Assembly: GCA_016872595.1 (NCBI GenBank)
Contig: VGZJ01000004.1
Coordinates: 1 to 62,209, forward strand
DNA: 62,209 bases
Source: Planctomycetota bacterium
GTDB taxonomy: Bacteria; Planctomycetota; Planctomycetia; Gemmatales; Gemmataceae
Direction: 5' to 3'
In this document: positions 1 to 62,209 of the stretch, piece by piece
Position numbering within the stretch: the first letter of the stretch is position 1
Layout: each line of letters opens with the position of its first letter
Notes under the pieces: model-generated
The model's input: only the letters and a program-made list of their open reading frames with translations
What the model was told of the DNA's origin: nothing
Database searches by the model: none
Made by a program: the position numbers and the translations under genes

Positions 1-1
1 G

Positions 2-82
2 AAGAAGGCACGATCCAAGAAGAAGCGGCCAATACTCATGGCCGACTTGGAGCGAAGGTATCGCGAATCACCTGGGTTTTAG
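2..82 (+). CDS. C-terminal fragment of a basic-tailed protein (5'-truncated by window edge)
   Basis: The frame beginning at base 2 stays open to a TAG at 80-82 and reads as a Lys/Arg-rich tail (KKARSKKKRP) followed by about 16 residues ending in SPGF. Codon third positions are only moderately GC-rich, so the coding call rests mainly on the open frame and the plausible basic tail. The start and most of the gene lie outside the window, and no function can be given. Confidence 0.35.
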   Translation, partial: KKARSKKKRPILMADLERRYRESPGF

Positions 83-135
83 CCCTCTCGCGGATCGTTG
101 TAAAGATAAGAGTGCCCAACCCTCTGATATCCTGC

Positions 136-170
136 GTTCATCCTGTTCATCCAGTCAAAACTCTTCTGCC
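136..170. repeat. Family F repeat, single arm
   Basis: This stretch ends in CAGTCAAAACTCTTCTGCC and begins with GTTCATCCTG. It matches the right arm of the long inverted repeat at 49696-49748 and the arms at 61031-61204. Only one arm is present here, 31 bases ahead of the next gene. It looks like a solitary or decayed member of the family. Confidence 0.6.
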
Positions 171-200
171 TTCCTCTCCTCCATTCGATGTAGTCCCGTC

Positions 201-1214
201 ATGCGCGCCCTCTCCGTTTCCCTCGCGGTTCTCGTGCTCGCGCCGGCCGCGCGCGGCGCGAACGAGTGGCACCCGGTCGCGACCGACCTGCTCGCCAAAG
301 AGAAGACCGGGTTCGGCGGGCTGTCCGGCGTCGCGGTCGATCGCGCGACCGGCACGCTGTACGTGTGCCTCAGCGACGCTGGCGTGTTCCGCTCGACCGA
401 TCAGGGCAAGACGTGGGAGCGCCACGGCAAGGGCGGCAAGGACGTGACGAAGGGCCGCACCGAAACACCCGGCTGCTTCCAACTCGATCCCACCGGCAAG
501 ACCAAACAGTTCCTCCTCGCCACCGTGTACGGTGGCCCCACAATCATCGGCACTACCGACGCCGCAGAGTGGCGCGCCGTGGACAAGAAGTGTCAGCACG
601 TCGATTGGTGCGCGGTCGATTGGGCCGACAAGGACATGAAGTTCGTGCTCGCCTTCAAGCACGAGGCAAAGGGGCTTCTGCTCCGCTCGCTCGACGGCGG
701 CAAGACCTTCGACGACGTCGGCACGGGCTACGGGTTCGGGGCGTGGGTGTTCGATTCGGATATGGCGGTCGTCGCGCTCGCGAAGGGGCCGGAGAAGGTC
801 GCGCGCGACGGCTACGTCGTCCGCACCACTGACGGCGGCAAAACCTTCAAGCCCGTCTCGAAGTCCGTGCCCGTGTGCCTCCCCAAACCGCAGGGCGACG
901 CGCTGTACTGGCTGTGTCTGGGCGAGTTGATACGCGGCACGGACAATGGCGCGAAGTGGGAGCGGGTGAGCGCCGTGCCCAACGCCCGCTACGGCCCGAT
1001 CTTCGGGAAGGACGCGAAGACGCTGTTCGTCCTCACGACGGCTGGTGTGGTGGAAAGCACTGACGGCGGCGCGACGTGGGGCCTGCCAATCGCGGTGCCG
1101 AAAGAGCTGAAAGGGGTTTCGCCGCTGACGTGGCTGGAGTACGATCCGAAGAATGACGCGCTGTACGTCATGAAGATGGGTTCGGACTTGTACAAGATGT
1201 CACGCACAAAGTAG
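201..1214 (+). CDS. Secreted BNR/Asp-box repeat protein (sialidase/VPS10-like propeller)
   Basis: The 337-residue product starts with a short signal peptide (MRALSVSLAVLVLAPAARG, cleavage expected near residue 19). At least five Asp-box type repeats follow: STDQGKTW, SLDGGKTF, TTDGGKTF, GTDNGAKW and STDGGATW. These repeats mark beta-propellers of the BNR/sialidase/photosystem-II-stability type. Nothing identifies a catalytic sialidase site, so a secreted propeller of unknown ligand is the safest call. The stop codon (1212-1214) lies inside the left arm of repeat A, so the transcript ends in a large hairpin. The DUF1501 gene follows on the same strand. Confidence 0.8.
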   Translation: MRALSVSLAVLVLAPAARGANEWHPVATDLLAKEKTGFGGLSGVAVDRATGTLYVCLSDAGVFRSTDQGKTWERHGKGGKDVTKGRTETPGCFQLDPTGKTKQFLLATVYGGPTIIGTTDAAEWRAVDKKCQHVDWCAVDWADKDMKFVLAFKHEAKGLLLRSLDGGKTFDDVGTGYGFGAWVFDSDMAVVALAKGPEKVARDGYVVRTTDGGKTFKPVSKSVPVCLPKPQGDALYWLCLGELIRGTDNGAKWERVSAVPNARYGPIFGKDAKTLFVLTTAGVVESTDGGATWGLPIAVPKELKGVSPLTWLEYDPKNDALYVMKMGSDLYKMSRTK

Positions 1215-1284
1215 TAGGCACACTCCGTGTGCCGTCACTTTGCGGCGCGTGCAGCAACGGCACACGGAGTGTGCCTACTACTTT
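1208..1284. repeat. Family A inverted repeat, 28-bp perfect arms
   Basis: Bases 1208-1235 and 1257-1284 are perfect reverse complements (28 bp) around a 21-nt spacer. Each arm also contains its own hairpin, GGCACAC-GGA-GTGTGCC. The left arm overlaps the stop codon of the upstream gene and the right arm ends 8 nt before the next ATG. A second copy with a different, 50-nt spacer is at 58039-58136. Confidence 0.9.
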
Positions 1285-1292
1285 GAAAAGCC

Positions 1293-2714
1293 ATGCCCCA
1301 CGCGCACCCCAACGCCTTCGGGTTCCTCAACGCCGCCCGGCGCGACGGCCTGCTGCTGTCGCGCCGCAACCTGCTCAAAGTCGGTGCCGCCGGGTTCGGT
1401 GGCCTCACACTACCGGCGCTACTGCGCGCGCGTGAGAACAATCGTACGTCGCCCAAGAGCGTCATCCTGCTGTGGATGGCCGGCGGGCCGAGCCACATCG
1501 ACACGCTCGACCCGAAACCGACCCGCCCGCCGGAGAACCGTGGGCCGTTCGGCGTCACCAAGACCAAGCTGCCCGGCGTCATCGTGTGCGAGCACCTGCC
1601 GAAACTGGCGGCGCTGCTCGACCGCTTCACCGTCATCCGCTCGGTCGATCCGCGGCACAGCAACCACGAGCCGAACACGGTCATGCAGACCGCGAACCTG
1701 CTCGCGGAGCCGCGCGAGAACCCGGAGGCGCGCAGTTACCCTGCGATTGCCGCGCTGGTGGCGAAGCTGCGCGGCGCGAACCACCCGCAGGTGCCGGCCT
1801 ACGCCGCGTTCATGCGGTCGCGGTCGCACCTCGCGTTCGCGGGGATCGCCGGCAAGCAGTACGACCCGTTCCTCGCGAACGAGGCCGCGCGGCTCCCGGT
1901 GTACGACCTCGTGGGCAAGGACACCGGCACCGTTTCCGGCGGGAAGATGTTCGAGCTACCGAACGACGTGTCGGCGGCGCGCATGGGCGACCGGCAATCG
2001 CTGTTGAAGAACTTCGACCGGCTCCGCGCCGACATCGACCGCAGCGGCGCGATGGCCGGACTGGAAAAGTATGAACAACAAGCGGTGGGGATGCTGACCG
2101 GCGGGCGCGTGCGCGACGCGCTCGACCTCGCCAAAGAGCCTCAGGCGACCCGCGACCGCTACGGCAAGCACCTGTGGGCGCAACAACTGCTGCTCGCGCG
2201 GCGGCTGGTCGAAGCGGGCACCGCGTTCGTCACGCTCGACCTGAGCTACCACACCGCGAGCGGGACGTGGGACACGCACGGCGACAACATCCCGCCCTAC
2301 GGCGGCATCAGCAAGGGCCTCGGCCCGCTGCTGCCGCTGTTCGATCACCTCATCACCACATTGGTTAGCGACCTCGAACAGCGCGGCCTGTTGGAGCAAA
2401 CGCTGGTAATCGCGATGGGCGAGTTCGGCCGCACGCCGCAACTCGGCACACAGGACAGCACCGACGGCCGCAACCACTGGCCCTACGTCATGTCGATGCT
2501 GCTGGCCGGTGGCGGGTTGAGGCACGCGCAGGTCATCGGCAGCAGCACGAAGGACGGCGGCCACGTCATGGAGCGCCCGGTCACGCCGGGCGACCTCGCC
2601 GCGACGATCTACCGACACTTCGGGATACCAGTGGATTCGACCTACACCGACGCCGCCGGCCGCGTCCTCAACCTGCTGCCCAACGGGGGAGAAGTGGTGA
2701 AGGAACTGTTCTGA
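1293..2714 (+). CDS. DUF1501 domain protein with Tat-type signal
   Basis: The 473-residue product has an N-terminal twin-arginine style signal (SRRNLLKVGAAGFGG), then the planctomycete DUF1501 hallmarks SVILLWMAGGPSHIDTLDPK, NHEP (about residue 128) and GEFGRTP near residue 370. DUF1501 belongs to the alkaline phosphatase/sulfatase-like superfamily; substrates are generally unknown. Such genes usually pair with a DUF1549/DUF1553 cytochrome gene, but here the partner is missing from the neighbourhood. A complete pair is found at 15.7-20.6 kb. The ATG at 1293 was chosen because the Tat motif follows it directly. There is no strong ribosome binding site, because repeat A fills the upstream gap. 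Confidence 0.88.
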   Translation: MPHAHPNAFGFLNAARRDGLLLSRRNLLKVGAAGFGGLTLPALLRARENNRTSPKSVILLWMAGGPSHIDTLDPKPTRPPENRGPFGVTKTKLPGVIVCEHLPKLAALLDRFTVIRSVDPRHSNHEPNTVMQTANLLAEPRENPEARSYPAIAALVAKLRGANHPQVPAYAAFMRSRSHLAFAGIAGKQYDPFLANEAARLPVYDLVGKDTGTVSGGKMFELPNDVSAARMGDRQSLLKNFDRLRADIDRSGAMAGLEKYEQQAVGMLTGGRVRDALDLAKEPQATRDRYGKHLWAQQLLLARRLVEAGTAFVTLDLSYHTASGTWDTHGDNIPPYGGISKGLGPLLPLFDHLITTLVSDLEQRGLLEQTLVIAMGEFGRTPQLGTQDSTDGRNHWPYVMSMLLAGGGLRHAQVIGSSTKDGGHVMERPVTPGDLAATIYRHFGIPVDSTYTDAAGRVLNLLPNGGEVVKELF

Positions 2715-2716
2715 AA

Positions 2717-2816
2717 GTAGGTGCTGCTTGCCGAGCGGCACCGCTGAACGCCACATTGACCTGCGCGCTGAACAAACGGAGTTCGACAACGGTGCCGCTC
2801 GGCGAGCGGCACCTAC
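2717..2816. repeat. Family B inverted repeat downstream of DUF1501 gene
   Basis: Bases 2717-2742 and 2791-2816 are inverted copies (26 bp, two mismatches) separated by 48 nt. Each arm folds on itself (GGTGCCGCT/AGCGGCACC stem in the right arm). A further small hairpin (ACTCGC-GGA-GCGAGT) follows at about 2828-2842. The element begins 3 bases after the stop codon and could end transcription. Confidence 0.8.
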
Positions 2817-2850
2817 CGAAGGCGGCACTCGCGGAGCGAGTTGCCTACTC

Positions 2851-3054
2851 TTACTTCGGCTTCACGTCGGAGGCGACCACGCCGCCCTGAACGTGGTATC
2901 CCAACAACTTCCAGCGCACGCCCTTGAGCGCGCCGTTGTGCTTCTCGATGGCGACCCGCAGTTCGGCGAATACGGGCAGGTCGCGCGGCCCGCCGGTGGA
3001 ACGACCGGAATTGCTGTGCACGAGGTCCGGCCCGCGCGCGCCGCGGGCACGCAC
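2851..3054 (-). CDS. Possible small protein or gene remnant
   Basis: This is an open frame of up to 67 codons whose last ~45 codons have strong GC third positions and read like a folded domain end (contains KLLGYHVQGGVVASDVKPK). The first dozen residues (MRARGARGPDL) look like random GC-rich sequence, and a GTG at 3021 is an alternative start. It sits 43 bases downstream of the secreted proline-rich gene on the same strand. It may be the tail of a decayed gene. I do not recognise a family. Confidence 0.35.
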   Translation of the reverse strand: MRARGARGPDLVHSNSGRSTGGPRDLPVFAELRVAIEKHNGALKGVRWKLLGYHVQGGVVASDVKPK

Positions 3055-3097
3055 GGAAGCCCGCGCGCGCCCGCCACTGGTACCGGAACCGTCGGCA

Positions 3098-4573
3098 CTA
3101 CTGCTTGGTCGGGACCGGGATCGGGACTACGTTGTCGAACAGGGTCGGGGCGTTCATCACCGGGCGCAGGCCGCTCTGGTCCTCGGTCACGCGCCCGCTC
3201 ATCTTGCTCAGCATCCGCTTCATGGCCTGTAGCGACGGGTCGTCCGGGCCGTCGAACTGGCCCACGGTCACGACGCTCGAGTTCCGGGTGTGCAGCACGA
3301 ACGATTCGAGGTTCAGGGCCTCGCCGTTCGGTCCGCGCATCGCCCGGAGCGCCTTCGCCATCGTTTCCGCCTGCTCCGCGCCCGCGGCCAGCACGTCGGC
3401 CCCCTTGCTCCCCAGCCCGAACTTGCGCATCAGGCTGGTGTCCGAGTCCTTGTTGCCGATCTCGACCGGCGACGTAAACGCCTTCACTGCCAGCGTCCAG
3501 CCCTTCGTGGCCTTGAACAGGCTGTACGGGTTGTCGGCGTTCAGGCGCACGATGAACGGGTCCGGGGCCGTGCGCGGCCCGCCCGGTTGCGCCGCCTTCA
3601 CGACCGACGGGTTCGGCACCACGAACGCGCTCGCGTAGGGGTTGATGACCGCGGACTCGGTCGAGTTGCGCCCGTCCTTCGTGGTCAAGATCAGTCCCTT
3701 GTCGGCCAGCACCTCATTCTTGGGCGTGGGCCACGTCTTCAGTTTGGTGAGGGCCTTGAGCGCGTCGGCCTCGCTCTGGAACCCTCCGACCAGCACACCG
3801 ATCTGGTCGCGCCCGTCGTGCTTCATCACCCGGAACTTGTTGTCCGGGGCCACGAAATCCAGCCCTTGCAGCTTGGCCTTCTGGCGCAGGGCCTCGATTT
3901 GCGCGACGTACTCGGTCTCGGCCTTCTGCCGGGCCGCGATGTACGCCCGCATCTCGGCCTTGCGCTCCTCGGAGATGTACTCGAACAGGAACGCCTGTAC
4001 GCGGTAAGTGTCGCGGATCTCACTGGCGAGCGCCTCGGCCAACTCGCGCGCTGTCAACCCCTTCTCGCCGCGCTCGCGCGCGTCGCGCGCGGCCTTCGAG
4101 TCGGCCGCGGGGCGCACGTAGCTCTTGACCATAATGAAGTACGGCCCGTGCTCCGGCTTCAACAGCCACGGGTGCTCCTTCGGGAGCGCCGTCGGGATCT
4201 CGATGTTGACGGGCACGGTGGGCGCGGGCCGCACCGGGGCCGGCGCGGGCGAGCCGTATGTGGAGCCGTAGGAAGGTGTACCGTAGGTGCCGCGCGGGGC
4301 GTCGCTGGGCGGCACGTACGCGCCGCCCGCGGGCGGCGAGCCGTACAGCGAACCGGGAGAAGTGGGCGGGGTGGGCGAAACGGGGCGGGGCTGGTAGCCC
4401 CCGACGGCGGGCGCGACGGGGCCGACCGGAGTGAGACCGCCGGGTAAACTCGGCGCGCCCTTGGGCGCGCCGACGGGCGCGGCCGGGAGCCGGTCGGATG
4501 CGAACTGCCCCGTGGCCGTGCCCCCGACGAGCGCGGCCAACCCGACCCCCAACAGCTTGCGGCGCAAGCGCAT
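3098..4573 (-). CDS. Secreted proline-rich protein with possible SPOR-like repeats
   Basis: The 491-residue product starts at the ATG whose complement is at 4571-4573, preceded by GGGGGAAC at ribosome-binding distance; a longer frame upstream adds only unlikely residues. A signal peptide (MRLRRKLLGVGLAALVGG) is followed by a Pro/Gly/Tyr-rich linker of about 110 residues. The remainder is a folded region including PYFIMVKSYVRP and GVLVGGFQSEADALKALTKL, which resembles SPOR-type peptidoglycan-binding repeats (aromatic strand plus 'A...L..L' helix). That similarity is my inference. Role: probably a periplasmic or envelope protein. It stands alone between a small ORF and a small membrane protein. 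Confidence 0.7.
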   Translation of the reverse strand: MRLRRKLLGVGLAALVGGTATGQFASDRLPAAPVGAPKGAPSLPGGLTPVGPVAPAVGGYQPRPVSPTPPTSPGSLYGSPPAGGAYVPPSDAPRGTYGTPSYGSTYGSPAPAPVRPAPTVPVNIEIPTALPKEHPWLLKPEHGPYFIMVKSYVRPAADSKAARDARERGEKGLTARELAEALASEIRDTYRVQAFLFEYISEERKAEMRAYIAARQKAETEYVAQIEALRQKAKLQGLDFVAPDNKFRVMKHDGRDQIGVLVGGFQSEADALKALTKLKTWPTPKNEVLADKGLILTTKDGRNSTESAVINPYASAFVVPNPSVVKAAQPGGPRTAPDPFIVRLNADNPYSLFKATKGWTLAVKAFTSPVEIGNKDSDTSLMRKFGLGSKGADVLAAGAEQAETMAKALRAMRGPNGEALNLESFVLHTRNSSVVTVGQFDGPDDPSLQAMKRMLSKMSGRVTEDQSGLRPVMNAPTLFDNVVPIPVPTKQ

Positions 4574-4694
4574 GGCGTTCCCCCGTCCGTGGAGCGTGGC
4601 GGCAACCGTGTGCGTGTGTGCGGGCGGCATAGCGTCGCGCGCGCGCCGACGCCAGAGGAAACCGCCGGAATTGTTGAAGTCCGCGCGCGGGCGC

Positions 4695-5030
4695 TCAACG
4701 GGCCGCGGCGACGCCCATGACGAGCACGATGTACACCAGCGCGAAGATGATGTTCAACTTGATTGCTTGTCGGAACGTGAGCTGGAAGAAGCCGAGAGCG
4801 AGAACCCACGACAGGATCGCGGACACGACGATCGGCACGCCGGCCAACCCGACGAACACCAGCCCGCACATCGTCGCGACGCAGCACCGCCAGCCGACCG
4901 CGGGGCCGTGCCGCGCGAAGTACCCGGTCGGGCCGGGGCGGAACACGCTCAGCCCGAAGCCAAGCGTGAAGGCGTTGAGCGCGACCGTGACGACCGCCGC
5001 CGCGATGAGCTCCGAACTGAGGTTGTCCAA
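4695..5030 (-). CDS. Small integral membrane protein
   Basis: There is no ATG in a good place. A TTG at 5028-5030 with GGAG six bases upstream gives a 111-residue product beginning LDNLSSELIAAAVV. It shows three or four hydrophobic segments (about residues 8-28, 45-66, 68-85 and 92-108), including GLVFVGLAGVPIVVSAILSW. It lies 92 bases downstream of the pyrophosphatase gene on the same strand and may be cotranscribed. No family was recognised. The longer frame extending into the pyrophosphatase gene is a shadow of that gene. Confidence 0.6.
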   Translation of the reverse strand: MDNLSSELIAAAVVTVALNAFTLGFGLSVFRPGPTGYFARHGPAVGWRCCVATMCGLVFVGLAGVPIVVSAILSWVLALGFFQLTFRQAIKLNIIFALVYIVLVMGVAAAR

Positions 5031-5122
5031 GGGCGCTCCCGTCGCTCGCGTGGGCGCGGCGGTCAGTCGGCCCTGCCAGCGGTGCGGGTCCGCAAGGCGT
5101 TCGTTCGTGCGCGCCGCGCTCG

Positions 5123-8071
5123 TCACTTCCCTTCTTCGGTCGGGGGCGGGGCGGGCGGGGCTTGGTCCATTGCGCTCATCTCGGCGGTTTCCTTCTTCGA
5201 CTGCCACCACGCCCAGCCCACGGCCACCGCCGCGAACGCGGCCACCGCGAGGCCGATCATCGGGTTCCCGGTGCCGTCCTTCACGTTGTGCAGGATCACC
5301 ATCGGCAGCGCCAGCAGGCTCACCATGTTCATCACCTTGATGAGCGGGTTGATCGCCGGGCCGCTGGTGTCCTTCAGCGGGTCGCCCACCGTGTCGCCGG
5401 TCACGCTGGCCTTGTGCTTCTCGCTCCCCTTGCCGGTGTTCCGCTCCTTGTCCTTCGGCTCGTCCTCGATCATCTTCTTGGCGTTGTCCCACGAGCCGCC
5501 GGCGTTGGACATGAACACCGCGATGAGCTGGCCGCTCAGGATCATGCCCGCGAGGAACCCGCCCAAGGCGAACGGCCCCAACAGGAAGCCGACCACGAGC
5601 GGGGTGCCGATGGCGAGCAGGCCGGGGCCGATCAGCTCGCGCTGCGCGGTGCCCGTGCAGATGTCCACGACGCGCCCGTAGTCGGGCGTCTTCGTGCAGT
5701 CCATGATGGCCGGGTCGCGGAACTGCTTGCGGCACTCGAACACGATCAGGTACGCGGCCCGGCCGACCGCGCGGATGGTCATGGCGCTGAACAGGAACGG
5801 GACCGCGCCGCCGAGCAACATGCCGATAAACACCAGCGGCTCGGCCACGGTCAGCTTCGACGCGCCCTGCGTGAAGTCGCCGATGAGCAACTGACCGATC
5901 TTCTCTTCGCTTCCGGTCACGAGGACCGCGATGAAGCTGGCGAACAGCGACACGGCTGCGATGACCGCGGAGCCGATGGCGACGCCCTTCGTGATGGCCT
6001 TCGTGGTGTTGCCGACCGCGTCGAGGTCGGCCAGAATCTGCCGCGCGGCTTTCGTCTCGGCTTCGGGCATGAAGCCGGGGTCGCCCTCTTTGAGCGGCTG
6101 GTTGTTGGCGTCGCGGTTGAAGGCCATTTCGCCGATGCCGTTGGCGTTATCGGCGATGGGGCCGAACACGTCCATGCTGATGGTGTCGCCGGTCAGTGTG
6201 AGCATCCCGATGCCGACCATCGCGACCCCGAACGCCACGTACAGCAAGTTCTGCGAGTCGTCGCACACGGCGACCGCGCCGAGGATCGCGCCGGAGATGA
6301 GCAGCACGGCCCACACCGAGCTTTCCAACCCGAGCGCGAGGCCGGAGATGATGTTGGTGGCGTGGCCCGTACTGCTGGCCCGCACGACCTCCTTCACCGG
6401 GCTGTACTCGGTGCTGGTCCAGTACTCGGTACACTTGTTGAGCGCGACCGCGAGCAGGATGCCGATGAGACAGCACCACGCGACGGCGAGGTTCATGCCG
6501 GGCTTGAGCGGGACGTGGTACCGGGCCTGCGCCAGTTCGAGCAGCGTACCGGTGCCGCGGTTGTCGCCGTCTTGGTTCAGCCCGCGGCCCTTCAACTCGC
6601 CGACCAGTGTTTTTAGGTGCTCCTCGTCGGCCCGCGCCACCTTCACCTTCTTGTACAGCTCGCCCTTCTTGGCGTCGTCGAGGGCGCGCCACGCGGCCAG
6701 CGCGTCGACGCGGAGCCTGTCCATTTCGGCTTCGAGGGTCTGCGTCTTCGGGGCGTTGCGATCGGGGCCGGCGCGCAGGTCGCGTAGCTCCTTCACGCGC
6801 TCGGCCACGGACTTGGTCCCCGCGACCGTCAGTTTCAACTCGGCGCGCACGTCGGCGTTGTCGTACAGCTCTTGGTACAGACCGCGGTCGATGCCGCGCT
6901 CGACGATGTACGCCTCGTCGAACCGCAGGTAGATCGCGCCGAGGAGCATGAACCCGATAGTGCTGATGACCGCGCTGCGCCAGAACCCGCGGTTGATGGA
7001 GTGCATCGCGGTCGCGCTGTCGCCGGTGGTCATGCCCTTGCCGACCAGCGACGTGCTGATGACGCTGGCGACGACGCCCACGGCCTGCACCAGCAGCGGG
7101 AAGATCATCCCCTTGTAGCCGAACGCGGCGTACCCGAGCATGACGCTGGCGACCATCGTGACCGAGTAGCTCTCGAACACGTCGGCCGCCATGCCCGCGC
7201 AGTCGCCGACGTTGTCGCCGACGTTGTCGGCGATGGTGGCCGCGTTCCGCGGGTCGTCCTCGGGCACGTTCGCCTCGACCTTGCCGACGAGGTCCGCGCC
7301 CACGTCCGCGGCCTTCGTGTAGATGCCCCCGCCGACGCGCATGAACAGGGCCAGCAGCGAGCCGCCGAACCCGTATCCGATGAGGATTTCGTAGGCCAGT
7401 TCGCCGAAAACGAGCAGGATGATCGCCCCGCCGAGCAAGCCCAGCCCGCAGGTGAACATGCCGGTAATGGTGCCGGTCTTGTACGCCATCCGCATGGCGT
7501 TGCCGAAGTTGGTGCGCGCGGCGGCGGCAACGCGCAGGTTGCCCGCGGTGGCGAGCCGCATCCCGGTGAACCCGACCGCGGCGCTGAACAGCGCGCCCAT
7601 CAGGAACGCGACCCCGCGGCCCACGGCGATGGTCTTCAGTTCCTCGGCGCTGTGCATCCCGGCTTCAAGGCTCCACGGCCACTTCGACGCGACGATGACG
7701 CCGGTGAGTAGGAAGATCAGCACGCCGACAACGGTGAACTGTCGGCGCAGGTACGCGTTCGCACCCTCGCGCACGGCCTGCGCCACTTTCTGCATGGCGG
7801 GCGTGCCGGTGTCCGCGGCGTACACCTGCTTCATGAGGCGCACGGAGTACACGAGGCCCGCGACCGCGACCACGAGGCACGCGATCAGGCCGAGCTTCTC
7901 AAGGAAGCCGTAGGCGCTGGAGGTGAGGAACCCGAACGGCTCCCACCCCGCCCCGAACAGGGTGAAGGAACTGGAGGGCGCGGCCCCGAGCAGGCCCACC
8001 GGGAGGGCGCAAAGTAGGAGCAACAGCCACGGGAACCGCGGCCGAGCGGAGCGAGAGCGAGAGAGGCCCAT
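5123..8071 (-). CDS. hppA: Membrane-bound proton-translocating pyrophosphatase, long variant
   Basis: The product (982 residues from the ATG at 8071) couples pyrophosphate hydrolysis to ion pumping across a membrane. Family signatures are clear: AADVGADLVGKVE (about 255-266), EDDPRN, the ADNVGDNVGD acidic motif (281-290), and GKGSEKHKASVTGDTVGDP with KDTSGPA near the C terminus. The K+-dependence site reads GNTTKA with Lys at about 691; Lys here is known to mark K+-independent H+ pumps. Usual length is about 650-800. The excess comes mainly from a hydrophilic, charged insertion at about 386-525 containing KKGELYKKVKVARADEEHLK, plus a Pro-rich tail. An N-terminal hydrophobic segment (15-30) may be a signal peptide. 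The start upstream at 8197 is unlikely. Confidence 0.95.
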   Translation of the reverse strand: MGLSRSRSARPRFPWLLLLLCALPVGLLGAAPSSSFTLFGAGWEPFGFLTSSAYGFLEKLGLIACLVVAVAGLVYSVRLMKQVYAADTGTPAMQKVAQAVREGANAYLRRQFTVVGVLIFLLTGVIVASKWPWSLEAGMHSAEELKTIAVGRGVAFLMGALFSAAVGFTGMRLATAGNLRVAAAARTNFGNAMRMAYKTGTITGMFTCGLGLLGGAIILLVFGELAYEILIGYGFGGSLLALFMRVGGGIYTKAADVGADLVGKVEANVPEDDPRNAATIADNVGDNVGDCAGMAADVFESYSVTMVASVMLGYAAFGYKGMIFPLLVQAVGVVASVISTSLVGKGMTTGDSATAMHSINRGFWRSAVISTIGFMLLGAIYLRFDEAYIVERGIDRGLYQELYDNADVRAELKLTVAGTKSVAERVKELRDLRAGPDRNAPKTQTLEAEMDRLRVDALAAWRALDDAKKGELYKKVKVARADEEHLKTLVGELKGRGLNQDGDNRGTGTLLELAQARYHVPLKPGMNLAVAWCCLIGILLAVALNKCTEYWTSTEYSPVKEVVRASSTGHATNIISGLALGLESSVWAVLLISGAILGAVAVCDDSQNLLYVAFGVAMVGIGMLTLTGDTISMDVFGPIADNANGIGEMAFNRDANNQPLKEGDPGFMPEAETKAARQILADLDAVGNTTKAITKGVAIGSAVIAAVSLFASFIAVLVTGSEEKIGQLLIGDFTQGASKLTVAEPLVFIGMLLGGAVPFLFSAMTIRAVGRAAYLIVFECRKQFRDPAIMDCTKTPDYGRVVDICTGTAQRELIGPGLLAIGTPLVVGFLLGPFALGGFLAGMILSGQLIAVFMSNAGGSWDNAKKMIEDEPKDKERNTGKGSEKHKASVTGDTVGDPLKDTSGPAINPLIKVMNMVSLLALPMVILHNVKDGTGNPMIGLAVAAFAAVAVGWAWWQSKKETAEMSAMDQAPPAPPPTEEGK

Positions 8072-8805
8072 AAGTGGCAATCCTAGCGCGTGCGCGTGCG
8101 GCGAAAGCCCGGCGGACTCAACAGGCGGGTATGGGGAGAGGCAGCGCGTCACCCCGCCGACAGTTCCGACCGGGACCGGGTGCGTAGCTTGTGACAAATC
8201 TCACAAGCTGTCAAGACGGGTAGAATACCGCGAGAAGATAGGCGCGTCCACCAACAAGCCGCACGGGCATTGACGAGAAGAACTCGGCGTGGGTCGCTGG
8301 TTCCGTGGCCTGCGCCGTCCGCGGTTGGAAGTTCCCGAGGTCCGCACACGCACGAACTCCAGTTTCTCGATCGGCCGACGCGTCCCCGAACTTGGCTTCT
8401 CACACAAGCATGAGGTGAGAGCTCTTGGCGATGTGCCCTTCGAGCTTGCCCTCGGCGGGCCACCTCGGATTGGCCGGCAGCTCGCGCCCGCTTCCAATTC
8501 GAGGAGCCGGCGGCGACCCGCGCGGGCTCTCAGACGCTTCTCACAACATCGCGCGCGAACCCGAACCGTTGGAGCGTACTCCTCTTTCGGAGTGATTCTC
8601 CCACGCGGGGTTCGCGCCCCGGCCCCGACAAACGGTTTGTCTGATTTCGCGAAGATTCTCCTAATAGTCCCGGCGCGAACCTCGTTCTCCCTGCGACGCG
8701 CCTCGGTGCGCGTCCGGTAACTGCCCGGTCTCATCCATACGTGGTCCGCGGTTCCTTCCCCCCATTCGTGCCCGCGCCCGGCACGCTTCATAGAGGTTCG
8801 CTTCC
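8072..8805. other. Gene-free region between hppA and a sigma factor gene
   Basis: This 734-base stretch separates two divergently transcribed genes. The open frames in it (for example one of 143 codons on the plus strand) are Arg/Ser-rich with no domain-like segments, and base composition is less GC-rich than in the flanking genes. One clear dyad is at 8186-8209. No convincing promoter pair, RNA gene or repeat of the window's families was found. Confidence 0.6.
8186..8209. promoter_or_regulatory. Dyad symmetry, possible operator for hppA
   Basis: The 9-bp arms AGCTTGTGA (8186-8194) and TCACAAGCT (8201-8209) are perfect inverted copies with a 6-nt A/T-rich spacer. The site lies 115-138 bases upstream of the hppA start. 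The TTGTGA-N6-TCACAA geometry resembles sites bound by CRP/FNR-type dimers (TGTGA-N6-TCACA). The regulator assignment is inference. Confidence 0.5.
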
Positions 8806-9417
8806 ATGTCCCAATCGCGCAGCGCGAGTCGCCGCGACTCACACGACGCCCCGGCGTCCGATCCCGACCTGCTCCGCCGCTGGCACGAACAGCGGTGCAA
8901 CGCCTCCTTCGACGAGTTGTCCGCCCGCCTCACGCCGCCGCTGGTGACCGCGGCCCGCGCGACGCGCGCCGAGGACCCCGAAGGGGTCGCCCAAGAAGCG
9001 CTGACGCGCCTCACCGAGCGCGTCGGCGACCTGTTGGCGAGCAACGCCAACAGCGGGCCGGACTGGGTCCGCAGCTGGGCCGTGAGGGTCGGCGTGAACG
9101 AGGCCATCGACCAACGGCGGAAGCGCCGCCCCAGTACCGCGAACCAAGAGGTTCTGGCCGCGCATCCCGACCGCTCCGACACCCCCGCACTCGACGAGTT
9201 GATCCGCGCCGAAGAAGTGGACGCGCTCGCCGCGTGCCTCCAAGCGCTGCCCGAACCGCTGCGCCAGTACGTGCTGCTGCACTTCGGGAACGAGATGACG
9301 CAGAAGCAGATCGGCGTGCTGTTCAACGTCTCGCAGGGGGCGGTTTCGCAGCGCCTGAAGACCGGCCGCGCGCGCCTGACGGCGTGCATGGACCGCAAGT
9401 TCCCCACCCACTCCTAA
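8806..9417 (+). CDS. RNA polymerase sigma factor, ECF/sigma-70 family
   Basis: This 203-residue protein has a sigma region 2-like segment (about residues 20-110, with PEGVAQEALTRL and the basic helix NEAIDQRRKRR) and a clear region 4 helix-turn-helix (about 140-195: LPEPLRQYVLLHF, MTQKQIGVLFNVSQGAVSQR). It would direct RNA polymerase to a specific promoter set. The next gene starts 14 bases after its stop and encodes a second sigma-like protein with an anti-sigma type zinc motif, so the two probably form one regulatory unit. The start at 8806 (MSQSRSASRR) has no strong Shine-Dalgarno sequence. Confidence 0.85.
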   Translation: MSQSRSASRRDSHDAPASDPDLLRRWHEQRCNASFDELSARLTPPLVTAARATRAEDPEGVAQEALTRLTERVGDLLASNANSGPDWVRSWAVRVGVNEAIDQRRKRRPSTANQEVLAAHPDRSDTPALDELIRAEEVDALAACLQALPEPLRQYVLLHFGNEMTQKQIGVLFNVSQGAVSQRLKTGRARLTACMDRKFPTHS

Positions 9418-9431
9418 CCCACGAGGACGCC

Positions 9432-10250
9432 ATGACGACGACCAAGTTCGACGCGCTCCTCGCGGCCCTGCGGGCGCGGCTGCACGAGTTCCCCGGCCTG
9501 TGGCCGGCCCCGGAGGGCGGCGCGCTGCGGGCGTGCGTGCCCGTGGAGCGCCTGAGGCGCGCGGTCGATGACGCCGACTTCACCCCGGCCGAGACGCACC
9601 ACGTCGGGACGTGCGGCGCGTGCCGCCACACGTTCCAAGAACTGGTGGACGCGCTCGCGTGCGAGCCGGAACAGCCGGTCGCGGAGCCGCACCACGCGCA
9701 GACGGTGGAGCGCTGGGCCGACGAGGTGAAGCCGCAGGTGCTGGCCGCGGCCCGCGCACAGGCCGCGCGCTCGCGGTTGCCGCGCGACCCGCACCGTGAC
9801 GCCGACGCCTACAGCCACGCCCGCGAGCAGGTGCTGAAGCACGTCACGGGCGGGCGCGCCCGGTTCGATTCCGCCGACCACCTGCGGGCCTACATGCAGA
9901 TGACGGCCGCGCGGAAGGTGCTCGACTTCGCGCGGCGCGAGATCACCCGCAAGAAGTACGAGGGCCGGTACGAGCGCCCGGACCCGGCCCCCGACCGCAC
10001 GGAGTTGCTCGCCGCGATTCGCGCGACCGTGGAGACCTTCCCGGGCGCGACCCGCCGGCTGCTCGGGTTCGTGATGGACGACGTGCCGAAGAAGGAAATC
10101 GCCGCGCTGCTGGGGGTGCCGCTGGGCACGGCCTACACCCGCGTCGAGCGCGCGCTCGCGGACCTGCGGCGCGAACTGGACCGGCGCGGGATCACCCTTG
10201 AGGACGTAGTTTCCGTCCGCGCCCGCCTGGCCGAGGGGGCGGGGGATTAG
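9432..10250 (+). CDS. Sigma-factor-like protein with N-terminal zinc (ZAS-like) motif
   Basis: The 272-residue product begins at ATG 9432. Residues 57-64 contain His-x3-Cys-x2-Cys (HVGTCGAC), the zinc signature of ZAS-type anti-sigma factors. Further on, a region-2-like helix (HLRAYMQMTAARKVLDFARR, about 150-169) and a region 4 helix-turn-helix (KKEIAALLGVPLGTAYTRVERA, split about 220-241) are those of an ECF sigma factor. Zinc motif and sigma domains in one chain suggest self-inhibition or redox sensing; that is inference. It follows the sigma factor gene by 14 bases. Its last 59 bases overlap the end of the TIGR02996 gene on the other strand. Confidence 0.72.
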   Translation: MTTTKFDALLAALRARLHEFPGLWPAPEGGALRACVPVERLRRAVDDADFTPAETHHVGTCGACRHTFQELVDALACEPEQPVAEPHHAQTVERWADEVKPQVLAAARAQAARSRLPRDPHRDADAYSHAREQVLKHVTGGRARFDSADHLRAYMQMTAARKVLDFARREITRKKYEGRYERPDPAPDRTELLAAIRATVETFPGATRRLLGFVMDDVPKKEIAALLGVPLGTAYTRVERALADLRRELDRRGITLEDVVSVRARLAEGAGD

Positions 10251-10653
10251 TCTCTTCGGCCGGCGGCGCGAGCAGCTCGCGCCGCCGGTCTTCCGGGAGC
10301 AGCGCGAAGGCCCGCGCCGCGGCGTCCTCGACCTCGCGGCGCGTGTTCACGTTCGACCCCGTCGCCCGCGGCTTGAACGCGTCGTCCTGCGGGTCCAACC
10401 CCTCGATCAGATCGAACCAGTCCTTCGGGAGCGCGGCTTTCCCCGCACTCGTGTACCACGTCCACCACCACAGCTCGCCGGGCGGTTTGTCGCGCGTGCC
10501 GTGCGACGGGACGTGCCGCCGAACGCCGAGCGCGCGATAGCCCTCCGCGCGCGGGTCGCCGTGGTCTTGGAGCCAGTCCGCGAACACCAACCGCGTCTGC
10601 CAGTCCTTCGGGTTCGCGTCCAGCTTCGCCTGAAAGTCGTCCTCGGTGGTCAC
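10192..10653 (-). CDS. TIGR02996 domain protein
   Basis: This 153-residue product opens with the TIGR02996 signature: an acidic helix, NPKDWQTRLVFADWLQDHGD and then a Trp-rich segment (GELWWWTWYTSAG). The domain is common in Gemmata and some myxobacteria, often as an N-terminal companion of leucine-rich repeats; its function is unknown. Here no LRR follows, and the tail is Pro/Arg-rich. The gene starts 4 bases after the stop of the isomerase gene on the same strand, so they form an operon. Its 3' end overlaps the sigma-like gene tail to tail by 59 bases, so mutual antisense effects are possible. Confidence 0.8.
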   Translation of the reverse strand: MTTEDDFQAKLDANPKDWQTRLVFADWLQDHGDPRAEGYRALGVRRHVPSHGTRDKPPGELWWWTWYTSAGKAALPKDWFDLIEGLDPQDDAFKPRATGSNVNTRREVEDAAARAFALLPEDRRRELLAPPAEETNPPPPRPGGRGRKLRPQG

Positions 10654-10657
10654 GGGC

Positions 10658-11500
10658 TCACGCCTCCGCGAGGCACTCGCGCAGGAACCGGACGCCGTGC
10701 TCGATGTCGCGGAAGCGGTCGGCCTGTGTACCCACTTCGCGCTCGATGCACAGCGCGCCGCGGAACCCGACGCGCTTCAGCGCCTTCACGAACGCCTTGG
10801 TGTTCGTCTGCCCGCGGCCGAGCGGCACCTCTTCGCCCCACGTCCCCTTCACGGTCGGCCGGTTGGCGTCCTTGAGGTGAACACTGCGGATGTCCGGGGC
10901 CAGCAGGTCGAGCACCGCAAGCGGGTCGTCCTTGTCGTAGAGCAGCATGTTCGCCGGGTCGAAGTTCACCTTCAGGTTCGGGGCGCGCAGCTCGTCGAGC
11001 GTGAGGCGAAGCAGCGCGGCCGACTCTTGCCCGGTCTCGAAGGCGACGACGACGCCCGCGGCCTTCGCGAGGTCCGCGACCTGCGCGAGCGTGTCGAGGA
11101 ACGGCTTCCGCGCCGCCGCGCCCGGTTCCGGGATGAACCCGGCGTGCAGCATGATGTCGGTGAGGCCGAGTTCCTTCGTGCGCGCCAGCCCCCACTTGAA
11201 CCGTTCGAGGCGCTCGGGGCGCGTGGCCGGGTCGCCGAACCCGCCGGTCTTCTCGATGGTCTGCGGCGTGGTGTAATCCTCGCCGGGGAACCCGAGCATC
11301 GCCCCGCTCATGCGGAACCCCGCGGCCCTCGCCACCGCGGGCAGCGCGTCGCCCTCGTCCCAACTCGCGTGGTGCGGGTCGCCGCACGCGAGTTGCACCA
11401 CGTCGACGCCGAGCCGGTCCATGAACTCTTTCAGTTCCGGCACGCTTGTGACTTGAAGAGACCAGCTACAGACGCCAATCGCGAGGGGTTCAATCGCCAT
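10658..11500 (-). CDS. Sugar phosphate isomerase/epimerase (xylose isomerase-like TIM barrel)
   Basis: This 280-residue protein of the AP-endonuclease-2/xylose-isomerase-like TIM-barrel superfamily has strands and metal-ligand motifs in order: VDVVQLACGDPHH (about 30-42), MLHAGFIPEPG, VVVAFETGQE (metal Glu near residue 155), NFDPANM (metal Asp), SVHLKDANRP (metal His) and a terminal CIEREVG (metal Glu). Such enzymes isomerise or epimerise small sugars or polyols, and the exact substrate cannot be read from sequence. It is first in an operon with the TIGR02996 gene and diverges from the MFS transporter gene at 11623. A second superfamily member flanks that transporter on the other side. Confidence 0.85.
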   Translation of the reverse strand: MAIEPLAIGVCSWSLQVTSVPELKEFMDRLGVDVVQLACGDPHHASWDEGDALPAVARAAGFRMSGAMLGFPGEDYTTPQTIEKTGGFGDPATRPERLERFKWGLARTKELGLTDIMLHAGFIPEPGAAARKPFLDTLAQVADLAKAAGVVVAFETGQESAALLRLTLDELRAPNLKVNFDPANMLLYDKDDPLAVLDLLAPDIRSVHLKDANRPTVKGTWGEEVPLGRGQTNTKAFVKALKRVGFRGALCIEREVGTQADRFRDIEHGVRFLRECLAEA

Positions 11501-11610
11501 GATGCCGCGCTCCGGGGAGGAATCGTCCGCGGCGATTGTAACGCGAACGCGGGCGCGCGGCGAGCGCGGAACCGGCCCGATGCGCGGTCGCTTTCCGCGC
11601 GGCGCGGGCG

Positions 11611-11622
11611 CATAATGTGGCC
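11611..11622 (+). promoter_or_regulatory. Candidate leaderless promoter (-10) of the MFS gene
   Basis: A CATAAT hexamer (11611-11616) ends 6 bases before the ATG at 11623, which would place the transcription start at or very near the A of the start codon. No Shine-Dalgarno-like sequence precedes this gene. The same spacing occurs before the FAD oxidoreductase at 20667. No clear -35 element is seen. Confidence 0.4.
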
Positions 11623-12873
11623 ATGACGCGCCCCGCCGACCAACCGCCCCCCTCGCTCGCCCGCACCGCGTGGCTCACCGTCGCGCTGCTCATGCCGGTC
11701 GCACTGCTCAACTACCTCGACCGGCAGATGCTCGCGTCGATGAAGCTCTCCGTGATGAAAGACGTGAGCGACATCGGCACCAACGAGAACTGGGGCTTCA
11801 TGCTCGGCCAGTTCAAGTGGGTGTACGCGCTGCTCAGCCCGATCGGGGGCTACGTCGCGGACCGGTTCAGCCGGCGCTTCACGATTTGCGGCAGCCTGTT
11901 CGTGTGGTCCGCGGTGACGTGGGCGACCGGGCAAATCACGACCTTCAACGGCCTGCTGTGGGCGCGTTCGCTCATGGGAATCAGCGAGGCGTTCTACATC
12001 CCGGCGGCGCTGGCGCTCATCACGGACTATCACCTCGGGAGTACCCGCTCGCGCGCCGTCGGCCTGCACCAGATGGCGATTTACTTCGGGGTGATCGCGG
12101 GCGGGTTCGGGGGCCACGTCGCGGACGCGCCGCAGTTGGGGTGGCGGTTCGCGTTCGCCGCGTGCGGGGTCGTCGGCATGGTGTACGCCGTACCGCTCGT
12201 GCTGTTGCTGCGGGACGCGCCGCATGCGACCGACGGCGGCGAGCGCGCGCCCCCGCTTACTGCGGCGCGCGAACTGGCGACGAACCTCTCGTTCCTGCTG
12301 CTGGTGCTGTACTTCACGCTGCCGGCGCTCGCGGGGTGGGTGGTGCGCGACTGGATGCCGGCGATCCTCGCGGAGCAGTTCGGGATCGGGCAGGGGAAGG
12401 CCGGCGTCGCGGCGACCCTATACTGGCAACTCGCGGCCATCGTCGGCGCGGTGCTGGGCGGGTGGCTCGCCGACCGGCGGATGCGCCACACGGCGCGCGG
12501 GCGCGTCCACGTGAGCGCGCTCGGCATGTGCCTGATCGTGCCCGCGATCTACGGGATCGGCAGCGCCGGCTCGCTCGCGGTCGCGGTCGGGTTCCTGATC
12601 TTGTTCGGGCTCGGCTGGGGCTTCTTCGACTGCAACAACATGCCCATTCTGGCGCAGATCGTGAAGCCGCACCTGCGCGCCACCGGGTACGGGGTGATGA
12701 ACTTCGTGAGCATCAGTTGCGGCGGGCTCGCGGACTGGGGGTTCGGGGCGCTGCGCGACGCGGGCGTGCCGCTGCGGGCCATCTTCGGTACGTTCGCCGG
12801 GGCCGCGGCGCTGTCGGTGGGGCTGGTACTGCTGATCCGCCCGCGCCGCGAGTGGGGCGCGGGCGCGCCGTAG
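11623..12873 (+). CDS. MFS transporter
   Basis: This 416-residue integral membrane protein has about 12 hydrophobic segments. The conserved MFS loop after helix 2 reads GGYVADRFSRRF (about 80-91), and an equivalent loop in the second half reads GGWLADRRMRHTARGR. An early NYLDRQ motif near residue 30 is typical of the ACS (anion:cation symporter)/spinster-like branches that carry organic anions or sugars. A GTG two codons upstream (11617) is an alternative start. Two TIM-barrel sugar isomerase/epimerase genes flank it, so uptake of a sugar or sugar acid for those enzymes is a reasonable guess. Its stop is 4 bases from the stop of the convergent epimerase gene. Confidence 0.87.
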   Translation: MTRPADQPPPSLARTAWLTVALLMPVALLNYLDRQMLASMKLSVMKDVSDIGTNENWGFMLGQFKWVYALLSPIGGYVADRFSRRFTICGSLFVWSAVTWATGQITTFNGLLWARSLMGISEAFYIPAALALITDYHLGSTRSRAVGLHQMAIYFGVIAGGFGGHVADAPQLGWRFAFAACGVVGMVYAVPLVLLLRDAPHATDGGERAPPLTAARELATNLSFLLLVLYFTLPALAGWVVRDWMPAILAEQFGIGQGKAGVAATLYWQLAAIVGAVLGGWLADRRMRHTARGRVHVSALGMCLIVPAIYGIGSAGSLAVAVGFLILFGLGWGFFDCNNMPILAQIVKPHLRATGYGVMNFVSISCGGLADWGFGALRDAGVPLRAIFGTFAGAAALSVGLVLLIRPRREWGAGAP

Positions 12874-12877
12874 GCGC

Positions 12878-13735
12878 TCACCCGCAGCACCCGCCGGTGC
12901 CGGCCAGTTGCTCCTTGATGAACTTGATGCCCTTCGTGTAGACGTCTTCCGGCGAGGGGAACAGGTCGCGCCAGACCTTCGTCGCGGCGGCGAGATCGGG
13001 TAGCGCGCGGCCGAACGCCTCGATCACCATCCACCCGTCGTACTTCACCTCGGCCAGCGTGCCGAACGCCGCGTCCCAATCGACCTGCCCCGTGCCCGGC
13101 GTGCCGCGGTCGTTCTCGCTGATGTGGACGTGCGCCAGCACCGGGGCCAGCGTCCGCACGGTCGCCGCCTGACTCTTCTCCTCGATGTGCGCGTGGAACG
13201 TGTCGTACATGGTCCGGAGGTTCGGGTGATCGACCATCTTCACCAGTTCCACGGCCTGCGCCGCGGTGGTTAGCAGGTAGCACTCGAAGCGGTTCAGGTA
13301 CTCGACGGCCATCATCAGGTTGGCGCTCTTGGCGAACTCGGCCGCGCCGCGGAGCACGTCGGCGGATCGCTTCTTCTCGTCGGCGGTCGGCCCGGCCCCG
13401 GAGAACTTGCCGATGGCCGAGTGGTACGGCCCGACGACCGTTTCCGAGCCGAGCGTGTGGTTGATCTCGACGACCTTCTTGAGCCAGTCCGCGGCCTTCT
13501 GGCGCGTCTCCGCGCTGTCGCTGATCGCGTTCGTCTCGTCGGTCAGAATGGTGACGGTAGTACACTTCAGGCCGAGCCGGTCGAGTTCGGCGCGGACGGC
13601 CTTGTAGTCGAGGGTCGGGTCGAATACGGGGATCTCGACGCCGTCGAACCCCGCGGCCTTGATCTTGGCCATTACGGAGAAATGCTCGGCCGTCACGCCG
13701 CCGGTCCAGAGCAACAGGTTCATACCGAGCTTCAT
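12878..13735 (-). CDS. D-tagatose/D-psicose 3-epimerase-like sugar epimerase
   Basis: The 285-residue product starts at the ATG at 13735 (MKLGMNLLLWTG). A frame extending upstream to 13912 adds 59 residues with no homology-like character. It matches the ketose 3-epimerase branch of the TIM-barrel superfamily: metal Glu in AVEYLNRFECYLL, Asp in MYDTFHAHIEE, His in HVHISENDRGTPGTG and Glu in MVIEAF. These four residues bind the divalent metal in characterised 3-epimerases. A Cys-rich C terminus (GGCCG) is unusual. It is convergent with the MFS transporter (4-base gap). Confidence 0.85.
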   Translation of the reverse strand: MKLGMNLLLWTGGVTAEHFSVMAKIKAAGFDGVEIPVFDPTLDYKAVRAELDRLGLKCTTVTILTDETNAISDSAETRQKAADWLKKVVEINHTLGSETVVGPYHSAIGKFSGAGPTADEKKRSADVLRGAAEFAKSANLMMAVEYLNRFECYLLTTAAQAVELVKMVDHPNLRTMYDTFHAHIEEKSQAATVRTLAPVLAHVHISENDRGTPGTGQVDWDAAFGTLAEVKYDGWMVIEAFGRALPDLAAATKVWRDLFPSPEDVYTKGIKFIKEQLAGTGGCCG

Positions 13736-13965
13736 GGGAGGTCTCCGAGCGAGCGGCGCGGCGTTAGCCCGCCGGTGGAAAGAGAATGGCGGCATTGTCG
13801 CGCAACAGCGCGCCCCCGGCAACGGGCAAATCGGGCATACTGTGGCGAACAACGGTGGGCCGGCGGCGCTTGGCTTCGGAACCGTAGGCTGTTCGTTCGT
13901 GCGCTCGCTCATATCTTGCTAACAAGTCCGCGCGTCCGCGGATCGTTCCCCTTTGGAGCTACACC

Positions 13966-14394
13966 GTGATTCGTTCGCTGCTGGTCGCCGCGCTCGCGGC
14001 CCTCGTGTTCGTGCCGTTCGCCACCGCCGCCGAGGAGCCGAAGAAGGAACCGGCGAAGGCCACCGTCGATCTGTTCGGCTCGGTCGAGGACGAGGCGCTG
14101 AAGAAGGACGCCCCGGAGAGCGGCGTCGTCGTGTCGCAGAAGGGCTGGGAGAAGTTGGCGAAGGCGTGGGGCATCAAGGACGCCCCGAAGGTCAACTTCG
14201 AGAAGGAACTGCTCGTCGTCGCCACGTCGGTGGGCAGCAAGCTGAACGTGAACGGCAAGGTGAACGACAAGGGCGATCTGATGGTGCTGGGCTTCGGCAC
14301 GCGCGACCTGCGCCCCGGGTTCCGGTACGCGATCAAGTCGGTCAGCCGCGAAGGGGTGAAGACGGTCGGCGGCAAGGCGCTGCCAAAGGAGTAA
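13966..14394 (+). CDS. Small secreted protein, tandem paralog 1
   Basis: A GTG start at 13966 is preceded by TTTGGAGC, giving 142 residues with a signal peptide (MIRSLLVAALAALVFVPFATAA). The mature part is Lys-rich and shows a repeated plan with the next gene: SGVVVSQKGWEKLAKAWGI, KDAPKV, KELLVVATSVGSK and a GFGTRDLRPGF turn. The two genes clearly arose by tandem duplication. The fold may be a small beta-protein of the protease-inhibitor type, but I recognise no named family. A hairpin follows at 14421-14442. Confidence 0.85.
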   Translation: MIRSLLVAALAALVFVPFATAAEEPKKEPAKATVDLFGSVEDEALKKDAPESGVVVSQKGWEKLAKAWGIKDAPKVNFEKELLVVATSVGSKLNVNGKVNDKGDLMVLGFGTRDLRPGFRYAIKSVSREGVKTVGGKALPKE

Positions 14395-14420
14395 GGCGTA
14401 ACAGGAGTGTCACTCGAAAA

Positions 14421-14442
14421 ACGGGAGCCGGGTGGCTCCCGT
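14421..14442 (+). terminator. Hairpin between tandem paralogs
   Basis: ACGGGAGCC (14421-14429) pairs perfectly with GGCTCCCGT (14434-14442) around a GGGT loop, 27 bases after the stop codon. The following run (CTGTGTTCTGT) is only moderately T-rich, so it is probably a partial terminator or an mRNA 3' stabiliser. Confidence 0.55.
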
Positions 14443-14484
14443 CTGTGTTCTGTCGCCCGCGTTCAACAAACCCTTGAGGATCAC

Positions 14485-14904
14485 ATGATCCGTTCGCTGC
14501 TGGTAGCCGCGCTCGCGGCCCTTGTTCTGGTTCCGTTTTCCGCCGCGGCCGCGGAACCGAAGGCCGACAAGCCCACCGTTGAGCTGGGCGGCGACATCAA
14601 AGACGAGGCGCTGCAAAAGAGCGCCCCGGCCAGCGGGGTGATCGCGTCGCAAAAGGAGTGGGACGCGCTCGCGAAGGCGTGGGGCATCAAGGACGCCCCG
14701 AAGGTGGACTTCGCCAAGGAACTGCTGATCGTGGGCACGTGGAAGGGCAGCTCGTTTAACGTGAACGCGAACGTGAAGGACGGCGACCTGAGCGTGAGCG
14801 GGTTCGGCACAAAGGACCTGCGCGACGGGTTCCGCTGGAAGGTGAAGTCGATCAAGCGGGACGGGATCAAGAGCGTGCAGGGCAAGCCGCTGCCGATGGC
14901 GTAA
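14485..14904 (+). CDS. Small secreted protein, tandem paralog 2
   Basis: This 139-residue product starts at ATG 14485, with GAGGA eight bases upstream. The signal peptide (MIRSLLVAALAALVLVPF) is nearly identical to that of the preceding gene. The mature protein keeps the same plan: SGVIASQKEWDALAKAWGI, KDAPKVDF, KELLIVGTWKG, GFGTKDLRDGF and KSIKRDGIKSV. Function is unknown. An earlier in-frame start at 14407 would put 26 non-signal residues, and the hairpin itself, into the protein, so it is rejected. Confidence 0.85.
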   Translation: MIRSLLVAALAALVLVPFSAAAAEPKADKPTVELGGDIKDEALQKSAPASGVIASQKEWDALAKAWGIKDAPKVDFAKELLIVGTWKGSSFNVNANVKDGDLSVSGFGTKDLRDGFRWKVKSIKRDGIKSVQGKPLPMA

Positions 14905-14924
14905 GGCCGGCAGGGGGGATTTCG

Positions 14925-14951
14925 CGCGGCCCGGCTGTCCACCGGGCCGCG
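14925..14951 (+). terminator. GC-rich hairpin after paralog 2
   Basis: CGCGGCCCGG (14925-14934) and CCGGGCCGCG (14942-14951) form a perfect 10-bp stem with a 7-nt loop, followed by GGCCTTCTATAG. It separates the secreted paralog from rpsU. The TATAGT at 14959-14964 just after it may be the -10 box of rpsU. Confidence 0.6.
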
Positions 14952-15019
14952 GGCCTTCTATAGTGGCAGGTACCCTCTAACCACAGAGCCGCGCGCCGGC
15001 TCGCTTCACGGGAGTCCGA

Positions 15020-15220
15020 ATGGGTCTGCGGATGCGCGTTCACGAGCGGGAACCGATTGGTGCCGCTCTCCGGCGGTTCAAGAAGTTGATCGAGCGCAGC
15101 GGCATGAAGGGCGAGCTGCGCGCGCACGAGTACTACGAGAAGCCGTGCGAGGCCCGCCGCCGCAAGGAGGCCCGCCGCAAGAACGCGATCCGCAAGGCCG
15201 CCAGCATGCCGCGCACCTGA
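15020..15220 (+). CDS. rpsU: 30S ribosomal protein bS21
   Basis: This 66-residue basic protein contains IGAALRRFKKLIERSGMKGE, then the conserved HEYYEKPCEARRRKEARRKN helix, as in bS21. It is part of the small ribosomal subunit platform and helps base pairing with the anti-Shine-Dalgarno end of 16S rRNA. The length is normal for the family. It is monocistronic: a hairpin precedes it and a 20-bp stem terminator follows. Confidence 0.95.
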   Translation: MGLRMRVHEREPIGAALRRFKKLIERSGMKGELRAHEYYEKPCEARRRKEARRKNAIRKAASMPRT

Positions 15221-15238
15221 GCGCGTCCGGAACGACCG

Positions 15239-15282
15239 AACCGCGCGCGGGCCGCACCTCCGGGTGCGGCCCGCGCGCGGTT
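15239..15282. terminator. Strong bidirectional terminator, 20-bp perfect stem
   Basis: Bases 15239-15258 and 15263-15282 are perfect reverse complements with a TCCG tetraloop. The stem starts AACCGCGCGCGGGCC and ends in TT. It lies between rpsU (plus) and the globin gene (minus), 18 and 25 bases from their stop codons, so it can serve both. Confidence 0.9.
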
Positions 15283-15307
15283 GTGCCTTCTGGAGCCGGC
15301 CTCCCCC

Positions 15308-15703
15308 TCACCCCTTCGTGACGATGTCGCCCTTCGTGCTCTCCACGATGGCGAACAGTTCCGCGCGCTCCGCGGCCGGCACCCCGAACGTGTCAAAGGT
15401 CGCGGTCAGGTCGGCGAGGAACACCTGCCACTCGCCCTCGGTGATGTCGAGGTGGGCGTGCGAGTCGCGCATCGTCTTGCCGGTGTACTTCTGCGGCCCG
15501 CCGGTCGCCCAGCACACCATCTCCGTGACGAGGTACTTGAACCCGGCGCGCGAGACGCGGTGGTGCGCCTCGTCCACCTTGGGGTTCGCGTTCAGCTTCG
15601 GGTCGTCCATGATCCGGTCGATGAAGTCGTCCACGACGGCGGCGACGGCGTACACCCCGCCGAGCCGCTCGTACAGGGATTTCACTTCGGGCGCGGTACT
15701 CAC
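15308..15703 (-). CDS. Group 1 truncated hemoglobin
   Basis: This 131-residue protein begins MSTAPEVKSLYERLGG. It shows the TrHb plan: YERLGG A/B turn, DDFIDRI B helix, PKLNANPK, FKYLVTEMVCWATGGPQKYTG in the E/EF region, and the proximal His in RDSHAHLDI. TrHb proteins bind heme and handle O2 or NO. At the position usually occupied by B10 Tyr (DDFY) this protein has Ile (DDFI), so ligand chemistry may differ. The start is a GTG overlapping the stop of the upstream DUF1501 gene (GTGA), so translation is coupled and it belongs to the PSCyt/DUF1501 operon. Confidence 0.9.
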   Translation of the reverse strand: MSTAPEVKSLYERLGGVYAVAAVVDDFIDRIMDDPKLNANPKVDEAHHRVSRAGFKYLVTEMVCWATGGPQKYTGKTMRDSHAHLDITEGEWQVFLADLTATFDTFGVPAAERAELFAIVESTKGDIVTKG

Positions 15704-17202
15704 GCGATCAGCTCCTTAATGACGTGGGCCTTCTCGACGCCCACGAGCTTGTTGTCCAACCCCTGATAGCGGTAACTGAACTTGTCGTGGTCGATGCCGA
15801 GCAGCCGCAAGATCGTGGCGTGCAGGTCGCGCACGTGGACCGGGTCTTTGACGATGTTGTAGCTGTAGTCGTCGGTCTCGCCGTAGATGGTGCCGCCCTT
15901 CGAGCCGCCCCCGGCCATCCACATCGTGAAACACCGCGGGTGGTGGTCGCGACCGTAGTTGACGATCCCGTTCTTGTCCTTCTGGATGCCGCCCTGACTG
16001 TAGATCGTGCGCCCGAACTCGCCGCCCCAGATGATGAGCGTACTGTCGAACAGGCCGAGCCGCTTGAGGTCCTGCACGAGGCCCCAGCACGGCTGGTCCA
16101 CGTCGCGGCACTGGTCCTTCATGCGCCCGGTCAGGTTCCCGTGGTGGTCCCAGTTGTTGTGGTACACCTGCACGAACCGGACCCCGCGCTCGACGAGCCG
16201 CCGCGCGGTGAGGGCGGTGTGGGCGAAGCTGCCGGACTTCTTCACGTCCGGGCCGTACAGGTCGAGCACGTTCTGCGGCTCCTTCGCGAGGTCGGCCAGT
16301 TCGGGCACGCTGGCCTGCATCCGGTACGCCATCTCGTACTGGGCGATGCGGGTCTGCGTTTCCGGGTCGCCGGTCCGGGCGTGGCCGAGTTGGTTCAGCT
16401 TGTTGAGGCCGTCGAGGGTGGTACGGCGCACCTCGTCGGACACGCCGGGCGGGTTGTTGATGAACAGGATCGGGTCGTTGGCGGCGCGGAAGCTCACGGC
16501 CGCGTGCTCCCCCGGCAGGTACCCGGACTGCCACAGCCGGGCGGAAATGGCCTGCACTTGGTCTTGGTTACTGGGCTTGGCGACCATGACGACGAACGTG
16601 GGCAGGTTCTTGTTGAGCGAGCCGAGGCCGTAGCTGGTCCACGCGCCGAGGCACGGCCGGCCGGTGACCATGTTCCCGGTCTGCATGTGGGTAATGGCCG
16701 GCTCGTGGTTGATGGCCTCGGTGTGCATCGAGCGGACGAACACCATGTCGTCGGCCATTTTCGCGGTGTACGGCAGCAGTTCGTCGTTCATCCACATCCC
16801 GCACTTACCCTTCTGCGCGAACTTGTACTTGCTCGGCGCGACCGGGAAGTTGGGCTGGAACGCGGTCATGGTGGTGAGCCGCTGCCCCATGCGGATCGAC
16901 TCGGGCAGGTTCTTCTCGGCCTGCGCCATCATCTTGGGCTTGTAGTCGTACAGGTCCATCTGGGCCGGGCCGCCGACGCAGTGCAGGTAGATGACGCTCT
17001 TGCACTTGGTGGGGAAGTGCGTCTTGGGGAGCGCGGCCCCGTGGCCGGTGTCGGTGGTGGGGCCGCCGCGCGGCATCGGCGCGCCGTCGGCCCCGTGCCC
17101 GGTGAGGCTGGCGAGCGCCATCGCGCCCAGCGACACGCCGGACGAGGCGAAGAAGTGCCGCCGGGTCAGTTCGAGGGCGTGCGGGTTATCGAAGAGGTTC
17201 AT
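15700..17202 (-). CDS. DUF1501 domain protein with Tat signal
   Basis: The 500-residue product starts MNLFDNPHALELTRRHFFAS with a twin-arginine signal (TRRHFFASSGVSLG). DUF1501 motifs follow: KSVIYLHCVGGPAQMDLYDYK, NHEPAITHMQTGN and IIWGGEFGRT (near residue 380). It is expected to be exported folded. It is the standard partner of the DUF1549/DUF1553 gene directly upstream (105-base gap) and overlaps the globin start by four bases. Ten residues of an upstream in-frame extension are unlikely to be translated. Confidence 0.9.
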   Translation of the reverse strand: MNLFDNPHALELTRRHFFASSGVSLGAMALASLTGHGADGAPMPRGGPTTDTGHGAALPKTHFPTKCKSVIYLHCVGGPAQMDLYDYKPKMMAQAEKNLPESIRMGQRLTTMTAFQPNFPVAPSKYKFAQKGKCGMWMNDELLPYTAKMADDMVFVRSMHTEAINHEPAITHMQTGNMVTGRPCLGAWTSYGLGSLNKNLPTFVVMVAKPSNQDQVQAISARLWQSGYLPGEHAAVSFRAANDPILFINNPPGVSDEVRRTTLDGLNKLNQLGHARTGDPETQTRIAQYEMAYRMQASVPELADLAKEPQNVLDLYGPDVKKSGSFAHTALTARRLVERGVRFVQVYHNNWDHHGNLTGRMKDQCRDVDQPCWGLVQDLKRLGLFDSTLIIWGGEFGRTIYSQGGIQKDKNGIVNYGRDHHPRCFTMWMAGGGSKGGTIYGETDDYSYNIVKDPVHVRDLHATILRLLGIDHDKFSYRYQGLDNKLVGVEKAHVIKELIA

Positions 17203-17306
17203 GAGGGAGCCTTGTGGTGTGTGGTGACGCAACTCGGAGTCGCAAAGCGTTTAGCGGTTGCCCGTGAACGTGAGGTCGCAAATGGCGACTTCACGTTCGG
17301 ATCGGC

Positions 17307-20300
17307 CTACTTGTTCAGCACCTCGTCGAGGTTCAGCAGTTGGTTGGCGAGCATGGTCCACGCGGCCAGTTCGGTCGCGTCCAACTTCGGGTCGGGCTTC
17401 GACTCACCGAAGGCGATCAGCTTCTTTGCCTCGTCCGGTTTCGCCGTGTAGTGCGCCCGCAGGTTCTTCAGACCGTCCTTGATGATGGCGAGTTCTTCCG
17501 CGCGGAACGGGCGCGCGAGCAAGCGGCCCGCGAGGAAGCCGAGGCGCTTGTCGTCCTCGGGGGCACTGGCGATCACCTTCTCCGCGAACACGCGGGCCGC
17601 TTCCACGAACTGCACGTCGTTGAGCGTGAGCAGCGCGGCCAGCGGGGTGTTGGTGCGGTCCCGGCGCACCGTACACAGCTCGCGGGCCGGGGCGTTCAGC
17701 ACCTCCATCGCGGCCGGCGGCGCGCTCCGCTTCCAGAACGTGTACATGCTTCGCCGGTACAGGTTCTCGCCGGTGTCTCGCCGGTAGTCGCGCGTGTCCG
17801 AGCCGATCATCGCGACCGCCTCCCACACGCCGTCCGGCTGGTACGGCTTCACGCTCGGCCCGCCGATCTTGCGCACCAGCAGCCCGCTCACCGCGAGCGC
17901 GTTGTCGCGGATCATCTCCGCGTCCATGCGGAACCGCGGGCCGCGACTCATCAGCCGGTTGTCGCGGTCCTTATCCAGTTTCTCCGGGGTCGCGACCGCG
18001 GCCTGCCGGTACGTCGCGCTCGTCACGATCAGCCGGAAGAACTGTTTGATGTCCCACGGCTTCGGGTCGGCGCAGCACAGGCCCGGCGTCGGGTCGCGGA
18101 ACTCGACCGCCATCCAGTCGAGCAGTTCGGGGTGGCTCGGCAGCTCGCCGGCGATGCCGAAGTCGCCGCTGGTGCGCACGAGGCCGGTACCGAACACCTC
18201 TTGCCAGAAGCGGTTCACGGTGACGCGCGCCGTCAGCGGGTGGTCCTTCGCGAGCAGCCACTGCGCAAGGCCGAGGCGGTTGCGCGGGGCGCTCGCGGGC
18301 ATCGGCGGCATGGCCTTCGGCGTGTCGGCCTTCAACAGGTCGCGCTTCTTGTCGTAGTCGCCGCGGAACAACAGGTGGGCCTGCGCCGGGCCGGGGTTCT
18401 CGTTCATGACGTGGGCGATGGTGCCGCGGCCCTTGATCGCGGCCTCTTCCTCTTGGAGCGCGGCGACCTTCGTTTCGAGGTCGCGCGTGGGCTGGTCGAA
18501 GGTGTTGAGCCACCAGCCCAACGCGGCCTCGGTCTCGGCCGGGGTGCGCTGGGCCGCGGGCTTGGCGAGCGCGTCCGCGGTCGCGCCGTAGCGCCCCAGT
18601 TGGTCGATCTCGGCCGCGGTCAGCTTGCGGTCGTAGAGGCGCACGTCCTCGATGTGCGCGCCGGCCAACCGCCCCTCGCCGTTCCCGCGCTGGCCGATGT
18701 GCAGCGGCACCTCGGTGCGGATCGTGCCCTTGAGCACGTCGTACTGCGGTACGGTGCCCTGCGGCCGGCCGTTCACGTAGATCGCCAGCCCCTCCTTCTT
18801 CGCGCCGCCGTCGTAGGCGAGCGCGACGTGGACCCACTGGTTCGTGGGCACCGCGGTGTTGCTCACTACCTTCAGCGCGTCGTCCGGGAACGCGCTCAAC
18901 ACGTGCGCGCCGATCTTGTTCCCCTCGACCCACAGGTCCCAGCCGCGGAACTTGTTCTTCGGGTCCATGCGGGCCACGATCGCGCCGATCATGTTGTTGC
19001 GCGTCAGCTTCACCCACGCGCTCGCGGTGAAGGCCTGCTTGGTGTCGAAGTCGCCGGCCTCGGGGACCGTCGGCGCGGGGCCCGCGCCCTTCGTCTGCAC
19101 GGCGAACGCCTTCCCGCCGCGCGGCCCGGCCGCCCAGCCGAAGGCGTCGCCGAACGCGGCCTTCCGCACTTGGCCGTCGAAGGCGTAATGCGCGTCGGTG
19201 CCGACGCCCTCGTTCAGCGGGGCGTGCAGGTGCAACCCGGCGCGCGGGTTCTTGGCGAACACGCTCGCCGCGGTCGCGGTCTTCAGCCACTTCTCGAACT
19301 CCGGCTGGGCCGCGGCGCGGCGCGCGGTCGCCTCGGCGCGCAGCTTCTCGATCTCCTTCGTGATGGCGTCGAACCGCGGGCGGTCGGCGGCGCGCGGCAC
19401 CGGGATCACCGGCGGCGTGTTCCGCACGTTCCCGTCCATCGCCTTCTGCGTCGTGTTGTTGAAGAACGCCGACAGCGCGTAAAAGTCCTTCTGCGAAACC
19501 GGGTCGTACTTGTGGTCGTGGCACACCGCGCACCCGGTCGTCAGGCCCATCCACACCAGCGACGTGGTCTCGGTGCGGTCGCGGGCGTACAGCGCGTAGT
19601 ACTCGTCGTCGATCGCCCCGCCCTCGCTGGTCGTGATGTTGCAGCGGTTGAACCCGGTCGCGACCCGCTGGTCCAGCGTCGGGTTCGGCAGCAGGTCGCC
19701 CGCGAGCTGCTCGGTGGTGAACTGGTCGAACGGCTGGTTCTTGTTGAACGCGCCGATCACCCAGTCGCGGTAGGCCCAGATTTCGCGGAAGTTGTCGATG
19801 TGGATGCCGTGCGTGTCGCCGTAGCGGGCGTAGTCGAGCCAGTGCCGCGCGCGGTGCTCGCCCCACTGGTCGGTCGCGAGTAACTTCTCGACGTACTTCT
19901 CGTACCACATCTCGGTCTTGTCGGTAACGAGCGCCTCCACGTCGGCCGGGTCCGGGGGCAGGCCCGTCAGGTCGAAGGCGAGCCGCCGCGCGAGCGCGCG
20001 CCGGTCGGCCTCGGGCGCGGGCTTCAGCCCGGCCGCTTCCAGCTTTGCCAGCACGAAGTTATCGATGGGGTTCCGCACCCACGCCTTGTCCTTCACCTCC
20101 GGGGGCTTCGGGCGCGTCGGCGCGAGGAACGACCAGTGCGCTTGGTATTCGGCCCCGCTCTCGACCCACTTCTTCAAGAGCGCGATCTGTTCCGGCTTGA
20201 GCTTCTTGTTGCTCTTCACCGGCGGCATCAGTTCCTTATCGCCGGCGTCGGCGATGATGCGGCGAATCAGTTCGCTCTCGGACACTTTGCCGGGCACGAT

Positions 20301-20564
20301 GGCCTTCGCTTCGACCGCGGCGTCGCGCTGGTCGAGCCGCAAACTGGCTTTGCGCGCGGCGCTGTCCGGGCCGTGGCACGCGAAGCAGTTCTCCGCGAGG
20401 ATCGGGCGGATGTCGCGGTTGTACTCGATCCCGCTGGCGTTCGCCTTCGCGGGCGGTTGCGCGGCTCTCGCGGGCGCGGGCGCGTCCGGCGCGGCCCGCG
20501 TCGGCAGCGGGGCGACCAGCGCGGCGGTTAACAGTGCGACGACGGGCGCGAAAACTCGCGACAT
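17307..20564 (-). CDS. Planctomycete PSCyt1/DUF1549/LamG/DUF1553 secreted cytochrome-like protein
   Basis: This 1085-residue exported protein is preceded by a signal peptide (MSRVFAPVVALLTAALVAPL). Domains in order: PSCyt1 with a heme-binding CFACH at 60-64; DUF1549 (PSCyt2) at about 160-380, beginning IDNFVLAKLEAAGL and containing a second CAVCH; a LamG/concanavalin-like insert at about 430-650 (ASAWVKLTRNN, VHVALAYDGG); and DUF1553 (PSD1) at about 740-1040 (NRLGLAQWLLAKDHPLTARV, FWQEVFGTGLVRTSGDFG). The family is characteristic of planctomycetes, probably envelope-located and linked to carbohydrate oxidation, but without a proven reaction. It is first in an operon with DUF1501 and the truncated globin. 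Confidence 0.93.
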   Translation of the reverse strand: MSRVFAPVVALLTAALVAPLPTRAAPDAPAPARAAQPPAKANASGIEYNRDIRPILAENCFACHGPDSAARKASLRLDQRDAAVEAKAIVPGKVSESELIRRIIADAGDKELMPPVKSNKKLKPEQIALLKKWVESGAEYQAHWSFLAPTRPKPPEVKDKAWVRNPIDNFVLAKLEAAGLKPAPEADRRALARRLAFDLTGLPPDPADVEALVTDKTEMWYEKYVEKLLATDQWGEHRARHWLDYARYGDTHGIHIDNFREIWAYRDWVIGAFNKNQPFDQFTTEQLAGDLLPNPTLDQRVATGFNRCNITTSEGGAIDDEYYALYARDRTETTSLVWMGLTTGCAVCHDHKYDPVSQKDFYALSAFFNNTTQKAMDGNVRNTPPVIPVPRAADRPRFDAITKEIEKLRAEATARRAAAQPEFEKWLKTATAASVFAKNPRAGLHLHAPLNEGVGTDAHYAFDGQVRKAAFGDAFGWAAGPRGGKAFAVQTKGAGPAPTVPEAGDFDTKQAFTASAWVKLTRNNMIGAIVARMDPKNKFRGWDLWVEGNKIGAHVLSAFPDDALKVVSNTAVPTNQWVHVALAYDGGAKKEGLAIYVNGRPQGTVPQYDVLKGTIRTEVPLHIGQRGNGEGRLAGAHIEDVRLYDRKLTAAEIDQLGRYGATADALAKPAAQRTPAETEAALGWWLNTFDQPTRDLETKVAALQEEEAAIKGRGTIAHVMNENPGPAQAHLLFRGDYDKKRDLLKADTPKAMPPMPASAPRNRLGLAQWLLAKDHPLTARVTVNRFWQEVFGTGLVRTSGDFGIAGELPSHPELLDWMAVEFRDPTPGLCCADPKPWDIKQFFRLIVTSATYRQAAVATPEKLDKDRDNRLMSRGPRFRMDAEMIRDNALAVSGLLVRKIGGPSVKPYQPDGVWEAVAMIGSDTRDYRRDTGENLYRRSMYTFWKRSAPPAAMEVLNAPARELCTVRRDRTNTPLAALLTLNDVQFVEAARVFAEKVIASAPEDDKRLGFLAGRLLARPFRAEELAIIKDGLKNLRAHYTAKPDEAKKLIAFGESKPDPKLDATELAAWTMLANQLLNLDEVLNK

Positions 20565-20654
20565 TGGGAGAGCCTCGACCGGGAGTTTGACGCGGGCGGA
20601 AGCGGTATTCGAGCAGAGTGTTCCGCCAGTATATTATGCCCGCGCGCGGCCCGC

Positions 20655-20666
20655 TAGAATGCGGTC
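20655..20666 (+). promoter_or_regulatory. Candidate leaderless promoter (-10) of FAD oxidoreductase gene
   Basis: TAGAAT (20655-20660) ends exactly 6 bases before the ATG at 20667, with no Shine-Dalgarno sequence between. Transcription would start at the start codon. An A/T patch (TATATTATG, about 20630-20638) lies upstream but is not a good -35. Confidence 0.4.
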
Positions 20667-22283
20667 ATGGCGATTCGCGTTTCTAATTTGCGGTTGGCGG
20701 TCGAAGAACCGGAAGCGGCCCTACCCGCGCACCTCGCCCGCGCGCTCGGCGTGTCGCCCGCCGACCTCGCGCACTGGCGCATCGTCCGCAAGGCCCTCGA
20801 CCTGCGCGACAAGCGCCAACTCCGCTTCGTCTACAACTTCGACGTCAACCTTCAGGGCAACGAAGGCGCGGTCGTCGCGCGCGCCCGCGGGAGCGAACAC
20901 GTCGAACTGCACGAGGAACCGCCCTTCGCGCTGGAAGCGACGGGCCGAACCCCCCTGCCCCACCGCCCGGTTGTGATCGGGTCCGGGCCGGGCGGCCTCG
21001 TGTGCGCGTACTTCCTCGCGCAGCTCGGCTACAAGCCCATCGTGCTCGAGCGCGGCACGAAGGTGAGCGACCGCATCCGCGACGTGAAGACCTTCGACGG
21101 CGGCGGTCCGTTCCACCCAGAGAGCAACTACCTGTTCGGCGAGGGCGGCGCGGGCACGTTCTCTGACGGGAAGCTGACCTGCCGTGGCACCGGGCCGGAC
21201 GTGCTCCGCGTCCTCGAACTGTTCGCGGAGTGCAAGGGCCAGCAGCCGGGCAAGCCCAGCATCCTTTACTACCACCGCCCGCACCTCGGCAGCAACCGCC
21301 TGCCCGCGGTCGTGAAGGCCATCCGCCAGCGCATCGAAGACCTCGGCGGCGAGGTGCGGTTCCTCACGCGCGTCGAAGACGTGCAACGCGCCGACGGCCG
21401 GCTCACGGGCGTAAACACCTCCGGCGGGTTCGTGCCGGCGTCCGTCGTGGTGCTCGCCATCGGCCACAGCGCGCGCGACACCTATCGGATGCTCGCGGCC
21501 CGGGGCGTGCCGATGTCGCCCAAGCCGTTCCAGTTCGGGGTGCGCATCGAACACAAGCAGGACGTGGTGAACGCGGTGCAGTTCGGCCCGCGCCACGAGC
21601 GGTACGAAGAACTGTTGGGCAACGCCGATTACTCGCTGGTCGCGAGCGGCCGGCACGACCTGTTCACGTTCTGCATGTGCGCCGGCGGGTACATCATTCC
21701 GAGCGTGTCGCAAGACGGCTACTTCGCCACCAACGGCATGAGCCTGAGCAAGCGCGACTCGGAGTACGCCAACAGCGGCCTCGTGGTAACGGTGCCGGTG
21801 GAACACTTCGAGGGAACCGACGTGCTGGCCGGGATGCGCCTGCAAGAAAAGTATGAGGCGCGTGCGTTCGAGTTGGGCGGCGGGCGGGAGTACAGGTGCC
21901 CGGCGCAGCGGGCGAGCGACTTCGTGCGCCGCTCGCCCGCGCGCGCCGCGCCCGCGTGCAGCTACCCGCGTGGCGTGGTGCCGACCGACCTGCGCGAAGT
22001 GCTGCCGCCCGTCGTGGCGGACGCCGTCGCGCACGGCTTACCGCAGATGGACCGCCGCTGGCACGGGCGGTTCCTCGCGGACGCGGTGCTGACCGGCCCC
22101 GAGGCGCGCGGCAGTTCGCCGGTGCGCATCGACCGCGACACCGACTCGCGCGAGTCGCCCGGCGTGCCGGGCCTGTACCCGGTGGGCGAAGGGGCCGGGT
22201 ACGCGGGCGGCATCGTGAGCGCGGCCGTCGACGGCCTGCGCACGGCCCGCGCGATCGCGGCCAAGTACGCCCGCACGGGTTAG
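20667..22283 (+). CDS. FAD-dependent dehydrogenase, COG2509-like
   Basis: The 538-residue protein has an N-terminal basic domain of about 100 residues (contains DLRDKRQLRFVYNFDV), then a Rossmann dinucleotide site VVIGSGPGGLVCAYFLAQLG (about 108-127) with the acidic end VLERG. Later landmarks are NYLFGEGGAGTFSDGKL, AIGHSARDTYRML and the FAD-binding GEGAGYAGGIVSAAVDG at the C terminus. This order is typical of the uncharacterised FAD-dependent dehydrogenase family COG2509. Redox partner and substrate are unknown. Its last four bases overlap the end of the convergent FG-GAP gene. Confidence 0.88.
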   Translation: MAIRVSNLRLAVEEPEAALPAHLARALGVSPADLAHWRIVRKALDLRDKRQLRFVYNFDVNLQGNEGAVVARARGSEHVELHEEPPFALEATGRTPLPHRPVVIGSGPGGLVCAYFLAQLGYKPIVLERGTKVSDRIRDVKTFDGGGPFHPESNYLFGEGGAGTFSDGKLTCRGTGPDVLRVLELFAECKGQQPGKPSILYYHRPHLGSNRLPAVVKAIRQRIEDLGGEVRFLTRVEDVQRADGRLTGVNTSGGFVPASVVVLAIGHSARDTYRMLAARGVPMSPKPFQFGVRIEHKQDVVNAVQFGPRHERYEELLGNADYSLVASGRHDLFTFCMCAGGYIIPSVSQDGYFATNGMSLSKRDSEYANSGLVVTVPVEHFEGTDVLAGMRLQEKYEARAFELGGGREYRCPAQRASDFVRRSPARAAPACSYPRGVVPTDLREVLPPVVADAVAHGLPQMDRRWHGRFLADAVLTGPEARGSSPVRIDRDTDSRESPGVPGLYPVGEGAGYAGGIVSAAVDGLRTARAIAAKYARTG

Positions 22284-24046
22284 CGCCCGCCGACGTTGAC
22301 GCCGCCATCGAACCCGACGAACGGCACGATCTCGATCGGGGGGTTCTTCAGCCGCCCGGTGTGGAACAGGCGCACCGGGCTGTTCTTCGCGCCCGGCCCC
22401 GGCCCGGCCACGACGTTGTTGTTCGCGCTCACGGCCACGCGCACCCCGCCGCGGAACCGCTCGTCGAACGCCAGCCACTCGGCCAGCACCTTCCCCTTGT
22501 CGTCGAACACGCGCGCCAGCGGCACGGTGCCGGCGTCCAACCCCACGACCGGGTTCGCGCGGCCGTTGCCGGTGAGGTCGGCCGCGGCCACGAACGCCCC
22601 GCCGCGGTACTTCGCGTCCACCGCCGGGAACTCGGCGAGGACGTCGCGGTTCTTCCCGCTGAACACCTTCACCGTTGTGGTCACGTTGCTCGGCCCGTTC
22701 GCGGTGATGAGGTCGGGGAGGCCGTCGCCGTTCACGTCGCCCCACGCGATGCGCACCCCGCCGGGCACCTTCTGGTCGTGGGCGAAGAAGCTGTCGATCT
22801 CCTTCCCCTGCGCGAGGTCGAACACCTTGATGTGCTGCGTGCCCTCGGCGTTCACGGCGATGACGGAGCGGCCGTCGCGCATCAGGTCGAGGCCGGCGAC
22901 GTGCAGCCCACCCTTCCACGCCGCGAACGGCACGAACTCGACGAGCAGGTTGCGGTCGCGCCCGTCGTACACGCGCACCGGGAGCCCGCCCACGGTCCGC
23001 GACGGGCCGGGCGCGACGATCAGGTCGGGCACGCCGTCGCCGTTGAGGTCGGCCATGTCCACGCGCGCCCCGCAGTCGAAGTTCTTGTCGTAGGCGAAGA
23101 ACGTGTACGCCACGTCGCCCTTCTCGCTGGCGAACACGGTCACGCGCGGCGCGCCGCCGTCGCCGGCCCCGACCGCGAACGCGAGGTGCTTCCCGGCCGG
23201 CGGGAGGAGCGGCGGCGGGTTGCCGTTGTTCGGGTACGCCGGCAGGTTCAACACCGTGCCCAGCCGCCGGTGCAGGCCGTCCACCTTCTGGGCCTGCGCC
23301 AGCACCGCTTGGGGCAACTGGCGCGCGCGGCCGAGGAGCGCGGTCGCGTCGGCCCAGCGCGCCACCATCGCCTCGTAGGTGCGCTTGATGAGATCGGCGT
23401 CGGCGTCGTCGCGCACGCGCCGGGCCATCAGCCGCGGCTCTCGCGCGTAGAGGGCGAGCGTGCGATCGAGGTTCCGGTCGTGGGCCGTCAGGTCGTTGAG
23501 CAGGCTCCGCAGTTCTTCCGCGTTGTCGTCGATCGCCTCGGTCAGCCGGATCAGGCGGCGCTTGAGGCGCGCGGGGTCGTTGTCGCCAGTACCGAGGGCC
23601 GCCGCGAGTTGCTGGTACGCGGTGTCCGCGCGCGACAGCGCGCCCGCCGCGGCCACCCGCGCCGTCGGGTTCTGGCTCAGCACGAGGTGCAGCCCGGTCA
23701 GCGCCTTTTCCACGTCCGCGAACGCGGCGAACGCCTTGTCCTTCTGCCCGCGGCGGATGATCTGGTCCAGTTCCGCGTTCTGGAGGATCGAGTTCTCGAT
23801 CTGAACGTTCACCGCGGCTCGGTTCACGGCGGCCAAGTTCGCGCGGGCCACGTCCGCCTTGATCGTTTCGAGGTCGAGGGCCAGTTGCCCGGTCCAGCGG
23901 GTCAGCGACGACTGCCAGAACTGGTCGGGGGTGGCCCCGAACTGCTTGAACTGGATCACGCCGGGCGGCTTGCCGGGTTGGGCGCTGGCGAGCGCCGCAA
24001 ATGCGAGCAACAGGGCGCAGCCCGCGCCGAATCGGAACCGTGACAT
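22280..24046 (-). CDS. Secreted FG-GAP/VCBS-repeat protein
   Basis: The 588-residue product begins at the ATG at 24046 (MSRFRFGAGCALLLAFAALA signal). A longer open frame upstream runs antisense into the next gene and is rejected. Residues 40-280 form a helical, charged domain (heptad-like segments such as ENSILQNAELDQIIRRGQK). The rest holds four or more FG-GAP type repeats with Ca-binding-like DLNGDGVPDLIVAPG, GDVNGDGLPDLITANG and AADLTGNGRANPVV. Such repeats build integrin-like beta-propellers used in adhesion or envelope display. It ends convergently, overlapping the FAD gene by 4 bases, and diverges from the parvulin gene. Confidence 0.86.
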   Translation of the reverse strand: MSRFRFGAGCALLLAFAALASAQPGKPPGVIQFKQFGATPDQFWQSSLTRWTGQLALDLETIKADVARANLAAVNRAAVNVQIENSILQNAELDQIIRRGQKDKAFAAFADVEKALTGLHLVLSQNPTARVAAAGALSRADTAYQQLAAALGTGDNDPARLKRRLIRLTEAIDDNAEELRSLLNDLTAHDRNLDRTLALYAREPRLMARRVRDDADADLIKRTYEAMVARWADATALLGRARQLPQAVLAQAQKVDGLHRRLGTVLNLPAYPNNGNPPPLLPPAGKHLAFAVGAGDGGAPRVTVFASEKGDVAYTFFAYDKNFDCGARVDMADLNGDGVPDLIVAPGPSRTVGGLPVRVYDGRDRNLLVEFVPFAAWKGGLHVAGLDLMRDGRSVIAVNAEGTQHIKVFDLAQGKEIDSFFAHDQKVPGGVRIAWGDVNGDGLPDLITANGPSNVTTTVKVFSGKNRDVLAEFPAVDAKYRGGAFVAAADLTGNGRANPVVGLDAGTVPLARVFDDKGKVLAEWLAFDERFRGGVRVAVSANNNVVAGPGPGAKNSPVRLFHTGRLKNPPIEIVPFVGFDGGVNVGGR

Positions 24047-24287
24047 GGGGGAACCTCGTGGGCGGCGCAGGCGCGCGCCGGTGCGGAGGATTGTATCCGT
24101 ACCGGAACACGCTCGGGCGCGGGGCTTGCGCGAAAATGGGGCGATTCGGGCGACCGCCGCGGGCGCGTTCCGCGCGCAGGTCCTCTTGACACCGGCGCGG
24201 CCCACGGTATCACCGCGTCCTTTGCAACGGGTCGCCGCGCGTGGGGGACACATTCGCCGGTGCCCGATCCGATGGAGGACGTCCGTG

Positions 24288-25361
24288 ATGCGCAAGTTGA
24301 CCCGCGGGGCCGCGGCCCTGATCCTCGGCGCGGCGCTGGTTTCGACCGCGACCGCCCAGCCGCCCGGGGGCGCGCCGCTCGCGCCCCCGGTCACCCCGCC
24401 CGCGCCGAAGCCCGAGGTGCGGCCCACCGGCACCGCCGCCAACGTGAACACGCAGGCCATTCTCGAAGTGGCCGTATACCGCGCGCTGCGCCAGTTCCCG
24501 GAGGCCCACCGCGACGCCGCCCGCAAAGAGATCCTCACGCACCTGATCGAGAACGCCCTCATCGACCAGTACCTCACCGCGCTCAAGGTCGCGGTGGACG
24601 AGAAGGACGTGGACAAGCTCATCGCCGACCTGAAGAAGGAACTGGCCGAGGCCAAAGACCCGGTCACGGGCAAGCCCGCGCCGAAAGACTACGCCAAGGA
24701 ACTCGAGTCGATGATGCTGACCGAGCCCGAGTTCCGCACCGAGGTGTCGGCCCAGATGAAGTGGGAGAAGTTCGTCCAACAGCAGTCCACCGACGCGGCC
24801 CTGAAGCAACTGTTCGACAGCAGCCCGGACGTGTTCGACGGCACCGTGGTCCGCGCCCGCCACATCCTCATGACGCCCGGCGCGGACGAGGCCAAGCAGA
24901 AGGACGCGGCCCAGAAGCTCCGCGGCATCAAGCAGGTGGTGGAGCAAGAAGCGGCGAAGGCCGTGGCCGCGCTCCCGCCGACCGCCGACGCGCTCGCCAA
25001 GGAGCAGGCGAAAGCGAACAAGACCGACGAACTGTTCGCGGCCTACGCCAAGGAGTACTCGGTGTGCCCGTCCAAGAAGGACGGCGGCGACCTGAACTTC
25101 TTCCCCCGCGCCGGGGCGATGGTGGAGCCGTTCGCCAAGGCCGCGTTCGCGCTCAAGCAGTTCGAGATGTCCGACGTGGTCGCCACCGAGTTCGGGTACC
25201 ACCTGATCCTCGTCACCCAGCGGCGGCAGGGCCAGCCGAAGAAGTTCGAGCAGGTCAAGGACGACGTGAAGATCCTGTACGCCATGCGCCTGCGCGAGGC
25301 CGTCATCGCGCAGATGAAGCCCAAGGCCCAGATCACCATCACGCCGGTCGCGCCGAAGTAA
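24288..25361 (+). CDS. Periplasmic peptidyl-prolyl isomerase (parvulin; SurA/PrsA-like)
   Basis: The 357-residue product has a signal peptide (MRKLTRGAAALILGAALVSTATA) and a Pro-rich linker, then a SurA-N-like helical domain (about 60-190, LIENALIDQYLTAL). A parvulin domain follows at about 190-335: VRARHILMTPG, AYAKEYSVCPSKKDGGDLNFF, AFALKQFEMSDVV and FGYHLILVTQRR. It catalyses proline isomerisation and probably assists folding of exported or outer-membrane proteins such as the LptD-like protein at 35.5 kb. The ATG at 24288 was chosen because the signal peptide starts there. A palindromic terminator follows. Confidence 0.9.
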   Translation: MRKLTRGAAALILGAALVSTATAQPPGGAPLAPPVTPPAPKPEVRPTGTAANVNTQAILEVAVYRALRQFPEAHRDAARKEILTHLIENALIDQYLTALKVAVDEKDVDKLIADLKKELAEAKDPVTGKPAPKDYAKELESMMLTEPEFRTEVSAQMKWEKFVQQQSTDAALKQLFDSSPDVFDGTVVRARHILMTPGADEAKQKDAAQKLRGIKQVVEQEAAKAVAALPPTADALAKEQAKANKTDELFAAYAKEYSVCPSKKDGGDLNFFPRAGAMVEPFAKAAFALKQFEMSDVVATEFGYHLILVTQRRQGQPKKFEQVKDDVKILYAMRLREAVIAQMKPKAQITITPVAPK

Positions 25362-25421
25362 CACGGTTCGCGCCGCGCTCACCTGCGGCTCGCGGCTAAC
25401 GAAGGCAAACGAACACTCTAC

Positions 25422-25447
25422 GAAGCTCAGGGCGCGCCCTGAGCTTC
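25422..25447 (+). terminator. Palindromic terminator after the parvulin gene
   Basis: GAAGCTCAGGGCG (25422-25434) and CGCCCTGAGCTTC (25435-25447) form a 26-bp perfect palindrome followed by TTT. It lies 60 bases after the stop and 19 bases before the next start. Confidence 0.75.
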
Positions 25448-25465
25448 TTTCACACACAGACACCC

Positions 25466-25861
25466 ATGCGCACCACCCTTACCGTCGTTCTGCTGCTGGT
25501 GGCGTCGAACACGTTCATGACCGTCGCGTGGTACGGCCACCTCAAGTACAAGCACGTCGCGCTGTTCACGACGATCATGGCGAGCTGGCTCATCGCGCTG
25601 CCGGAGTACGCGCTGCAAGTGCCGGCCAACCGCCTCGGCCACGGGCACTTCACGGCCACGCAACTCAAGGTCTTCCAAGAGGTAATCTCGCTGAGCGTGT
25701 TCGCAGTGTTCGCCTACTTCTACCTGAAGGAAGTCCCGACGTGGAGAACCGGTGTGGCGTTCCTGCTCATCGTGGCTGCGGTCGCGCTGATCCGCGGCGA
25801 CGGCCCGAAGCCGCCACCCGAGGGCGAACCGCCGGCCGCGGAGCGCCGGGCGGGGCCGTGA
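25466..25861 (+). CDS. DMT-family membrane protein (DUF486)
   Basis: This 131-residue membrane protein has four hydrophobic segments (about 3-22, 30-48, 73-92 and 96-112). DUF486 hallmarks are NTFMTVAWYGHLKY, ASWLIALPEYALQVPANR, LKVFQEVISLSVFAVFA and YFYLKE. The family looks like half of a drug/metabolite transporter; substrates are unknown. A charged Pro-rich tail of 20 residues ends the protein. The gene starts 19 bases after a palindromic terminator, so it may have its own promoter. Confidence 0.85.
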   Translation: MRTTLTVVLLLVASNTFMTVAWYGHLKYKHVALFTTIMASWLIALPEYALQVPANRLGHGHFTATQLKVFQEVISLSVFAVFAYFYLKEVPTWRTGVAFLLIVAAVALIRGDGPKPPPEGEPPAAERRAGP

Positions 25862-25874
25862 GACGCAGTTCGTG

Positions 25875-26083
25875 TAGGTCGCGGTCGAGCGAGGCTATGC
25901 GAGCGAGGCCCGACGGCCGGCGCGCAATGCGTATCCCGCTATCTGTAGCCGGTCTCTGCGAGGCCGGGGCGGTCTTCTGTAGCCGACCTCATTGAGGCCG
26001 GCTACAGAAGACCGCCTTCGGCAGATACGCACAACTCTCTGGACGTCGGGCCTCGCGGCGAAGCGCCGCTCGACCGCGACCTA
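25875..26083. repeat. Nested inverted-repeat element (about 209 bp) with family C at its centre
   Basis: From outside in, the paired arms are 25875-25891 with 26067-26083 (17 bp), 25903-25915 with 26044-26056 (13 bp), 25928-25935 with 26024-26031 (8 bp) and 25969-25985 with 25999-26015 (17 bp). All are perfect. The centre carries the family C motif (GTAGCC...GAGGCCGGCTAC). It fills the gap between two convergent genes and could act as a terminator. The nesting suggests one repeat inserted in another. Confidence 0.85.
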
Positions 26084-26103
26084 ACATTCCATCCGCACGC
26101 GGC

Positions 26104-27513
26104 TCAGAACTGGAAGTAAATGAACGCGGCGTTGGCCCCGACCGGGGCCAGCAGTGCGGCCAGCGCGAGGGTGGCGAACCGCACGCCCCACACCGCGCCG
26201 GCCGCGTACCCGCCCGCGCCGCGCACCGCGGTCGCCGCCCACGTCAGCGCCAGATACAGCGCCAGCGCCAGCCACACGGCCGGGTCCGTCCACGGGCCGG
26301 TCCACATCTTGTTCGCGTCGCACTCCACCCACTTGCGCACGCACGCCACGCTGTCCGCGAACCGCGTCAGCCGGAAGAAGCACCACGCGAGGCACACGCA
26401 ATGGAACGTAAGCGCCACGGCGAAGACATGCCAGAGCGCGCGAGAGAGCCCTTCGCGCGCGCTCAGCCACCGCTCGGGTGCGCTCCCGGACCAGAGCCGG
26501 TGCAGGATCAGGAACGTGCCGTGCAGCCCGCCCCACACGAGGAACGCCCAACTCGCCCCGTGCCACAGCCCGCCCAACAGCATAGTCAGCATCAGATTCA
26601 GGTACGTGCGGACCGTGCCGCGGCGGTTGCCGCCGAGCGCGATGTACAGGTAGTCGCGCAGGAACCGCGACAGCGTGATGTGCCAGCGCCGCCAGAAGTC
26701 CGTCACACTGGCCGCGAGGTACGGGCGGTCGAAGTTCTCCGGCCAGCGGTACCCGAACAGCATCCCGATCCCGCGCGCCATGTCGGTGTACGCGGAGAAG
26801 TCGAAGTAGATTTGGAGCGCGTACAGCCACACGTACGGCAGCGCCCACACGCCCGCCGTCGTGGGGTCGTTGACGTGCGCGAAGAACGGGTCGATCGTGA
26901 CTCCGATGCGGTCCGCGACGACGAGCTTCTTGAAGAACCCGCGCGCGATCAGCCACAGCGCCTCGCCGGGCGCGTCCGGCTCGGTGGGCAGTTGCCCCGG
27001 TCGGCACTTGTCGAGGAACTCACTGGGCCGCAGGATCGGCCCGGCCACGAGGTGCGGGAAGAAGCACGCCGACAGCGCGTACCGCCAGAAGTTCGCCTCC
27101 GCGGGCGTGGTCTTGCGGTACACGTCCACCATGTAGGCGATGCCGGTGAAGGCGTAGAACGAGATGCCGTAGGGGATGCTCCACTTCTCGAACGCGCCCG
27201 CCGGCACGTCCACGAACGACTGAAGCAACAGCGGCGTGTACTTGTAGTAACACAGCACGAGCAAGTTGAACCCGACGCCGACCCAGAGCCACCCGCGCGG
27301 CCGCGCCGACCGCTCGACGCGGAGCGCGACGAACCAGTTCGAGACGCAGTACGCGAGCAGGATCGGGAGCAGGAACCAGTGATTGTGCGCGTAGAACAGC
27401 AGGCTCGCGCCGAGTAACAGCGCGACCGTACCGCGCTCGTGCCGGCGCACAACGCACCAGCCCACGAACACCACGACGAACAGAATCAGGAACGGCTTCT
27501 GCTCGAAGCTCAC
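26104..27513 (-). CDS. MBOAT O-acyltransferase (AlgI-like)
   Basis: This 469-residue polytopic membrane protein has the MBOAT/AlgI signature: YGISFYAFTGIAYMVDVYR (about 130-148), FFPHLVAGPILRP, YFDFSAYTDMARGIGMLFG, FWRRWHITLSRFLRDYLYI, and the catalytic His in LLGGLWHGASWAFLVWGGLHG (near 315). AlgI-type enzymes pass acyl groups through the inner membrane for O-acetylation of exported polysaccharide. The upstream same-strand gene encodes an SGNH-type protein that would complete the transfer, as AlgJ/AlgX do. Repeat D separates the two genes. Confidence 0.9.
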   Translation of the reverse strand: MSFEQKPFLILFVVVFVGWCVVRRHERGTVALLLGASLLFYAHNHWFLLPILLAYCVSNWFVALRVERSARPRGWLWVGVGFNLLVLCYYKYTPLLLQSFVDVPAGAFEKWSIPYGISFYAFTGIAYMVDVYRKTTPAEANFWRYALSACFFPHLVAGPILRPSEFLDKCRPGQLPTEPDAPGEALWLIARGFFKKLVVADRIGVTIDPFFAHVNDPTTAGVWALPYVWLYALQIYFDFSAYTDMARGIGMLFGYRWPENFDRPYLAASVTDFWRRWHITLSRFLRDYLYIALGGNRRGTVRTYLNLMLTMLLGGLWHGASWAFLVWGGLHGTFLILHRLWSGSAPERWLSAREGLSRALWHVFAVALTFHCVCLAWCFFRLTRFADSVACVRKWVECDANKMWTGPWTDPAVWLALALYLALTWAATAVRGAGGYAAGAVWGVRFATLALAALLAPVGANAAFIYFQF

Positions 27514-27525
27514 GGATACACTCCC

Positions 27526-27669
27526 GGGACCGCGGGCGTCCCGCCCGCTGCTTTGGCTTTAAGCTGGGACCGCGGGCGTCCCGCCCGCTGCTACGCACTT
27601 GTTGGAGCTTTGCGAAGAATCGCAGTGCGCCAACACAGAATCAGCAGCGGGCGGGACGCCCGCGGTCCC
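27526..27669. repeat. Family D repeat, two direct and one inverted copy
   Basis: The 27-bp unit beginning GGGACCGCGGGCGTCCC is present at 27526-27552 and 27566-27592 in direct orientation and at 27643-27669 inverted; all three are identical. Each unit has an internal palindrome. The cluster lies between the SGNH gene and the MBOAT gene and would form large alternative hairpins in their shared transcript. Confidence 0.9.
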
Positions 27670-27681
27670 GGGGCCGCGTCC

Positions 27682-28728
27682 TCACGGTTTCATTTCCGGC
27701 AGGTCGGCGGCGCGGGGGTCGGTGGCCTTCAGGTGCGCGATCATTTCCGCCAGCAGCAACCGGTTGCCGGTGTCGGAGAAGTGCTTGTCGGGCATGAACA
27801 GGGCCGCCCGATCCGGCCACTTTCGGAACGCCGGGGTCACGTCGCACACGTCGAACCCGACCGCGCGGGCCTCCTCCGCGAATGTCTCCTGTGCCGCGGT
27901 GCCCGCCCCGCGCAGCACCTGCTCGTGGCTGGGCAGCAACACCACCGTGACCGGCACGCCGTGGCGCGCGCACCGGGCCGCGAGGTGCCCGAACACGGTG
28001 CGCAGGTCGGCGCGCGACGCCGGGTCCGTGCGGGTGTTGATCGCCGTCGAGTGATAAAACGGGCGGTTCAGGTGCAGCCGCGTGCGCGTCCACCCCTTAA
28101 GCGCGAGCCGACTGTTGCGCACCAGCGCGCCGCCGACCGCGGGCATGCGGGGCGCGTACGCCAGCGCCCCGCTCGGCGTGGCCCGGTACTGGTCGAGGCC
28201 GTGCTGCACGAACGCGAGACTGTCCATCGGGATCGTAACGAGGAACACGCGCTCCGGCTTCAGCCCGCCGTCGAGCAGCAGCGCGATCTGCGCGAGCCGC
28301 ACCGGGTACGGCTCGTTGCGGCCCAAGTTGAACGTGACGCGCTGCGGCACGTACCCGCGGGTGTGATCGGCGAGCATCCCCGGCGCGTGCGCGAACGAGG
28401 TCCCGAAGTACGCCCACACGCGCGGGCCGGGGTTGTTGAACAGCGGGCGGTACGGCTCGAACCGCTCGGCGTTGTCCGCCGCGAGCGCCTCGAGCGACGT
28501 GTACTGCACGCCGAACTCCGGGTCGGCGCGGAACGGACCGGGGCGGTCGTGGTCGGCCAAGTACGGGGCGATGTCGCCCGGCGGCGCGACGCGCAGGTAC
28601 AGTTCGCCCAGCGCGAACACGGCGAGTGCCGCGAGCGCGAACCCGGCGGCGCGGGCCGGCGCGCGCCGCGGCAGCAGCCCACGCACCCGCAGAGCCAGCG
28701 CCGTTCGCGTTCCGCGCGCCACGTCCAT
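27682..28728 (-). CDS. SGNH/AlgX-J-like acyltransferase partner of MBOAT
   Basis: The 348-residue product has one N-terminal membrane anchor (about 28-45, GFALAALAVFALGELYLRV) and an extracytoplasmic domain. GTSFAHAPG (about 108) looks like the nucleophile block of SGNH proteins, and LFMPDKHFSDTGNRLLLAEM near the C terminus matches the catalytic Asp-x2-His block. Together with the adjacent MBOAT gene this is the usual two-component arrangement for polysaccharide O-acetylation. Its start diverges from thiL with 95 bases between. Confidence 0.75.
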   Translation of the reverse strand: MDVARGTRTALALRVRGLLPRRAPARAAGFALAALAVFALGELYLRVAPPGDIAPYLADHDRPGPFRADPEFGVQYTSLEALAADNAERFEPYRPLFNNPGPRVWAYFGTSFAHAPGMLADHTRGYVPQRVTFNLGRNEPYPVRLAQIALLLDGGLKPERVFLVTIPMDSLAFVQHGLDQYRATPSGALAYAPRMPAVGGALVRNSRLALKGWTRTRLHLNRPFYHSTAINTRTDPASRADLRTVFGHLAARCARHGVPVTVVLLPSHEQVLRGAGTAAQETFAEEARAVGFDVCDVTPAFRKWPDRAALFMPDKHFSDTGNRLLLAEMIAHLKATDPRAADLPEMKP

Positions 28729-28823
28729 GCGCCCCTCACACTCCGTTGGGCCGCCTTCTTACACCAACCGGACGAGGCGCGACAAGGCGAAGCGGATAAA
28801 CTGGACCGGAAGGGGAACCTGCG

Positions 28824-29729
28824 ATGCCCGGTGAGTTCGAGTACATCGCGTGGCTGCGCGACCGGACGCCGCACGACGCGCGCGTCGTGATCGGCCCCGG
28901 CGACGACTGTGCCGTGCTGGTCCCGCCCGCGCGCCCGCTGCTCGTCACCACCGACATGCTGATGGAGGGCACCGACTTCGTCCTGAGCGAGATCGGCCCG
29001 CGCCGCGCCGGGCGCAAGGCAATGGCCGTGAACCTGAGCGACATCGCGGCGATGGCGGGCACCCCGCGCGCCGCCGTCGTCAGCGTGGCGCTGCCAAAAG
29101 GCGACGACCTTGCCCGCGAGCTGTACCTCGGCCTACGCGACGTGGCCGACGCCTTCGGCGTCGCGCTCGTCGGCGGCGACACCAACAGTTGGGACGGGAA
29201 GCTCGTGATCTCGGTCACGGCCCTCGGCGACGCGCCCGAGCGCGGCGCGGTCACGCGGGCCGGGGCGCGCCCCGGCGACTGGCTGTTCGTGACCGGGCCG
29301 CTCGGCGGCAGCATCCTCGGCCGCCACCTCGACTTCACCCCGCGCGTGCGCGAGGCGCAGGCGCTGTGCGCCGCGGTCGAACTGCGGGCCATGATCGACA
29401 TCAGCGACGGGCTGGCCGCGGACCTGAACCACATTTGCGAAGAGAGCCGCTGCGGGGCCGTGTTGGTCGCGGAGGCCGTGCCGGTTTCCGACGCGGCGCG
29501 CGCCCTGAGCCGCACGTCGGGCAAGACGGCACTCGATCACGCGCTGGGCGACGGCGAAGACTTCGAACTGGTGTTCGCGGTGTCGCCCGCGGACGGCGCG
29601 CGGCTGCTCGCGGCCCCGCCGGTTCCGGGGTTGGTGAAGATCGGCGAGTGCGTACCTGCGGGGCTGTGGCTCGAAACGGGCGGCGCGCGCGCCCCGCTCG
29701 CCCCACGCGGCTGGGTTCACGCGCTATAA
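28824..29729 (+). CDS. thiL: Thiamine-monophosphate kinase
   Basis: This 301-residue enzyme phosphorylates thiamine monophosphate to thiamine diphosphate with ATP, the last step of cofactor synthesis. Family motifs are GPGDDCAVL (about 25-33), TDMLMEGTDF, GRKAMAVNLSDIAAMAGTP, GGDTNSW, MIDISDGLAADLNHI and GDGEDFELVF. The length matches ThiL. AAGGGGA precedes the ATG. The PII-like gene follows after 9 bases, so the two are probably cotranscribed, an unusual pairing. No other thiamin gene is nearby. Confidence 0.95.
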   Translation: MPGEFEYIAWLRDRTPHDARVVIGPGDDCAVLVPPARPLLVTTDMLMEGTDFVLSEIGPRRAGRKAMAVNLSDIAAMAGTPRAAVVSVALPKGDDLARELYLGLRDVADAFGVALVGGDTNSWDGKLVISVTALGDAPERGAVTRAGARPGDWLFVTGPLGGSILGRHLDFTPRVREAQALCAAVELRAMIDISDGLAADLNHICEESRCGAVLVAEAVPVSDAARALSRTSGKTALDHALGDGEDFELVFAVSPADGARLLAAPPVPGLVKIGECVPAGLWLETGGARAPLAPRGWVHAL

Positions 29730-29738
29730 GGTGACGCG

Positions 29739-30053
29739 ATGAAGCAACTGACAATTGTGGTGAAGCCGTTCCGCGCGGAGGCCGTGCTCCGCGCGATCGC
29801 CGAACTCGGCGTGACCGCGTGCGCGGTGCGCGAGGCCAAGGGGTACGGACGGCAGAAGGGCTACCTCGACCGCTACCGCGGGTCCGAGTACAGCGCCGCG
29901 TACCTGCCCAAAGTGGAGATCACCGTTTGGGCGACCGACGAGCAGGCCGCGGCCCTGCGCGACGCGGTGCCGAAGGTCGCCCGCACCGGGCGCATCGGCG
30001 ACGGTAAGGTGTTCGTCGTGCCGGCCGCGTGGCACGAGCCACTCGAGTTTTAG
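29739..30053 (+). CDS. PII-like signalling protein, C-terminally divergent
   Basis: This 104-residue protein of the GlnB/GlnK fold contains KPFRAEAVLRAIAELGV, KGYGRQKGYLDRYRGSEY in the T-loop (with the Tyr equivalent to Tyr51), YLPKVEI and TGRIGDGKVFV. Classical PII proteins sense ATP/ADP and 2-oxoglutarate. The C terminus here (AAWHEPLEF) lacks the Arg-containing end (IRTGE type) that contacts nucleotide in GlnB, and the protein is about 8 residues short. No amtB, glnA or glnD gene is nearby; it follows thiL by 9 bases. It is probably a PII-like relative with altered ligand binding. Confidence 0.88.
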   Translation: MKQLTIVVKPFRAEAVLRAIAELGVTACAVREAKGYGRQKGYLDRYRGSEYSAAYLPKVEITVWATDEQAAALRDAVPKVARTGRIGDGKVFVVPAAWHEPLEF

Positions 30054-30059
30054 CGCCAC

Positions 30060-31181
30060 TCACACACTCAGCACGCGGTCTCGCGAGGCGACGCTCCAGC
30101 GGCCGACGATCTTCCCGCCTTCGGCCACGAGCGCCTCTTTGTGCAGCGCCACCGTCGGGCAGATGTGACCCGGCAGCGCGTACACCACGTCACCGGGCTT
30201 GTACGCGCTCGCGCCCGCGGTCTCCACGATCAAGTGTTCCTCGTTGTGCCCCACGGTCTTGTACGCGGGGAAGTCGAGCAGCGTGACGCGCTTTTCCAAC
30301 AGCGGGTCCGCGGCCACCGACTTGTTGCCGAGGTCGAGCGTGACGCGGTCCGCGGTCGGGCGGCTGACCACGCGCGTGACCAGCACCGCGGCCGGGGTGA
30401 TGCCGCTCAGGTCGGTGTACTTCGGCCCGTACCCGGCGTCGTGCAGCACGAACGTGCCCGGCGAGCACTCGACGCCCGGCACGTCGGTCATCGCGGCGTA
30501 CACCGGGAAGCTCGGCGTGCCACCGCACACGAGGCGCGGCACCGGCAGCCCTTTCGCCTCGGCCCGCGCGCGCAGGTCGAGAACCGGGGCGAGGAACGCG
30601 CGCACGGCCGCTTCGCGCTCGGCCCGGTCGGCCTGGTTGTTGTGCCCGTCGTACAGTTGGAACCCGTTGAGCGTCAGGCCGGGGAGCGTCGCGGCCAGTT
30701 CGTAAAGCGCCAGCGCGCCGTCGCCCACCGCGATGCCCGTTCGGTGCTGTCCCACGTCGAGATCGAGGACCGCGCACGCGCGCACGCCGGCCGCGCTCAG
30801 CCCCGCGGAAAACGCACGGGCCGCGTCCGGGTGGTCGATGAGCGCGGAGAACTGCGTACCGGGGAACTTGCGCACGAGCTGCGCGAACCGTGCCACGTTC
30901 GGCCCCACCAGCGGGTACGCGACGAGCACGTCCGGCGCGCCGACCGCCGCCAGCATCTCCGCTTCGGCGATGGTGGCGCACTTGTGCTTGGTCACGCCGG
31001 CGTCGAGGAGCAGTTGCACGATCTCGCGCGTCTTGTGGGTCTTTACGTGCGGGCGAAGCCGGGCCGCTGAGCCGGCCATCTCGACCACGCGACGGATGTT
31101 CTGGCGGATCAGTTCGGGGAAGAACACGAGCGCCGGGCTGAACACGGCGGCGGCGTCGGAGAGCGCGTACGCGGGGTGCAT
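30060..31181 (-). CDS. D-threonine aldolase/D-serine dehydratase-like PLP enzyme
   Basis: The 373-residue product starts at the ATG at 31181 (MHPAYALSDAAAVFSPALVF). It belongs to the alanine-racemase-fold PLP family including D-threonine aldolase and DSD1-type D-serine dehydratase. The PLP lysine is in RLRPHVKTHKT (about 45-55). Downstream are VLDLDVGQHRTGI, GFQLYDGHNNQ, LVCGGTPSFP, SPGTFVLHDAGYG and, in the C-terminal domain, HNEEHLIVE with GHICPT, matching the metal-binding His/Cys of this family. Substrate (D-Ser, D-Thr or 3-hydroxy-D-Asp) cannot be fixed. It is convergent with the PII-like gene. Confidence 0.88.
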   Translation of the reverse strand: MHPAYALSDAAAVFSPALVFFPELIRQNIRRVVEMAGSAARLRPHVKTHKTREIVQLLLDAGVTKHKCATIAEAEMLAAVGAPDVLVAYPLVGPNVARFAQLVRKFPGTQFSALIDHPDAARAFSAGLSAAGVRACAVLDLDVGQHRTGIAVGDGALALYELAATLPGLTLNGFQLYDGHNNQADRAEREAAVRAFLAPVLDLRARAEAKGLPVPRLVCGGTPSFPVYAAMTDVPGVECSPGTFVLHDAGYGPKYTDLSGITPAAVLVTRVVSRPTADRVTLDLGNKSVAADPLLEKRVTLLDFPAYKTVGHNEEHLIVETAGASAYKPGDVVYALPGHICPTVALHKEALVAEGGKIVGRWSVASRDRVLSV

Positions 31182-31294
31182 GGGTTGGCCTCGGGGAAGG
31201 TGAAGAGAGGATACCAGATTCGCGCGGCGCTTGTAGTCGCGCGCGCCCGGCGATAGCATCGGGGCACGACGCCACTCTCCACGCGAGCTTCATC

Positions 31295-31975
31295 ATGACG
31301 CAAGGCGACCTGACCCACGTGCTGACCGCGGGCGGCCTGTTCCCGATTGTCGTGGAGGGCGGCATCGGGGAGAACGAGGCGCAGGGCTACCGGTACCTCG
31401 GCGACCTCGACGGGTTCGTTCACGCGGCGGTCGCGCTCGGGGCCAAGTGCGCGTTCGTCGCGAGCCGCACGTTCGTCGCCGGCGACCTGACGATGGAAGA
31501 GTACAACGGCGAAGAGTCGGTCGAGGTGGACCTGACGACGTACGCCCCGGACCTCGTCCCGTACCGGGCGCGCGTCGGCCAGTGCTGCGGGCACCGTGTC
31601 TGGGTGTCGGGGCCGACCGCGACCCTGACGCTGCTGCTGCCCGAACCGTGGTGGACCGCGTTCGGCCCCGCACGCGAGGGCGCGATCGCGGCCGTTCACG
31701 AGCGCCGCGCCGCGGCCGACGAGCAAGAAGAATTGGAGCAGCAGCGCCGCACGGAGCAACTGGTTCAGCGGCTCCGCGAGTTCATCAAGGACAAGGAGTT
31801 CATCCAGCAGACCACGCAGCTCGCGATGCAGGCCTACGCGGTGGAAACGGCCCCGGAACTGGAAGTCCTCGGCGACCGCGTGCTGAAGACCGAGATTCAG
31901 GCGCTGGACGCGAAGATCAAGGCGAAGGGCCTTCGCGCGAAGCGGACGAAGACCGACCCGAAGGCCGATTCGTAA
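31295..31975 (+). CDS. Hypothetical protein with C-terminal coiled coil
   Basis: This 226-residue cytoplasmic protein is not recognised. The first 130 residues look globular (VLTAGGLFPIVVEGGIGENEAQ, CGHRVWVSGPTATLTLLLPE). Residues 135-226 are charged and helical, with heptad-like stretches (ADEQEELEQQRRTEQLVQRL) and a Lys-rich end. It begins a plus-strand cluster with a YdeI-like and an FHA gene, with 15- and 10-base gaps, suggesting an operon. Confidence 0.7.
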   Translation: MTQGDLTHVLTAGGLFPIVVEGGIGENEAQGYRYLGDLDGFVHAAVALGAKCAFVASRTFVAGDLTMEEYNGEESVEVDLTTYAPDLVPYRARVGQCCGHRVWVSGPTATLTLLLPEPWWTAFGPAREGAIAAVHERRAAADEQEELEQQRRTEQLVQRLREFIKDKEFIQQTTQLAMQAYAVETAPELEVLGDRVLKTEIQALDAKIKAKGLRAKRTKTDPKADS

Positions 31976-31990
31976 ACGGAGACCGGAGCG

Positions 31991-32215
31991 ATGGGAACTG
32001 TGGACCGCGGCGCGCCGGAAGTGCCGGACGACCTCACAGCGCCGCTCGTAGCGGTACCGGCCGCGGCGCGGGCGTTCGCGGCTCTGCCCCCGTCGCACCG
32101 GCGCGAGTACCTGAACTGGATCGCTGAAGCCAAGAAGCCGCAGACGCGCGCGACGCGCATCGCGAAAACGGTCGCGATGGTCCTCGCACCGCGCGCCGGC
32201 ACCGAGACCGCCTGA
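31991..32215 (+). CDS. Small YdeI/OmpD-associated-type protein
   Basis: The 74-residue product contains FAALPPSHRREYLNWIAEAK followed by KPQTRATRIAKTVAMVL. That pattern is the C-terminal helical region of the YdeI/OmpD-associated family, linked to resistance or envelope roles. Only this small domain is present; the usual N-terminal part is missing, so it may be a stand-alone domain protein. It lies between the coiled-coil and FHA genes, 15 and 10 bases apart. Confidence 0.75.
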   Translation: MGTVDRGAPEVPDDLTAPLVAVPAAARAFAALPPSHRREYLNWIAEAKKPQTRATRIAKTVAMVLAPRAGTETA

Positions 32216-32225
32216 GGGGGTGCGA

Positions 32226-32540
32226 ATGGCGACGCTCCACTTCGTCCGGCTCGACGGGCACCGGGGCGACCCGGCACCCGAGATGCCCGACATCGCGCTG
32301 ACCGGCGCCGTGATGGTGCTGGGGCGCGACGTCGCGCTGACTGGCGCGGTGGTCGCGCCCTACACGGTCAACCGCCGGCACGCGCGATTCGTGTGTGTGA
32401 AGGGCGAATGGTGCGTCGAGGACATGCAGTCGCGCAACGGGACGTACGTGAACGGCGCGCGCCTGACCCGGCGGGTGCTGCTGAGCGACGGCGACAGGGT
32501 CGCGCTCGCCGGCTGCGAGTACGTGTACCGCGCCGGGTAG
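32226..32540 (+). CDS. FHA domain protein
   Basis: A single forkhead-associated domain fills this 104-residue protein: VLGRD (Gly-Arg), NRRHARFV (Arg/His phosphate site), EDMQSRNGTYVNGARL (the Asn-Gly-Thr block) and LSDGDRVALAG. FHA domains bind phosphothreonine peptides, so it probably reads signals from Hanks-type Ser/Thr kinases, abundant in planctomycetes but absent from this window. The ATG at 32226 is preceded by GAGGGGG at proper distance, so it is preferred to the GTG at 32220. It is last in the three-gene cluster and convergent with the TMTC-like gene. Confidence 0.9.
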   Translation: MATLHFVRLDGHRGDPAPEMPDIALTGAVMVLGRDVALTGAVVAPYTVNRRHARFVCVKGEWCVEDMQSRNGTYVNGARLTRRVLLSDGDRVALAGCEYVYRAG

Positions 32541-32582
32541 CCGCGGAACGCGGGTCGTGGGTTACGCGAACGGGACCGGCGC

Positions 32583-34640
32583 TCACGGGGCGCGAATCGG
32601 TTGGCGCTTGTGGAACGACCTGATGGCCCCGTCCATCTGTTCCGCGAACGCGCGGTCGCCTGCGGCCCGGGCCATGTCGCGGGCGGCGGCGGCGACCTCG
32701 GCGGCGCGCTCGAACTGTCCCGCCTCGGCGTGGGCCGCCGCCAGTACCTCGAGGCACGGCGGGTACTTGTTCTCGGTCAGCGCGCACGCGATCCGGCCCC
32801 AGCGCACCGCCTCGGGGCCGTCGCGCCGGGCCGGGTCCGGGTGGGTGGCGAGGAGCCACCCCAGCCCCGCACTCACCTCCGCCCAGTTGGGCTGTAACCG
32901 CACGGCCACCTGATACCGCTCGGCCGCGGCGATGTCGTTCCCCGCGTCGGCGAGCGCGAGCGCAAGGTCGGCGTGGTAGCGGGCGTTGTCGCGGTCCAGT
33001 TCCGCGGCGCGCGCGAGGTGTCGTACCGCCTCGTCCAGTTTCCCCTCGCGCTGGCGCTGGAGGCCGAAGTAGTGCTGCGCGGGGGGGCACTCCGGCTCGC
33101 GCTCCGCGACGAGTGCGGTGGCCCGGTACGACTCGGGGATGCGCCCCAGCCGCCACAGCAGGCGGGCCATCGCGTTCCGCAGTTCGGGCGAGTCCTTCCC
33201 CAGCGCCGCTTGGCGCTCCATCGCCCCCAGTGCCTCTTCGGGCCGCCCCAGCGCGAGGAGAACGACCGCGCGCGCCTGTTCCGCACCCGGGTCGTCGGGG
33301 GCCGCGGCGCGCATCGCGTCGGCATGGCGCAGGGCCTCATCGAGTCGTTGTTCCTTGAAGAACGCCGCGCTCGCCAGCCCGTGTAAGCGCGGGTCGCCGC
33401 CGGAGACCGCCACGGCTCGGTCCCAGAGGGCCGAACTGCTTCGCCAGTGGCGCACTTGGGCTTGCGTCGCCAGCACGCACGCGGCCACGGCAACGCCCGC
33501 GAACGCGAGTCCGACGCGCGCGCGGCCGGCGGTCCAGCACACGGCGACGAACACCCCGATCAGCGGCAGGTACGTGAATCGGTCCGCGTGGGCCTGCCGC
33601 GCGACCGGGATCAGGCCCAGCACCGGCACCAGTGTGCCGAGGAACCAGAGCCAGCCGACGAGCAGGTACGGGCGCGCGCGGCGCACGTACACGACGGCGA
33701 GCGTGACCGCGAGCAGCGCCGCGGCCGCGAGGCCCGCGGTGGCGCGCGCGACGCCCGCGGGCGGGTGCAGGTACAGCGCCGCGAGGTCCGCGGGCCAAAC
33801 GAGTTGGCGCAGGTACACGAAGTAGCTCACGGGGGCGTTGAGCCACCGCGTCTCGCGGGCAATGAGCTGGCGCGACTCGGCTACCAGCGGCGCGGCGGCG
33901 CGGGTCTGGAGGTGCGCGGCCCCGGCGACCATCAGGAACAGCGGCACCTTTTCGAGCAGGAGTTGTCGCGCCGTCCGCGCGGGCGGGCGCGGGTCGGCGT
34001 CCGGGTCGTCCGGCGCGCCGGACCAGCGGCGCAGGGGCCAGTAATCGAGAAGCAGCAGCACGCACGGCAGCGTCACCGCCATCGGCTTGCTCATCAACGC
34101 GAGGCCGAAAGCGGCAGCGACCGCGAGGTACCGCCCGCGCCCCGGGCGCGCCGCGTACCACAGGTAGGCGTGAAGCGCGAGGAGCCAGAAGAACCCGCAG
34201 AGCACGTCCTTCCGCTCCGTCACCCACGCCACCGACTCGACCCGCAGGGGGTGAACCGCGAACAGTGCGGCGACCACCGCGGCGGGCCACCGCCGCCCCG
34301 TGGCCCGGTACAGGAAGAGGAACAGGAGCACTGCGTTCGCGGCGTGGAGGGCGACGTTCGTGACGTGGTAGCCCCGCGGGTTCAACCCGTGGAACTGGTA
34401 ATCGAGCTGCAACGAGAGCCACGTGAGCGGGATCCAGTTGTACTCGTCGGAACTCGCGAGGGCGCGCCGCACCCCCTTGATCGAAAGGGGCGCGTGAACT
34501 TTGGGGTTGTTCACCACGTACTCGGGGTCGTCGAAGTTGACGAACTCGTAGGGGCCGCCCCATACCAGATCGCCGAACGCGAACAGCGTGAGTGCCACCA
34601 GACCGACCGAGACCGCGACCGTGGGTCGATGCGCGCGCAT
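32583..34640 (-). CDS. Membrane TPR protein of the TMTC/PMT-like type
   Basis: The 685-residue product starts MRAHRPTVAVSVGLVALTLF. The N-terminal ~400 residues form about ten membrane segments with NFDDPEYVVNNP (acidic loop 1), NVALHAANAVLLFLFLYR, FAVHPLRVESVAWVTERKDVL and GLALMSKPMAVTLPCVLLLLDYWPL, as in bacterial homologs of TMTC O-mannosyltransferases (GT-C fold). The C-terminal ~270 residues contain five or six TPRs (for example ALRHADAMRAAAPDDPGAEQ). It is probably a lipid-linked-sugar glycosyltransferase with a periplasmic TPR domain; donor and acceptor are unknown. It lies just downstream of deoC on the same strand (54-base gap). Confidence 0.85.
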   Translation of the reverse strand: MRAHRPTVAVSVGLVALTLFAFGDLVWGGPYEFVNFDDPEYVVNNPKVHAPLSIKGVRRALASSDEYNWIPLTWLSLQLDYQFHGLNPRGYHVTNVALHAANAVLLFLFLYRATGRRWPAAVVAALFAVHPLRVESVAWVTERKDVLCGFFWLLALHAYLWYAARPGRGRYLAVAAAFGLALMSKPMAVTLPCVLLLLDYWPLRRWSGAPDDPDADPRPPARTARQLLLEKVPLFLMVAGAAHLQTRAAAPLVAESRQLIARETRWLNAPVSYFVYLRQLVWPADLAALYLHPPAGVARATAGLAAAALLAVTLAVVYVRRARPYLLVGWLWFLGTLVPVLGLIPVARQAHADRFTYLPLIGVFVAVCWTAGRARVGLAFAGVAVAACVLATQAQVRHWRSSSALWDRAVAVSGGDPRLHGLASAAFFKEQRLDEALRHADAMRAAAPDDPGAEQARAVVLLALGRPEEALGAMERQAALGKDSPELRNAMARLLWRLGRIPESYRATALVAEREPECPPAQHYFGLQRQREGKLDEAVRHLARAAELDRDNARYHADLALALADAGNDIAAAERYQVAVRLQPNWAEVSAGLGWLLATHPDPARRDGPEAVRWGRIACALTENKYPPCLEVLAAAHAEAGQFERAAEVAAAARDMARAAGDRAFAEQMDGAIRSFHKRQPIRAP

Positions 34641-34694
34641 GGTACACCCTGACGGACCCCGCACGGGCGGGGCGGTTTGTGCCGAGCCGCCAGG

Positions 34695-35381
34695 TCACGC
34701 GCCGAGCTTGGCGCGGGCGTCGTCGAGGATCGCTTTCGTGGCGGTCGCGCCGACGCGCGACACGCCCAGCGCCCGTACTTCCATGAGGCGTTCGAACGTG
34801 CGCACCCCGCCCGCGGCCTTCACCTGCACCCACGCCGGGCTGTACTCGCGCATCAGCCGCAAGTCTTCGATGGTCGCGCCGGTCTCCGCGTACCCCGTGC
34901 TGGTCTTCACCCAGTCGGCCCGCACCTCGCCGCAGATGCGGCACAGCTCGCGCTTGTGTTCGTCCTTGAGGTACGCGTTCTCGAAGATCACTTTCACCTT
35001 CGCGCCGCGGGCGTGCGCCGCGGTCACGACGGCCGCGACGTCGTGGGCCACGTAGTTCCACTCGCCGCTCAGCACCTTGCCGACGTTCACCACCATGTCG
35101 AGTTCGGTCGCGCCGTCGTCCATCGCGCGCTCGGCCTCGAACACCTTCACCGCGGTGAGGTGCGCGCCGTGCGGGAACGCGATCACCGTGCTGGCCTGCA
35201 CCGTGCTGCCGGCGAGGAGCTTGGCCGCGAGCCGCACGCCGTAGGGCTTGATGCACACCGAGGCGACGCCGAGGTCGCGCGCGAGCAGGCACCCGCGCTC
35301 GAGGTCCGCGTCCGTCAGGTTGGGCTGAAGGAGCGAGTGGTCGAACATGCGGGCGAGGTCGGCAATGGTGGGGGTGGACAT
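34695..35381 (-). CDS. deoC: Deoxyribose-phosphate aldolase
   Basis: This 228-residue class I aldolase converts 2-deoxyribose-5-phosphate to glyceraldehyde-3-phosphate and acetaldehyde in deoxynucleoside catabolism. Signatures: DHSLLQPNLT (about 14-23), ASVCIKPYGV, STVIAFPHGAH, ELDMVVNVGKVLSG, KVIFENAYL, the Schiff-base lysine in ADWVKTSTGYA, and the second catalytic lysine in VQVKAAGGVRT. The length is standard. It diverges from the LptD-like gene, and no other deo gene is near. Confidence 0.95.
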   Translation of the reverse strand: MSTPTIADLARMFDHSLLQPNLTDADLERGCLLARDLGVASVCIKPYGVRLAAKLLAGSTVQASTVIAFPHGAHLTAVKVFEAERAMDDGATELDMVVNVGKVLSGEWNYVAHDVAAVVTAAHARGAKVKVIFENAYLKDEHKRELCRICGEVRADWVKTSTGYAETGATIEDLRLMREYSPAWVQVKAAGGVRTFERLMEVRALGVSRVGATATKAILDDARAKLGA

Positions 35382-35477
35382 GGGACCTCTGGGGGCAATG
35401 CGGGCCGCGGGCGCGGGGGGACTGCGCTATTGGATACGAGAGCCGGGGCGAACGACCAAGCCCGCACCGAGTCCGGC

Positions 35478-35505
35478 TTGATTCATTCGCGGGCTTGCCT
35501 ATAGT
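35478..35505 (+). promoter_or_regulatory. Sigma-70-like promoter for the LptD-like gene
   Basis: TTGATT (35478-35483) and TATAGT (35500-35505) are spaced by 16 bases, a reasonable -35/-10 pair, 40 bases ahead of the GTG start at 35546. This is among the better consensus matches in the window. Confidence 0.55.
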
Positions 35506-35545
35506 CCGCGACCTTCAACCTTCAGAGTCGGGCCGGAGGAGCCGC

Positions 35546-38281
35546 GTGCGGAGCGGGCGGGGGCCAATTTGGATCGGGCCGGCGGCGGTGCTAGCGCTCG
35601 CGCTGGTCGCGCCCCACGCGGGCGCGCAGCCGGTGCGCCGCGTGGCCGCGCTGGACGAGCCGTTCAGCGGCACGGCGGCGCTGCCCGCGGACGGCACGCT
35701 GGCCCCGCCGCCGCCGGTGCCGCCGCGCACCGCGTACCAGCCGCCGCGCCGCGACCCGAACGGCGCACCGTTCGAGCCGGACTTCACCCTGCCGGACGGG
35801 AGCCGCGTCCCGGTCCCGCAGTCGAAGACGCGCGAGATCCGCCTCGCGCGGCGGTACGGCACCCCCAACAACCTCGACAGCACCGTGCAGCCGGACGGCT
35901 CGCGCCGGTTCGTCCTCACCGGCGGGTGGGTGGTGAACGTGGCCGCGTTCGACGGGACCGAGGCGACCGAGTTCGCGGCCGACGACATCGTCATCTGGGT
36001 GCGCGGCATGGCCGTGGACAACGTCCGCGACGGGTTCCGCACGGCCGGCGACGGGAAGACCGAAGTCGAAGTGTACATGGGCGGGAACATCATCATCCGG
36101 TCCACCCACGGGCCGCGCGAGAAGCCCGTCACCCAGACCCTCAGGGCCGAGGAAGTGTTCTACGACGTGGAGCGCAACCGTGCGATCGCGGTGCGCGCCG
36201 ATCTCGAAATGGCGACGCCCAACTCGCCCGACCCGTTTCGGCTCAAGGGCGAGGAGATCCGGCGGCTCGACCTCGAAAACTGGGAAATGCTCAACGCGAC
36301 GATGAACGCGAGCAAGTTGCCCAGCGACGCCGGCCTGCGACTCGACGCGCGGCGGTTCACGCTCAGCCAGCGGAAGGTGATCCGGCGGAACGTCTTCGGC
36401 ATCCCGTTCCGCGACTTCCGCACCGGCGAGACCATCGAGGTCACGGAACAGCTCGTGACCGGGAAGAACGTGGTGACGCGGTTGGCCGGCGTCCCGGTGT
36501 TCTACCTGCCGACCGTGCGCACCGACGCCAGCGACCCGCTCGGCCCGTTGGAGAACTTGGGGTTGGGCCAGAGCCGGCAGTTCGGCACGCAGTTCACGAG
36601 TACGTGGAGCGTGTTCGACTTGATCGCGCTGCGCCCGCCGCCGGACCACAGGTGGCTGCTGGACCTCGACTACATGAGCAAGCGCGGGCCGGCCGCGGGC
36701 ACGGACTACACGTACCGCCTGCCCGGCGCGGAACCGGGCGAACCGGACCGCGGGGTCGGCTTCGTCAAGCTGTACTACCTCGCGGAGAAGGGCTTCGACC
36801 TGCTCGGCGCGGACCGCGGGGCCGATCAGGTGCGCCCGCCGAACCGCGGGCGCGCGATCTGGCGGCACCAGCAAGAGGTGGCCGACGGGCTGTACTTCCA
36901 AGGGCAGCTCGCGTACCTGAGCGACAAGAACTTCCTCGAGCAGTTCTACAAACAGGAGTTTGACCTCGGCCCGAACCAAGAGACGTTCGCGTACCTCGCG
37001 TGGCAGCGGCGCAACTTCGGCGCGACCGCGCTGGCCGAGGCCCGGATCAACCGCGAGTTCGTGAGCGAGACCAACGCGCTCCCGCGGGTCGACGCCCACC
37101 TGATCGGTCAGACGTTCTTCAGCGACCGGTTCGTGTACGACATGCGGGCCAGCGCCGGGTACTTCCAGTCGCGCCCCAGCGAGGTGCCGCCGTTCGCGCT
37201 GTTGGGCACCGACCGGCGGCTCGACACGGGCCGGTTCAACCTGTCGCAAGAGCTGAGCGCGCCGTTAGAACTGGGGCCGCTGAAACTCGCGCCGTACGGC
37301 GTCCTCGACCTGACCGAGTACACCAACGAGCTAACGGGGAACGAGATCGGGCGCGTGGTCGGCGGCGGCGGCGCGCGGGCCAGCGTGCCGTTCTCGCGGC
37401 TCTACGGCGACGTGACCAGCGAGTTGCTCAACCTGCGCGGGCTGTACCACAAGGCGATCCTCGGCGCGAACTACCGGTACGTGCGGTCGAACGAGCCGTA
37501 CAATCGGTTCCCGCTGCTGGACCGGCTGAACGACGACGCCATCGACCAGAGCTGGCGGAACATGACGCCGTTCCAGCCGCAGTACGTGCCGGGGCCGGAC
37601 GGCCCGCGCCTCGCCGCCGCGCCGGGGTACAGCCCGTACAACCCGCAACTGTACGCGATCCGCCGGGCCGTCGAGAACCGCACCGACACGCTCGACAGCC
37701 TCAACGTGCTCCAGATGGACCTGCGCCAGCGGTTCCAGACCAAGCGCGGGTACCCGGGCATGGAGCACACGGTGGACTTCTTCACCGCGGACGTGTCCGC
37801 GTCGTGGTACCCGGACGCCAAGCGCGACAACTTCGGGCACCCGTTCGCGTTCCTCGAGTTCGCCACCGTGTGGAACGTCGGCGACCGCACCTCGGTGGTC
37901 ACGAACGGCTGGTTCGAGCCATATCAGGGCGGTTCGCAGTACTGGAACGCCGGCGTGTACCTGAACCGCAACGACCGCACGAACCTGTATATCGGGTACC
38001 GGCAAACGGACCCCCTGAACAGCAAGGCCGTGAACCTCTCGGTCGGTTACCAGCTCAGCCCGCGGTACTACTTCAACGCCGGGGTGAGCTACGACTTCGG
38101 GCTGAGCCAAGCGCTCTCGAACTCGGTCACCCTGACCCGCACCGGCACCGACCTCACCGTTTCGGTCGGGTTCACGTACACGGCGTTCGTGAACGCCTTC
38201 GGGTTCCAGTTCCTCGTGATCCCGAACCTCGCGGCGGGCACCGGGAACCGGGTCGCCGGCCCGCTCTCCTCGAACCGCTAG
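35546..38281 (+). CDS. LptD/OstA-like outer-membrane protein
   Basis: The GTG at 35546 is preceded by GGAGGAG, so it is preferred to the ATG 17 codons upstream. The 911-residue product has a signal peptide (about residues 1-27, ending APHAGAQ). A periplasmic OstA-like jellyroll region follows at about 90-270 (RFVLTGGWVVNVAAF, GKTEVEVYMGGNIIIRS), and then a long beta-barrel rich in aromatic strands (VFYLPTVRTDASDPLGPLE, SVGYQLSPRYYFNAGVSYDF). LptD inserts lipopolysaccharide into the outer leaflet. Planctomycete homologs are divergent, so LPS assembly itself is inferred. dgkA follows after 14 bases. Confidence 0.78.
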   Translation: MRSGRGPIWIGPAAVLALALVAPHAGAQPVRRVAALDEPFSGTAALPADGTLAPPPPVPPRTAYQPPRRDPNGAPFEPDFTLPDGSRVPVPQSKTREIRLARRYGTPNNLDSTVQPDGSRRFVLTGGWVVNVAAFDGTEATEFAADDIVIWVRGMAVDNVRDGFRTAGDGKTEVEVYMGGNIIIRSTHGPREKPVTQTLRAEEVFYDVERNRAIAVRADLEMATPNSPDPFRLKGEEIRRLDLENWEMLNATMNASKLPSDAGLRLDARRFTLSQRKVIRRNVFGIPFRDFRTGETIEVTEQLVTGKNVVTRLAGVPVFYLPTVRTDASDPLGPLENLGLGQSRQFGTQFTSTWSVFDLIALRPPPDHRWLLDLDYMSKRGPAAGTDYTYRLPGAEPGEPDRGVGFVKLYYLAEKGFDLLGADRGADQVRPPNRGRAIWRHQQEVADGLYFQGQLAYLSDKNFLEQFYKQEFDLGPNQETFAYLAWQRRNFGATALAEARINREFVSETNALPRVDAHLIGQTFFSDRFVYDMRASAGYFQSRPSEVPPFALLGTDRRLDTGRFNLSQELSAPLELGPLKLAPYGVLDLTEYTNELTGNEIGRVVGGGGARASVPFSRLYGDVTSELLNLRGLYHKAILGANYRYVRSNEPYNRFPLLDRLNDDAIDQSWRNMTPFQPQYVPGPDGPRLAAAPGYSPYNPQLYAIRRAVENRTDTLDSLNVLQMDLRQRFQTKRGYPGMEHTVDFFTADVSASWYPDAKRDNFGHPFAFLEFATVWNVGDRTSVVTNGWFEPYQGGSQYWNAGVYLNRNDRTNLYIGYRQTDPLNSKAVNLSVGYQLSPRYYFNAGVSYDFGLSQALSNSVTLTRTGTDLTVSVGFTYTAFVNAFGFQFLVIPNLAAGTGNRVAGPLSSNR

Positions 38282-38295
38282 CGCGGAGGCAGCCC

Positions 38296-38700
38296 ATGAC
38301 GGCGGGCGACGTGCCGGGGCGGAAGAAGCCGCGCCGCTGGCGCGACAAGTTCCGCGAGGCGCTCCGCGGGATCAAGCGCGGGGTCCGCGGGCAGTCCAGC
38401 TTCGCGGTCCACTTCTTCTTCGCCGCGCTCGCCCTGTGCGCCGCCGCGGCGCTGGAGTGCGACCGCTACGAGTGGTGCTTGGTGATCGGGTGCGTGGGGC
38501 TGGTGCTGACCGCGGAGCTGTTCAACAGCGCGCTGGAGTTGCTGTTCCGCGGGCTGGACGAAGAGGCCCGCGACCGCGTGTACCACAGCCTCGACATCGC
38601 CGCGGGCGCGGTGCTGGTGGCCGGGCTGACCGCGGCGGTCGTCGGCGCGCTGATCTTCGGCCGCAAGCTACTGCTGCTGTTCCACCTGCTGCCGGCGTAG
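38296..38700 (+). CDS. dgkA: Diacylglycerol/undecaprenol kinase family membrane protein
   Basis: This 134-residue product has a basic cytoplasmic N terminus (RKKPRRWRDKFREALRGIK), an amphipathic start and three membrane helices. The family block ELFNSALELLFRGLDEE contains the metal-binding Glu. The segment RVYHSLDIAAGAVLVAG aligns with the conserved (K)DxxAAAV block, with His where Lys is usual. DgkA-type kinases recycle diacylglycerol or undecaprenol for envelope synthesis, which fits its place 14 bases after the LptD-like gene. A terminator follows. The overlapping longer frame starting at 37000 is a shadow. Confidence 0.88.
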   Translation: MTAGDVPGRKKPRRWRDKFREALRGIKRGVRGQSSFAVHFFFAALALCAAAALECDRYEWCLVIGCVGLVLTAELFNSALELLFRGLDEEARDRVYHSLDIAAGAVLVAGLTAAVVGALIFGRKLLLLFHLLPA

Positions 38701-38724
38701 CGCGGCCCCGATCGCAAATAGAAG

Positions 38725-38749
38725 CGGCCACGCGCTACGCGCGTGGCCG
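38725..38749. terminator. Hairpin terminator between dgkA and secreted paralog genes
   Basis: CGGCCACGCG (38725-38734) pairs with CGCGTGGCCG (38740-38749) around CTACG. It lies 24 bases after the dgkA stop and 25 bases from the convergent gene's stop, so it can serve both strands. Confidence 0.75.
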
Positions 38750-38774
38750 TGTCGTCGCGCGGCGGGCCGCGACC

Positions 38775-39494
38775 TCACTCCTTCTTCTTGACGCGCTCGA
38801 AGTCGAGCGTGGTGCCGTCGGTGTCGCTCACCGTCATCTTGTCGCCCTTAATGACGCACTTCTGCTCGTGCTTCTTGGAGCCGCCGAGTTCCTTCGTGAA
38901 CATCCAAATCACCTTGTCGCCGGCCTCGATGGTGTACGTCCCCTCGAAGTCGCCGACGGGGGTGTTGTAGGTCATCTTCCCGTCTTTGGTGAACTCCAGT
39001 TTCAGCGTGCCCGCGGGGATCTCGTTCCCCTTCACGGTGCCGGCCAGCGACGACCACTTCCCTTCGATCTTGCCCTTGTTGTTGGGGGCCTTGGGGTCGT
39101 CCTTCTTCGGGTCCGCCTTCACGCGGGCGAACTCGAGCGTGGTGCCGTCGGAGTCGCTCACGGTCAACTTGTCGCCCTTCACCACACAGGTTTGCTCGTG
39201 GGTCTTGCGCCCGCCAAGCTCCTTGGTGAATTCCCACGTGACCTTGTTGTCGTTGCCGGCCTTGTACGTCCCGACGAAGTCGCCGACGGGGGTGTTGTAG
39301 GTCATCTTCCCGTCTTTGGTGAACTCCAGTTTCAGCGTGCCGGCCGGGATCTGTTGGCCCTTCACGTTGCCGGCCAGCGAGGTCCACTTGCCCACCAGTG
39401 TGTTGGCGGGTTCGGGTGCGTTCACCGGCGGGTCGGGGAACGCGGCCGTCGTAGTGCCGGCCAGGACGAGGTTCAAGATGGCGGTTGCGAACAC
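38775..39494 (-). CDS. Secreted protein with two TIGR03066/03067-like repeats
   Basis: A GTG start at 39494 with AGAGGT upstream gives 239 residues: a signal-like start (VFATAILNLVLAGTTTAAF) and two copies of a lipocalin-like unit of about 90 residues. Each unit runs from GKW.SLAG through PAGTLKLEFTKDGKMTYNTP, FTKELGG and VSDSDGTTLEF/VSDTDGTTLDF. At DNA level the copies share a 67-base perfect direct repeat (38945-39011 and 39275-39341). The units resemble the Gemmata paralogous families TIGR03066/TIGR03067, of unknown role. A single-unit lipoprotein paralog lies upstream on the same strand. Confidence 0.82.
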   Translation of the reverse strand: MFATAILNLVLAGTTTAAFPDPPVNAPEPANTLVGKWTSLAGNVKGQQIPAGTLKLEFTKDGKMTYNTPVGDFVGTYKAGNDNKVTWEFTKELGGRKTHEQTCVVKGDKLTVSDSDGTTLEFARVKADPKKDDPKAPNNKGKIEGKWSSLAGTVKGNEIPAGTLKLEFTKDGKMTYNTPVGDFEGTYTIEAGDKVIWMFTKELGGSKKHEQKCVIKGDKMTVSDTDGTTLDFERVKKKE

Positions 39495-39557
39495 GGGCGT
39501 ACCTCTTTGTTGGGGTGAGTGGGAGCGCGCCGGTCCGCGGCCCGGCACGCGAACGGG

Positions 39558-39971
39558 TTACCGCGGTTGGTCGCCGGGGTTGCCTTGGTTGCCGCCGCCG
39601 GCCGAGACCTTCTCGAAGTCGAGCGAGGTGCCGTCGGAGTCCTTCACGGTCATTCTGGTCCCGTTGATGATGCACTTCTGCGCGTGCTTCTTGGAGCCGC
39701 CGAGTTCGCGCGTGAAGTTCCACGTCACGGTGTCGCCCATGCCGAGCGAGTACGTGCCTTCAAAGTTGCCGACGGGCGTGTTGTAGGTCATCTTCCCGTC
39801 GGTCGTGAACTCGAGTTTGAGCGCGCCCGCGGGAATGGTCTGGCCCTTTACGGTGCCCGCCAACGAGACCCACTTGGTGCCTTCGATCTTGCCCTTGTTT
39901 TTCGAGTTGCACCCGAACGCGAAGAGCAGCGCGACAGCGACAGCGATGCGGGCGACGTTCTTCAGCCGCAT
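39558..39971 (-). CDS. Single-unit TIGR03066/03067-like lipoprotein
   Basis: This 137-residue product has a lipoprotein signal ending FAFGCNSK (Cys about residue 21). One unit homologous to those of the adjacent gene follows: GTKWVSLAGTVKGQTIPAG, KLEFTTDGKMTYNTP, NFTRELGGSKKHAQKCIING and DSDGTSLDFEKV. It ends with a Gly/Asn-rich tail. It was probably the source or product of local duplication with the two-unit gene 63 bases downstream. Confidence 0.82.
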   Translation of the reverse strand: MRLKNVARIAVAVALLFAFGCNSKNKGKIEGTKWVSLAGTVKGQTIPAGALKLEFTTDGKMTYNTPVGNFEGTYSLGMGDTVTWNFTRELGGSKKHAQKCIINGTRMTVKDSDGTSLDFEKVSAGGGNQGNPGDQPR

Positions 39972-40078
39972 AACGAACCTCGGTGTGAAGAAAAGGTGTG
40001 GACGGGAACGGGGCGCGCGCCCGGTCCGGGTAGTTGATCCTATCGGGGCTGGCGGCGCGCCGCCAGCGAAAACGCGCG

Positions 40079-42094
40079 TCACGAACTCGCGGCGACGGTG
40101 TCGCGGGCGCGGGCGCGGTCCTGCGCCGGGGGCACGTCGGCCGGGGCGCCCAGCGGGAGCGCGACGCGGAACGTGGTGCCGACGCCCGGTTCGCTCTCCA
40201 CGGTGATCGTGCCGCCGAGCCGGGCCACGTACTCCTTCACGATGGCGAGGCCGAGGCCGGCGTGAACCCCGGTGGAGTGCCGCGAAGCGTCGGCCCGGTA
40301 GAACCGCTCGAAGATCTTCTCCTTCACCGCGTCGGTCATGCCGATGCCGGTGTCGCGGACCTCGAACACCGCGCACGGGCCGTCGCGCGCGAGCGTCAGG
40401 TCGATGGTCCCGCCGGGTTTGTTGTACTCCACGGCGTTGTGGAGCAGGTTCATCAGCACCTCGCGCAACTTGCCGGCGTCGGTGTCGAGCGTGACCTGCG
40501 CGCTCAGGTGGGCCTCGACGGTCACGTTGTTGGCGGCGGCGAGTGAACGGATGACCGCGGCGCACCCGGCGGCGAGGTCGGCCACGTCGGTCGGCCCGGT
40601 GTGCGCGTGGTCGTTGCCCGCGTCGAGCGAGGCCAGCGTCATGATGCGCTCGACCAGTTGGCCGAGCTGCTTGGAGATGAGCCGGCACTCTTCGAGCGCG
40701 CTGTAGTACTGCGCGGCCGGGCGGTCCTTCTTGCGAAGGGCGACGTCGATGGTCGCGAGCAGCGCGGCGATGGGCGTGCGGAGTTCGTGCGAAATGTCGG
40801 CCACGGCCTGTTTCTCCCGAGCGAACGCCTGTTGCAGCATGAGGAGGGTCTGCGTAAGGCGGGCGTGAATGGGGGCCAGTTCGCGGCCCAGTTCGGCGGG
40901 GACGACGGACAGCCGGAAGTCCTTTTCTGAAACTTGGCTGACCGCGTCGGAAAGGGTGCGGAGGGGGGACAACCCGCGGGCGACGAAGAACCACCCGCCC
41001 AGAACGAGGGCGGCGAACATGACCGCGCCGATGGCGATCAGGCGCGACCGCAGTTGGGTCAGTTCGGTGCGCGTCTCGTCGCCCACGCGGGCCAACTGCT
41101 CGTCGCGCTCCTTCTGATCGGCGGCAAGGCGGGCGTTCAGGTCGGCGTAGGACCGCACCGATTGGACCGCCATGCGGATCACGAGGTCCGGGCGGTTGAA
41201 CGCCGGGCGGTACGGCTGGGCCTTGCCGGTGGGGAACGGGCCGGGCAGTGCCGGGGGCGGCAGCCACACGGCGAAGAACAGCGGGCGGCCGGCGTGGTTC
41301 GCGGTCACGACGCGCCGGCACGGGCCGACCCCGGGCACGTCCACGTCGTCGAGGCGCGGCTCCCACTCGGTCGCGCTCGCCTCGAACCACCCCGAATCGA
41401 CCGCGAGCGGGGGCAGCACGCGCGCGGCGCTGGCCCCGGCCGCGCGCTCGATGTGGACGTGTTGCGCGGTGCGCCCCGGCAGCCCGGCGTGGCTGACGCT
41501 CAGCGTGATCTGAACGTGCCGGGCGCGGTCGTCGTCCTCGAACAACTTGCGCAGGCCCTCGTGAATCCGGGCCAGCGCACGGGGTCCGTCGAACGCCACC
41601 CACCCCGGCGCGCCGGGGAGGTTCGCACCGAGGTACGCGAACGGGGAAAACGTGTTGAGTGCCGCGCGGCGCGGCTCGACCGCGGCCACGGTCGTCGCGA
41701 GCGCCGGGGGCGCGAGGCCGGTGCCGAGAATGAGCAGTTCGGAGCGCAGCCGGTACTGGCGCGACACGTCGTCCGGGGCCGCGACCGGGGGCGAGTCCGG
41801 GAGCCGCAGGAACCCGGACCCGCGGCGGTCCGGGTTCTGGCCCAGCAGCGTGGCCGTTTTCCACTGCGCCTCTTGCGCCAGCGCCTTCGTTTCCGAAACC
41901 AGTTCGGCATCGAACTTGGCCTTCGCCTCGCTCTGCCGCACGCGCAGGGTTTGCTCGATGCGCTCGGTCTCGGAGGTCTCGCGGCGGCGCACCGCGGCGT
42001 TCGCGAACCGGTCCACGAGCACCCCTACGGCGCTGAGAGCCAGCGCGAGCAGGAGCAGCAGGTAGCCGAGCAGCGAGCGCCGGATCGAGCGCAT
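40079..42094 (-). CDS. Sensor histidine kinase
   Basis: This 671-residue protein starts at the ATG at 42094 (MRSIRRSLLGYLLLLLALAL). Two membrane helices (about 8-28 and 320-345) flank a periplasmic sensor domain. HAMP-like and coiled regions follow, then the H-box ADISHELRTPIAALLATID, the N-box EVLMNLLHNAVEYN, G1 VRDTGIGM, F-box and G2 HAGLGLAIVKEYVARLGG. The partner response regulator is upstream on the same strand, separated by a family G inverted repeat. The longer frame to 42163 would translate that repeat and is rejected. Nothing identifies the stimulus. Confidence 0.93.
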   Translation of the reverse strand: MRSIRRSLLGYLLLLLALALSAVGVLVDRFANAAVRRRETSETERIEQTLRVRQSEAKAKFDAELVSETKALAQEAQWKTATLLGQNPDRRGSGFLRLPDSPPVAAPDDVSRQYRLRSELLILGTGLAPPALATTVAAVEPRRAALNTFSPFAYLGANLPGAPGWVAFDGPRALARIHEGLRKLFEDDDRARHVQITLSVSHAGLPGRTAQHVHIERAAGASAARVLPPLAVDSGWFEASATEWEPRLDDVDVPGVGPCRRVVTANHAGRPLFFAVWLPPPALPGPFPTGKAQPYRPAFNRPDLVIRMAVQSVRSYADLNARLAADQKERDEQLARVGDETRTELTQLRSRLIAIGAVMFAALVLGGWFFVARGLSPLRTLSDAVSQVSEKDFRLSVVPAELGRELAPIHARLTQTLLMLQQAFAREKQAVADISHELRTPIAALLATIDVALRKKDRPAAQYYSALEECRLISKQLGQLVERIMTLASLDAGNDHAHTGPTDVADLAAGCAAVIRSLAAANNVTVEAHLSAQVTLDTDAGKLREVLMNLLHNAVEYNKPGGTIDLTLARDGPCAVFEVRDTGIGMTDAVKEKIFERFYRADASRHSTGVHAGLGLAIVKEYVARLGGTITVESEPGVGTTFRVALPLGAPADVPPAQDRARARDTVAASS

Positions 42095-42105
42095 GGCCGG
42101 AATCC

Positions 42106-42188
42106 AGTGAGGGGTGAGGGGTGAGGGGCGAGGGGCGAGCGGAGCAGAAGACCCGGTCTTCACTCCTCACCCCTCACCCCCCCACTCC
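42106..42188. repeat. Family G heptamer repeat, inverted arms between regulator and kinase genes
   Basis: Tandem GTGAGGG-type heptamers at about 42106-42140 face a complementary tract (TCACTCCTCACCCCTCACCC) at about 42160-42188. The element fills the 94-base gap between the response regulator and kinase genes and could affect the ratio of the two products. Confidence 0.75.
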
Positions 42189-42884
42189 TTACTTCGCCGC
42201 GGGCGGCGGGTCGTCGTCGCCGCGGAGCATGTACCCCTCGCCCCAGCGGGTGAGGATCAGCGGCGGGTCGAAGCCCTTGTCCACCTTGTTCCGCAGGTAG
42301 CGGATGTAGACGTCCACCACGTTAGACGTGTTCTCGTCGTACTCGTCGTACAGGTGTTCCCAGATCATGCTGCGCGTGACCACCTTGCCGCGGTGGAACG
42401 CGAGGAACTCCAACAGCGCGTACTCGCGCGGGGTCAGGTGGATCACGGTCCCGGCCCGGCGCACGGTGCGCGCCGCGGTGTCGATCTCGAGGTCGTAGCA
42501 CCGCAGTACGGGGTCCTTTTGCTGGTGCCCGCGGCGCACCAGCGCGCGGATGCGGGCGAACAGTTCCTCCATGTCGAACGGCTTGGTCAGGTAGTCGTCT
42601 GCCCCGGCGTCGAGGCCGGCAACCGTGTCCGGCTTCGTGGTCTTGGCCGTGAGCATCAGGACGTGCGTGTTGATCCCCGCCCCGCGCCACCGCTTTAGCA
42701 GGGTGATGCCGTCCACCTTCGGCAGCATGATGTCGAGGACGACGACATCGTAGGACGTGCTGCGGCACTTCACGTCGGCCTCCTCGCCGTCGGTGGCGAC
42801 GTCGACCGCGAACCCTTCTTCCTCCAAGCCTTGGCGCACGGCTTTGAGGATGGCCTGAGTGTCTTCGACGAGCAGGACGCGCAC
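42189..42884 (-). CDS. OmpR/PhoB-family response regulator
   Basis: This 231-residue protein has a receiver domain with the acidic pair VEDTQ (D8), phosphoacceptor Asp in VVVLDIMLPKVDG (about 51), Thr in MLTAKTT and Lys in YLTKPFD. A winged-helix DNA-binding domain follows from about 125 (HLTPREYALLEFLAFHRG, SNVVDVYIRYLRNKVDKG, RWGEGYML). It forms a two-component system with the histidine kinase downstream. Targets are unknown; the MATE transporter gene just upstream is one possibility. Confidence 0.94.
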   Translation of the reverse strand: MRVLLVEDTQAILKAVRQGLEEEGFAVDVATDGEEADVKCRSTSYDVVVLDIMLPKVDGITLLKRWRGAGINTHVLMLTAKTTKPDTVAGLDAGADDYLTKPFDMEELFARIRALVRRGHQQKDPVLRCYDLEIDTAARTVRRAGTVIHLTPREYALLEFLAFHRGKVVTRSMIWEHLYDEYDENTSNVVDVYIRYLRNKVDKGFDPPLILTRWGEGYMLRGDDDPPPAAK

Positions 42885-42981
42885 GGACGTGCCCTCCGGC
42901 GGGAGTAACCCAATCGGCTATTTGAGTTTACCCGCTCCGAATGAATTGCGCATGAGAAATGAACGACACCCGGCGCGCGGG

Positions 42982-44472
42982 CTAGTTCGCGGGGGTCTGT
43001 TCGATCACGCGCATGGCCTTCCACTTCCCGGTGCGGAAGCGGAGCAGGAAACACACACTCATGACGATGATGTGGAGCGTCGCAAACGCCCACGCCCAGT
43101 AGATCGGGTCGCCCATGTGCGGGAAGCGATCCTGTAGATCCGCACGGTACGTTACCACGAAGAAGGTCGGGGCCACCATCAGCGGCCACGCCAGCGTGAA
43201 CGTGATCAGCGTCACGAACAGCGTGTCGCCCGCGCCGCGCAGCGCGAAACTGAACGCGAGGTTCATGCTGTCCGCGAGCGAGTAGATCGCGACACAGATC
43301 AGGAGCGTAGGCACCACGGCGGCGATGGCGGCGAACTTCTCGCGCTCCGCGGGCGCGTCCGGCTCGAACGCGGCCAGCAGCAGTTGCGGGGTGAACAGGT
43401 ACAGCGCGCAGATGCAGCAGATGTAGCCGAACATCCACCGCAGGCCGGTGTACGTCGTGCGCTCCGCGACTTCCGGCCGGTTCTCGCCCAACCGCTGGCC
43501 CACGAGGATGTTGACCGCTTGGCCGAGGCCGAGCATGGGCAGGAACGTGATCATGTTCAGCGTGATGGTGAGGCTGGTTGCGCCCATCGCGGCGTCGCCC
43601 AACCGCCCGACCAAAAGCGTGAACAGGGTGAACGCCAGCACGTCGAAGAACATCTGAATCCCGGCCGGGCCGCCGAACCGTAAGAGCCGCCCGAACAGCT
43701 CGCGTTCGGGCAGCGCCGCGTGCGTGTGGTACAGCGCGCGGAACTTGGGCCGCAGCAAAAGCGCGAGCGCGAACACCGCCGACACCCACGACCCCGCCAC
43801 CACCGCGAGGCCCGCGCCGGCGATGCCCATTTCCGGACAGCCCCAGTTGCCGAAGATCAGCAGCAGCGCGAGGGAGACGTTCACGGAGGTGCCGAGCGCG
43901 TCGATGCCGAGGACGGTCCACGTGTCGCCGCGGCCGGAGAAGAAGCCGTTCACCGCCGCAATGATGAGCATCGGCAGCGCCGCGAACGCGAGGTAGCGGA
44001 GATAAACCGCTTCGAGGTGTTGGAGCTTCTCAGAGTGCGCGCCGAGTGCGACGATCTCCGTGGCGAACACCGCGACGAGTGAGAACAGCATCCCGGCGAG
44101 TACCGCGAAGTACAACCCCTGCCACACGGCGGGGCCGACGCGGTTGGGCCGGTTCGCCCCGGTGTACTGCGCCACGAACGTGGACACGTACCCGCAGACG
44201 CCCTGCAGTAGCCCGAACGGAAGCCAGAAGAGCATGACCGCGGGGAACGAGGCCGCGACCTCGTCCGGGTTGTGCCGCGACAGCAGCACGCGATCCACCG
44301 CGATCTGGATCGTCATGAAGCTCTGACTGAGGATCAGCGGCAGCGCGAGCTTGATCAGTTCGCGACTGCCGCCCGCGGGCGAGTGAGGGGTGAGGGGTGA
44401 GGGGTGAGGAGTGCCATTGTTTTGAGGTTCCGGGCTTTGAGGGGCGAGTGTGGGTTCCGTTCCTGCATCCAT
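42982..44472 (-). CDS. MATE-family efflux transporter
   Basis: The 496-residue product starts at the ATG at 44472 (MDAGTEPTLAPQ). About 12 membrane segments follow, with MATE landmarks LPLILSQSFMTIQIAVDRVLLS (split over about 42-62), VSTFVAQYTGANRP and the second-half VNILVGQRLGENRPE. It probably exports cationic drugs or metabolites using an ion gradient. Residues about 20-31 (TPHPSPLTPHSP) are encoded by family G repeat DNA at 44381-44413. Whether this extension is translated depends on the start; no alternative start lies close downstream of it. Confidence 0.9.
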   Translation of the reverse strand: MDAGTEPTLAPQSPEPQNNGTPHPSPLTPHSPAGGSRELIKLALPLILSQSFMTIQIAVDRVLLSRHNPDEVAASFPAVMLFWLPFGLLQGVCGYVSTFVAQYTGANRPNRVGPAVWQGLYFAVLAGMLFSLVAVFATEIVALGAHSEKLQHLEAVYLRYLAFAALPMLIIAAVNGFFSGRGDTWTVLGIDALGTSVNVSLALLLIFGNWGCPEMGIAGAGLAVVAGSWVSAVFALALLLRPKFRALYHTHAALPERELFGRLLRFGGPAGIQMFFDVLAFTLFTLLVGRLGDAAMGATSLTITLNMITFLPMLGLGQAVNILVGQRLGENRPEVAERTTYTGLRWMFGYICCICALYLFTPQLLLAAFEPDAPAEREKFAAIAAVVPTLLICVAIYSLADSMNLAFSFALRGAGDTLFVTLITFTLAWPLMVAPTFFVVTYRADLQDRFPHMGDPIYWAWAFATLHIIVMSVCFLLRFRTGKWKAMRVIEQTPAN

Positions 44473-44502
44473 GTTATTCTCCTCACTCCTCACTCCTCAC
44501 TG
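44381..44502. repeat. Family G heptamer repeat spanning the MATE start
   Basis: Five GTGAGGG/GTGAGGA-type units at 44381-44413 face an inverted tract CTCCTCACTCCTCACTCCTC at 44479-44502. The left arm is inside the MATE reading frame, the start codon (44472) is in the spacer, and the right arm overlaps the last codons of the DUF1080 gene (stop 44497-44499). Confidence 0.8.
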
Positions 44503-45225
44503 CTTGAGCAGCCAGATGTTCCGGTACTGCACCGGGTGGCCGTGGTCTTGCAGCAGGATCGGGCCGGGCTTGGAGATGTCCCCGCCGAGGCCCGCGGTCG
44601 TGTTGTCGCTGGTGATCGCGACGTTATCGTGAATCTTGATTCCGTTATGATGCACCGTCATGCGGGCGGGTTCGGTCTTCTTGCCATTTTCTACTTTCGG
44701 CGGCGTGAACTCGATGTCATACGTTTGCCACACGGTCGGGGCTTTGCAGGCGTTCACCGACGGCGCGGCCACGCCGTAAATTGCCCCGCAGTCGTTCTTG
44801 CCGGACTTCAGGCCGTAGCTGTCGAGTACCTGCACCTCGTACCGGCCTTGCACGTAGACACCGCTGTTGCCCCTGCCCTGCCCGCTACCGCCCGGCTCGT
44901 AGGGCACGCGGAACTCGAGGTGCAGCTTGAACTTCCCGCCGAAGGTTTCCTTCGTGATGATGTCGCCGTGGCCCTTCACGCCGCCCATCACGCCGTCGGC
45001 CAGCGTCCACTTCACCTCGTCCTTACCGTTCTTCTTCGTCCACTTGGAGAAGTCCTTGCCGTCGAACAGCACGACCGCGCCTTCGGGCGGCTTGGTGCCG
45101 GGCGCGTCCTTCAGGTCTTCGGGCTTGGCGGCCTTGAACTTGTCGTCGAGCTTCCACGGGTCGGCATCGGCCGCGACCGCGGCGAACGGCGAAACGATCA
45201 GAGCGAGGGCAACGAGGGCGCGCAT
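44497..45225 (-). CDS. Secreted DUF1080 protein (3-keto-disaccharide hydrolase-like)
   Basis: This 242-residue product has a signal peptide (MRALVALALIVSPFAAVAA). The DUF1080 concanavalin-like fold shows EGAVVLFDGKDFSKWTKKNG, TFGGKFKLHLEFRVPY, GNSGVYVQGRYEVQVLDS, WQTYDIEFTPPK, VHHNGIKIHDN and PGPILLQDHGHPVQYRNIW. Some family members hydrolyse 3-keto-disaccharides. Its last codons lie in repeat G. It diverges from the large CxxCH/HEAT gene; repeat E lies between them. Confidence 0.92.
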   Translation of the reverse strand: MRALVALALIVSPFAAVAADADPWKLDDKFKAAKPEDLKDAPGTKPPEGAVVLFDGKDFSKWTKKNGKDEVKWTLADGVMGGVKGHGDIITKETFGGKFKLHLEFRVPYEPGGSGQGRGNSGVYVQGRYEVQVLDSYGLKSGKNDCGAIYGVAAPSVNACKAPTVWQTYDIEFTPPKVENGKKTEPARMTVHHNGIKIHDNVAITSDNTTAGLGGDISKPGPILLQDHGHPVQYRNIWLLKQ

Positions 45226-45291
45226 CGGCAGGCTCCAAGAGGAGGGAGGAGGTAGGCGAGGGAATTGTATGAGAGGTGATCCCCGTAAGTA

Positions 45292-45416
45292 GCGCGCTTG
45301 GGGTGGCACTCGCAACGCCTTCAGCGGAAAGAGAACCGGCGCGGTCTGTACCGCGAAGCGGTTACACTCAATAGCTTGGGGTCAGCGAGGCTTTGCGAGC
45401 GCCACCCCAGGCGCGC
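45292..45416. repeat. Family E inverted repeat in a divergent promoter region
   Basis: Bases 45292-45313 and 45395-45416 are inverted copies (22 bp, two mismatches; core GGGGTGGCACTCGC) with an 81-nt spacer. The element lies between the divergent DUF1080 and CxxCH/HEAT genes, so any promoters for both genes must lie around or inside it. Confidence 0.8.
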
Positions 45417-45446
45417 TCACGCGAAGCCGCAACCACGGACATTCCC

Positions 45447-48305
45447 ATGCGCCGCCTCTCCGTCCTCGCGCTGCTCGCCCTCCCGCTCGTCGCTTCGGCG
45501 CAGCCGCAGCCGACGCATCAGGTGAAGCTGAACGGCCACACGTTCACGCTGCCGGAAGGGTTCACCATCGAGGTCGCGGCGGACGCGAAGGCGGCCCCGC
45601 GGCCCATCGCCTGCGCGTTCGATGAGAAGGGCCGGTTGTACGTCACCGATTCCAGCGGCAGTAACGCGAAGGTCGCGGAGCAGTTCAAGGAGAAGCCGCA
45701 CCGGATTCTGCGGCTCGAATCGACGAAGGGCGACGGCGTCTTCGACAAGCAGACGGTGTTCGTGAAGAACGTCATGTTCCCCGAAGGGTGTATGTGGCTG
45801 AACGGCTCGCTGTTCGTCGCGGCCCCGCCGCACATCCTCAAGTTCACCGACACCAACGACGACGGCGTCGCGGACAAGGAGGAGGTCTGGTTCGACGGGA
45901 AAACGCTGACCGGCTGCGCGAACGACCTGCACGGCCCCTACCGCGGCCCCGACGGGTACATCTACTGGACGAAGGGCGCGTTCGCGAAGCAGGAACACAC
46001 CATCAACGGCAAGAAGTTCACGACGCGCGCGGCGCACATCTTCCGCGCCAAGCCGGACGGCTCGAACCTCGACGTGGTGATGACCGGCGGCATGGACAAC
46101 CCCGTCGATCTGGTGTTCACGCCGAGCGGCGACATCATCTTCAGCACCACGTTCTTCCAGCACCCGGCCGGCGGCAAGCGCGACGGCCTCGTTCACGCCG
46201 TTTACGGCGGCGTGTATGGCAAGGATCACGACGTGGTGTACGACCACCCGTGGACAAGCCCCAACCTGTTGCCGCCGATGACGCACATGGGTCCGGCGGC
46301 CCCGTGCGGCCTGCACCGCTACGAGAGCGACCAGTTCGGCAAGGACTACGCCAACAACGTCTTCGCGTGCCAGTTCAACCTGCGCAAAGTCTCGCGCCAC
46401 GTCCTCGTTCCCAAAGGCTCGACCTACGAGACGAAGGACAGCGATTTCGTCGTGTCGGACAACATCGACTTCCACCCGACGGATGTGATCGAAGACGCCG
46501 ACGGCTCGCTGCTGATCGTGGACACCGGCGGATGGTACAAGCTGTGTTGCCCGACATCGCAACTGGTGAAGCCGGACGTAACGGGCGCGATCTACCGCGT
46601 GCGCAAGACCGGCGCGCACAAGGAGAATGCGAAGCCGAAGCCGGACTCGATTTCGCTGATCCGCAGGATCGCGCTGACGCGCGACGCCGGCGGGATCGAC
46701 GACGCGCACGCGGCGACCCTTCACCCCGACCGACACGTCCGGCGGTACGGGGCCGAGGCCCTCGGCCGTATCGGAAAGCCCGAAGCGATTCCGGCCCTCT
46801 TCGACGCGCTCGCGGACGAGGACAACGACCGCGCGCTCGACCACGCCCTCACCTACGCACTCATCGAGATCGGCGACGCGAAGGCGACCGCGAAGGGGCT
46901 GGCGCACGCCTCGCCGCGCGTCCGGCGGGCGGCGCTCGCGGCCCTTTCGAACATCCCCAACAGCGGCCTCAAAGCGAACACCGTGCTCGCGGCGCTGGAG
47001 GCGAAAGACGCCGCGCTTCGCGAAACCGCGTGGTGGGTCGCGGGCCGCAACCCGCAGTGGGGGACGGATCTCGCGGGCTACTTCAAAGACAAGCTGAAGA
47101 CCGCGGACAAGCTGACCCCGGCCGACCGCGCCGACCTCGCGGCCCGGCTCGGCAAGTTCGCGACCAGCCCCTCGATCCAAAACGTGCTGGGCGGTTCGCT
47201 GGTGGACAAGTCGCCGGAAGCGGCCCGGCTCGCGCTGGGCGTGATGGCCCGCTCGGGGCTGAAGTCGCTGCCGGGCGCGTGGCGCGACGCGCTGCTCGCC
47301 GCGGCCCCGACCCTCGACGACCGCGACACCCTGCGCGACGCGCTCGCCGTTTTTCGCGCGCTGCCCGCGGAAGTGAAGGATTACGACGAGTTCGTGACCA
47401 AGCTCCCGCGCGCGAAGCTGTGGCCCAGCGGCCTCGTGTCCGAAGAGTTCCGGTTCGCGTTCCTCTCCGCCCAGCCCACCGGCCAGCCGCTCGACGCGGA
47501 CTCCATGCGCTACCTGCTCCGCAAGCTCGACCGCGACGAACCCGCGCCCGACCGCGCGACCGCGACCGACGTGCTGCTCCGCTCGAAGCTGACCACGGAC
47601 CAACTCACCGCACTGGCCGGCGCGCTTCGGACCGTCTCGCCGCTCGACCTCGCCAAGCTCCTCAACGTCTTCGCCAAGACCACGGACCAAAACGTCGGCC
47701 GGTCGCTCGTAAACGTGCTGCGCGAAAAAGCAGTGCGGGCAATGCTCCGCGCCGAGATGGTGAAGCCGATTCTGGACAAGTACCCGAAACCGGTCACGGA
47801 CGCGGCCGAGGCGCTGTACGCGGAACTGGCCGAGGCGCGCAAGGGCGAGACCGCGAAACTCGACGCGATGCTGAAACAGTTGAAGCCGGGCGACATCCGT
47901 CGCGGGCAACTCGTGTTCAACAGCAAGAAAACGCAGTGTATCGCGTGCCACAAGGTCGGCTACGTCGGTGGCCTCGCGGGGCCAGACCTGACCCGCATTG
48001 GCGGCATCCGCTCGGAACGCGACCTGCTCGAATCCGTCCTGTTCCCCAGCGCGAGCTTCGTGCGCAGTTACGAACCGGTTCGGGTGGTCACGAAGGACGA
48101 CCGCGTCCTCAACGGTGTGCTGAAGAAGGACGCCCCGGACGAAATCATCGTCGTCACCGCGGCGGACAAGGAAGAGCGTGTTTCGCGAGTCGATATCGAG
48201 AGCATCGCGCCGAGTACCGTGTCGCTCATGCCCGCGGGCCTCGAACAGCAGCTTTCGCCACAAGAGATCGCGGACCTGCTCGCGTTCCTCAGAGCGTGTA
48301 AATAG
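45447..48305 (+). CDS. PVC-type CxxCH protein: dehydrogenase-like propeller, HEAT repeats, cytochrome c
   Basis: This 952-residue exported protein has a signal peptide (MRRLSVLALLALPLVASA). Residues 30-380 form a glucose/sorbosone-dehydrogenase-like propeller of the TIGR02604 type (ACAFDEKGRLYVTDSSGSN, FTDTNDDGVADKEEVWFDG, DIIFSTTFFQHPAGGKRDGL). A HEAT-repeat region at about 430-560 (RRYGAEALGRIGKPEAIPAL) and a helical stretch follow. A C-terminal monoheme cytochrome c has CIACHKVG (about 832) and GPDLTRIG, with a TIGR02603-like tail. The family is abundant in planctomycetes and Verrucomicrobia and is thought to oxidise carbohydrates in the envelope. The ATG at 45447 fits the signal peptide. 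Confidence 0.92.
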   Translation: MRRLSVLALLALPLVASAQPQPTHQVKLNGHTFTLPEGFTIEVAADAKAAPRPIACAFDEKGRLYVTDSSGSNAKVAEQFKEKPHRILRLESTKGDGVFDKQTVFVKNVMFPEGCMWLNGSLFVAAPPHILKFTDTNDDGVADKEEVWFDGKTLTGCANDLHGPYRGPDGYIYWTKGAFAKQEHTINGKKFTTRAAHIFRAKPDGSNLDVVMTGGMDNPVDLVFTPSGDIIFSTTFFQHPAGGKRDGLVHAVYGGVYGKDHDVVYDHPWTSPNLLPPMTHMGPAAPCGLHRYESDQFGKDYANNVFACQFNLRKVSRHVLVPKGSTYETKDSDFVVSDNIDFHPTDVIEDADGSLLIVDTGGWYKLCCPTSQLVKPDVTGAIYRVRKTGAHKENAKPKPDSISLIRRIALTRDAGGIDDAHAATLHPDRHVRRYGAEALGRIGKPEAIPALFDALADEDNDRALDHALTYALIEIGDAKATAKGLAHASPRVRRAALAALSNIPNSGLKANTVLAALEAKDAALRETAWWVAGRNPQWGTDLAGYFKDKLKTADKLTPADRADLAARLGKFATSPSIQNVLGGSLVDKSPEAARLALGVMARSGLKSLPGAWRDALLAAAPTLDDRDTLRDALAVFRALPAEVKDYDEFVTKLPRAKLWPSGLVSEEFRFAFLSAQPTGQPLDADSMRYLLRKLDRDEPAPDRATATDVLLRSKLTTDQLTALAGALRTVSPLDLAKLLNVFAKTTDQNVGRSLVNVLREKAVRAMLRAEMVKPILDKYPKPVTDAAEALYAELAEARKGETAKLDAMLKQLKPGDIRRGQLVFNSKKTQCIACHKVGYVGGLAGPDLTRIGGIRSERDLLESVLFPSASFVRSYEPVRVVTKDDRVLNGVLKKDAPDEIIVVTAADKEERVSRVDIESIAPSTVSLMPAGLEQQLSPQEIADLLAFLRACK

Positions 48306-48400
48306 CCGCGCCGGAACCGCCGGTTTCTTCGCTACCGACATCGCGACCCGCGCGCGCGGCGCGGTACAACATTCCCCTCACAACCGCGGAGGGAGTTCCC

Positions 48401-48601
48401 ATGTTGTGCCCGCGCTGTTACGGCAAACACTTCGTGACGATGAGCGGCGCGCGCGTCCCGTGCCCGGAGTGCGCCGGCGTCGGCGAACTGCACTGCTGCG
48501 ACGGCCTGCGCGAACAGGATTGCGCCGCCGCACCCGACGGCCCGAAGTTCCCACCCACGAGTTCCAAGTCGAAGGCCGAAGAACCCGCGGCCCGCAACTG
48601 A
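48401..48601 (+). CDS. Small Cys-rich (DnaJ-zinc-finger-like) protein
   Basis: GGAGGGA lies 8 bases ahead of ATG 48401. The 66-residue product has CPRCYGKHFVTMSGARVPC, then CPECAGVGELHCC: two CxxCxG-type pairs as in DnaJ-like zinc fingers, followed by further Cys (CCDGL, QDC) and a polar tail. It is probably a zinc-binding small protein; the partner is unknown. It lies 95 bases after the CxxCH/HEAT gene and 59 bases before the epimerase gene. Confidence 0.75.
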   Translation: MLCPRCYGKHFVTMSGARVPCPECAGVGELHCCDGLREQDCAAAPDGPKFPPTSSKSKAEEPAARN

Positions 48602-48660
48602 CCACCGTTCGGCTTGCGATCACCTCCCGCGACTTGATACACTCGCCGCGGGGGAACACC

Positions 48661-49593
48661 ATGCGTTGCGTAGTCACCGGCGCGGCCGGATTCATCGGGT
48701 CGCACCTCTGCGAGCGGTTGCTCGCGGATGGCCACACCGTCACCGGCATCGACTGCTTCACGGACTACTATGCGCGGTCGATCAAGGAACGGAACCTCGC
48801 CGCGTTCCGCGCGCACCCCAAGTTCACCTTTCGCGAACTCGATCTCTCCGCGGGCGTGCCGGCCGAAGCCGTGGCCGGTGCGGAACACGTCTTCCACCTC
48901 GCGGCAATGGCGGGCCTGACGCGCAGCTTCACCGACTTCGACACCTACAACCGCCACAACCTCACTGCGACCCACCGGCTCCTCGAAGCGCTTAAGGGTT
49001 CGCCGGCGCTGAAGCGCGTCGTGTACGCCAGCACGTCGAGCGTGTACGGGCGCTACGCCAGCGGCGACGAGGCGCTGCCGACGCGCCCGAGTTCGCCCTA
49101 CGGCATCACGAAACTGGCGGCCGAGCAATTGTGTCGCGTGTACGGCGACGAGTTCGGCGTGCCGTGTGTGGTGCTGCGATACTTCAGCGTGTACGGCCCG
49201 CGGCAGCGCCCGGAGATGGGCTACCACCTGTTCATCAACGCCATCCTTCAGGGGAAGCCGATCAAGCTGACCGGCGACGGGCTACAGGTTCGCGGTAACA
49301 CCTACGTCGCGGACTGCGTGGAAGCCACCATTCGCGCTGCACAGGCCACGCCCGGCGAAACCTTCAACCTCGGCGGCGGCGAACTGGTGACGGTGCTGGA
49401 AGTCTTCAAGCGCCTCGAACGGATCATCGGTAAGCCCGCGCTGATCGAGCGCCACCCCCCGCGCCCCGGCGACCAACTCGCCACCGGCGCGGACGTCTCG
49501 AAACTGGCCCGCCACCTCGGATGGAAACCAACGACGAGCCTAGACGAGGGTTTGGCGAAGCAGGTGGAGTGGCAGAAAGAAATCGCCCGCTGA
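48661..49593 (+). CDS. NAD-dependent sugar-nucleotide epimerase/dehydratase
   Basis: This 310-residue extended SDR protein has the NAD site GAAGFIGSHL (7-16), FHLAAMAGL, the active-site STSSVYGRY and YGITK (Tyr-x3-Lys, about 148-152), RYFSVYGPRQRPEMG, and a C-terminal sugar-binding region (GDGLQVRGNTYVADCV, TFNLGGGE). It probably epimerises a UDP- or other NDP-sugar, resembling UDP-glucuronate/UDP-glucose 4-epimerases. The ligase and GT2 genes follow on the same strand, so all three may serve polysaccharide synthesis. A large inverted repeat lies between it and the ligase gene. Confidence 0.9.
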   Translation: MRCVVTGAAGFIGSHLCERLLADGHTVTGIDCFTDYYARSIKERNLAAFRAHPKFTFRELDLSAGVPAEAVAGAEHVFHLAAMAGLTRSFTDFDTYNRHNLTATHRLLEALKGSPALKRVVYASTSSVYGRYASGDEALPTRPSSPYGITKLAAEQLCRVYGDEFGVPCVVLRYFSVYGPRQRPEMGYHLFINAILQGKPIKLTGDGLQVRGNTYVADCVEATIRAAQATPGETFNLGGGELVTVLEVFKRLERIIGKPALIERHPPRPGDQLATGADVSKLARHLGWKPTTSLDEGLAKQVEWQKEIAR

Positions 49594-49597
49594 TGGC

Positions 49598-49748
49598 GCA
49601 GCTGAACTCGGATCAAGGCAACAGGCAGAAGAGTTTTGACAGGATGAACACGATGAAAGACAGGATGAAGAGCGCACGCAGTTCTTACTATCTCTTGTTC
49701 ATCCTGTCAAAACTCTTCTGCCTGTTGCCTTGATCCGAGTTCAGCTGC
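49598..49748. repeat. Family F inverted repeat, 53-bp perfect arms
   Basis: Bases 49598-49650 and 49696-49748 are perfect reverse complements (53 bp) separated by 45 nt. The left arm starts 5 bases after the epimerase stop codon, and the right arm ends 53 bases before the ligase start. The arms contain AGAGTTTTGACAGGATGA, shared with 136-170 and 61031-61204, and less GC than any neighbouring gene. The perfect match of such long arms suggests a recent origin or gene conversion. Confidence 0.95.
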
Positions 49749-49801
49749 CCCGAAGTCCGCGCCATCCGCGGGCCAATCTTGATAAGTGAGAAAGGGCACG
49801 G

Positions 49802-51145
49802 ATGCTCGACTACCTGAACCGGCACCTGATGCACCCGCTGATGGCGTGGCGGGAGGGCAAGAGTCACTTGCGGCACTTGCGCGCGCTCGAGCGCACGCAG
49901 TTCGATGCGCCAGAGGTCATTCGCGCCCGGCAACTCGGCGCGCTCAAGGCCCAGCTTCACCACGCATGGGACACGGTGCCGTACTACCGGGCCGCGTGGT
50001 CGAAGGCCGGCGTTCATCCGTCCGACGTGCGCGAACTGGCCGATCTAGAAGCGTTCCCAGTTGTCACGAAAGCGGACATCCGCCGGCACAACCGGGCGCT
50101 CGTTTCGTCGGCCTACGACGTCTCGAAGTGCCGCAAGAAGACGACCAGCGGTTCCACCGGCGTCCCGCTGACGATCTATTGCGACGAGCCGGCGATGCAG
50201 TTCAAGGCCGCGTGTACGATCCGCTCCGACCAGTGGAGCGGGTACCGCCTCGGCCAGCGCGTCGCGAAGGTGTGGGGCAACCCGGAGTACCGGCACTTCG
50301 GGCTAAAGGGCCGGCTGCGGCACTACTTCTTCGACCGCGCCGTGTACCTCGACACGCTGAACCTCAACGACGACCGCATCGGCGAGTTCGCCAAGCGCAT
50401 CCAGCGCCACCGCCCCGGCCTGATCTTCGGTCACGCGCACTCGCTCTATCTGGTCGCCTGCGCGCTCAAGAAATCGCGCGTGCTCGACGTGCGGCCCAAT
50501 GGCATCATCTCCACCGCCATGATCCTGCACGACTGGCAGCGCGCCGTGATCGAGCAGGTGTTCGGGTGCAAGGTCACGAACCGCTACGGCTGCGAAGAAG
50601 TGAGCCTGATCGCCAGCGAGTGCGAGGAGCACAACGGGCTGCACGTGAACGCGGACTCGCTCTATCACGAGGTCGCGAGCGACGGCAAGTTGCTCGTCAC
50701 CGACCTCGTAAACCGGGCGATGCCGCTGATCCGCTATCAGGTGGGAGACGTGGTCGTGCCGTCGGCGCGCGTGTGCAAGTGCGGGCGCGGGCTGCCGCTG
50801 ATCGAGCGCGTCGAGGGTCGCGACGCCGATTACGTGGTGACGCCCGCGGGCAACCTCATCTCCGGCATCTCCCTGACCGAGAACTTCGCCATGCACATTC
50901 CCGGCACGGCGCAGGTGCAGATCGTGCAGGAGTCCGTCACGCTGCTGCGCATCCGCCTAGTGACGGACGACACGTTCAACGACGGCAGCCGCGGGAAGAT
51001 CGCGGAGCTGGTACGGGCCACGTTCGGCGACGGCGTGGCGCACGACGTGGAACTGGTGGACGCAATCCCGCAGGAGCCGAGCGGGAAGTACCGATTCTGC
51101 ATCTCGAAGGTGGCCCGCGAGCGGATGGAGGAGATGAGCGCATGA
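49802..51145 (+). CDS. Phenylacetate-CoA ligase/CapK-like adenylate-forming protein
   Basis: This 447-residue protein of the PaaK/CapK branch of the ANL superfamily has the AMP-binding loop KKTTSGSTGVPLTIY (about 105-119), LIFGHAHSLYLVACAL, NRYGCEEVSLIASECEEHNG (acceptor/Mg region) and LVTDLVNRAMPLIRYQVGD. In the C-terminal subdomain, SGKYRFCISKV includes the catalytic Lys position. CapK-like members sit in capsule clusters and may activate acyl groups for glycan decoration. The GT2 gene overlaps its stop by 4 bases, so the two are coupled. Confidence 0.88.
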   Translation: MLDYLNRHLMHPLMAWREGKSHLRHLRALERTQFDAPEVIRARQLGALKAQLHHAWDTVPYYRAAWSKAGVHPSDVRELADLEAFPVVTKADIRRHNRALVSSAYDVSKCRKKTTSGSTGVPLTIYCDEPAMQFKAACTIRSDQWSGYRLGQRVAKVWGNPEYRHFGLKGRLRHYFFDRAVYLDTLNLNDDRIGEFAKRIQRHRPGLIFGHAHSLYLVACALKKSRVLDVRPNGIISTAMILHDWQRAVIEQVFGCKVTNRYGCEEVSLIASECEEHNGLHVNADSLYHEVASDGKLLVTDLVNRAMPLIRYQVGDVVVPSARVCKCGRGLPLIERVEGRDADYVVTPAGNLISGISLTENFAMHIPGTAQVQIVQESVTLLRIRLVTDDTFNDGSRGKIAELVRATFGDGVAHDVELVDAIPQEPSGKYRFCISKVARERMEEMSA

Positions 51146-52071
51146 CGCCCCTCGTCTCCGTTGTGATGGCCGCGAAGAACTACGCCCGCTTCATCGGCGA
51201 GGCCATCGACTCCGTGCGCGCACAGACGCTGTTGAACTGGGAGCTGATCGTCATCGACGACGGCAGCAGCGACGACACGCCGGCCGCGGTGCGCCCGTAC
51301 CTGACCGATTCGCGCGTGCGATACTTCCGCTCGGATAGGCTCGGTCAGCCGCGGGCCAAGAACCTCGGCATCGGGTTCGCCCGCGCGCCGCTGGTGGCGT
51401 TCCTCGATGCCGACGATGCCTGGGAACCGACCAAGCTCGAAAAGCAACTCGCCCTGTTCACCACTCTAAAGGTGGGCGTTGTGTTCTGTGGGCGCTCGCT
51501 GATGGACGAGCAGGGTAATCGTTTAACCACCACCCAACGGGGAGCGCGGCCACCGAGGGGGGCCGTTCTGCCCCAGATGTTCACGCAGAACTTCGTGTGC
51601 TTCTCGTCGTGCGCGGTGCGGCGCGAGGTGTTCGCGCGCGTCGGGGCGTTCGACCCGCAATGGGACTTGGCCATCGACTACGACCTGTGGCTACGAGTCG
51701 CAAAGTTCTACGAGTTCGACTTTGTGGACGAGGAACTGGTGCGCTACCGCACCGGGCACGGGAACCTGTCGAAGAAACTACGCGACCGCGTCGATACCGC
51801 GATGTCCATCATGCACCGCGCGGAATCGCGCTGCGGCGCGGCCGACGACGTACCCGCGGAAGTGATCGCGGACGGGTACGCCTCGACGTGCCAGACGCTC
51901 GGCTACACGATGCGCGCGAGCGAGCCGCGGGCCGCGCTGCGGTGGTACCTGCGGGCGCTGCGGTGGCCGGCGCGGAGGCTCGTATCGGTAAAGGGGCTTG
52001 TGGCGAGCGCGCTGGCGCTGCGGAAGACGCGCGTGTCTGGTTCGGCCGAGAACGCCACCGCGAACCTGTAA
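51142..52071 (+). CDS. Family 2 glycosyltransferase
   Basis: This 309-residue GT-A enzyme begins MTPLVSVVMAAKNYARFIGE, with the nucleotide-binding IVIDDGSSDDT (about 38-48), the metal-binding DADDAWEP (about 92-99) and the acceptor-side WDLAIDYDLWLRVAKFYEF. It transfers a sugar from an NDP donor, probably in cell-surface glycan synthesis. Its ATG overlaps the stop of the upstream ligase (ATGA). The C-terminal ~60 residues are basic and amphipathic, perhaps membrane-associating. A bulged hairpin follows. Confidence 0.93.
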   Translation: MTPLVSVVMAAKNYARFIGEAIDSVRAQTLLNWELIVIDDGSSDDTPAAVRPYLTDSRVRYFRSDRLGQPRAKNLGIGFARAPLVAFLDADDAWEPTKLEKQLALFTTLKVGVVFCGRSLMDEQGNRLTTTQRGARPPRGAVLPQMFTQNFVCFSSCAVRREVFARVGAFDPQWDLAIDYDLWLRVAKFYEFDFVDEELVRYRTGHGNLSKKLRDRVDTAMSIMHRAESRCGAADDVPAEVIADGYASTCQTLGYTMRASEPRAALRWYLRALRWPARRLVSVKGLVASALALRKTRVSGSAENATANL

Positions 52072-52113
52072 ACGACGCGACGCGCGGGAATCCCGCGCGC
52101 CGCCGTCGTTTAC
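52068..52113. terminator. Two-part hairpin, bidirectional terminator
   Basis: The outer stem GTAAACGACG (52068-52077) pairs with CGTCGTTTAC (52104-52113). The inner stem CGCGCGGGA (52081-52089) pairs with TCCCGCGCG (52091-52099). The outer arm starts inside the GT2 stop codon region; the convergent Gly-rich gene ends 12 bases beyond. Confidence 0.75.
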
Positions 52114-52124
52114 CTACCAATCAC

Positions 52125-52607
52125 TTACTGGGGCTTCGGCGCGGGGGCCGGGGCCGGCGCACCGCCGGGGCCACCCGGCCGACCGCCGCCCGGCCCGCCG
52201 GGGAACCCACCGCCCGGACGCCGCTCCTTCAGTTCCTTGAACGTCTTGCGCTGCTCTTCGGTCAGCAGCTTTTCGAGCTTCGCGTCGATGTCCTTCTGGA
52301 TCGCTTCGAGATCCTTCTTCTGCGCGTCGGTCAGCTTGAGTTGCTCTTGGACGAAGGCCGGCATCACTTGGCCGACGCCGCCGAACCCGCCGCCGAACCC
52401 GCCGCCACCGGGGAACCCGCCCTTACCGCCGCCGGGGAACCCGCCCTTGCCGCCGCCGGGGAACCCGCCCTTCATGTCGCCGCCCTTGCCGCCCTTGTCA
52501 CCCTTCTTGTCGTCGCCGCCCTTGCCGCCGCCGGGGGGCTGGGCCGCACCGAACGAGGTGACCGCGAGCAGCGAGCCGACGAACAGTGCAACCGCGAGCG
52601 CACGCAT
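52125..52607 (-). CDS. Secreted Gly-rich protein with Spy/CpxP-like helix
   Basis: This 160-residue product has a signal peptide (MRALAVALFVGSLLAVTSFG). A tract of GGFPGGGK repeats follows at about 45-80. Then comes a helical segment (FVQEQLKLTDAQKKDLEAIQ with KLLTEEQRKTFKEL) resembling the LTxxQ helices of Spy/CpxP periplasmic proteins and planctomycete relatives, and a Gly/Pro/Ala-rich tail. It is probably a periplasmic or surface protein of unknown role. The Gly tract is encoded by near-identical DNA repeats and is likely to vary in length between strains. Confidence 0.8.
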   Translation of the reverse strand: MRALAVALFVGSLLAVTSFGAAQPPGGGKGGDDKKGDKGGKGGDMKGGFPGGGKGGFPGGGKGGFPGGGGFGGGFGGVGQVMPAFVQEQLKLTDAQKKDLEAIQKDIDAKLEKLLTEEQRKTFKELKERRPGGGFPGGPGGGRPGGPGGAPAPAPAPKPQ

Positions 52608-52761
52608 GATCGAACTCCGCGAGTGTGTGAAGTGGAACCGCCGTCGCAATGGTAAACGGTATCGGCGACGCGGTCGAGACAGCGACGGCGCGGTTTTCAC
52701 TTCGCCCTCATTCCGCTGGGTTGATGCCAAATCGGGCTGAGGCGCAACCGTCGTGCCGATT

Positions 52762-52789
52762 CTCACCTCCCCCTCAAGGGAGAGGTGAG
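52762..52789. repeat. Short palindrome related to family H
   Basis: CTCACCTC (52762-52769) pairs with GAGGTGAG (52782-52789). The loop contains CCCTCAAGGG, itself a small palindrome like the core of family H. It lies between the Gly-rich gene and the end of the propeller gene. Confidence 0.55.
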
Positions 52790-52827
52790 GGGAAGCTCAC
52801 ACGGTTACGCTAGAACCGGACTTGGTA

Positions 52828-55374
52828 TCAATCCCCGATCACGTCCTCGAACTTGAACACCGCGACGCGCTTGTTGTTCTCGTTCGCCGGGTCGAGCGTC
52901 ATCCCGCCGATGTAGATGGTCCGCTTGCTCCCGGTCGCGGTGGGCGTCGTAACGACAAGGGGCGAACACATGATCGCGTGTTCGGGGCGACCCACCCACG
53001 TGAACCCCGGCAACTGGCTCTGCCACGCGACCGCCCCGGTCTGCGGGTTCAGGCACACCACCGTGCCCTCTTGCGACACCGCGTACACCGCGACCGGGAA
53101 CCCGCCGCTCTGCGCCACCGCGGGGCAACTGAGCACCGCGCCGCCGATGCCGATCTGCCAGCGCAGCTTGCCGGTCTTGCGGTCCAGCGCGTACACGCTC
53201 CCGTCGCGGCACCCGACGTAGGCGCTGAACGCGTCGACGGCGATCCCGGTGTGAACGGCCTTCGGCAGCGGGTAGCGCCAGTCTTCTTTGCCGGTGGTGG
53301 CGTCGAGGCAGAACACGGCCCCGGCCGGTTCCTTCTCGCGCGCCGCGCCCTCTTCGTCGTACTTGAACACGTCCGCGCCCATGTTCCCGGTGCCGGCCGC
53401 GTACAGCACCTTGGTCCCGACGACCGTGGGCGCGCCGAACACGCGCAGTTTCAGGTCGGTGCGCCACTTCTCCTTACCGGTGGTGGCGTCGAGCGCCACC
53501 GCGACGTAGTTGAACAGGCCGCTCCCGGCGAACACGGTGCCGTTGGCGACCGCCGGCGGCGCGTCGATGTGAACGTCGTCCTTGCCGCTGCCGGTGTACT
53601 GCCACACCTGCTTGCCAGTCGCGGACTCAGCACAAATGAGGCCGTCGTCGCCCGCGGGGAAGTACACGCGGTCGCCCACCACCGCCGGCGTGCCTTCCGT
53701 GTGGCCGTCCTTCGTCTTGAACGGCGGGTCCCACGCGAGCGCGCCGTTGGCGAGGTTCACGCAGAACAACCGGCACCCTTTGTTCTCGTGCATACCTTCG
53801 CCGCAGTACACTTTGCCCCCGGCGATGGTGGGCGTGCAGTACACGGCCTTGAGGAAGTTCGGCGGCTCGCCGGCCGCAACCAGTTGCCAGTCGAGCTTCC
53901 CGGTGTGCCGGTTCATGCAGAACAGGCTGCCGTTGTTGCCGCCGATGTCCGCGCCGAAGACGAGGCGGTCGCCGTCGAGCGCGAGGTTCGACATGACGCG
54001 CCCGAACTTCTTCTCGTCGTCGTCGAAGGCGACGACGGCGACCGGGTCGCCCACCAGCCGCGGGCCGAAGTTGGCTTCGGCGTCGCCGGACTTTGCTTCG
54101 CCCACGCCGGGGCCGGCCACGCGCCCGCTGGCAAGCAGCACCGTACACAGCCCGCACAGCGCCAGCGCGCCCAGCCCCACCGATTCGCCGGACACGCTCA
54201 GGCGCACGGGGTGTTGGAGCCCGTCCGCAGGGTCATCGATCCGCTTCGTGACCGCGCGGTACGCGGCGTACGCGGTCGCGGTCAGGAGCGCGAGGCCGAT
54301 GAAGGTGAACTCGCGCATCGGCAGTTCGACCGTGGAACTCCAGTTGGCGAAGACCGCGGTGAGTGCGGTCGCGACCGCCGCGAACGCGGTCAGGCCGAGG
54401 AGCGTGTACAGTTCCCCCTTGCCCGGCGTGCGGGTGACGGTCGCGTCCTCGGCCGCGAGCCGCCGGTACCGCCGCCCGGCCCACATCAGCCCCACGAGCG
54501 CGATCGCCGTGAGGTAGATCGTGAATCGCGTCGGCGACAGCCACGGCGACACCGCCAGCCAGTGTTGCCGGTACGTGAACACCACCCAGTACAAGAGCGC
54601 GAGCGTGCTGTTGAGGCTGGCGACGACAAGGAACGCCCGCCACCGCTTCATACCCACGGCCATGCGCGCGAACACGCCGGGGAACAGCGCCGCGATAATC
54701 GCCAGCGGCCCCGCCAGCACGAACGAGGGGATGACGGCGAACAGCGCCGGCGAGCGGGGGGCGTCAGCCCCCTGTGCTCCCATGCCCTCATCGCACTTCT
54801 TCTTGGCGACGACAGGGCCGTAACCGGGCTTCTCCTTCTCGTCGGGTTCGGGCGGCTTGGCCTTCTTCGCCAGCGCGTCCGCGACCGTCTTCACCATCTC
54901 GGCGCTGGTGCCCTTGAACGTGCGGCGCAGGAACGGCTCGCCGTGGAGGAACGCCCAGCGGACCGTCTTGCCGTCGGCGTCGATCTGCCCGTAGGCCGAG
55001 AACCACGAGCCTTCGACGAACAGCTTCGCGTTGTAAAGTTTGCCCTGCTTGCGCAGGAAGAAAACGACTTCCCGCGTCGTGTCGAGGCGCTCGAACGCGG
55101 TCTTGGTGTCGCCGGCCTTCTTGCCCTCGTCGTCGCCAGTCATGTTCATCGGCACGCGGTCGAAGGGCGGCTCGCCCTTCAGCTTCTTCACCACGGTGAA
55201 GACAGCCGTGGGCCGGTCCTTGTTGTCGGGGTCGAGCTTTTCGGCCCTCGCCACGAAGATAACTTGGTCGCTCTCCAGCACCTCCGCAAGGGGCGTGAGT
55301 TTGGTGATGGCCGCCGGCGCGGGCACGGCGACCATTAGGAGAGCGAGAAGGGCGAGCGCGGAGAAGTGATTCAT
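52828..55374 (-). CDS. PQQ-like beta-propeller protein with membrane-spanning middle
   Basis: The 848-residue product starts at the ATG at 55374 (MNHFSALALLALLMVAVPAPA signal). Three parts follow: an N-terminal soluble domain (about 25-195, LESDQVIFVARAEKLD, TREVVFFLRKQGKLYNAK); a membrane region with six or seven helices (about 225-440); and a C-terminal PQQ-type eight-blade propeller (about 460-848). Propeller repeats include GSLFCMNRHTGKLDWQLVA, VALDATTGKEKWRT, FCLDATTGKEDWRY and YALDRKTGKLRWQIG. No proof of PQQ binding exists. It may link envelope sensing or protein assembly to the membrane. Its start diverges from nothing; mutL ends 72 bases upstream on the same strand. Confidence 0.83.
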   Translation of the reverse strand: MNHFSALALLALLMVAVPAPAAITKLTPLAEVLESDQVIFVARAEKLDPDNKDRPTAVFTVVKKLKGEPPFDRVPMNMTGDDEGKKAGDTKTAFERLDTTREVVFFLRKQGKLYNAKLFVEGSWFSAYGQIDADGKTVRWAFLHGEPFLRRTFKGTSAEMVKTVADALAKKAKPPEPDEKEKPGYGPVVAKKKCDEGMGAQGADAPRSPALFAVIPSFVLAGPLAIIAALFPGVFARMAVGMKRWRAFLVVASLNSTLALLYWVVFTYRQHWLAVSPWLSPTRFTIYLTAIALVGLMWAGRRYRRLAAEDATVTRTPGKGELYTLLGLTAFAAVATALTAVFANWSSTVELPMREFTFIGLALLTATAYAAYRAVTKRIDDPADGLQHPVRLSVSGESVGLGALALCGLCTVLLASGRVAGPGVGEAKSGDAEANFGPRLVGDPVAVVAFDDDEKKFGRVMSNLALDGDRLVFGADIGGNNGSLFCMNRHTGKLDWQLVAAGEPPNFLKAVYCTPTIAGGKVYCGEGMHENKGCRLFCVNLANGALAWDPPFKTKDGHTEGTPAVVGDRVYFPAGDDGLICAESATGKQVWQYTGSGKDDVHIDAPPAVANGTVFAGSGLFNYVAVALDATTGKEKWRTDLKLRVFGAPTVVGTKVLYAAGTGNMGADVFKYDEEGAAREKEPAGAVFCLDATTGKEDWRYPLPKAVHTGIAVDAFSAYVGCRDGSVYALDRKTGKLRWQIGIGGAVLSCPAVAQSGGFPVAVYAVSQEGTVVCLNPQTGAVAWQSQLPGFTWVGRPEHAIMCSPLVVTTPTATGSKRTIYIGGMTLDPANENNKRVAVFKFEDVIGD

Positions 55375-55446
55375 GGCGAGTGAGTCCTTGAGGCGGGTAG
55401 CACTCACATGATAGGTTCGCCACAAGCGGCAGGCGAGCGCGCCCCG

Positions 55447-57477
55447 TCACGTTCGCCGGAACTGCTTGTCGAGTTCGGCGCGGCTGAACAGCAGCGACGT
55501 GGGTCGCCCGTGCGGGCAGTGATGACTGTCCTCGGCCATCTCGCGCAGGTGCAGCAGGTACGCCACTTCATCCGTCGAGAGCTTGTCGCCGGCCTTCACC
55601 GCGGCCTTGCACGCCATCGTCGCCATCAGCAGGTGCAGCAGCGCCTCCTTCGCCGGCGGGCGCTCCTGCGTGACGAGGTGATCGACGACCGCGCGCAGGA
55701 TGACGTGCGGCGGCTTTCGCCCCAGCAGCGTCGGGTAGCTGGAGAGCAGCACGGTGTTGCCGCCGAAGTCGGAGACGTCGAGACCCAACTCGCGCAGCGC
55801 GTCGGCCGATTCGAGCACGAGCGCCGCCTGTTCCGCCGGCAGGTCGATGGGTTCCGGGATCAGCAGCCGCTGCACCTCGAGCCGCCCCTCGCGCACCCGC
55901 CGCCGCAGTTGCTCGAACAGGATGCGCTCGTGCAGCGCGTGCTGGTCGATGACCAACATGCCGTCGGGCGTTTCGAGCACAAGGTACGAGTCGTGGAGTT
56001 GAATGGCCGTGTGCGGCGCGAGCTTCGGAAGGGCGCTCAGCGCCGGGGCACCCGCAGTGGGCGCTTCAGTAGAAGAACGTCCCCCCCCCGGCCCCCCCTC
56101 CTTGACGGGAGGGGGGGAGAAAGGCGCGGGCGCATCGGAAGCGTCGGCTGCGCGTTCACCTACCCCCCCCGGCCCCCCCTCCCTGAAGGGGGGGGGGGAG
56201 AAAGAGATCGGCGCTTCGGAAAGGTCAACGGCGCGCGAACCAGCTTTCTCCCCCCTCCCTGAAGGGAGGGGGGCCGGGGGGGTAGGTTCCTCGCGCGTGA
56301 CGCGCGCCGGTTCGCGCCAGAGCGGGTCGGCGGTCTCGCCGCGCTCCCACGGCGCGAGCGTGCGCTCGGCCAACTCGCGCCGCGGTGAGGCGAACAGACC
56401 CGCGCCCTCCTCGGTTTTTGACTCCTTGACCTCCGCGCCGGGCCCGCCGATCTCTTCCCCCTGTGGCGCGGTCAGGTGCGGGATCAGGTTCTCGCGCAAC
56501 AGCCGGTGCTTCACGGTGCCGCGGACGAGCGAGTACACCAGCGAGTTCTCTTGGAACCGAACCTCGGACTTGGTCGGGTGGACGTTCACGTCGATCTTGT
56601 CGGGCGGGACCGTCAGGAACAGGAACCCGATCGCGTAGCGCCCGCTCATTAGCAGGCCGCGATACGACTCTTGAAGGGCGTGCGCGAGTGAGCGGTCGCG
56701 GAACCAGCGGCCGTTCACGAACAGGTACTGCAGCTTGGCGTTGCCGCGGTCGCACTTGGGGTCGGCGATGAAGCCCCGCAGCCGCAGCGGGCCGTCGCCG
56801 GAATCGAGTTCGTACAACGCGTCGCGCACCTCGCCGGTGAAGAACAGCGCGACGCGGTCGAGCAACCCGGCGCTCGCGGGGATGTCGTACACGAGCCGCC
56901 CGTTGTGCCGCAGCGTGAGGTGCAACGTCGGGTGCGCGAGCGCGAGGCGCGTGACCGTTTCGCACACGTGGCCGAGTTCGGTGGCGACGCTCTTCAGGAA
57001 CTTCTTGCGGACGGGAACGTTGTAGAAGAGGTGCCGCACCTCGATGCGCGTGCCGGGCGCGCCGTTCCACGGCTTCACCGGCGCGAGCGCGCCGCCGTCG
57101 CACTTGATTTCACAGCCGCTCGCGGCGTCGCGGGTGCGCGACTGGAGCGCGACTTGTCCGACGCCGGCAATGCTGGAGAGCGCTTCGCCGCGAAAGCCCA
57201 TCGTGCCGATGCGGAACAAGTCGTCCGCGGTTTCGAGCTTGCTGGTGGCGTGCTGCGCGAAGGCGAGCGCGAGGTCGTCCGGGGCGATGCCGCAGCCGTC
57301 GTCGACGACGCGAATGAGTTCGGTGCCGCCCGCGTCGAGGTCGATGTCGATGCGCGTGGCCCCGGCGTCGACGGAGTTCTCGAGCAACTCCTTCACGACG
57401 GACGCGGGGCGCTCGATGACCTCGCCGGCGGCGATCTTGGCGATCACGTCCGGCGGCAGTTGGCGGATGCGCGGCAT
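55447..57477 (-). CDS. mutL: DNA mismatch repair protein MutL
   Basis: This 676-residue protein has a GHKL ATPase domain (1-330): IAAGEVIERPASVVKELLEN, DDGCGI, TMGFRGEALSSI and NVHPTKSEVRF. The C-terminal dimerisation/endonuclease domain (about 480-676) has the metal motif DQHALHERILFE, ACKAAVKAGDKLS and CPHGRPTSLLF, so this MutL should be a latent nicking endonuclease. The linker (about 340-475) is encoded partly by three copies of repeat H (56080-56122, 56161-56203 and, inverted, 56244-56287), giving FSPPPFREGGPGGVG-like segments. mutS is not in the window. It forms a minus-strand group with a response regulator gene. Confidence 0.96.
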   Translation of the reverse strand: MPRIRQLPPDVIAKIAAGEVIERPASVVKELLENSVDAGATRIDIDLDAGGTELIRVVDDGCGIAPDDLALAFAQHATSKLETADDLFRIGTMGFRGEALSSIAGVGQVALQSRTRDAASGCEIKCDGGALAPVKPWNGAPGTRIEVRHLFYNVPVRKKFLKSVATELGHVCETVTRLALAHPTLHLTLRHNGRLVYDIPASAGLLDRVALFFTGEVRDALYELDSGDGPLRLRGFIADPKCDRGNAKLQYLFVNGRWFRDRSLAHALQESYRGLLMSGRYAIGFLFLTVPPDKIDVNVHPTKSEVRFQENSLVYSLVRGTVKHRLLRENLIPHLTAPQGEEIGGPGAEVKESKTEEGAGLFASPRRELAERTLAPWERGETADPLWREPARVTREEPTPPAPLPSGRGEKAGSRAVDLSEAPISFSPPPFREGGPGGVGERAADASDAPAPFSPPPVKEGGPGGGRSSTEAPTAGAPALSALPKLAPHTAIQLHDSYLVLETPDGMLVIDQHALHERILFEQLRRRVREGRLEVQRLLIPEPIDLPAEQAALVLESADALRELGLDVSDFGGNTVLLSSYPTLLGRKPPHVILRAVVDHLVTQERPPAKEALLHLLMATMACKAAVKAGDKLSTDEVAYLLHLREMAEDSHHCPHGRPTSLLFSRAELDKQFRRT
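56080..56287. repeat. Three family H palindromic repeats inside the mutL linker
   Basis: Copies of about 42 bases at 56080-56122 and 56161-56203 are in one orientation, and a third at 56244-56287 is inverted. Each has a C-tract, GGCC, CCCTCC, a TTGACG or CTGAAG centre, GGGAGGG and AGAAA. The reading frame is kept through all three, although the two orientations encode different peptides (PPPFREGGPGG against PTPPAPLPSGRGEK). Confidence 0.9.
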
Positions 57478-57532
57478 GGCGACAGTATCGCGCGCGCGCG
57501 CCGCCTCGGGAAGCCCGGTTGGAGCCTCGCCG

Positions 57533-57940
57533 TCACTCGGCTTTCGGCTTGTCGTCCTTCTTTTCCGCGGGCGCTGTGCCGAGCGCCTTGTTGACGGTGT
57601 CCAGCAACCGCTCCATCGCGAACGGCTTGCGGATGTAGTCGATGACGCCGAGGTACTCGGCGTACACCTTGTGCCGGCTCCCCTCGTTGGCCGTCACCAT
57701 GATGATGGGCGGCGCGTCGCCCTTGTCCTTGAAGTGTTCGAGGACCGGGTACCCGCCCATGCGCGGCATCATCATGTCGAGGATCACGAGGTCCGGGCGC
57801 TGGTTGTAGATCGCCTGCTTGCCCTGATGCCCGTCGTGGGCCTGAATGACCTTGTGCCCTTGGCGCTCGAGGACCGCGCGCATGGCGTCCACGAGTTCGC
57901 GATCGTCGTCCACGAGCAGAATCAGTTTCTGGTCGGCCAT
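57533..57940 (-). CDS. Single-domain response regulator (CheY-like)
   Basis: This 135-residue receiver domain has the acidic pair LLVDDDRE (about 8-15), phosphoacceptor Asp in LVILDMMMPRMGG (about 54), the Thr in MVTANEG and the Lys in YIRKPF (about 108). No output domain is present; a charged tail (EKKDDKPKAE) ends it. It could pass phosphate to a kinase or protein partner. It lies between mutL and a repeat-A element with no kinase next to it. Confidence 0.92.
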   Translation of the reverse strand: MADQKLILLVDDDRELVDAMRAVLERQGHKVIQAHDGHQGKQAIYNQRPDLVILDMMMPRMGGYPVLEHFKDKGDAPPIIMVTANEGSRHKVYAEYLGVIDYIRKPFAMERLLDTVNKALGTAPAEKKDDKPKAE

Positions 57941-58038
57941 GTCCGGCCCTCGTCGGTCAGCGTGTCCGTCCCGATCAGAATACCACCCGCGCGGCCCGCC
58001 CTCAAGGACCGTGCGCCGCGCTGTCGTTCGAAAGTATT

Positions 58039-58136
58039 AGGCACACTCCGTGTGCCGTCGCTACGCGGATCGGATGAGGTCCGCGTGATCGGTGTGCGCG
58101 ACCGAGTCGTTCAGCGACGGCACACGGAGTGTGCCT
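58039..58136. repeat. Family A inverted repeat, second copy
   Basis: Bases 58039-58062 and 58113-58136 are perfect inverted arms (24 bp) around a 50-nt spacer. The arm sequence is that of the 1208-1284 element, but the spacers are unrelated. It lies 13 bases downstream of the TPR gene's stop on its strand. Confidence 0.9.
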
Positions 58137-58148
58137 ACTACACTCCGG

Positions 58149-59774
58149 TCACTCGTTCGTGTGGGGCCACGGGGCGTCGAACGGGGACGATTCGTAGCGC
58201 GAGAGTTGCCGGCGGTAGAGCGCGCTCCGCGGGTGCTCGGCCGCGAGTGCCTCCATCAACTTCAGCGCGTCGGGGCGCGCGCCGCGACGGAAGTGGACCT
58301 CGGCCAGCGCCTCGCGGTACGCCGGCAGCGCGGGGTCGAAGGCAAGCGCGGCCCGCGCGTGCTTCAGCCCGTCGTCCAGTTTGCGGTTGCAGTGCCCGGC
58401 GAGCACCGCGAGCGCGTGCCGCGCCGCCGGGCCGTCGGGGAAGTCCTTCAGCGCCTTCTCGTGCGCCGCCCACGCCCGCTCGAACAGCTCGTCGGCGTCC
58501 TTCGTGCGGCCGGCGCGGGCGAGGTCCGGCACGAGGCCCGTCACCAGTTCCAAGTGCCCCGGGGTGACGGCCAGCACCGTGCGGGCCGCGGTCGCGCACT
58601 CGGCGAACTTGCCCGCGCGGGCCAGCGCGCGGGCGCGGAACGCGAGCAGGTCGTGCGGCACGTTCAGGTACCCCGACGGGTCCACGAAGAACACGCCGGG
58701 GTGCCGCAGCACGACGAGCAGCGAGCGCTGGCCGCACGTCTCCGCGGTCGCGAAGTCGTTGACCAGCGCGCTCCCGCGGGCGCACTGGTTCATCACGTTG
58801 CCGAAGTAGTGGTCGTGGCTCCAACAGGCGCGCGTGAGGAGCGCGACCTCGCGGCGGATCGCGGCGGCCTCGCCCCGGCGCACCAGTTCGTCGAGGAACC
58901 GGCCGCGGACCTTTTCGTTGCCGAGGCCGACCCAGTGCGCGAGTTCGGTGCGGCGCGCGCCTTCCTTCGCGTCGCCGGCGCGGACCAGCGCCCGCCCGCT
59001 GAGGAACAGCGGCAGCGGCTGATCGGGGAACCGCTTCCACCCGGCCTCGAACGCGGCGGCGGCGTCGCGGTGCCGGCCCTCCGCGGCGCGGAACTCGCCC
59101 CACTCGATCCACACGCGGGCCGGGTCCGGCGCGCCGTACACCCACGACCGCGCGCCGCTCGCGTCGCCGCCCGCGCCCTCGGTCAGCGCCGCGGCCCGCT
59201 CGAACGCGGCCTCGGTGTCGGCCGGGCGCTTCGCGGCGCGGCACACCAGCGCCAGCGCGAGGAACCGCCGCGCCTTCAGCGCGCGGCCCGACGGCTCGAA
59301 CCGGATCGTCGAACTGGTGCCGTCGGAAATGTTCGGCGCGGCCCCGAAGTCCGGGAGCGCCGCGGCCGACTCGGTCAGCAGCTTCGCGGCCCCGTCGACC
59401 GCGGCCCGGTCCGCGGTGCCGGCGAGCAGGTCGCGCACGCGGGCCAACGTCTTACCGGCTTGCGGGCCGGGCACGCCCTTCGCGCGCAGCACCGCGAACA
59501 GCGTTTCCGCCGCGGCCGGCACGTCGGGGAACAGTAACTCGAACGGCGACTCGCCCTGCGTCCCGGCTTCCGGCACTTCGGCGTTCGCGCCCACGAACTG
59601 CGCCGCGTGCTCGCACGCGAGGTCGCGCAGGCCGAGGCGCAGCTCGGTGCGCACCAGCGCCCGCGCGGTCGCGCCGAACAGGTAGCCCCCGGCGCGGGCG
59701 CGGTCGGCGGCGCGCAGTCCGCGGGCCACCTGCTCGAACAGTTGCACCGCGTCGTCGCGATACCCGGTCGCCAT
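58149..59774 (-). CDS. TPR-repeat protein (possible 3' half of a split gene)
   Basis: The ATG at 59774 overlaps the upstream stop (TAATG), giving 541 residues with no signal peptide; a GTG two codons earlier is also possible. The product is made of TPR/Sel1-like helical pairs with many Ala/Arg: FEAGWKRFPDQPLPLFLSGR, ATAARTVLAVTPGHLELVTG, KHARAALAFDPALPAYREAL. There is no catalytic domain. The upstream gene encodes an exported HEAT/TPR protein whose TPR register continues here if one base is added in a CCCC run (about 59783-59786), so the two may be one gene. A repeat-A hairpin follows. Confidence 0.78.
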   Translation of the reverse strand: MATGYRDDAVQLFEQVARGLRAADRARAGGYLFGATARALVRTELRLGLRDLACEHAAQFVGANAEVPEAGTQGESPFELLFPDVPAAAETLFAVLRAKGVPGPQAGKTLARVRDLLAGTADRAAVDGAAKLLTESAAALPDFGAAPNISDGTSSTIRFEPSGRALKARRFLALALVCRAAKRPADTEAAFERAAALTEGAGGDASGARSWVYGAPDPARVWIEWGEFRAAEGRHRDAAAAFEAGWKRFPDQPLPLFLSGRALVRAGDAKEGARRTELAHWVGLGNEKVRGRFLDELVRRGEAAAIRREVALLTRACWSHDHYFGNVMNQCARGSALVNDFATAETCGQRSLLVVLRHPGVFFVDPSGYLNVPHDLLAFRARALARAGKFAECATAARTVLAVTPGHLELVTGLVPDLARAGRTKDADELFERAWAAHEKALKDFPDGPAARHALAVLAGHCNRKLDDGLKHARAALAFDPALPAYREALAEVHFRRGARPDALKLMEALAAEHPRSALYRRQLSRYESSPFDAPWPHTNE

Positions 59775-60937
59775 TAGCACGCGGGGCGGCGCAGGTCGAA
59801 CTCGACGCGCTGCTCGTTCGGAACCTTGTCCTTGTCGCGCGCGCCGATCAGTTCCAGCGCGTCCTTGTACCGCATCCGCGCGATCAGCACCTCGGACAGC
59901 ACCGCGAGGTGCTGCCGCTTCTCCAACAGCAGTTCGGTGGCGGCGTCGGCCCGGTGGTTGGCGAACAGTGCGACCGCGGCGTCGAACACGTCCTGCTGTT
60001 CGGTCAGTTCGTCGGCGTCCGAGCGGAGCTTCTTCGCCGCCTCTTCAAACTTGGCGGCGCGCCCGGCGAGGCGCAGCAGCGAGAGCCGCACGGCCTCCGG
60101 GTGGTTGAACTCGCGGCCCGGGGCGAGGTCCGCGAGCGCGGCCCAGTCGCCCTCGTCTTCGAGCAAGATTTCCTTGAGGCTCGCTTCGTCTTCGGCCGTG
60201 GGCAGCGGGGCCGCGACGTCGCGGGCCTTCGCCCACTGCCCCCCGGCGCGGTACAGGTGAACGAGCAACAGCCGCGCGGAATCGGGCTTGCGCCCGGCGT
60301 CGAACCGCGCGCGGGCGGCGGCCGTGGCCGCGGGCAGGTCGCCGCACAGGACGCGGTACGCGGTGAAGTCGGCCGCGCCCGCGGGCGAGGTGCCGGCCGC
60401 GTGCAGCGCCATCAGCGCGTCGGCCTCCGCGGTCTTGCCCGCGAACAGCAGCAGCGGCACCTCGCGGCGCACCAGCGCGGTCACGTTCGCCACCAGCGGC
60501 CCGCGCGCCTCCGGCGGGATGTCACGCGACAGGATCGCGCCGACCGCGTCCAGCCCCGGCCGGCCGAGCTTCACCAGATCGTGGAGCGCGGCGCGGCGGA
60601 TGTCGTCGTTGCGCGACGGGTCGGCGTGGCCGTGGCGAAACGTGCGGATCAGGTCGAGAACGGCGGGCGGCGTGTCCGGGTAGATGCCCCAGCCGAAGCG
60701 GTCGAGGACTTCGCGCGCGCGCCGCGCGGCTTCCGGGTCCGGCCCGCGAACCGCGCGCTCCAGCGCCGGCACCGCGGCCCGGCCGCGGGCCCACAGCGCG
60801 CGCTGCGCTGCCTCGCGCGTGCGGTAGTCGTCGGCGCCGAGGCGCGCGACCAGTTCGTCCGCACTCGGTTCCGCCGGTACCGCCGCGCCCGCGAGCGCCG
60901 CCAGCACCGCCCCGACCACCGCCCCGGCCCACCTCAT
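59774..60937 (-). CDS. Exported HEAT/TPR protein (possible 5' half of a split gene)
   Basis: This 387-residue product has a signal peptide (MRWAGAVVGAVLAALAGAAVPA). A HEAT-like segment (ELVARLGADDYRTREAAQRA, AVPALERAVRGPDPEAARRA) follows, then TPR-like helices up to the stop (MRYKDALELIGARDK). The final residues (DLRRPAC) are abrupt. Reading the downstream frame with one extra C gives a smooth continuation into VLMATGYRDDAVQLFEQVA. It may be a natural frameshift mutation, programmed slippage, an assembly error or a coupled gene pair. Confidence 0.8.
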   Translation of the reverse strand: MRWAGAVVGAVLAALAGAAVPAEPSADELVARLGADDYRTREAAQRALWARGRAAVPALERAVRGPDPEAARRAREVLDRFGWGIYPDTPPAVLDLIRTFRHGHADPSRNDDIRRAALHDLVKLGRPGLDAVGAILSRDIPPEARGPLVANVTALVRREVPLLLFAGKTAEADALMALHAAGTSPAGAADFTAYRVLCGDLPAATAAARARFDAGRKPDSARLLLVHLYRAGGQWAKARDVAAPLPTAEDEASLKEILLEDEGDWAALADLAPGREFNHPEAVRLSLLRLAGRAAKFEEAAKKLRSDADELTEQQDVFDAAVALFANHRADAATELLLEKRQHLAVLSEVLIARMRYKDALELIGARDKDKVPNEQRVEFDLRRPAC

Positions 60938-61030
60938 GCGCGCCTCCGTATGTATGCCGCCCGTGCATCGTACCCGCTCCCGCGCCGCCGGTCACGCCCT
61001 TCTCCGCGCCGGTGTGGGGGACGGCCGAAG

Positions 61031-61204
61031 AGTTTTGACAGGATCACAGGATCGGACAGGATCAAGACTTGTACTCCGCTCTGGAGCCGGCCTCACTGAG
61101 GCCGGCGCTACACGTCAGGCTCAGCTTCCGGGGTCAAGGACCCCGGCTACAGAACCCATCAACACTCTCTTCATCTCTGTTCATCCTGTGATCCTGTCGA
61201 AACT
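61031..61204. repeat. Nested repeats: family F arms around family C and another hairpin
   Basis: The outer arms 61031-61052 and 61183-61204 are inverted (22 bp, one mismatch) and belong to family F. Inside are a family C palindrome at 61086-61106 (GCCGGCCTCA-C-TGAGGCCGGC) and a hairpin at 61128-61146 (CCGGGGTC-AAG-GACCCCGG). The cluster accounts for most of the 355-base gap between the HEAT/TPR gene and the Hsp70 gene. Confidence 0.85.
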
Positions 61205-61292
61205 GCTTTCTCTCTCGCTCGGAAGCGGCTTGGCAAGCGGCGCGGGCGGGCGATAATACGCTTCCCACGTGCCCCATACCCCGGACGCCCGC

Positions 61293-62099
61293 ATGGACCC
61301 GGTCATCGGCATCGACCTCGGCACCACGAACTCGGCCGCGGCGTTCCTCGGCCCGGACGGGCCGGAGATCATCCCGAACGCGGTCGGCGGGCGACTCACG
61401 CCCTCCGTCGTCGGCATCGACGAGTCCGGCGCGGTGCTGGTCGGCGCGGCGGCGAAGGAACTGATGGTGCTGCGCCCGGAGCGCTGCGCTGCCCTGTTCA
61501 AGCGGTACATGGGCACCGACCACAAGCTCACCGCCGGCGGGCGCGAGTTCGCCCCGGAGGAACTGTCGGGCCTCGTGCTGCGCGCGCTCAAGGCCAACGC
61601 CGCGGCGCACTTCAAGCGTCCGGTGTCCCGGGCCGTCATCACCGTGCCCGCGTACTTCAACGACCGCCAGCGCAAGGCCACCATCGCGGCCGGCAAGATC
61701 GCCGGGTGGACCGTCGAGCGCATCCTGAACGAGCCGACCGCCGCGGCCATCGCCTACGGGTTCCACGACGCCGGCGCGGACAAGAAACTCCTCGTGTTCG
61801 ACCTCGGCGGCGGCACCTTCGACGTCTCCGTCGTCGAGTTGTTCGAGGGCACGCTCGAAGTGAAGGCGTCGAGCGGCGAGAGCGCGCTGGGCGGCGAAGA
61901 CTTCACGCGCGCCGTCGCCGGGCGCATCCTCGCGGCGCACGGCACCTCTTACGAACTGGCGGAAGTGAAGACGCCCAAGCGCGTGTCGCGCCTGATCCAG
62001 CAGTGCGAGCGCGCCAAGTGCGTCCTGAGCCGCGAGCCAACCGCGACCGTGCGCCTGCCCGACGCGGCCGGCGAGTACCCGCTACTGATCCGCAGGTAG
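61293..62099 (+). pseudogene. Truncated Hsp70/DnaK-type ATPase
   Basis: The frame starts MDPVIGIDLGTTNSAAAFLG, the Hsp70 phosphate-1 motif, and continues with NAVGGRLTPSVVG, VITVPAYFNDRQRKAT, ILNEPTAAAIAYGF and VFDLGGGTFDVSVVE. The product stops after 268 residues. A complete Hsp70 nucleotide-binding domain is about 380 residues and the substrate-binding domain adds about 220. The second-half adenosine motif and the whole substrate-binding domain are missing, and the sequence past the stop does not resume Hsp70 in any frame. It is probably disrupted by a rearrangement. A GTG at 61269 is an alternative start. Confidence 0.85.
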
Positions 62100-62109
62100 G
62101 GAATCCTGT

Positions 62110-62209
62110 CTATCTCCTCCTCGCATATGGGAAGGGTAGGTCGGACCCGTCCCACAGACTCCGGAGGAGGTCCGGGTCGCACTTCAGCTCGATGAGGCGG
62201 TCGGCGATC
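62110..62209 (-). CDS. C-terminal fragment of a gene entering from beyond the window
   Basis: On the minus strand a frame is open from the window end to a TAG at 62110-62112. It encodes about 32 residues, including LIELKCDPDLLRSLWDG and ending LPFPYARRR. The coding look is good (GC third positions, mixed residues). It meets the truncated Hsp70 gene tail to tail with a 10-base gap, as expected if an incoming segment cut the Hsp70 gene. The family is not recognised. Confidence 0.45.
   Translation of the reverse strand, partial: IADRLIELKCDPDLLRSLWDGSDLPFPYARRR

Follow-up and report, generated by a model that had tools for sequence, protein, structure and literature searches.

The palindromic repeats found within the mutL gene of this planctomycete are very probably copies of a genus-specific, dispersed element that has been inserted into mutL and into many other genes, and that is translated as part of the host proteins. 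The window analysed here, a stretch of 62,209 nucleotides, contains mutL on the minus strand at positions 55447-57477, as judged from the open reading frame, Pfam matches and sequence motifs. The gene encodes a protein of 676 aa, of the endonuclease type, with the Pfam domains HATPase_c_3, DNA_mis_repair (aa 213-326) and MutL_C (aa 493-633). The endonuclease motifs DQHALHERILFE, ACKAAVKAGD and CPHGRP were read directly and fall mostly in invariant alignment columns, and the catalytic motifs appear to be intact. The repeats encode aa 398-466, in an open frame, between the DNA_mis_repair and MutL_C domains. An AlphaFold2 model, built with an alignment of 20 MutL proteins, gave pLDDT values below 50 at aa 334-370 and 372-484, on which basis the repeat-bearing region is predicted to be a disordered linker, as the initial annotation had supposed. 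The insert most likely has no function in the protein.

Three palindromic repeats, in two orientations and in frame, had been described in this linker, and all three were recovered. Copies 1 and 2 lie on the plus strand at 56081-56123 and 56158-56205, respectively, and copy 3 on the minus strand at 56244-56288, where it reads AACCTACCCCCCCGGCCCCCCTCCCTTCAGGGAGGGGGGAGAAAG on the coding strand and encodes the peptide PTPPAPLPSGRGEK. The array is best described as one canonical inverted doublet with an additional half element, and not as three equivalent insertions. Copies 2 and 3, which are inverted relative to each other, show 81-85% complementarity over 33-36 nt and are separated by a linker of 38 nt (56206-56243); together they form a doublet of approximately 130 bp (56158-56288), with the architecture observed in 42 of the 62 genomic elements sampled. 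As single-stranded DNA the doublet has a fold energy of −54.7 kcal/mol, compared with a mean of −32.7 for shuffled sequences (z −8.5). Copy 2 holds a run of 11 G residues (56188-56198), at the place where most copies have GGGAGGGGGG. The extra half element, copy 1, is situated 81 bp from copy 2 and matches it at 77% over 81 nt. It may represent either a tandem duplication of copy 2 or a separate insertion; the 81 bp register is consistent with duplication, but the linker similarity (32) is no greater than may be seen between unrelated copies (95th percentile 40).

The view that the repeat is of a dispersed type was supported by searches of the organism's own genome (G000, a draft of 6.8 Mb in 590 contigs). 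A 22 nt core produced 87 forward and 92 reverse matches with at most three mismatches, while the reversed pattern produced none. The core is nearly palindromic, so that many sites are counted on both strands, and the number of half elements is estimated to be nearer 90-120. A blastn search with the MutL copy yielded 67 matches. When at most one mismatch was allowed and 41 genomes were scanned, the core was present in the organism's own genome and in 12 others of the genus (13 of 19), with one single match in the 22 others; the repeat family is genus-specific. The MutL relatives in named collections belong to Gemmata and the Gemmataceae, and the genus is therefore Gemmata or very near to it.

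The unit of the family is a G/C-rich hairpin of approximately 45 nt, mostly paired as an inverted doublet of approximately 130 bp: the 62 elements, found in 60 sampled stretches, comprised 42 doublets, 18 singles and 2 triples. Terminal inverted repeats, such as are expected of MITEs, were observed, with ends GAAGAACC...GGTTCTTC or AAAGGCAACC...GGTTGCCTTT, and the lengths of the homopolymer runs vary among copies. A search of Rfam returned nothing but sub-threshold miRNA matches, as expected of long hairpins.

The element is not specific to mutL: roughly half of the copies sampled are spread over many unrelated genes, and the remainder were found between genes or in places that could not be classified. 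In a codon-usage scan with 240 bp flanks, 32 of the 62 elements were situated wholly within one gene, with the same frame on both flanks and no stop. These coding calls derive from codon usage and not from a gene finder, and the proportion within genes is probably overestimated for G000, because the MutL copy served as the query when the sites were sampled. In the finished genome of a relative (G008), sampled with the core pattern, the scan placed 4 of 20 copies within genes when its model was trained on G008, and 1 of 20 when it was trained on G000. The boundary codons CCT-ACC-CCC were present in 25 of 27 scorable genes, even though 13 of the elements concerned could also be read in other open frames. 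The favoured frame gives the peptide PTPPxPLPxGRGE...GVG, a Pro/Gly-rich insert of the form EEPTPPAPLPEGRGE...SPLPSGRGAGGVGSS. All 20 scorable intragenic doublets (95-179 nt) had a length between the end motifs of 2 mod 3, as did 4 of the 12 others; this periodicity is weak evidence for a coding constraint, because it is partly inherent in the definition of the same frame on both sides and because the core spacings of 78, 81 and 84 in G008 occur in non-genic copies too.

Pfam domains were identified in 29 of 31 scanned hosts, including MutL; two had no match, and host L133 was left out. The insert lies within one domain match in Fpg (match 179-330, insert 246-280) and TilS (match 30-249, insert 160-205), and also in MnmE, GT87 and DcuC. 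NuoL, PutA, Lnt, CheA and Mfd are other hosts, and the DNA repair genes that carry the element are those for MutL, Fpg/MutM and Mfd. At approximately 2040-2130 of the NuoL locus (L154), two half elements lie on either side of a His/Asp-rich stretch that is similar to the loop native to NuoL in relatives, as if the two halves had been inserted separately around host sequence. Three DUF1553 (PSD1) proteins, the G000 paralogues L149 and L152 and L263 from G006, have the element at a homologous position.

Comparison with relatives revealed orthologous sites that are empty, filled or differently filled. The MutL linker carries palindromic inserts, of several families, in 11 of 18 congeners. The same family is present in G000 and G006, related variants in G001, G003, G004, G005, G007 and G016, and a GGCGAGCGGGGG family in G009, G013 and G015. 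No inserts were found in the linkers of G002 (which has one stray 12 nt motif), G008, G010, G011, G012, G014 and G017, or in those read in 12 genomes from other genera. G008, G010 and G012 are repeat-rich genomes, yet their mutL genes are free of the repeat. Among other hosts, empty sites were observed for Fpg (G001 and G004), TilS (G001), UPF0261 (G004 and G006) and NagB-PIG-L (G006), and sites holding the same family for TilS, Fpg and Lnt (G006) and UPF0261 (G001). Another palindromic type, EEPLPPTPSPKKGGGE, occupies the site in NuoL and Mfd of G001 and in NagB-PIG-L of G004, and a shared site in an ABC protein likewise holds a different type. In G004 the same loops hold other short, palindromic-looking peptides, namely SPRAGEGG...PSPARGEG in an aldehyde dehydrogenase and EPRPQGSGLGLPRPRGRG in MnmE (L191 and L194).

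These comparisons bear on whether the linker peptides might instead be protein segments under selection, as spacers of a certain length or as docking motifs, with the DNA palindromes a by-product. Several congeners do have inserts at almost the same place in the linker, with similar P/G-rich peptides. However, the peptide is missing from 7 of the 18 congeners and from every other genus examined, the site is filled by families of unrelated sequence, and the same peptide is found in dozens of unrelated proteins. The initial annotation had reasoned that conservation of the peptide on different DNA would mean selection on protein; wherever a similar peptide is present in MutL, the DNA beneath it is that of a palindromic repeat. 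Selection for the peptide is thus extremely unlikely, and the data argue for dispersed-repeat insertions tolerated in a flexible linker, as had been suggested.

It had also been proposed that slippage in the C/G runs could switch mismatch repair off and on, which would make the array a contingency locus that toggles the C-terminal endonuclease domain of MutL and gives rise to reversible mutators. Such a switch is mechanically possible, to judge from the reading frame. Homopolymers of 7 or more bases occur nine times in the window, and seven of these runs (9, 7, 7, 8, 7, 11 and 7) are situated within the 202 bp from 56081 to 56282; any one-base slip in them would end MutL at 417-479 aa, ahead of MutL_C. 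Differences in run length between family copies also fit the idea. The long runs and the truncation thus stand, but the switch itself found no support: every MutL orthologue that bears elements keeps its frame, and the set examined, with one genome per species, contained no out-of-frame allele. Moreover, the runs are part of the element in other, unrelated hosts as well (NuoL, PutA and TilS), so that no MutL-specific reason for them is needed, and the longest appears to have arisen by an A-to-G change within GGGAGGGGGGG. A role as a switch is accordingly considered very unlikely.

Under the preferred reading, that of a dispersed element, mutL would be one of many genes into which copies inserted, and in-frame insertions in flexible loops and linkers would survive selection as Pro/Gly-rich inserts; permissive sites would have been re-occupied, or overwritten by gene conversion, independently in sister species. 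Linker sequences between doublet halves are informative in this regard. The linker of the MutL doublet has a best score of 49 within its own genome, compared with 19 at the same site in G006 and a background mean of 20, while that of the G006 MutL doublet scores 98 within its own genome. Linkers in Lnt and UPF0261 behave in the same way, and these comparisons indicate that the elements at sites common to sister species (mutL, Lnt and UPF0261) are not orthologous. Several G006 doublet linkers (L067, L195, L261 and L269) contain a nested extra hairpin, CTCGCTGCGCTCG ... CGAGCGCAGCGAG, that was not seen in the linkers of other species.

There is an appreciable chance, a little short of even, that each shared site reflects one ancestral insertion followed by gene conversion within each genome, and not a series of insertions at that site. 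The TilS junction is identical in G000 and G006 (ERQ-PTPP...GVG-CLLLRPLL), PutA is occupied at one place in three species, DUF1553 and ALDH are also co-occupied in sister species, and for 52 of the 60 linkers the nearest neighbour comes from the same genome. Conversion within one family does not, however, explain the other types found at NuoL, Mfd, NagB-PIG-L and the ABC protein, and for at least some sites the presence of different types at one place favours re-colonisation. It is tentatively proposed, as a possibility on the doubtful side, that permissive sites of conserved Gemmata proteins, the MutL linker foremost, have been repeatedly re-colonised by several unrelated palindromic families, by a route involving neither a RAYT nor target-site duplication, and with in-frame retention through selection at the protein level.

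As to the means of dispersal, neither a transposition event nor a polymorphism between strains was observed among genomes that represent one per species. The target-site duplications typical of MITEs were not apparent: direct repeats of 2-10 bp were detected at 2 of 36 sites, and both were of 2 bp. Matches to Y1_Tnp (PF01797) numbered 5 in the organism's own genome and 22 in six of the seven relatives searched. Of these 27 loci, 2 had a core-like match within approximately 1.5 kb, neither of them a clear flanking pair. The seventh relative, the finished genome G008, has 75 core matches and no Y1_Tnp match. A cluster of cores in G002 (1,398-1,412 kb) was considered as a source locus and rejected, as it proved to be an ordinary gene region with scattered copies and no informative enzyme.

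Other palindromic families are represented in the window. Half of a second family (GGCGAGCGGGGGGCGTCAGCCCCC) is located on the plus strand at 54749-54772, in frame in the neighbouring gene (52828-55425). This family has 115 matches in the genome with at most two mismatches (control, 0) and is also present in the MutL linkers of G009, G013 and G015; unlike the first repeat family, it also turned up in a second taxonomic family of the order (G026). The motif GTAGGCACACTCCGTGTGCCGTC forms an inverted pair at 1207-1285 and again at 58034-58141, and apparently represents a further dispersed palindromic family. Three occurrences of GGGACCGCGGGCGTCCCGCCCGCTGCT (two direct and one inverted), with perfect arms of 27-30 nt, lie at 27523-27672, and inverted repeats with AGTTTTGACAGGAT in common were observed at 49595-49751 and 61031-61204, the 59 nt arms of the first pair being 97% complementary.

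Protein-coding palindromes are thereby placed at high frequency in free-living planctomycetes, within conserved enzymes and repair enzymes. The empty, filled and differently filled orthologous sites offer dozens of natural experiments on the gain of protein segments, and annotators and structural biologists should be aware that mobile DNA is the likely origin of Pro/Gly-rich inserts in Gemmata proteins. No relevant paper on Gemmata palindromes was found in the open library, so comparison was made with systems known from other bacteria. REPINs are inverted doublets with a spacer that form a long hairpin, are extragenic and are tied to RAYTs (Bertels and Rainey 2011, PMC3116915). The Gemmata element resembles them in its inverted doublet of short palindromes (42 of 62), in a copy number of the order of 100 and in the similarity of copies within a genome, but many of its copies lie within genes and it has no RAYT neighbour. 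Intragenic GTAG/CGTC REP dimers are translated in frame, many of them in replication and repair genes, and in two species of Xanthomonas they occupy about the same place in recB (Di Nocera et al. 2013, PMC3733652); the main text of that paper mentions neither mutL nor Gemmata. The Gemmata element shares with these REPs the inverted dimer of short palindromes and the repair-gene hosts, and the recB site recalls the sites shared among Gemmata congeners. Its inserts are of about 15-70 aa (mostly 35-48), compared with mostly 20-30 for the REPs, and its outer ends vary (GGTAGG, GTTAGG or GTGGG) and lack the GTAG/CGTC end. Since neither the GTAG tag nor a RAYT was found, the element is not to be filed as a GTAG REP or REPIN.

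The closest functional parallel appears, by analogy, to be the Rickettsia palindromic elements (RPEs), palindromes of approximately 100-150 bp that belong to several families per genome and lie in frame in many conserved genes, whose products tolerate them (PMC10969869, PMC2229807). Like these and their Wolbachia counterparts, the Gemmata element is a dispersed palindrome of approximately 100-150 bp, present in many copies, that lies in frame in unrelated conserved genes and encodes a common peptide. The two differ, as far as RPEs can be compared by description, in that the Gemmata element occurs in another phylum, is rich in G/C homopolymers and consists of shorter hairpins paired as an inverted doublet. 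An RPE-bearing Gmk has, moreover, been shown to be translated and active (PMC2229807), whereas the Gemmata element is known from sequence alone. Taken together, these comparisons identify the family as a new, planctomycete example of a protein-coding palindromic element.
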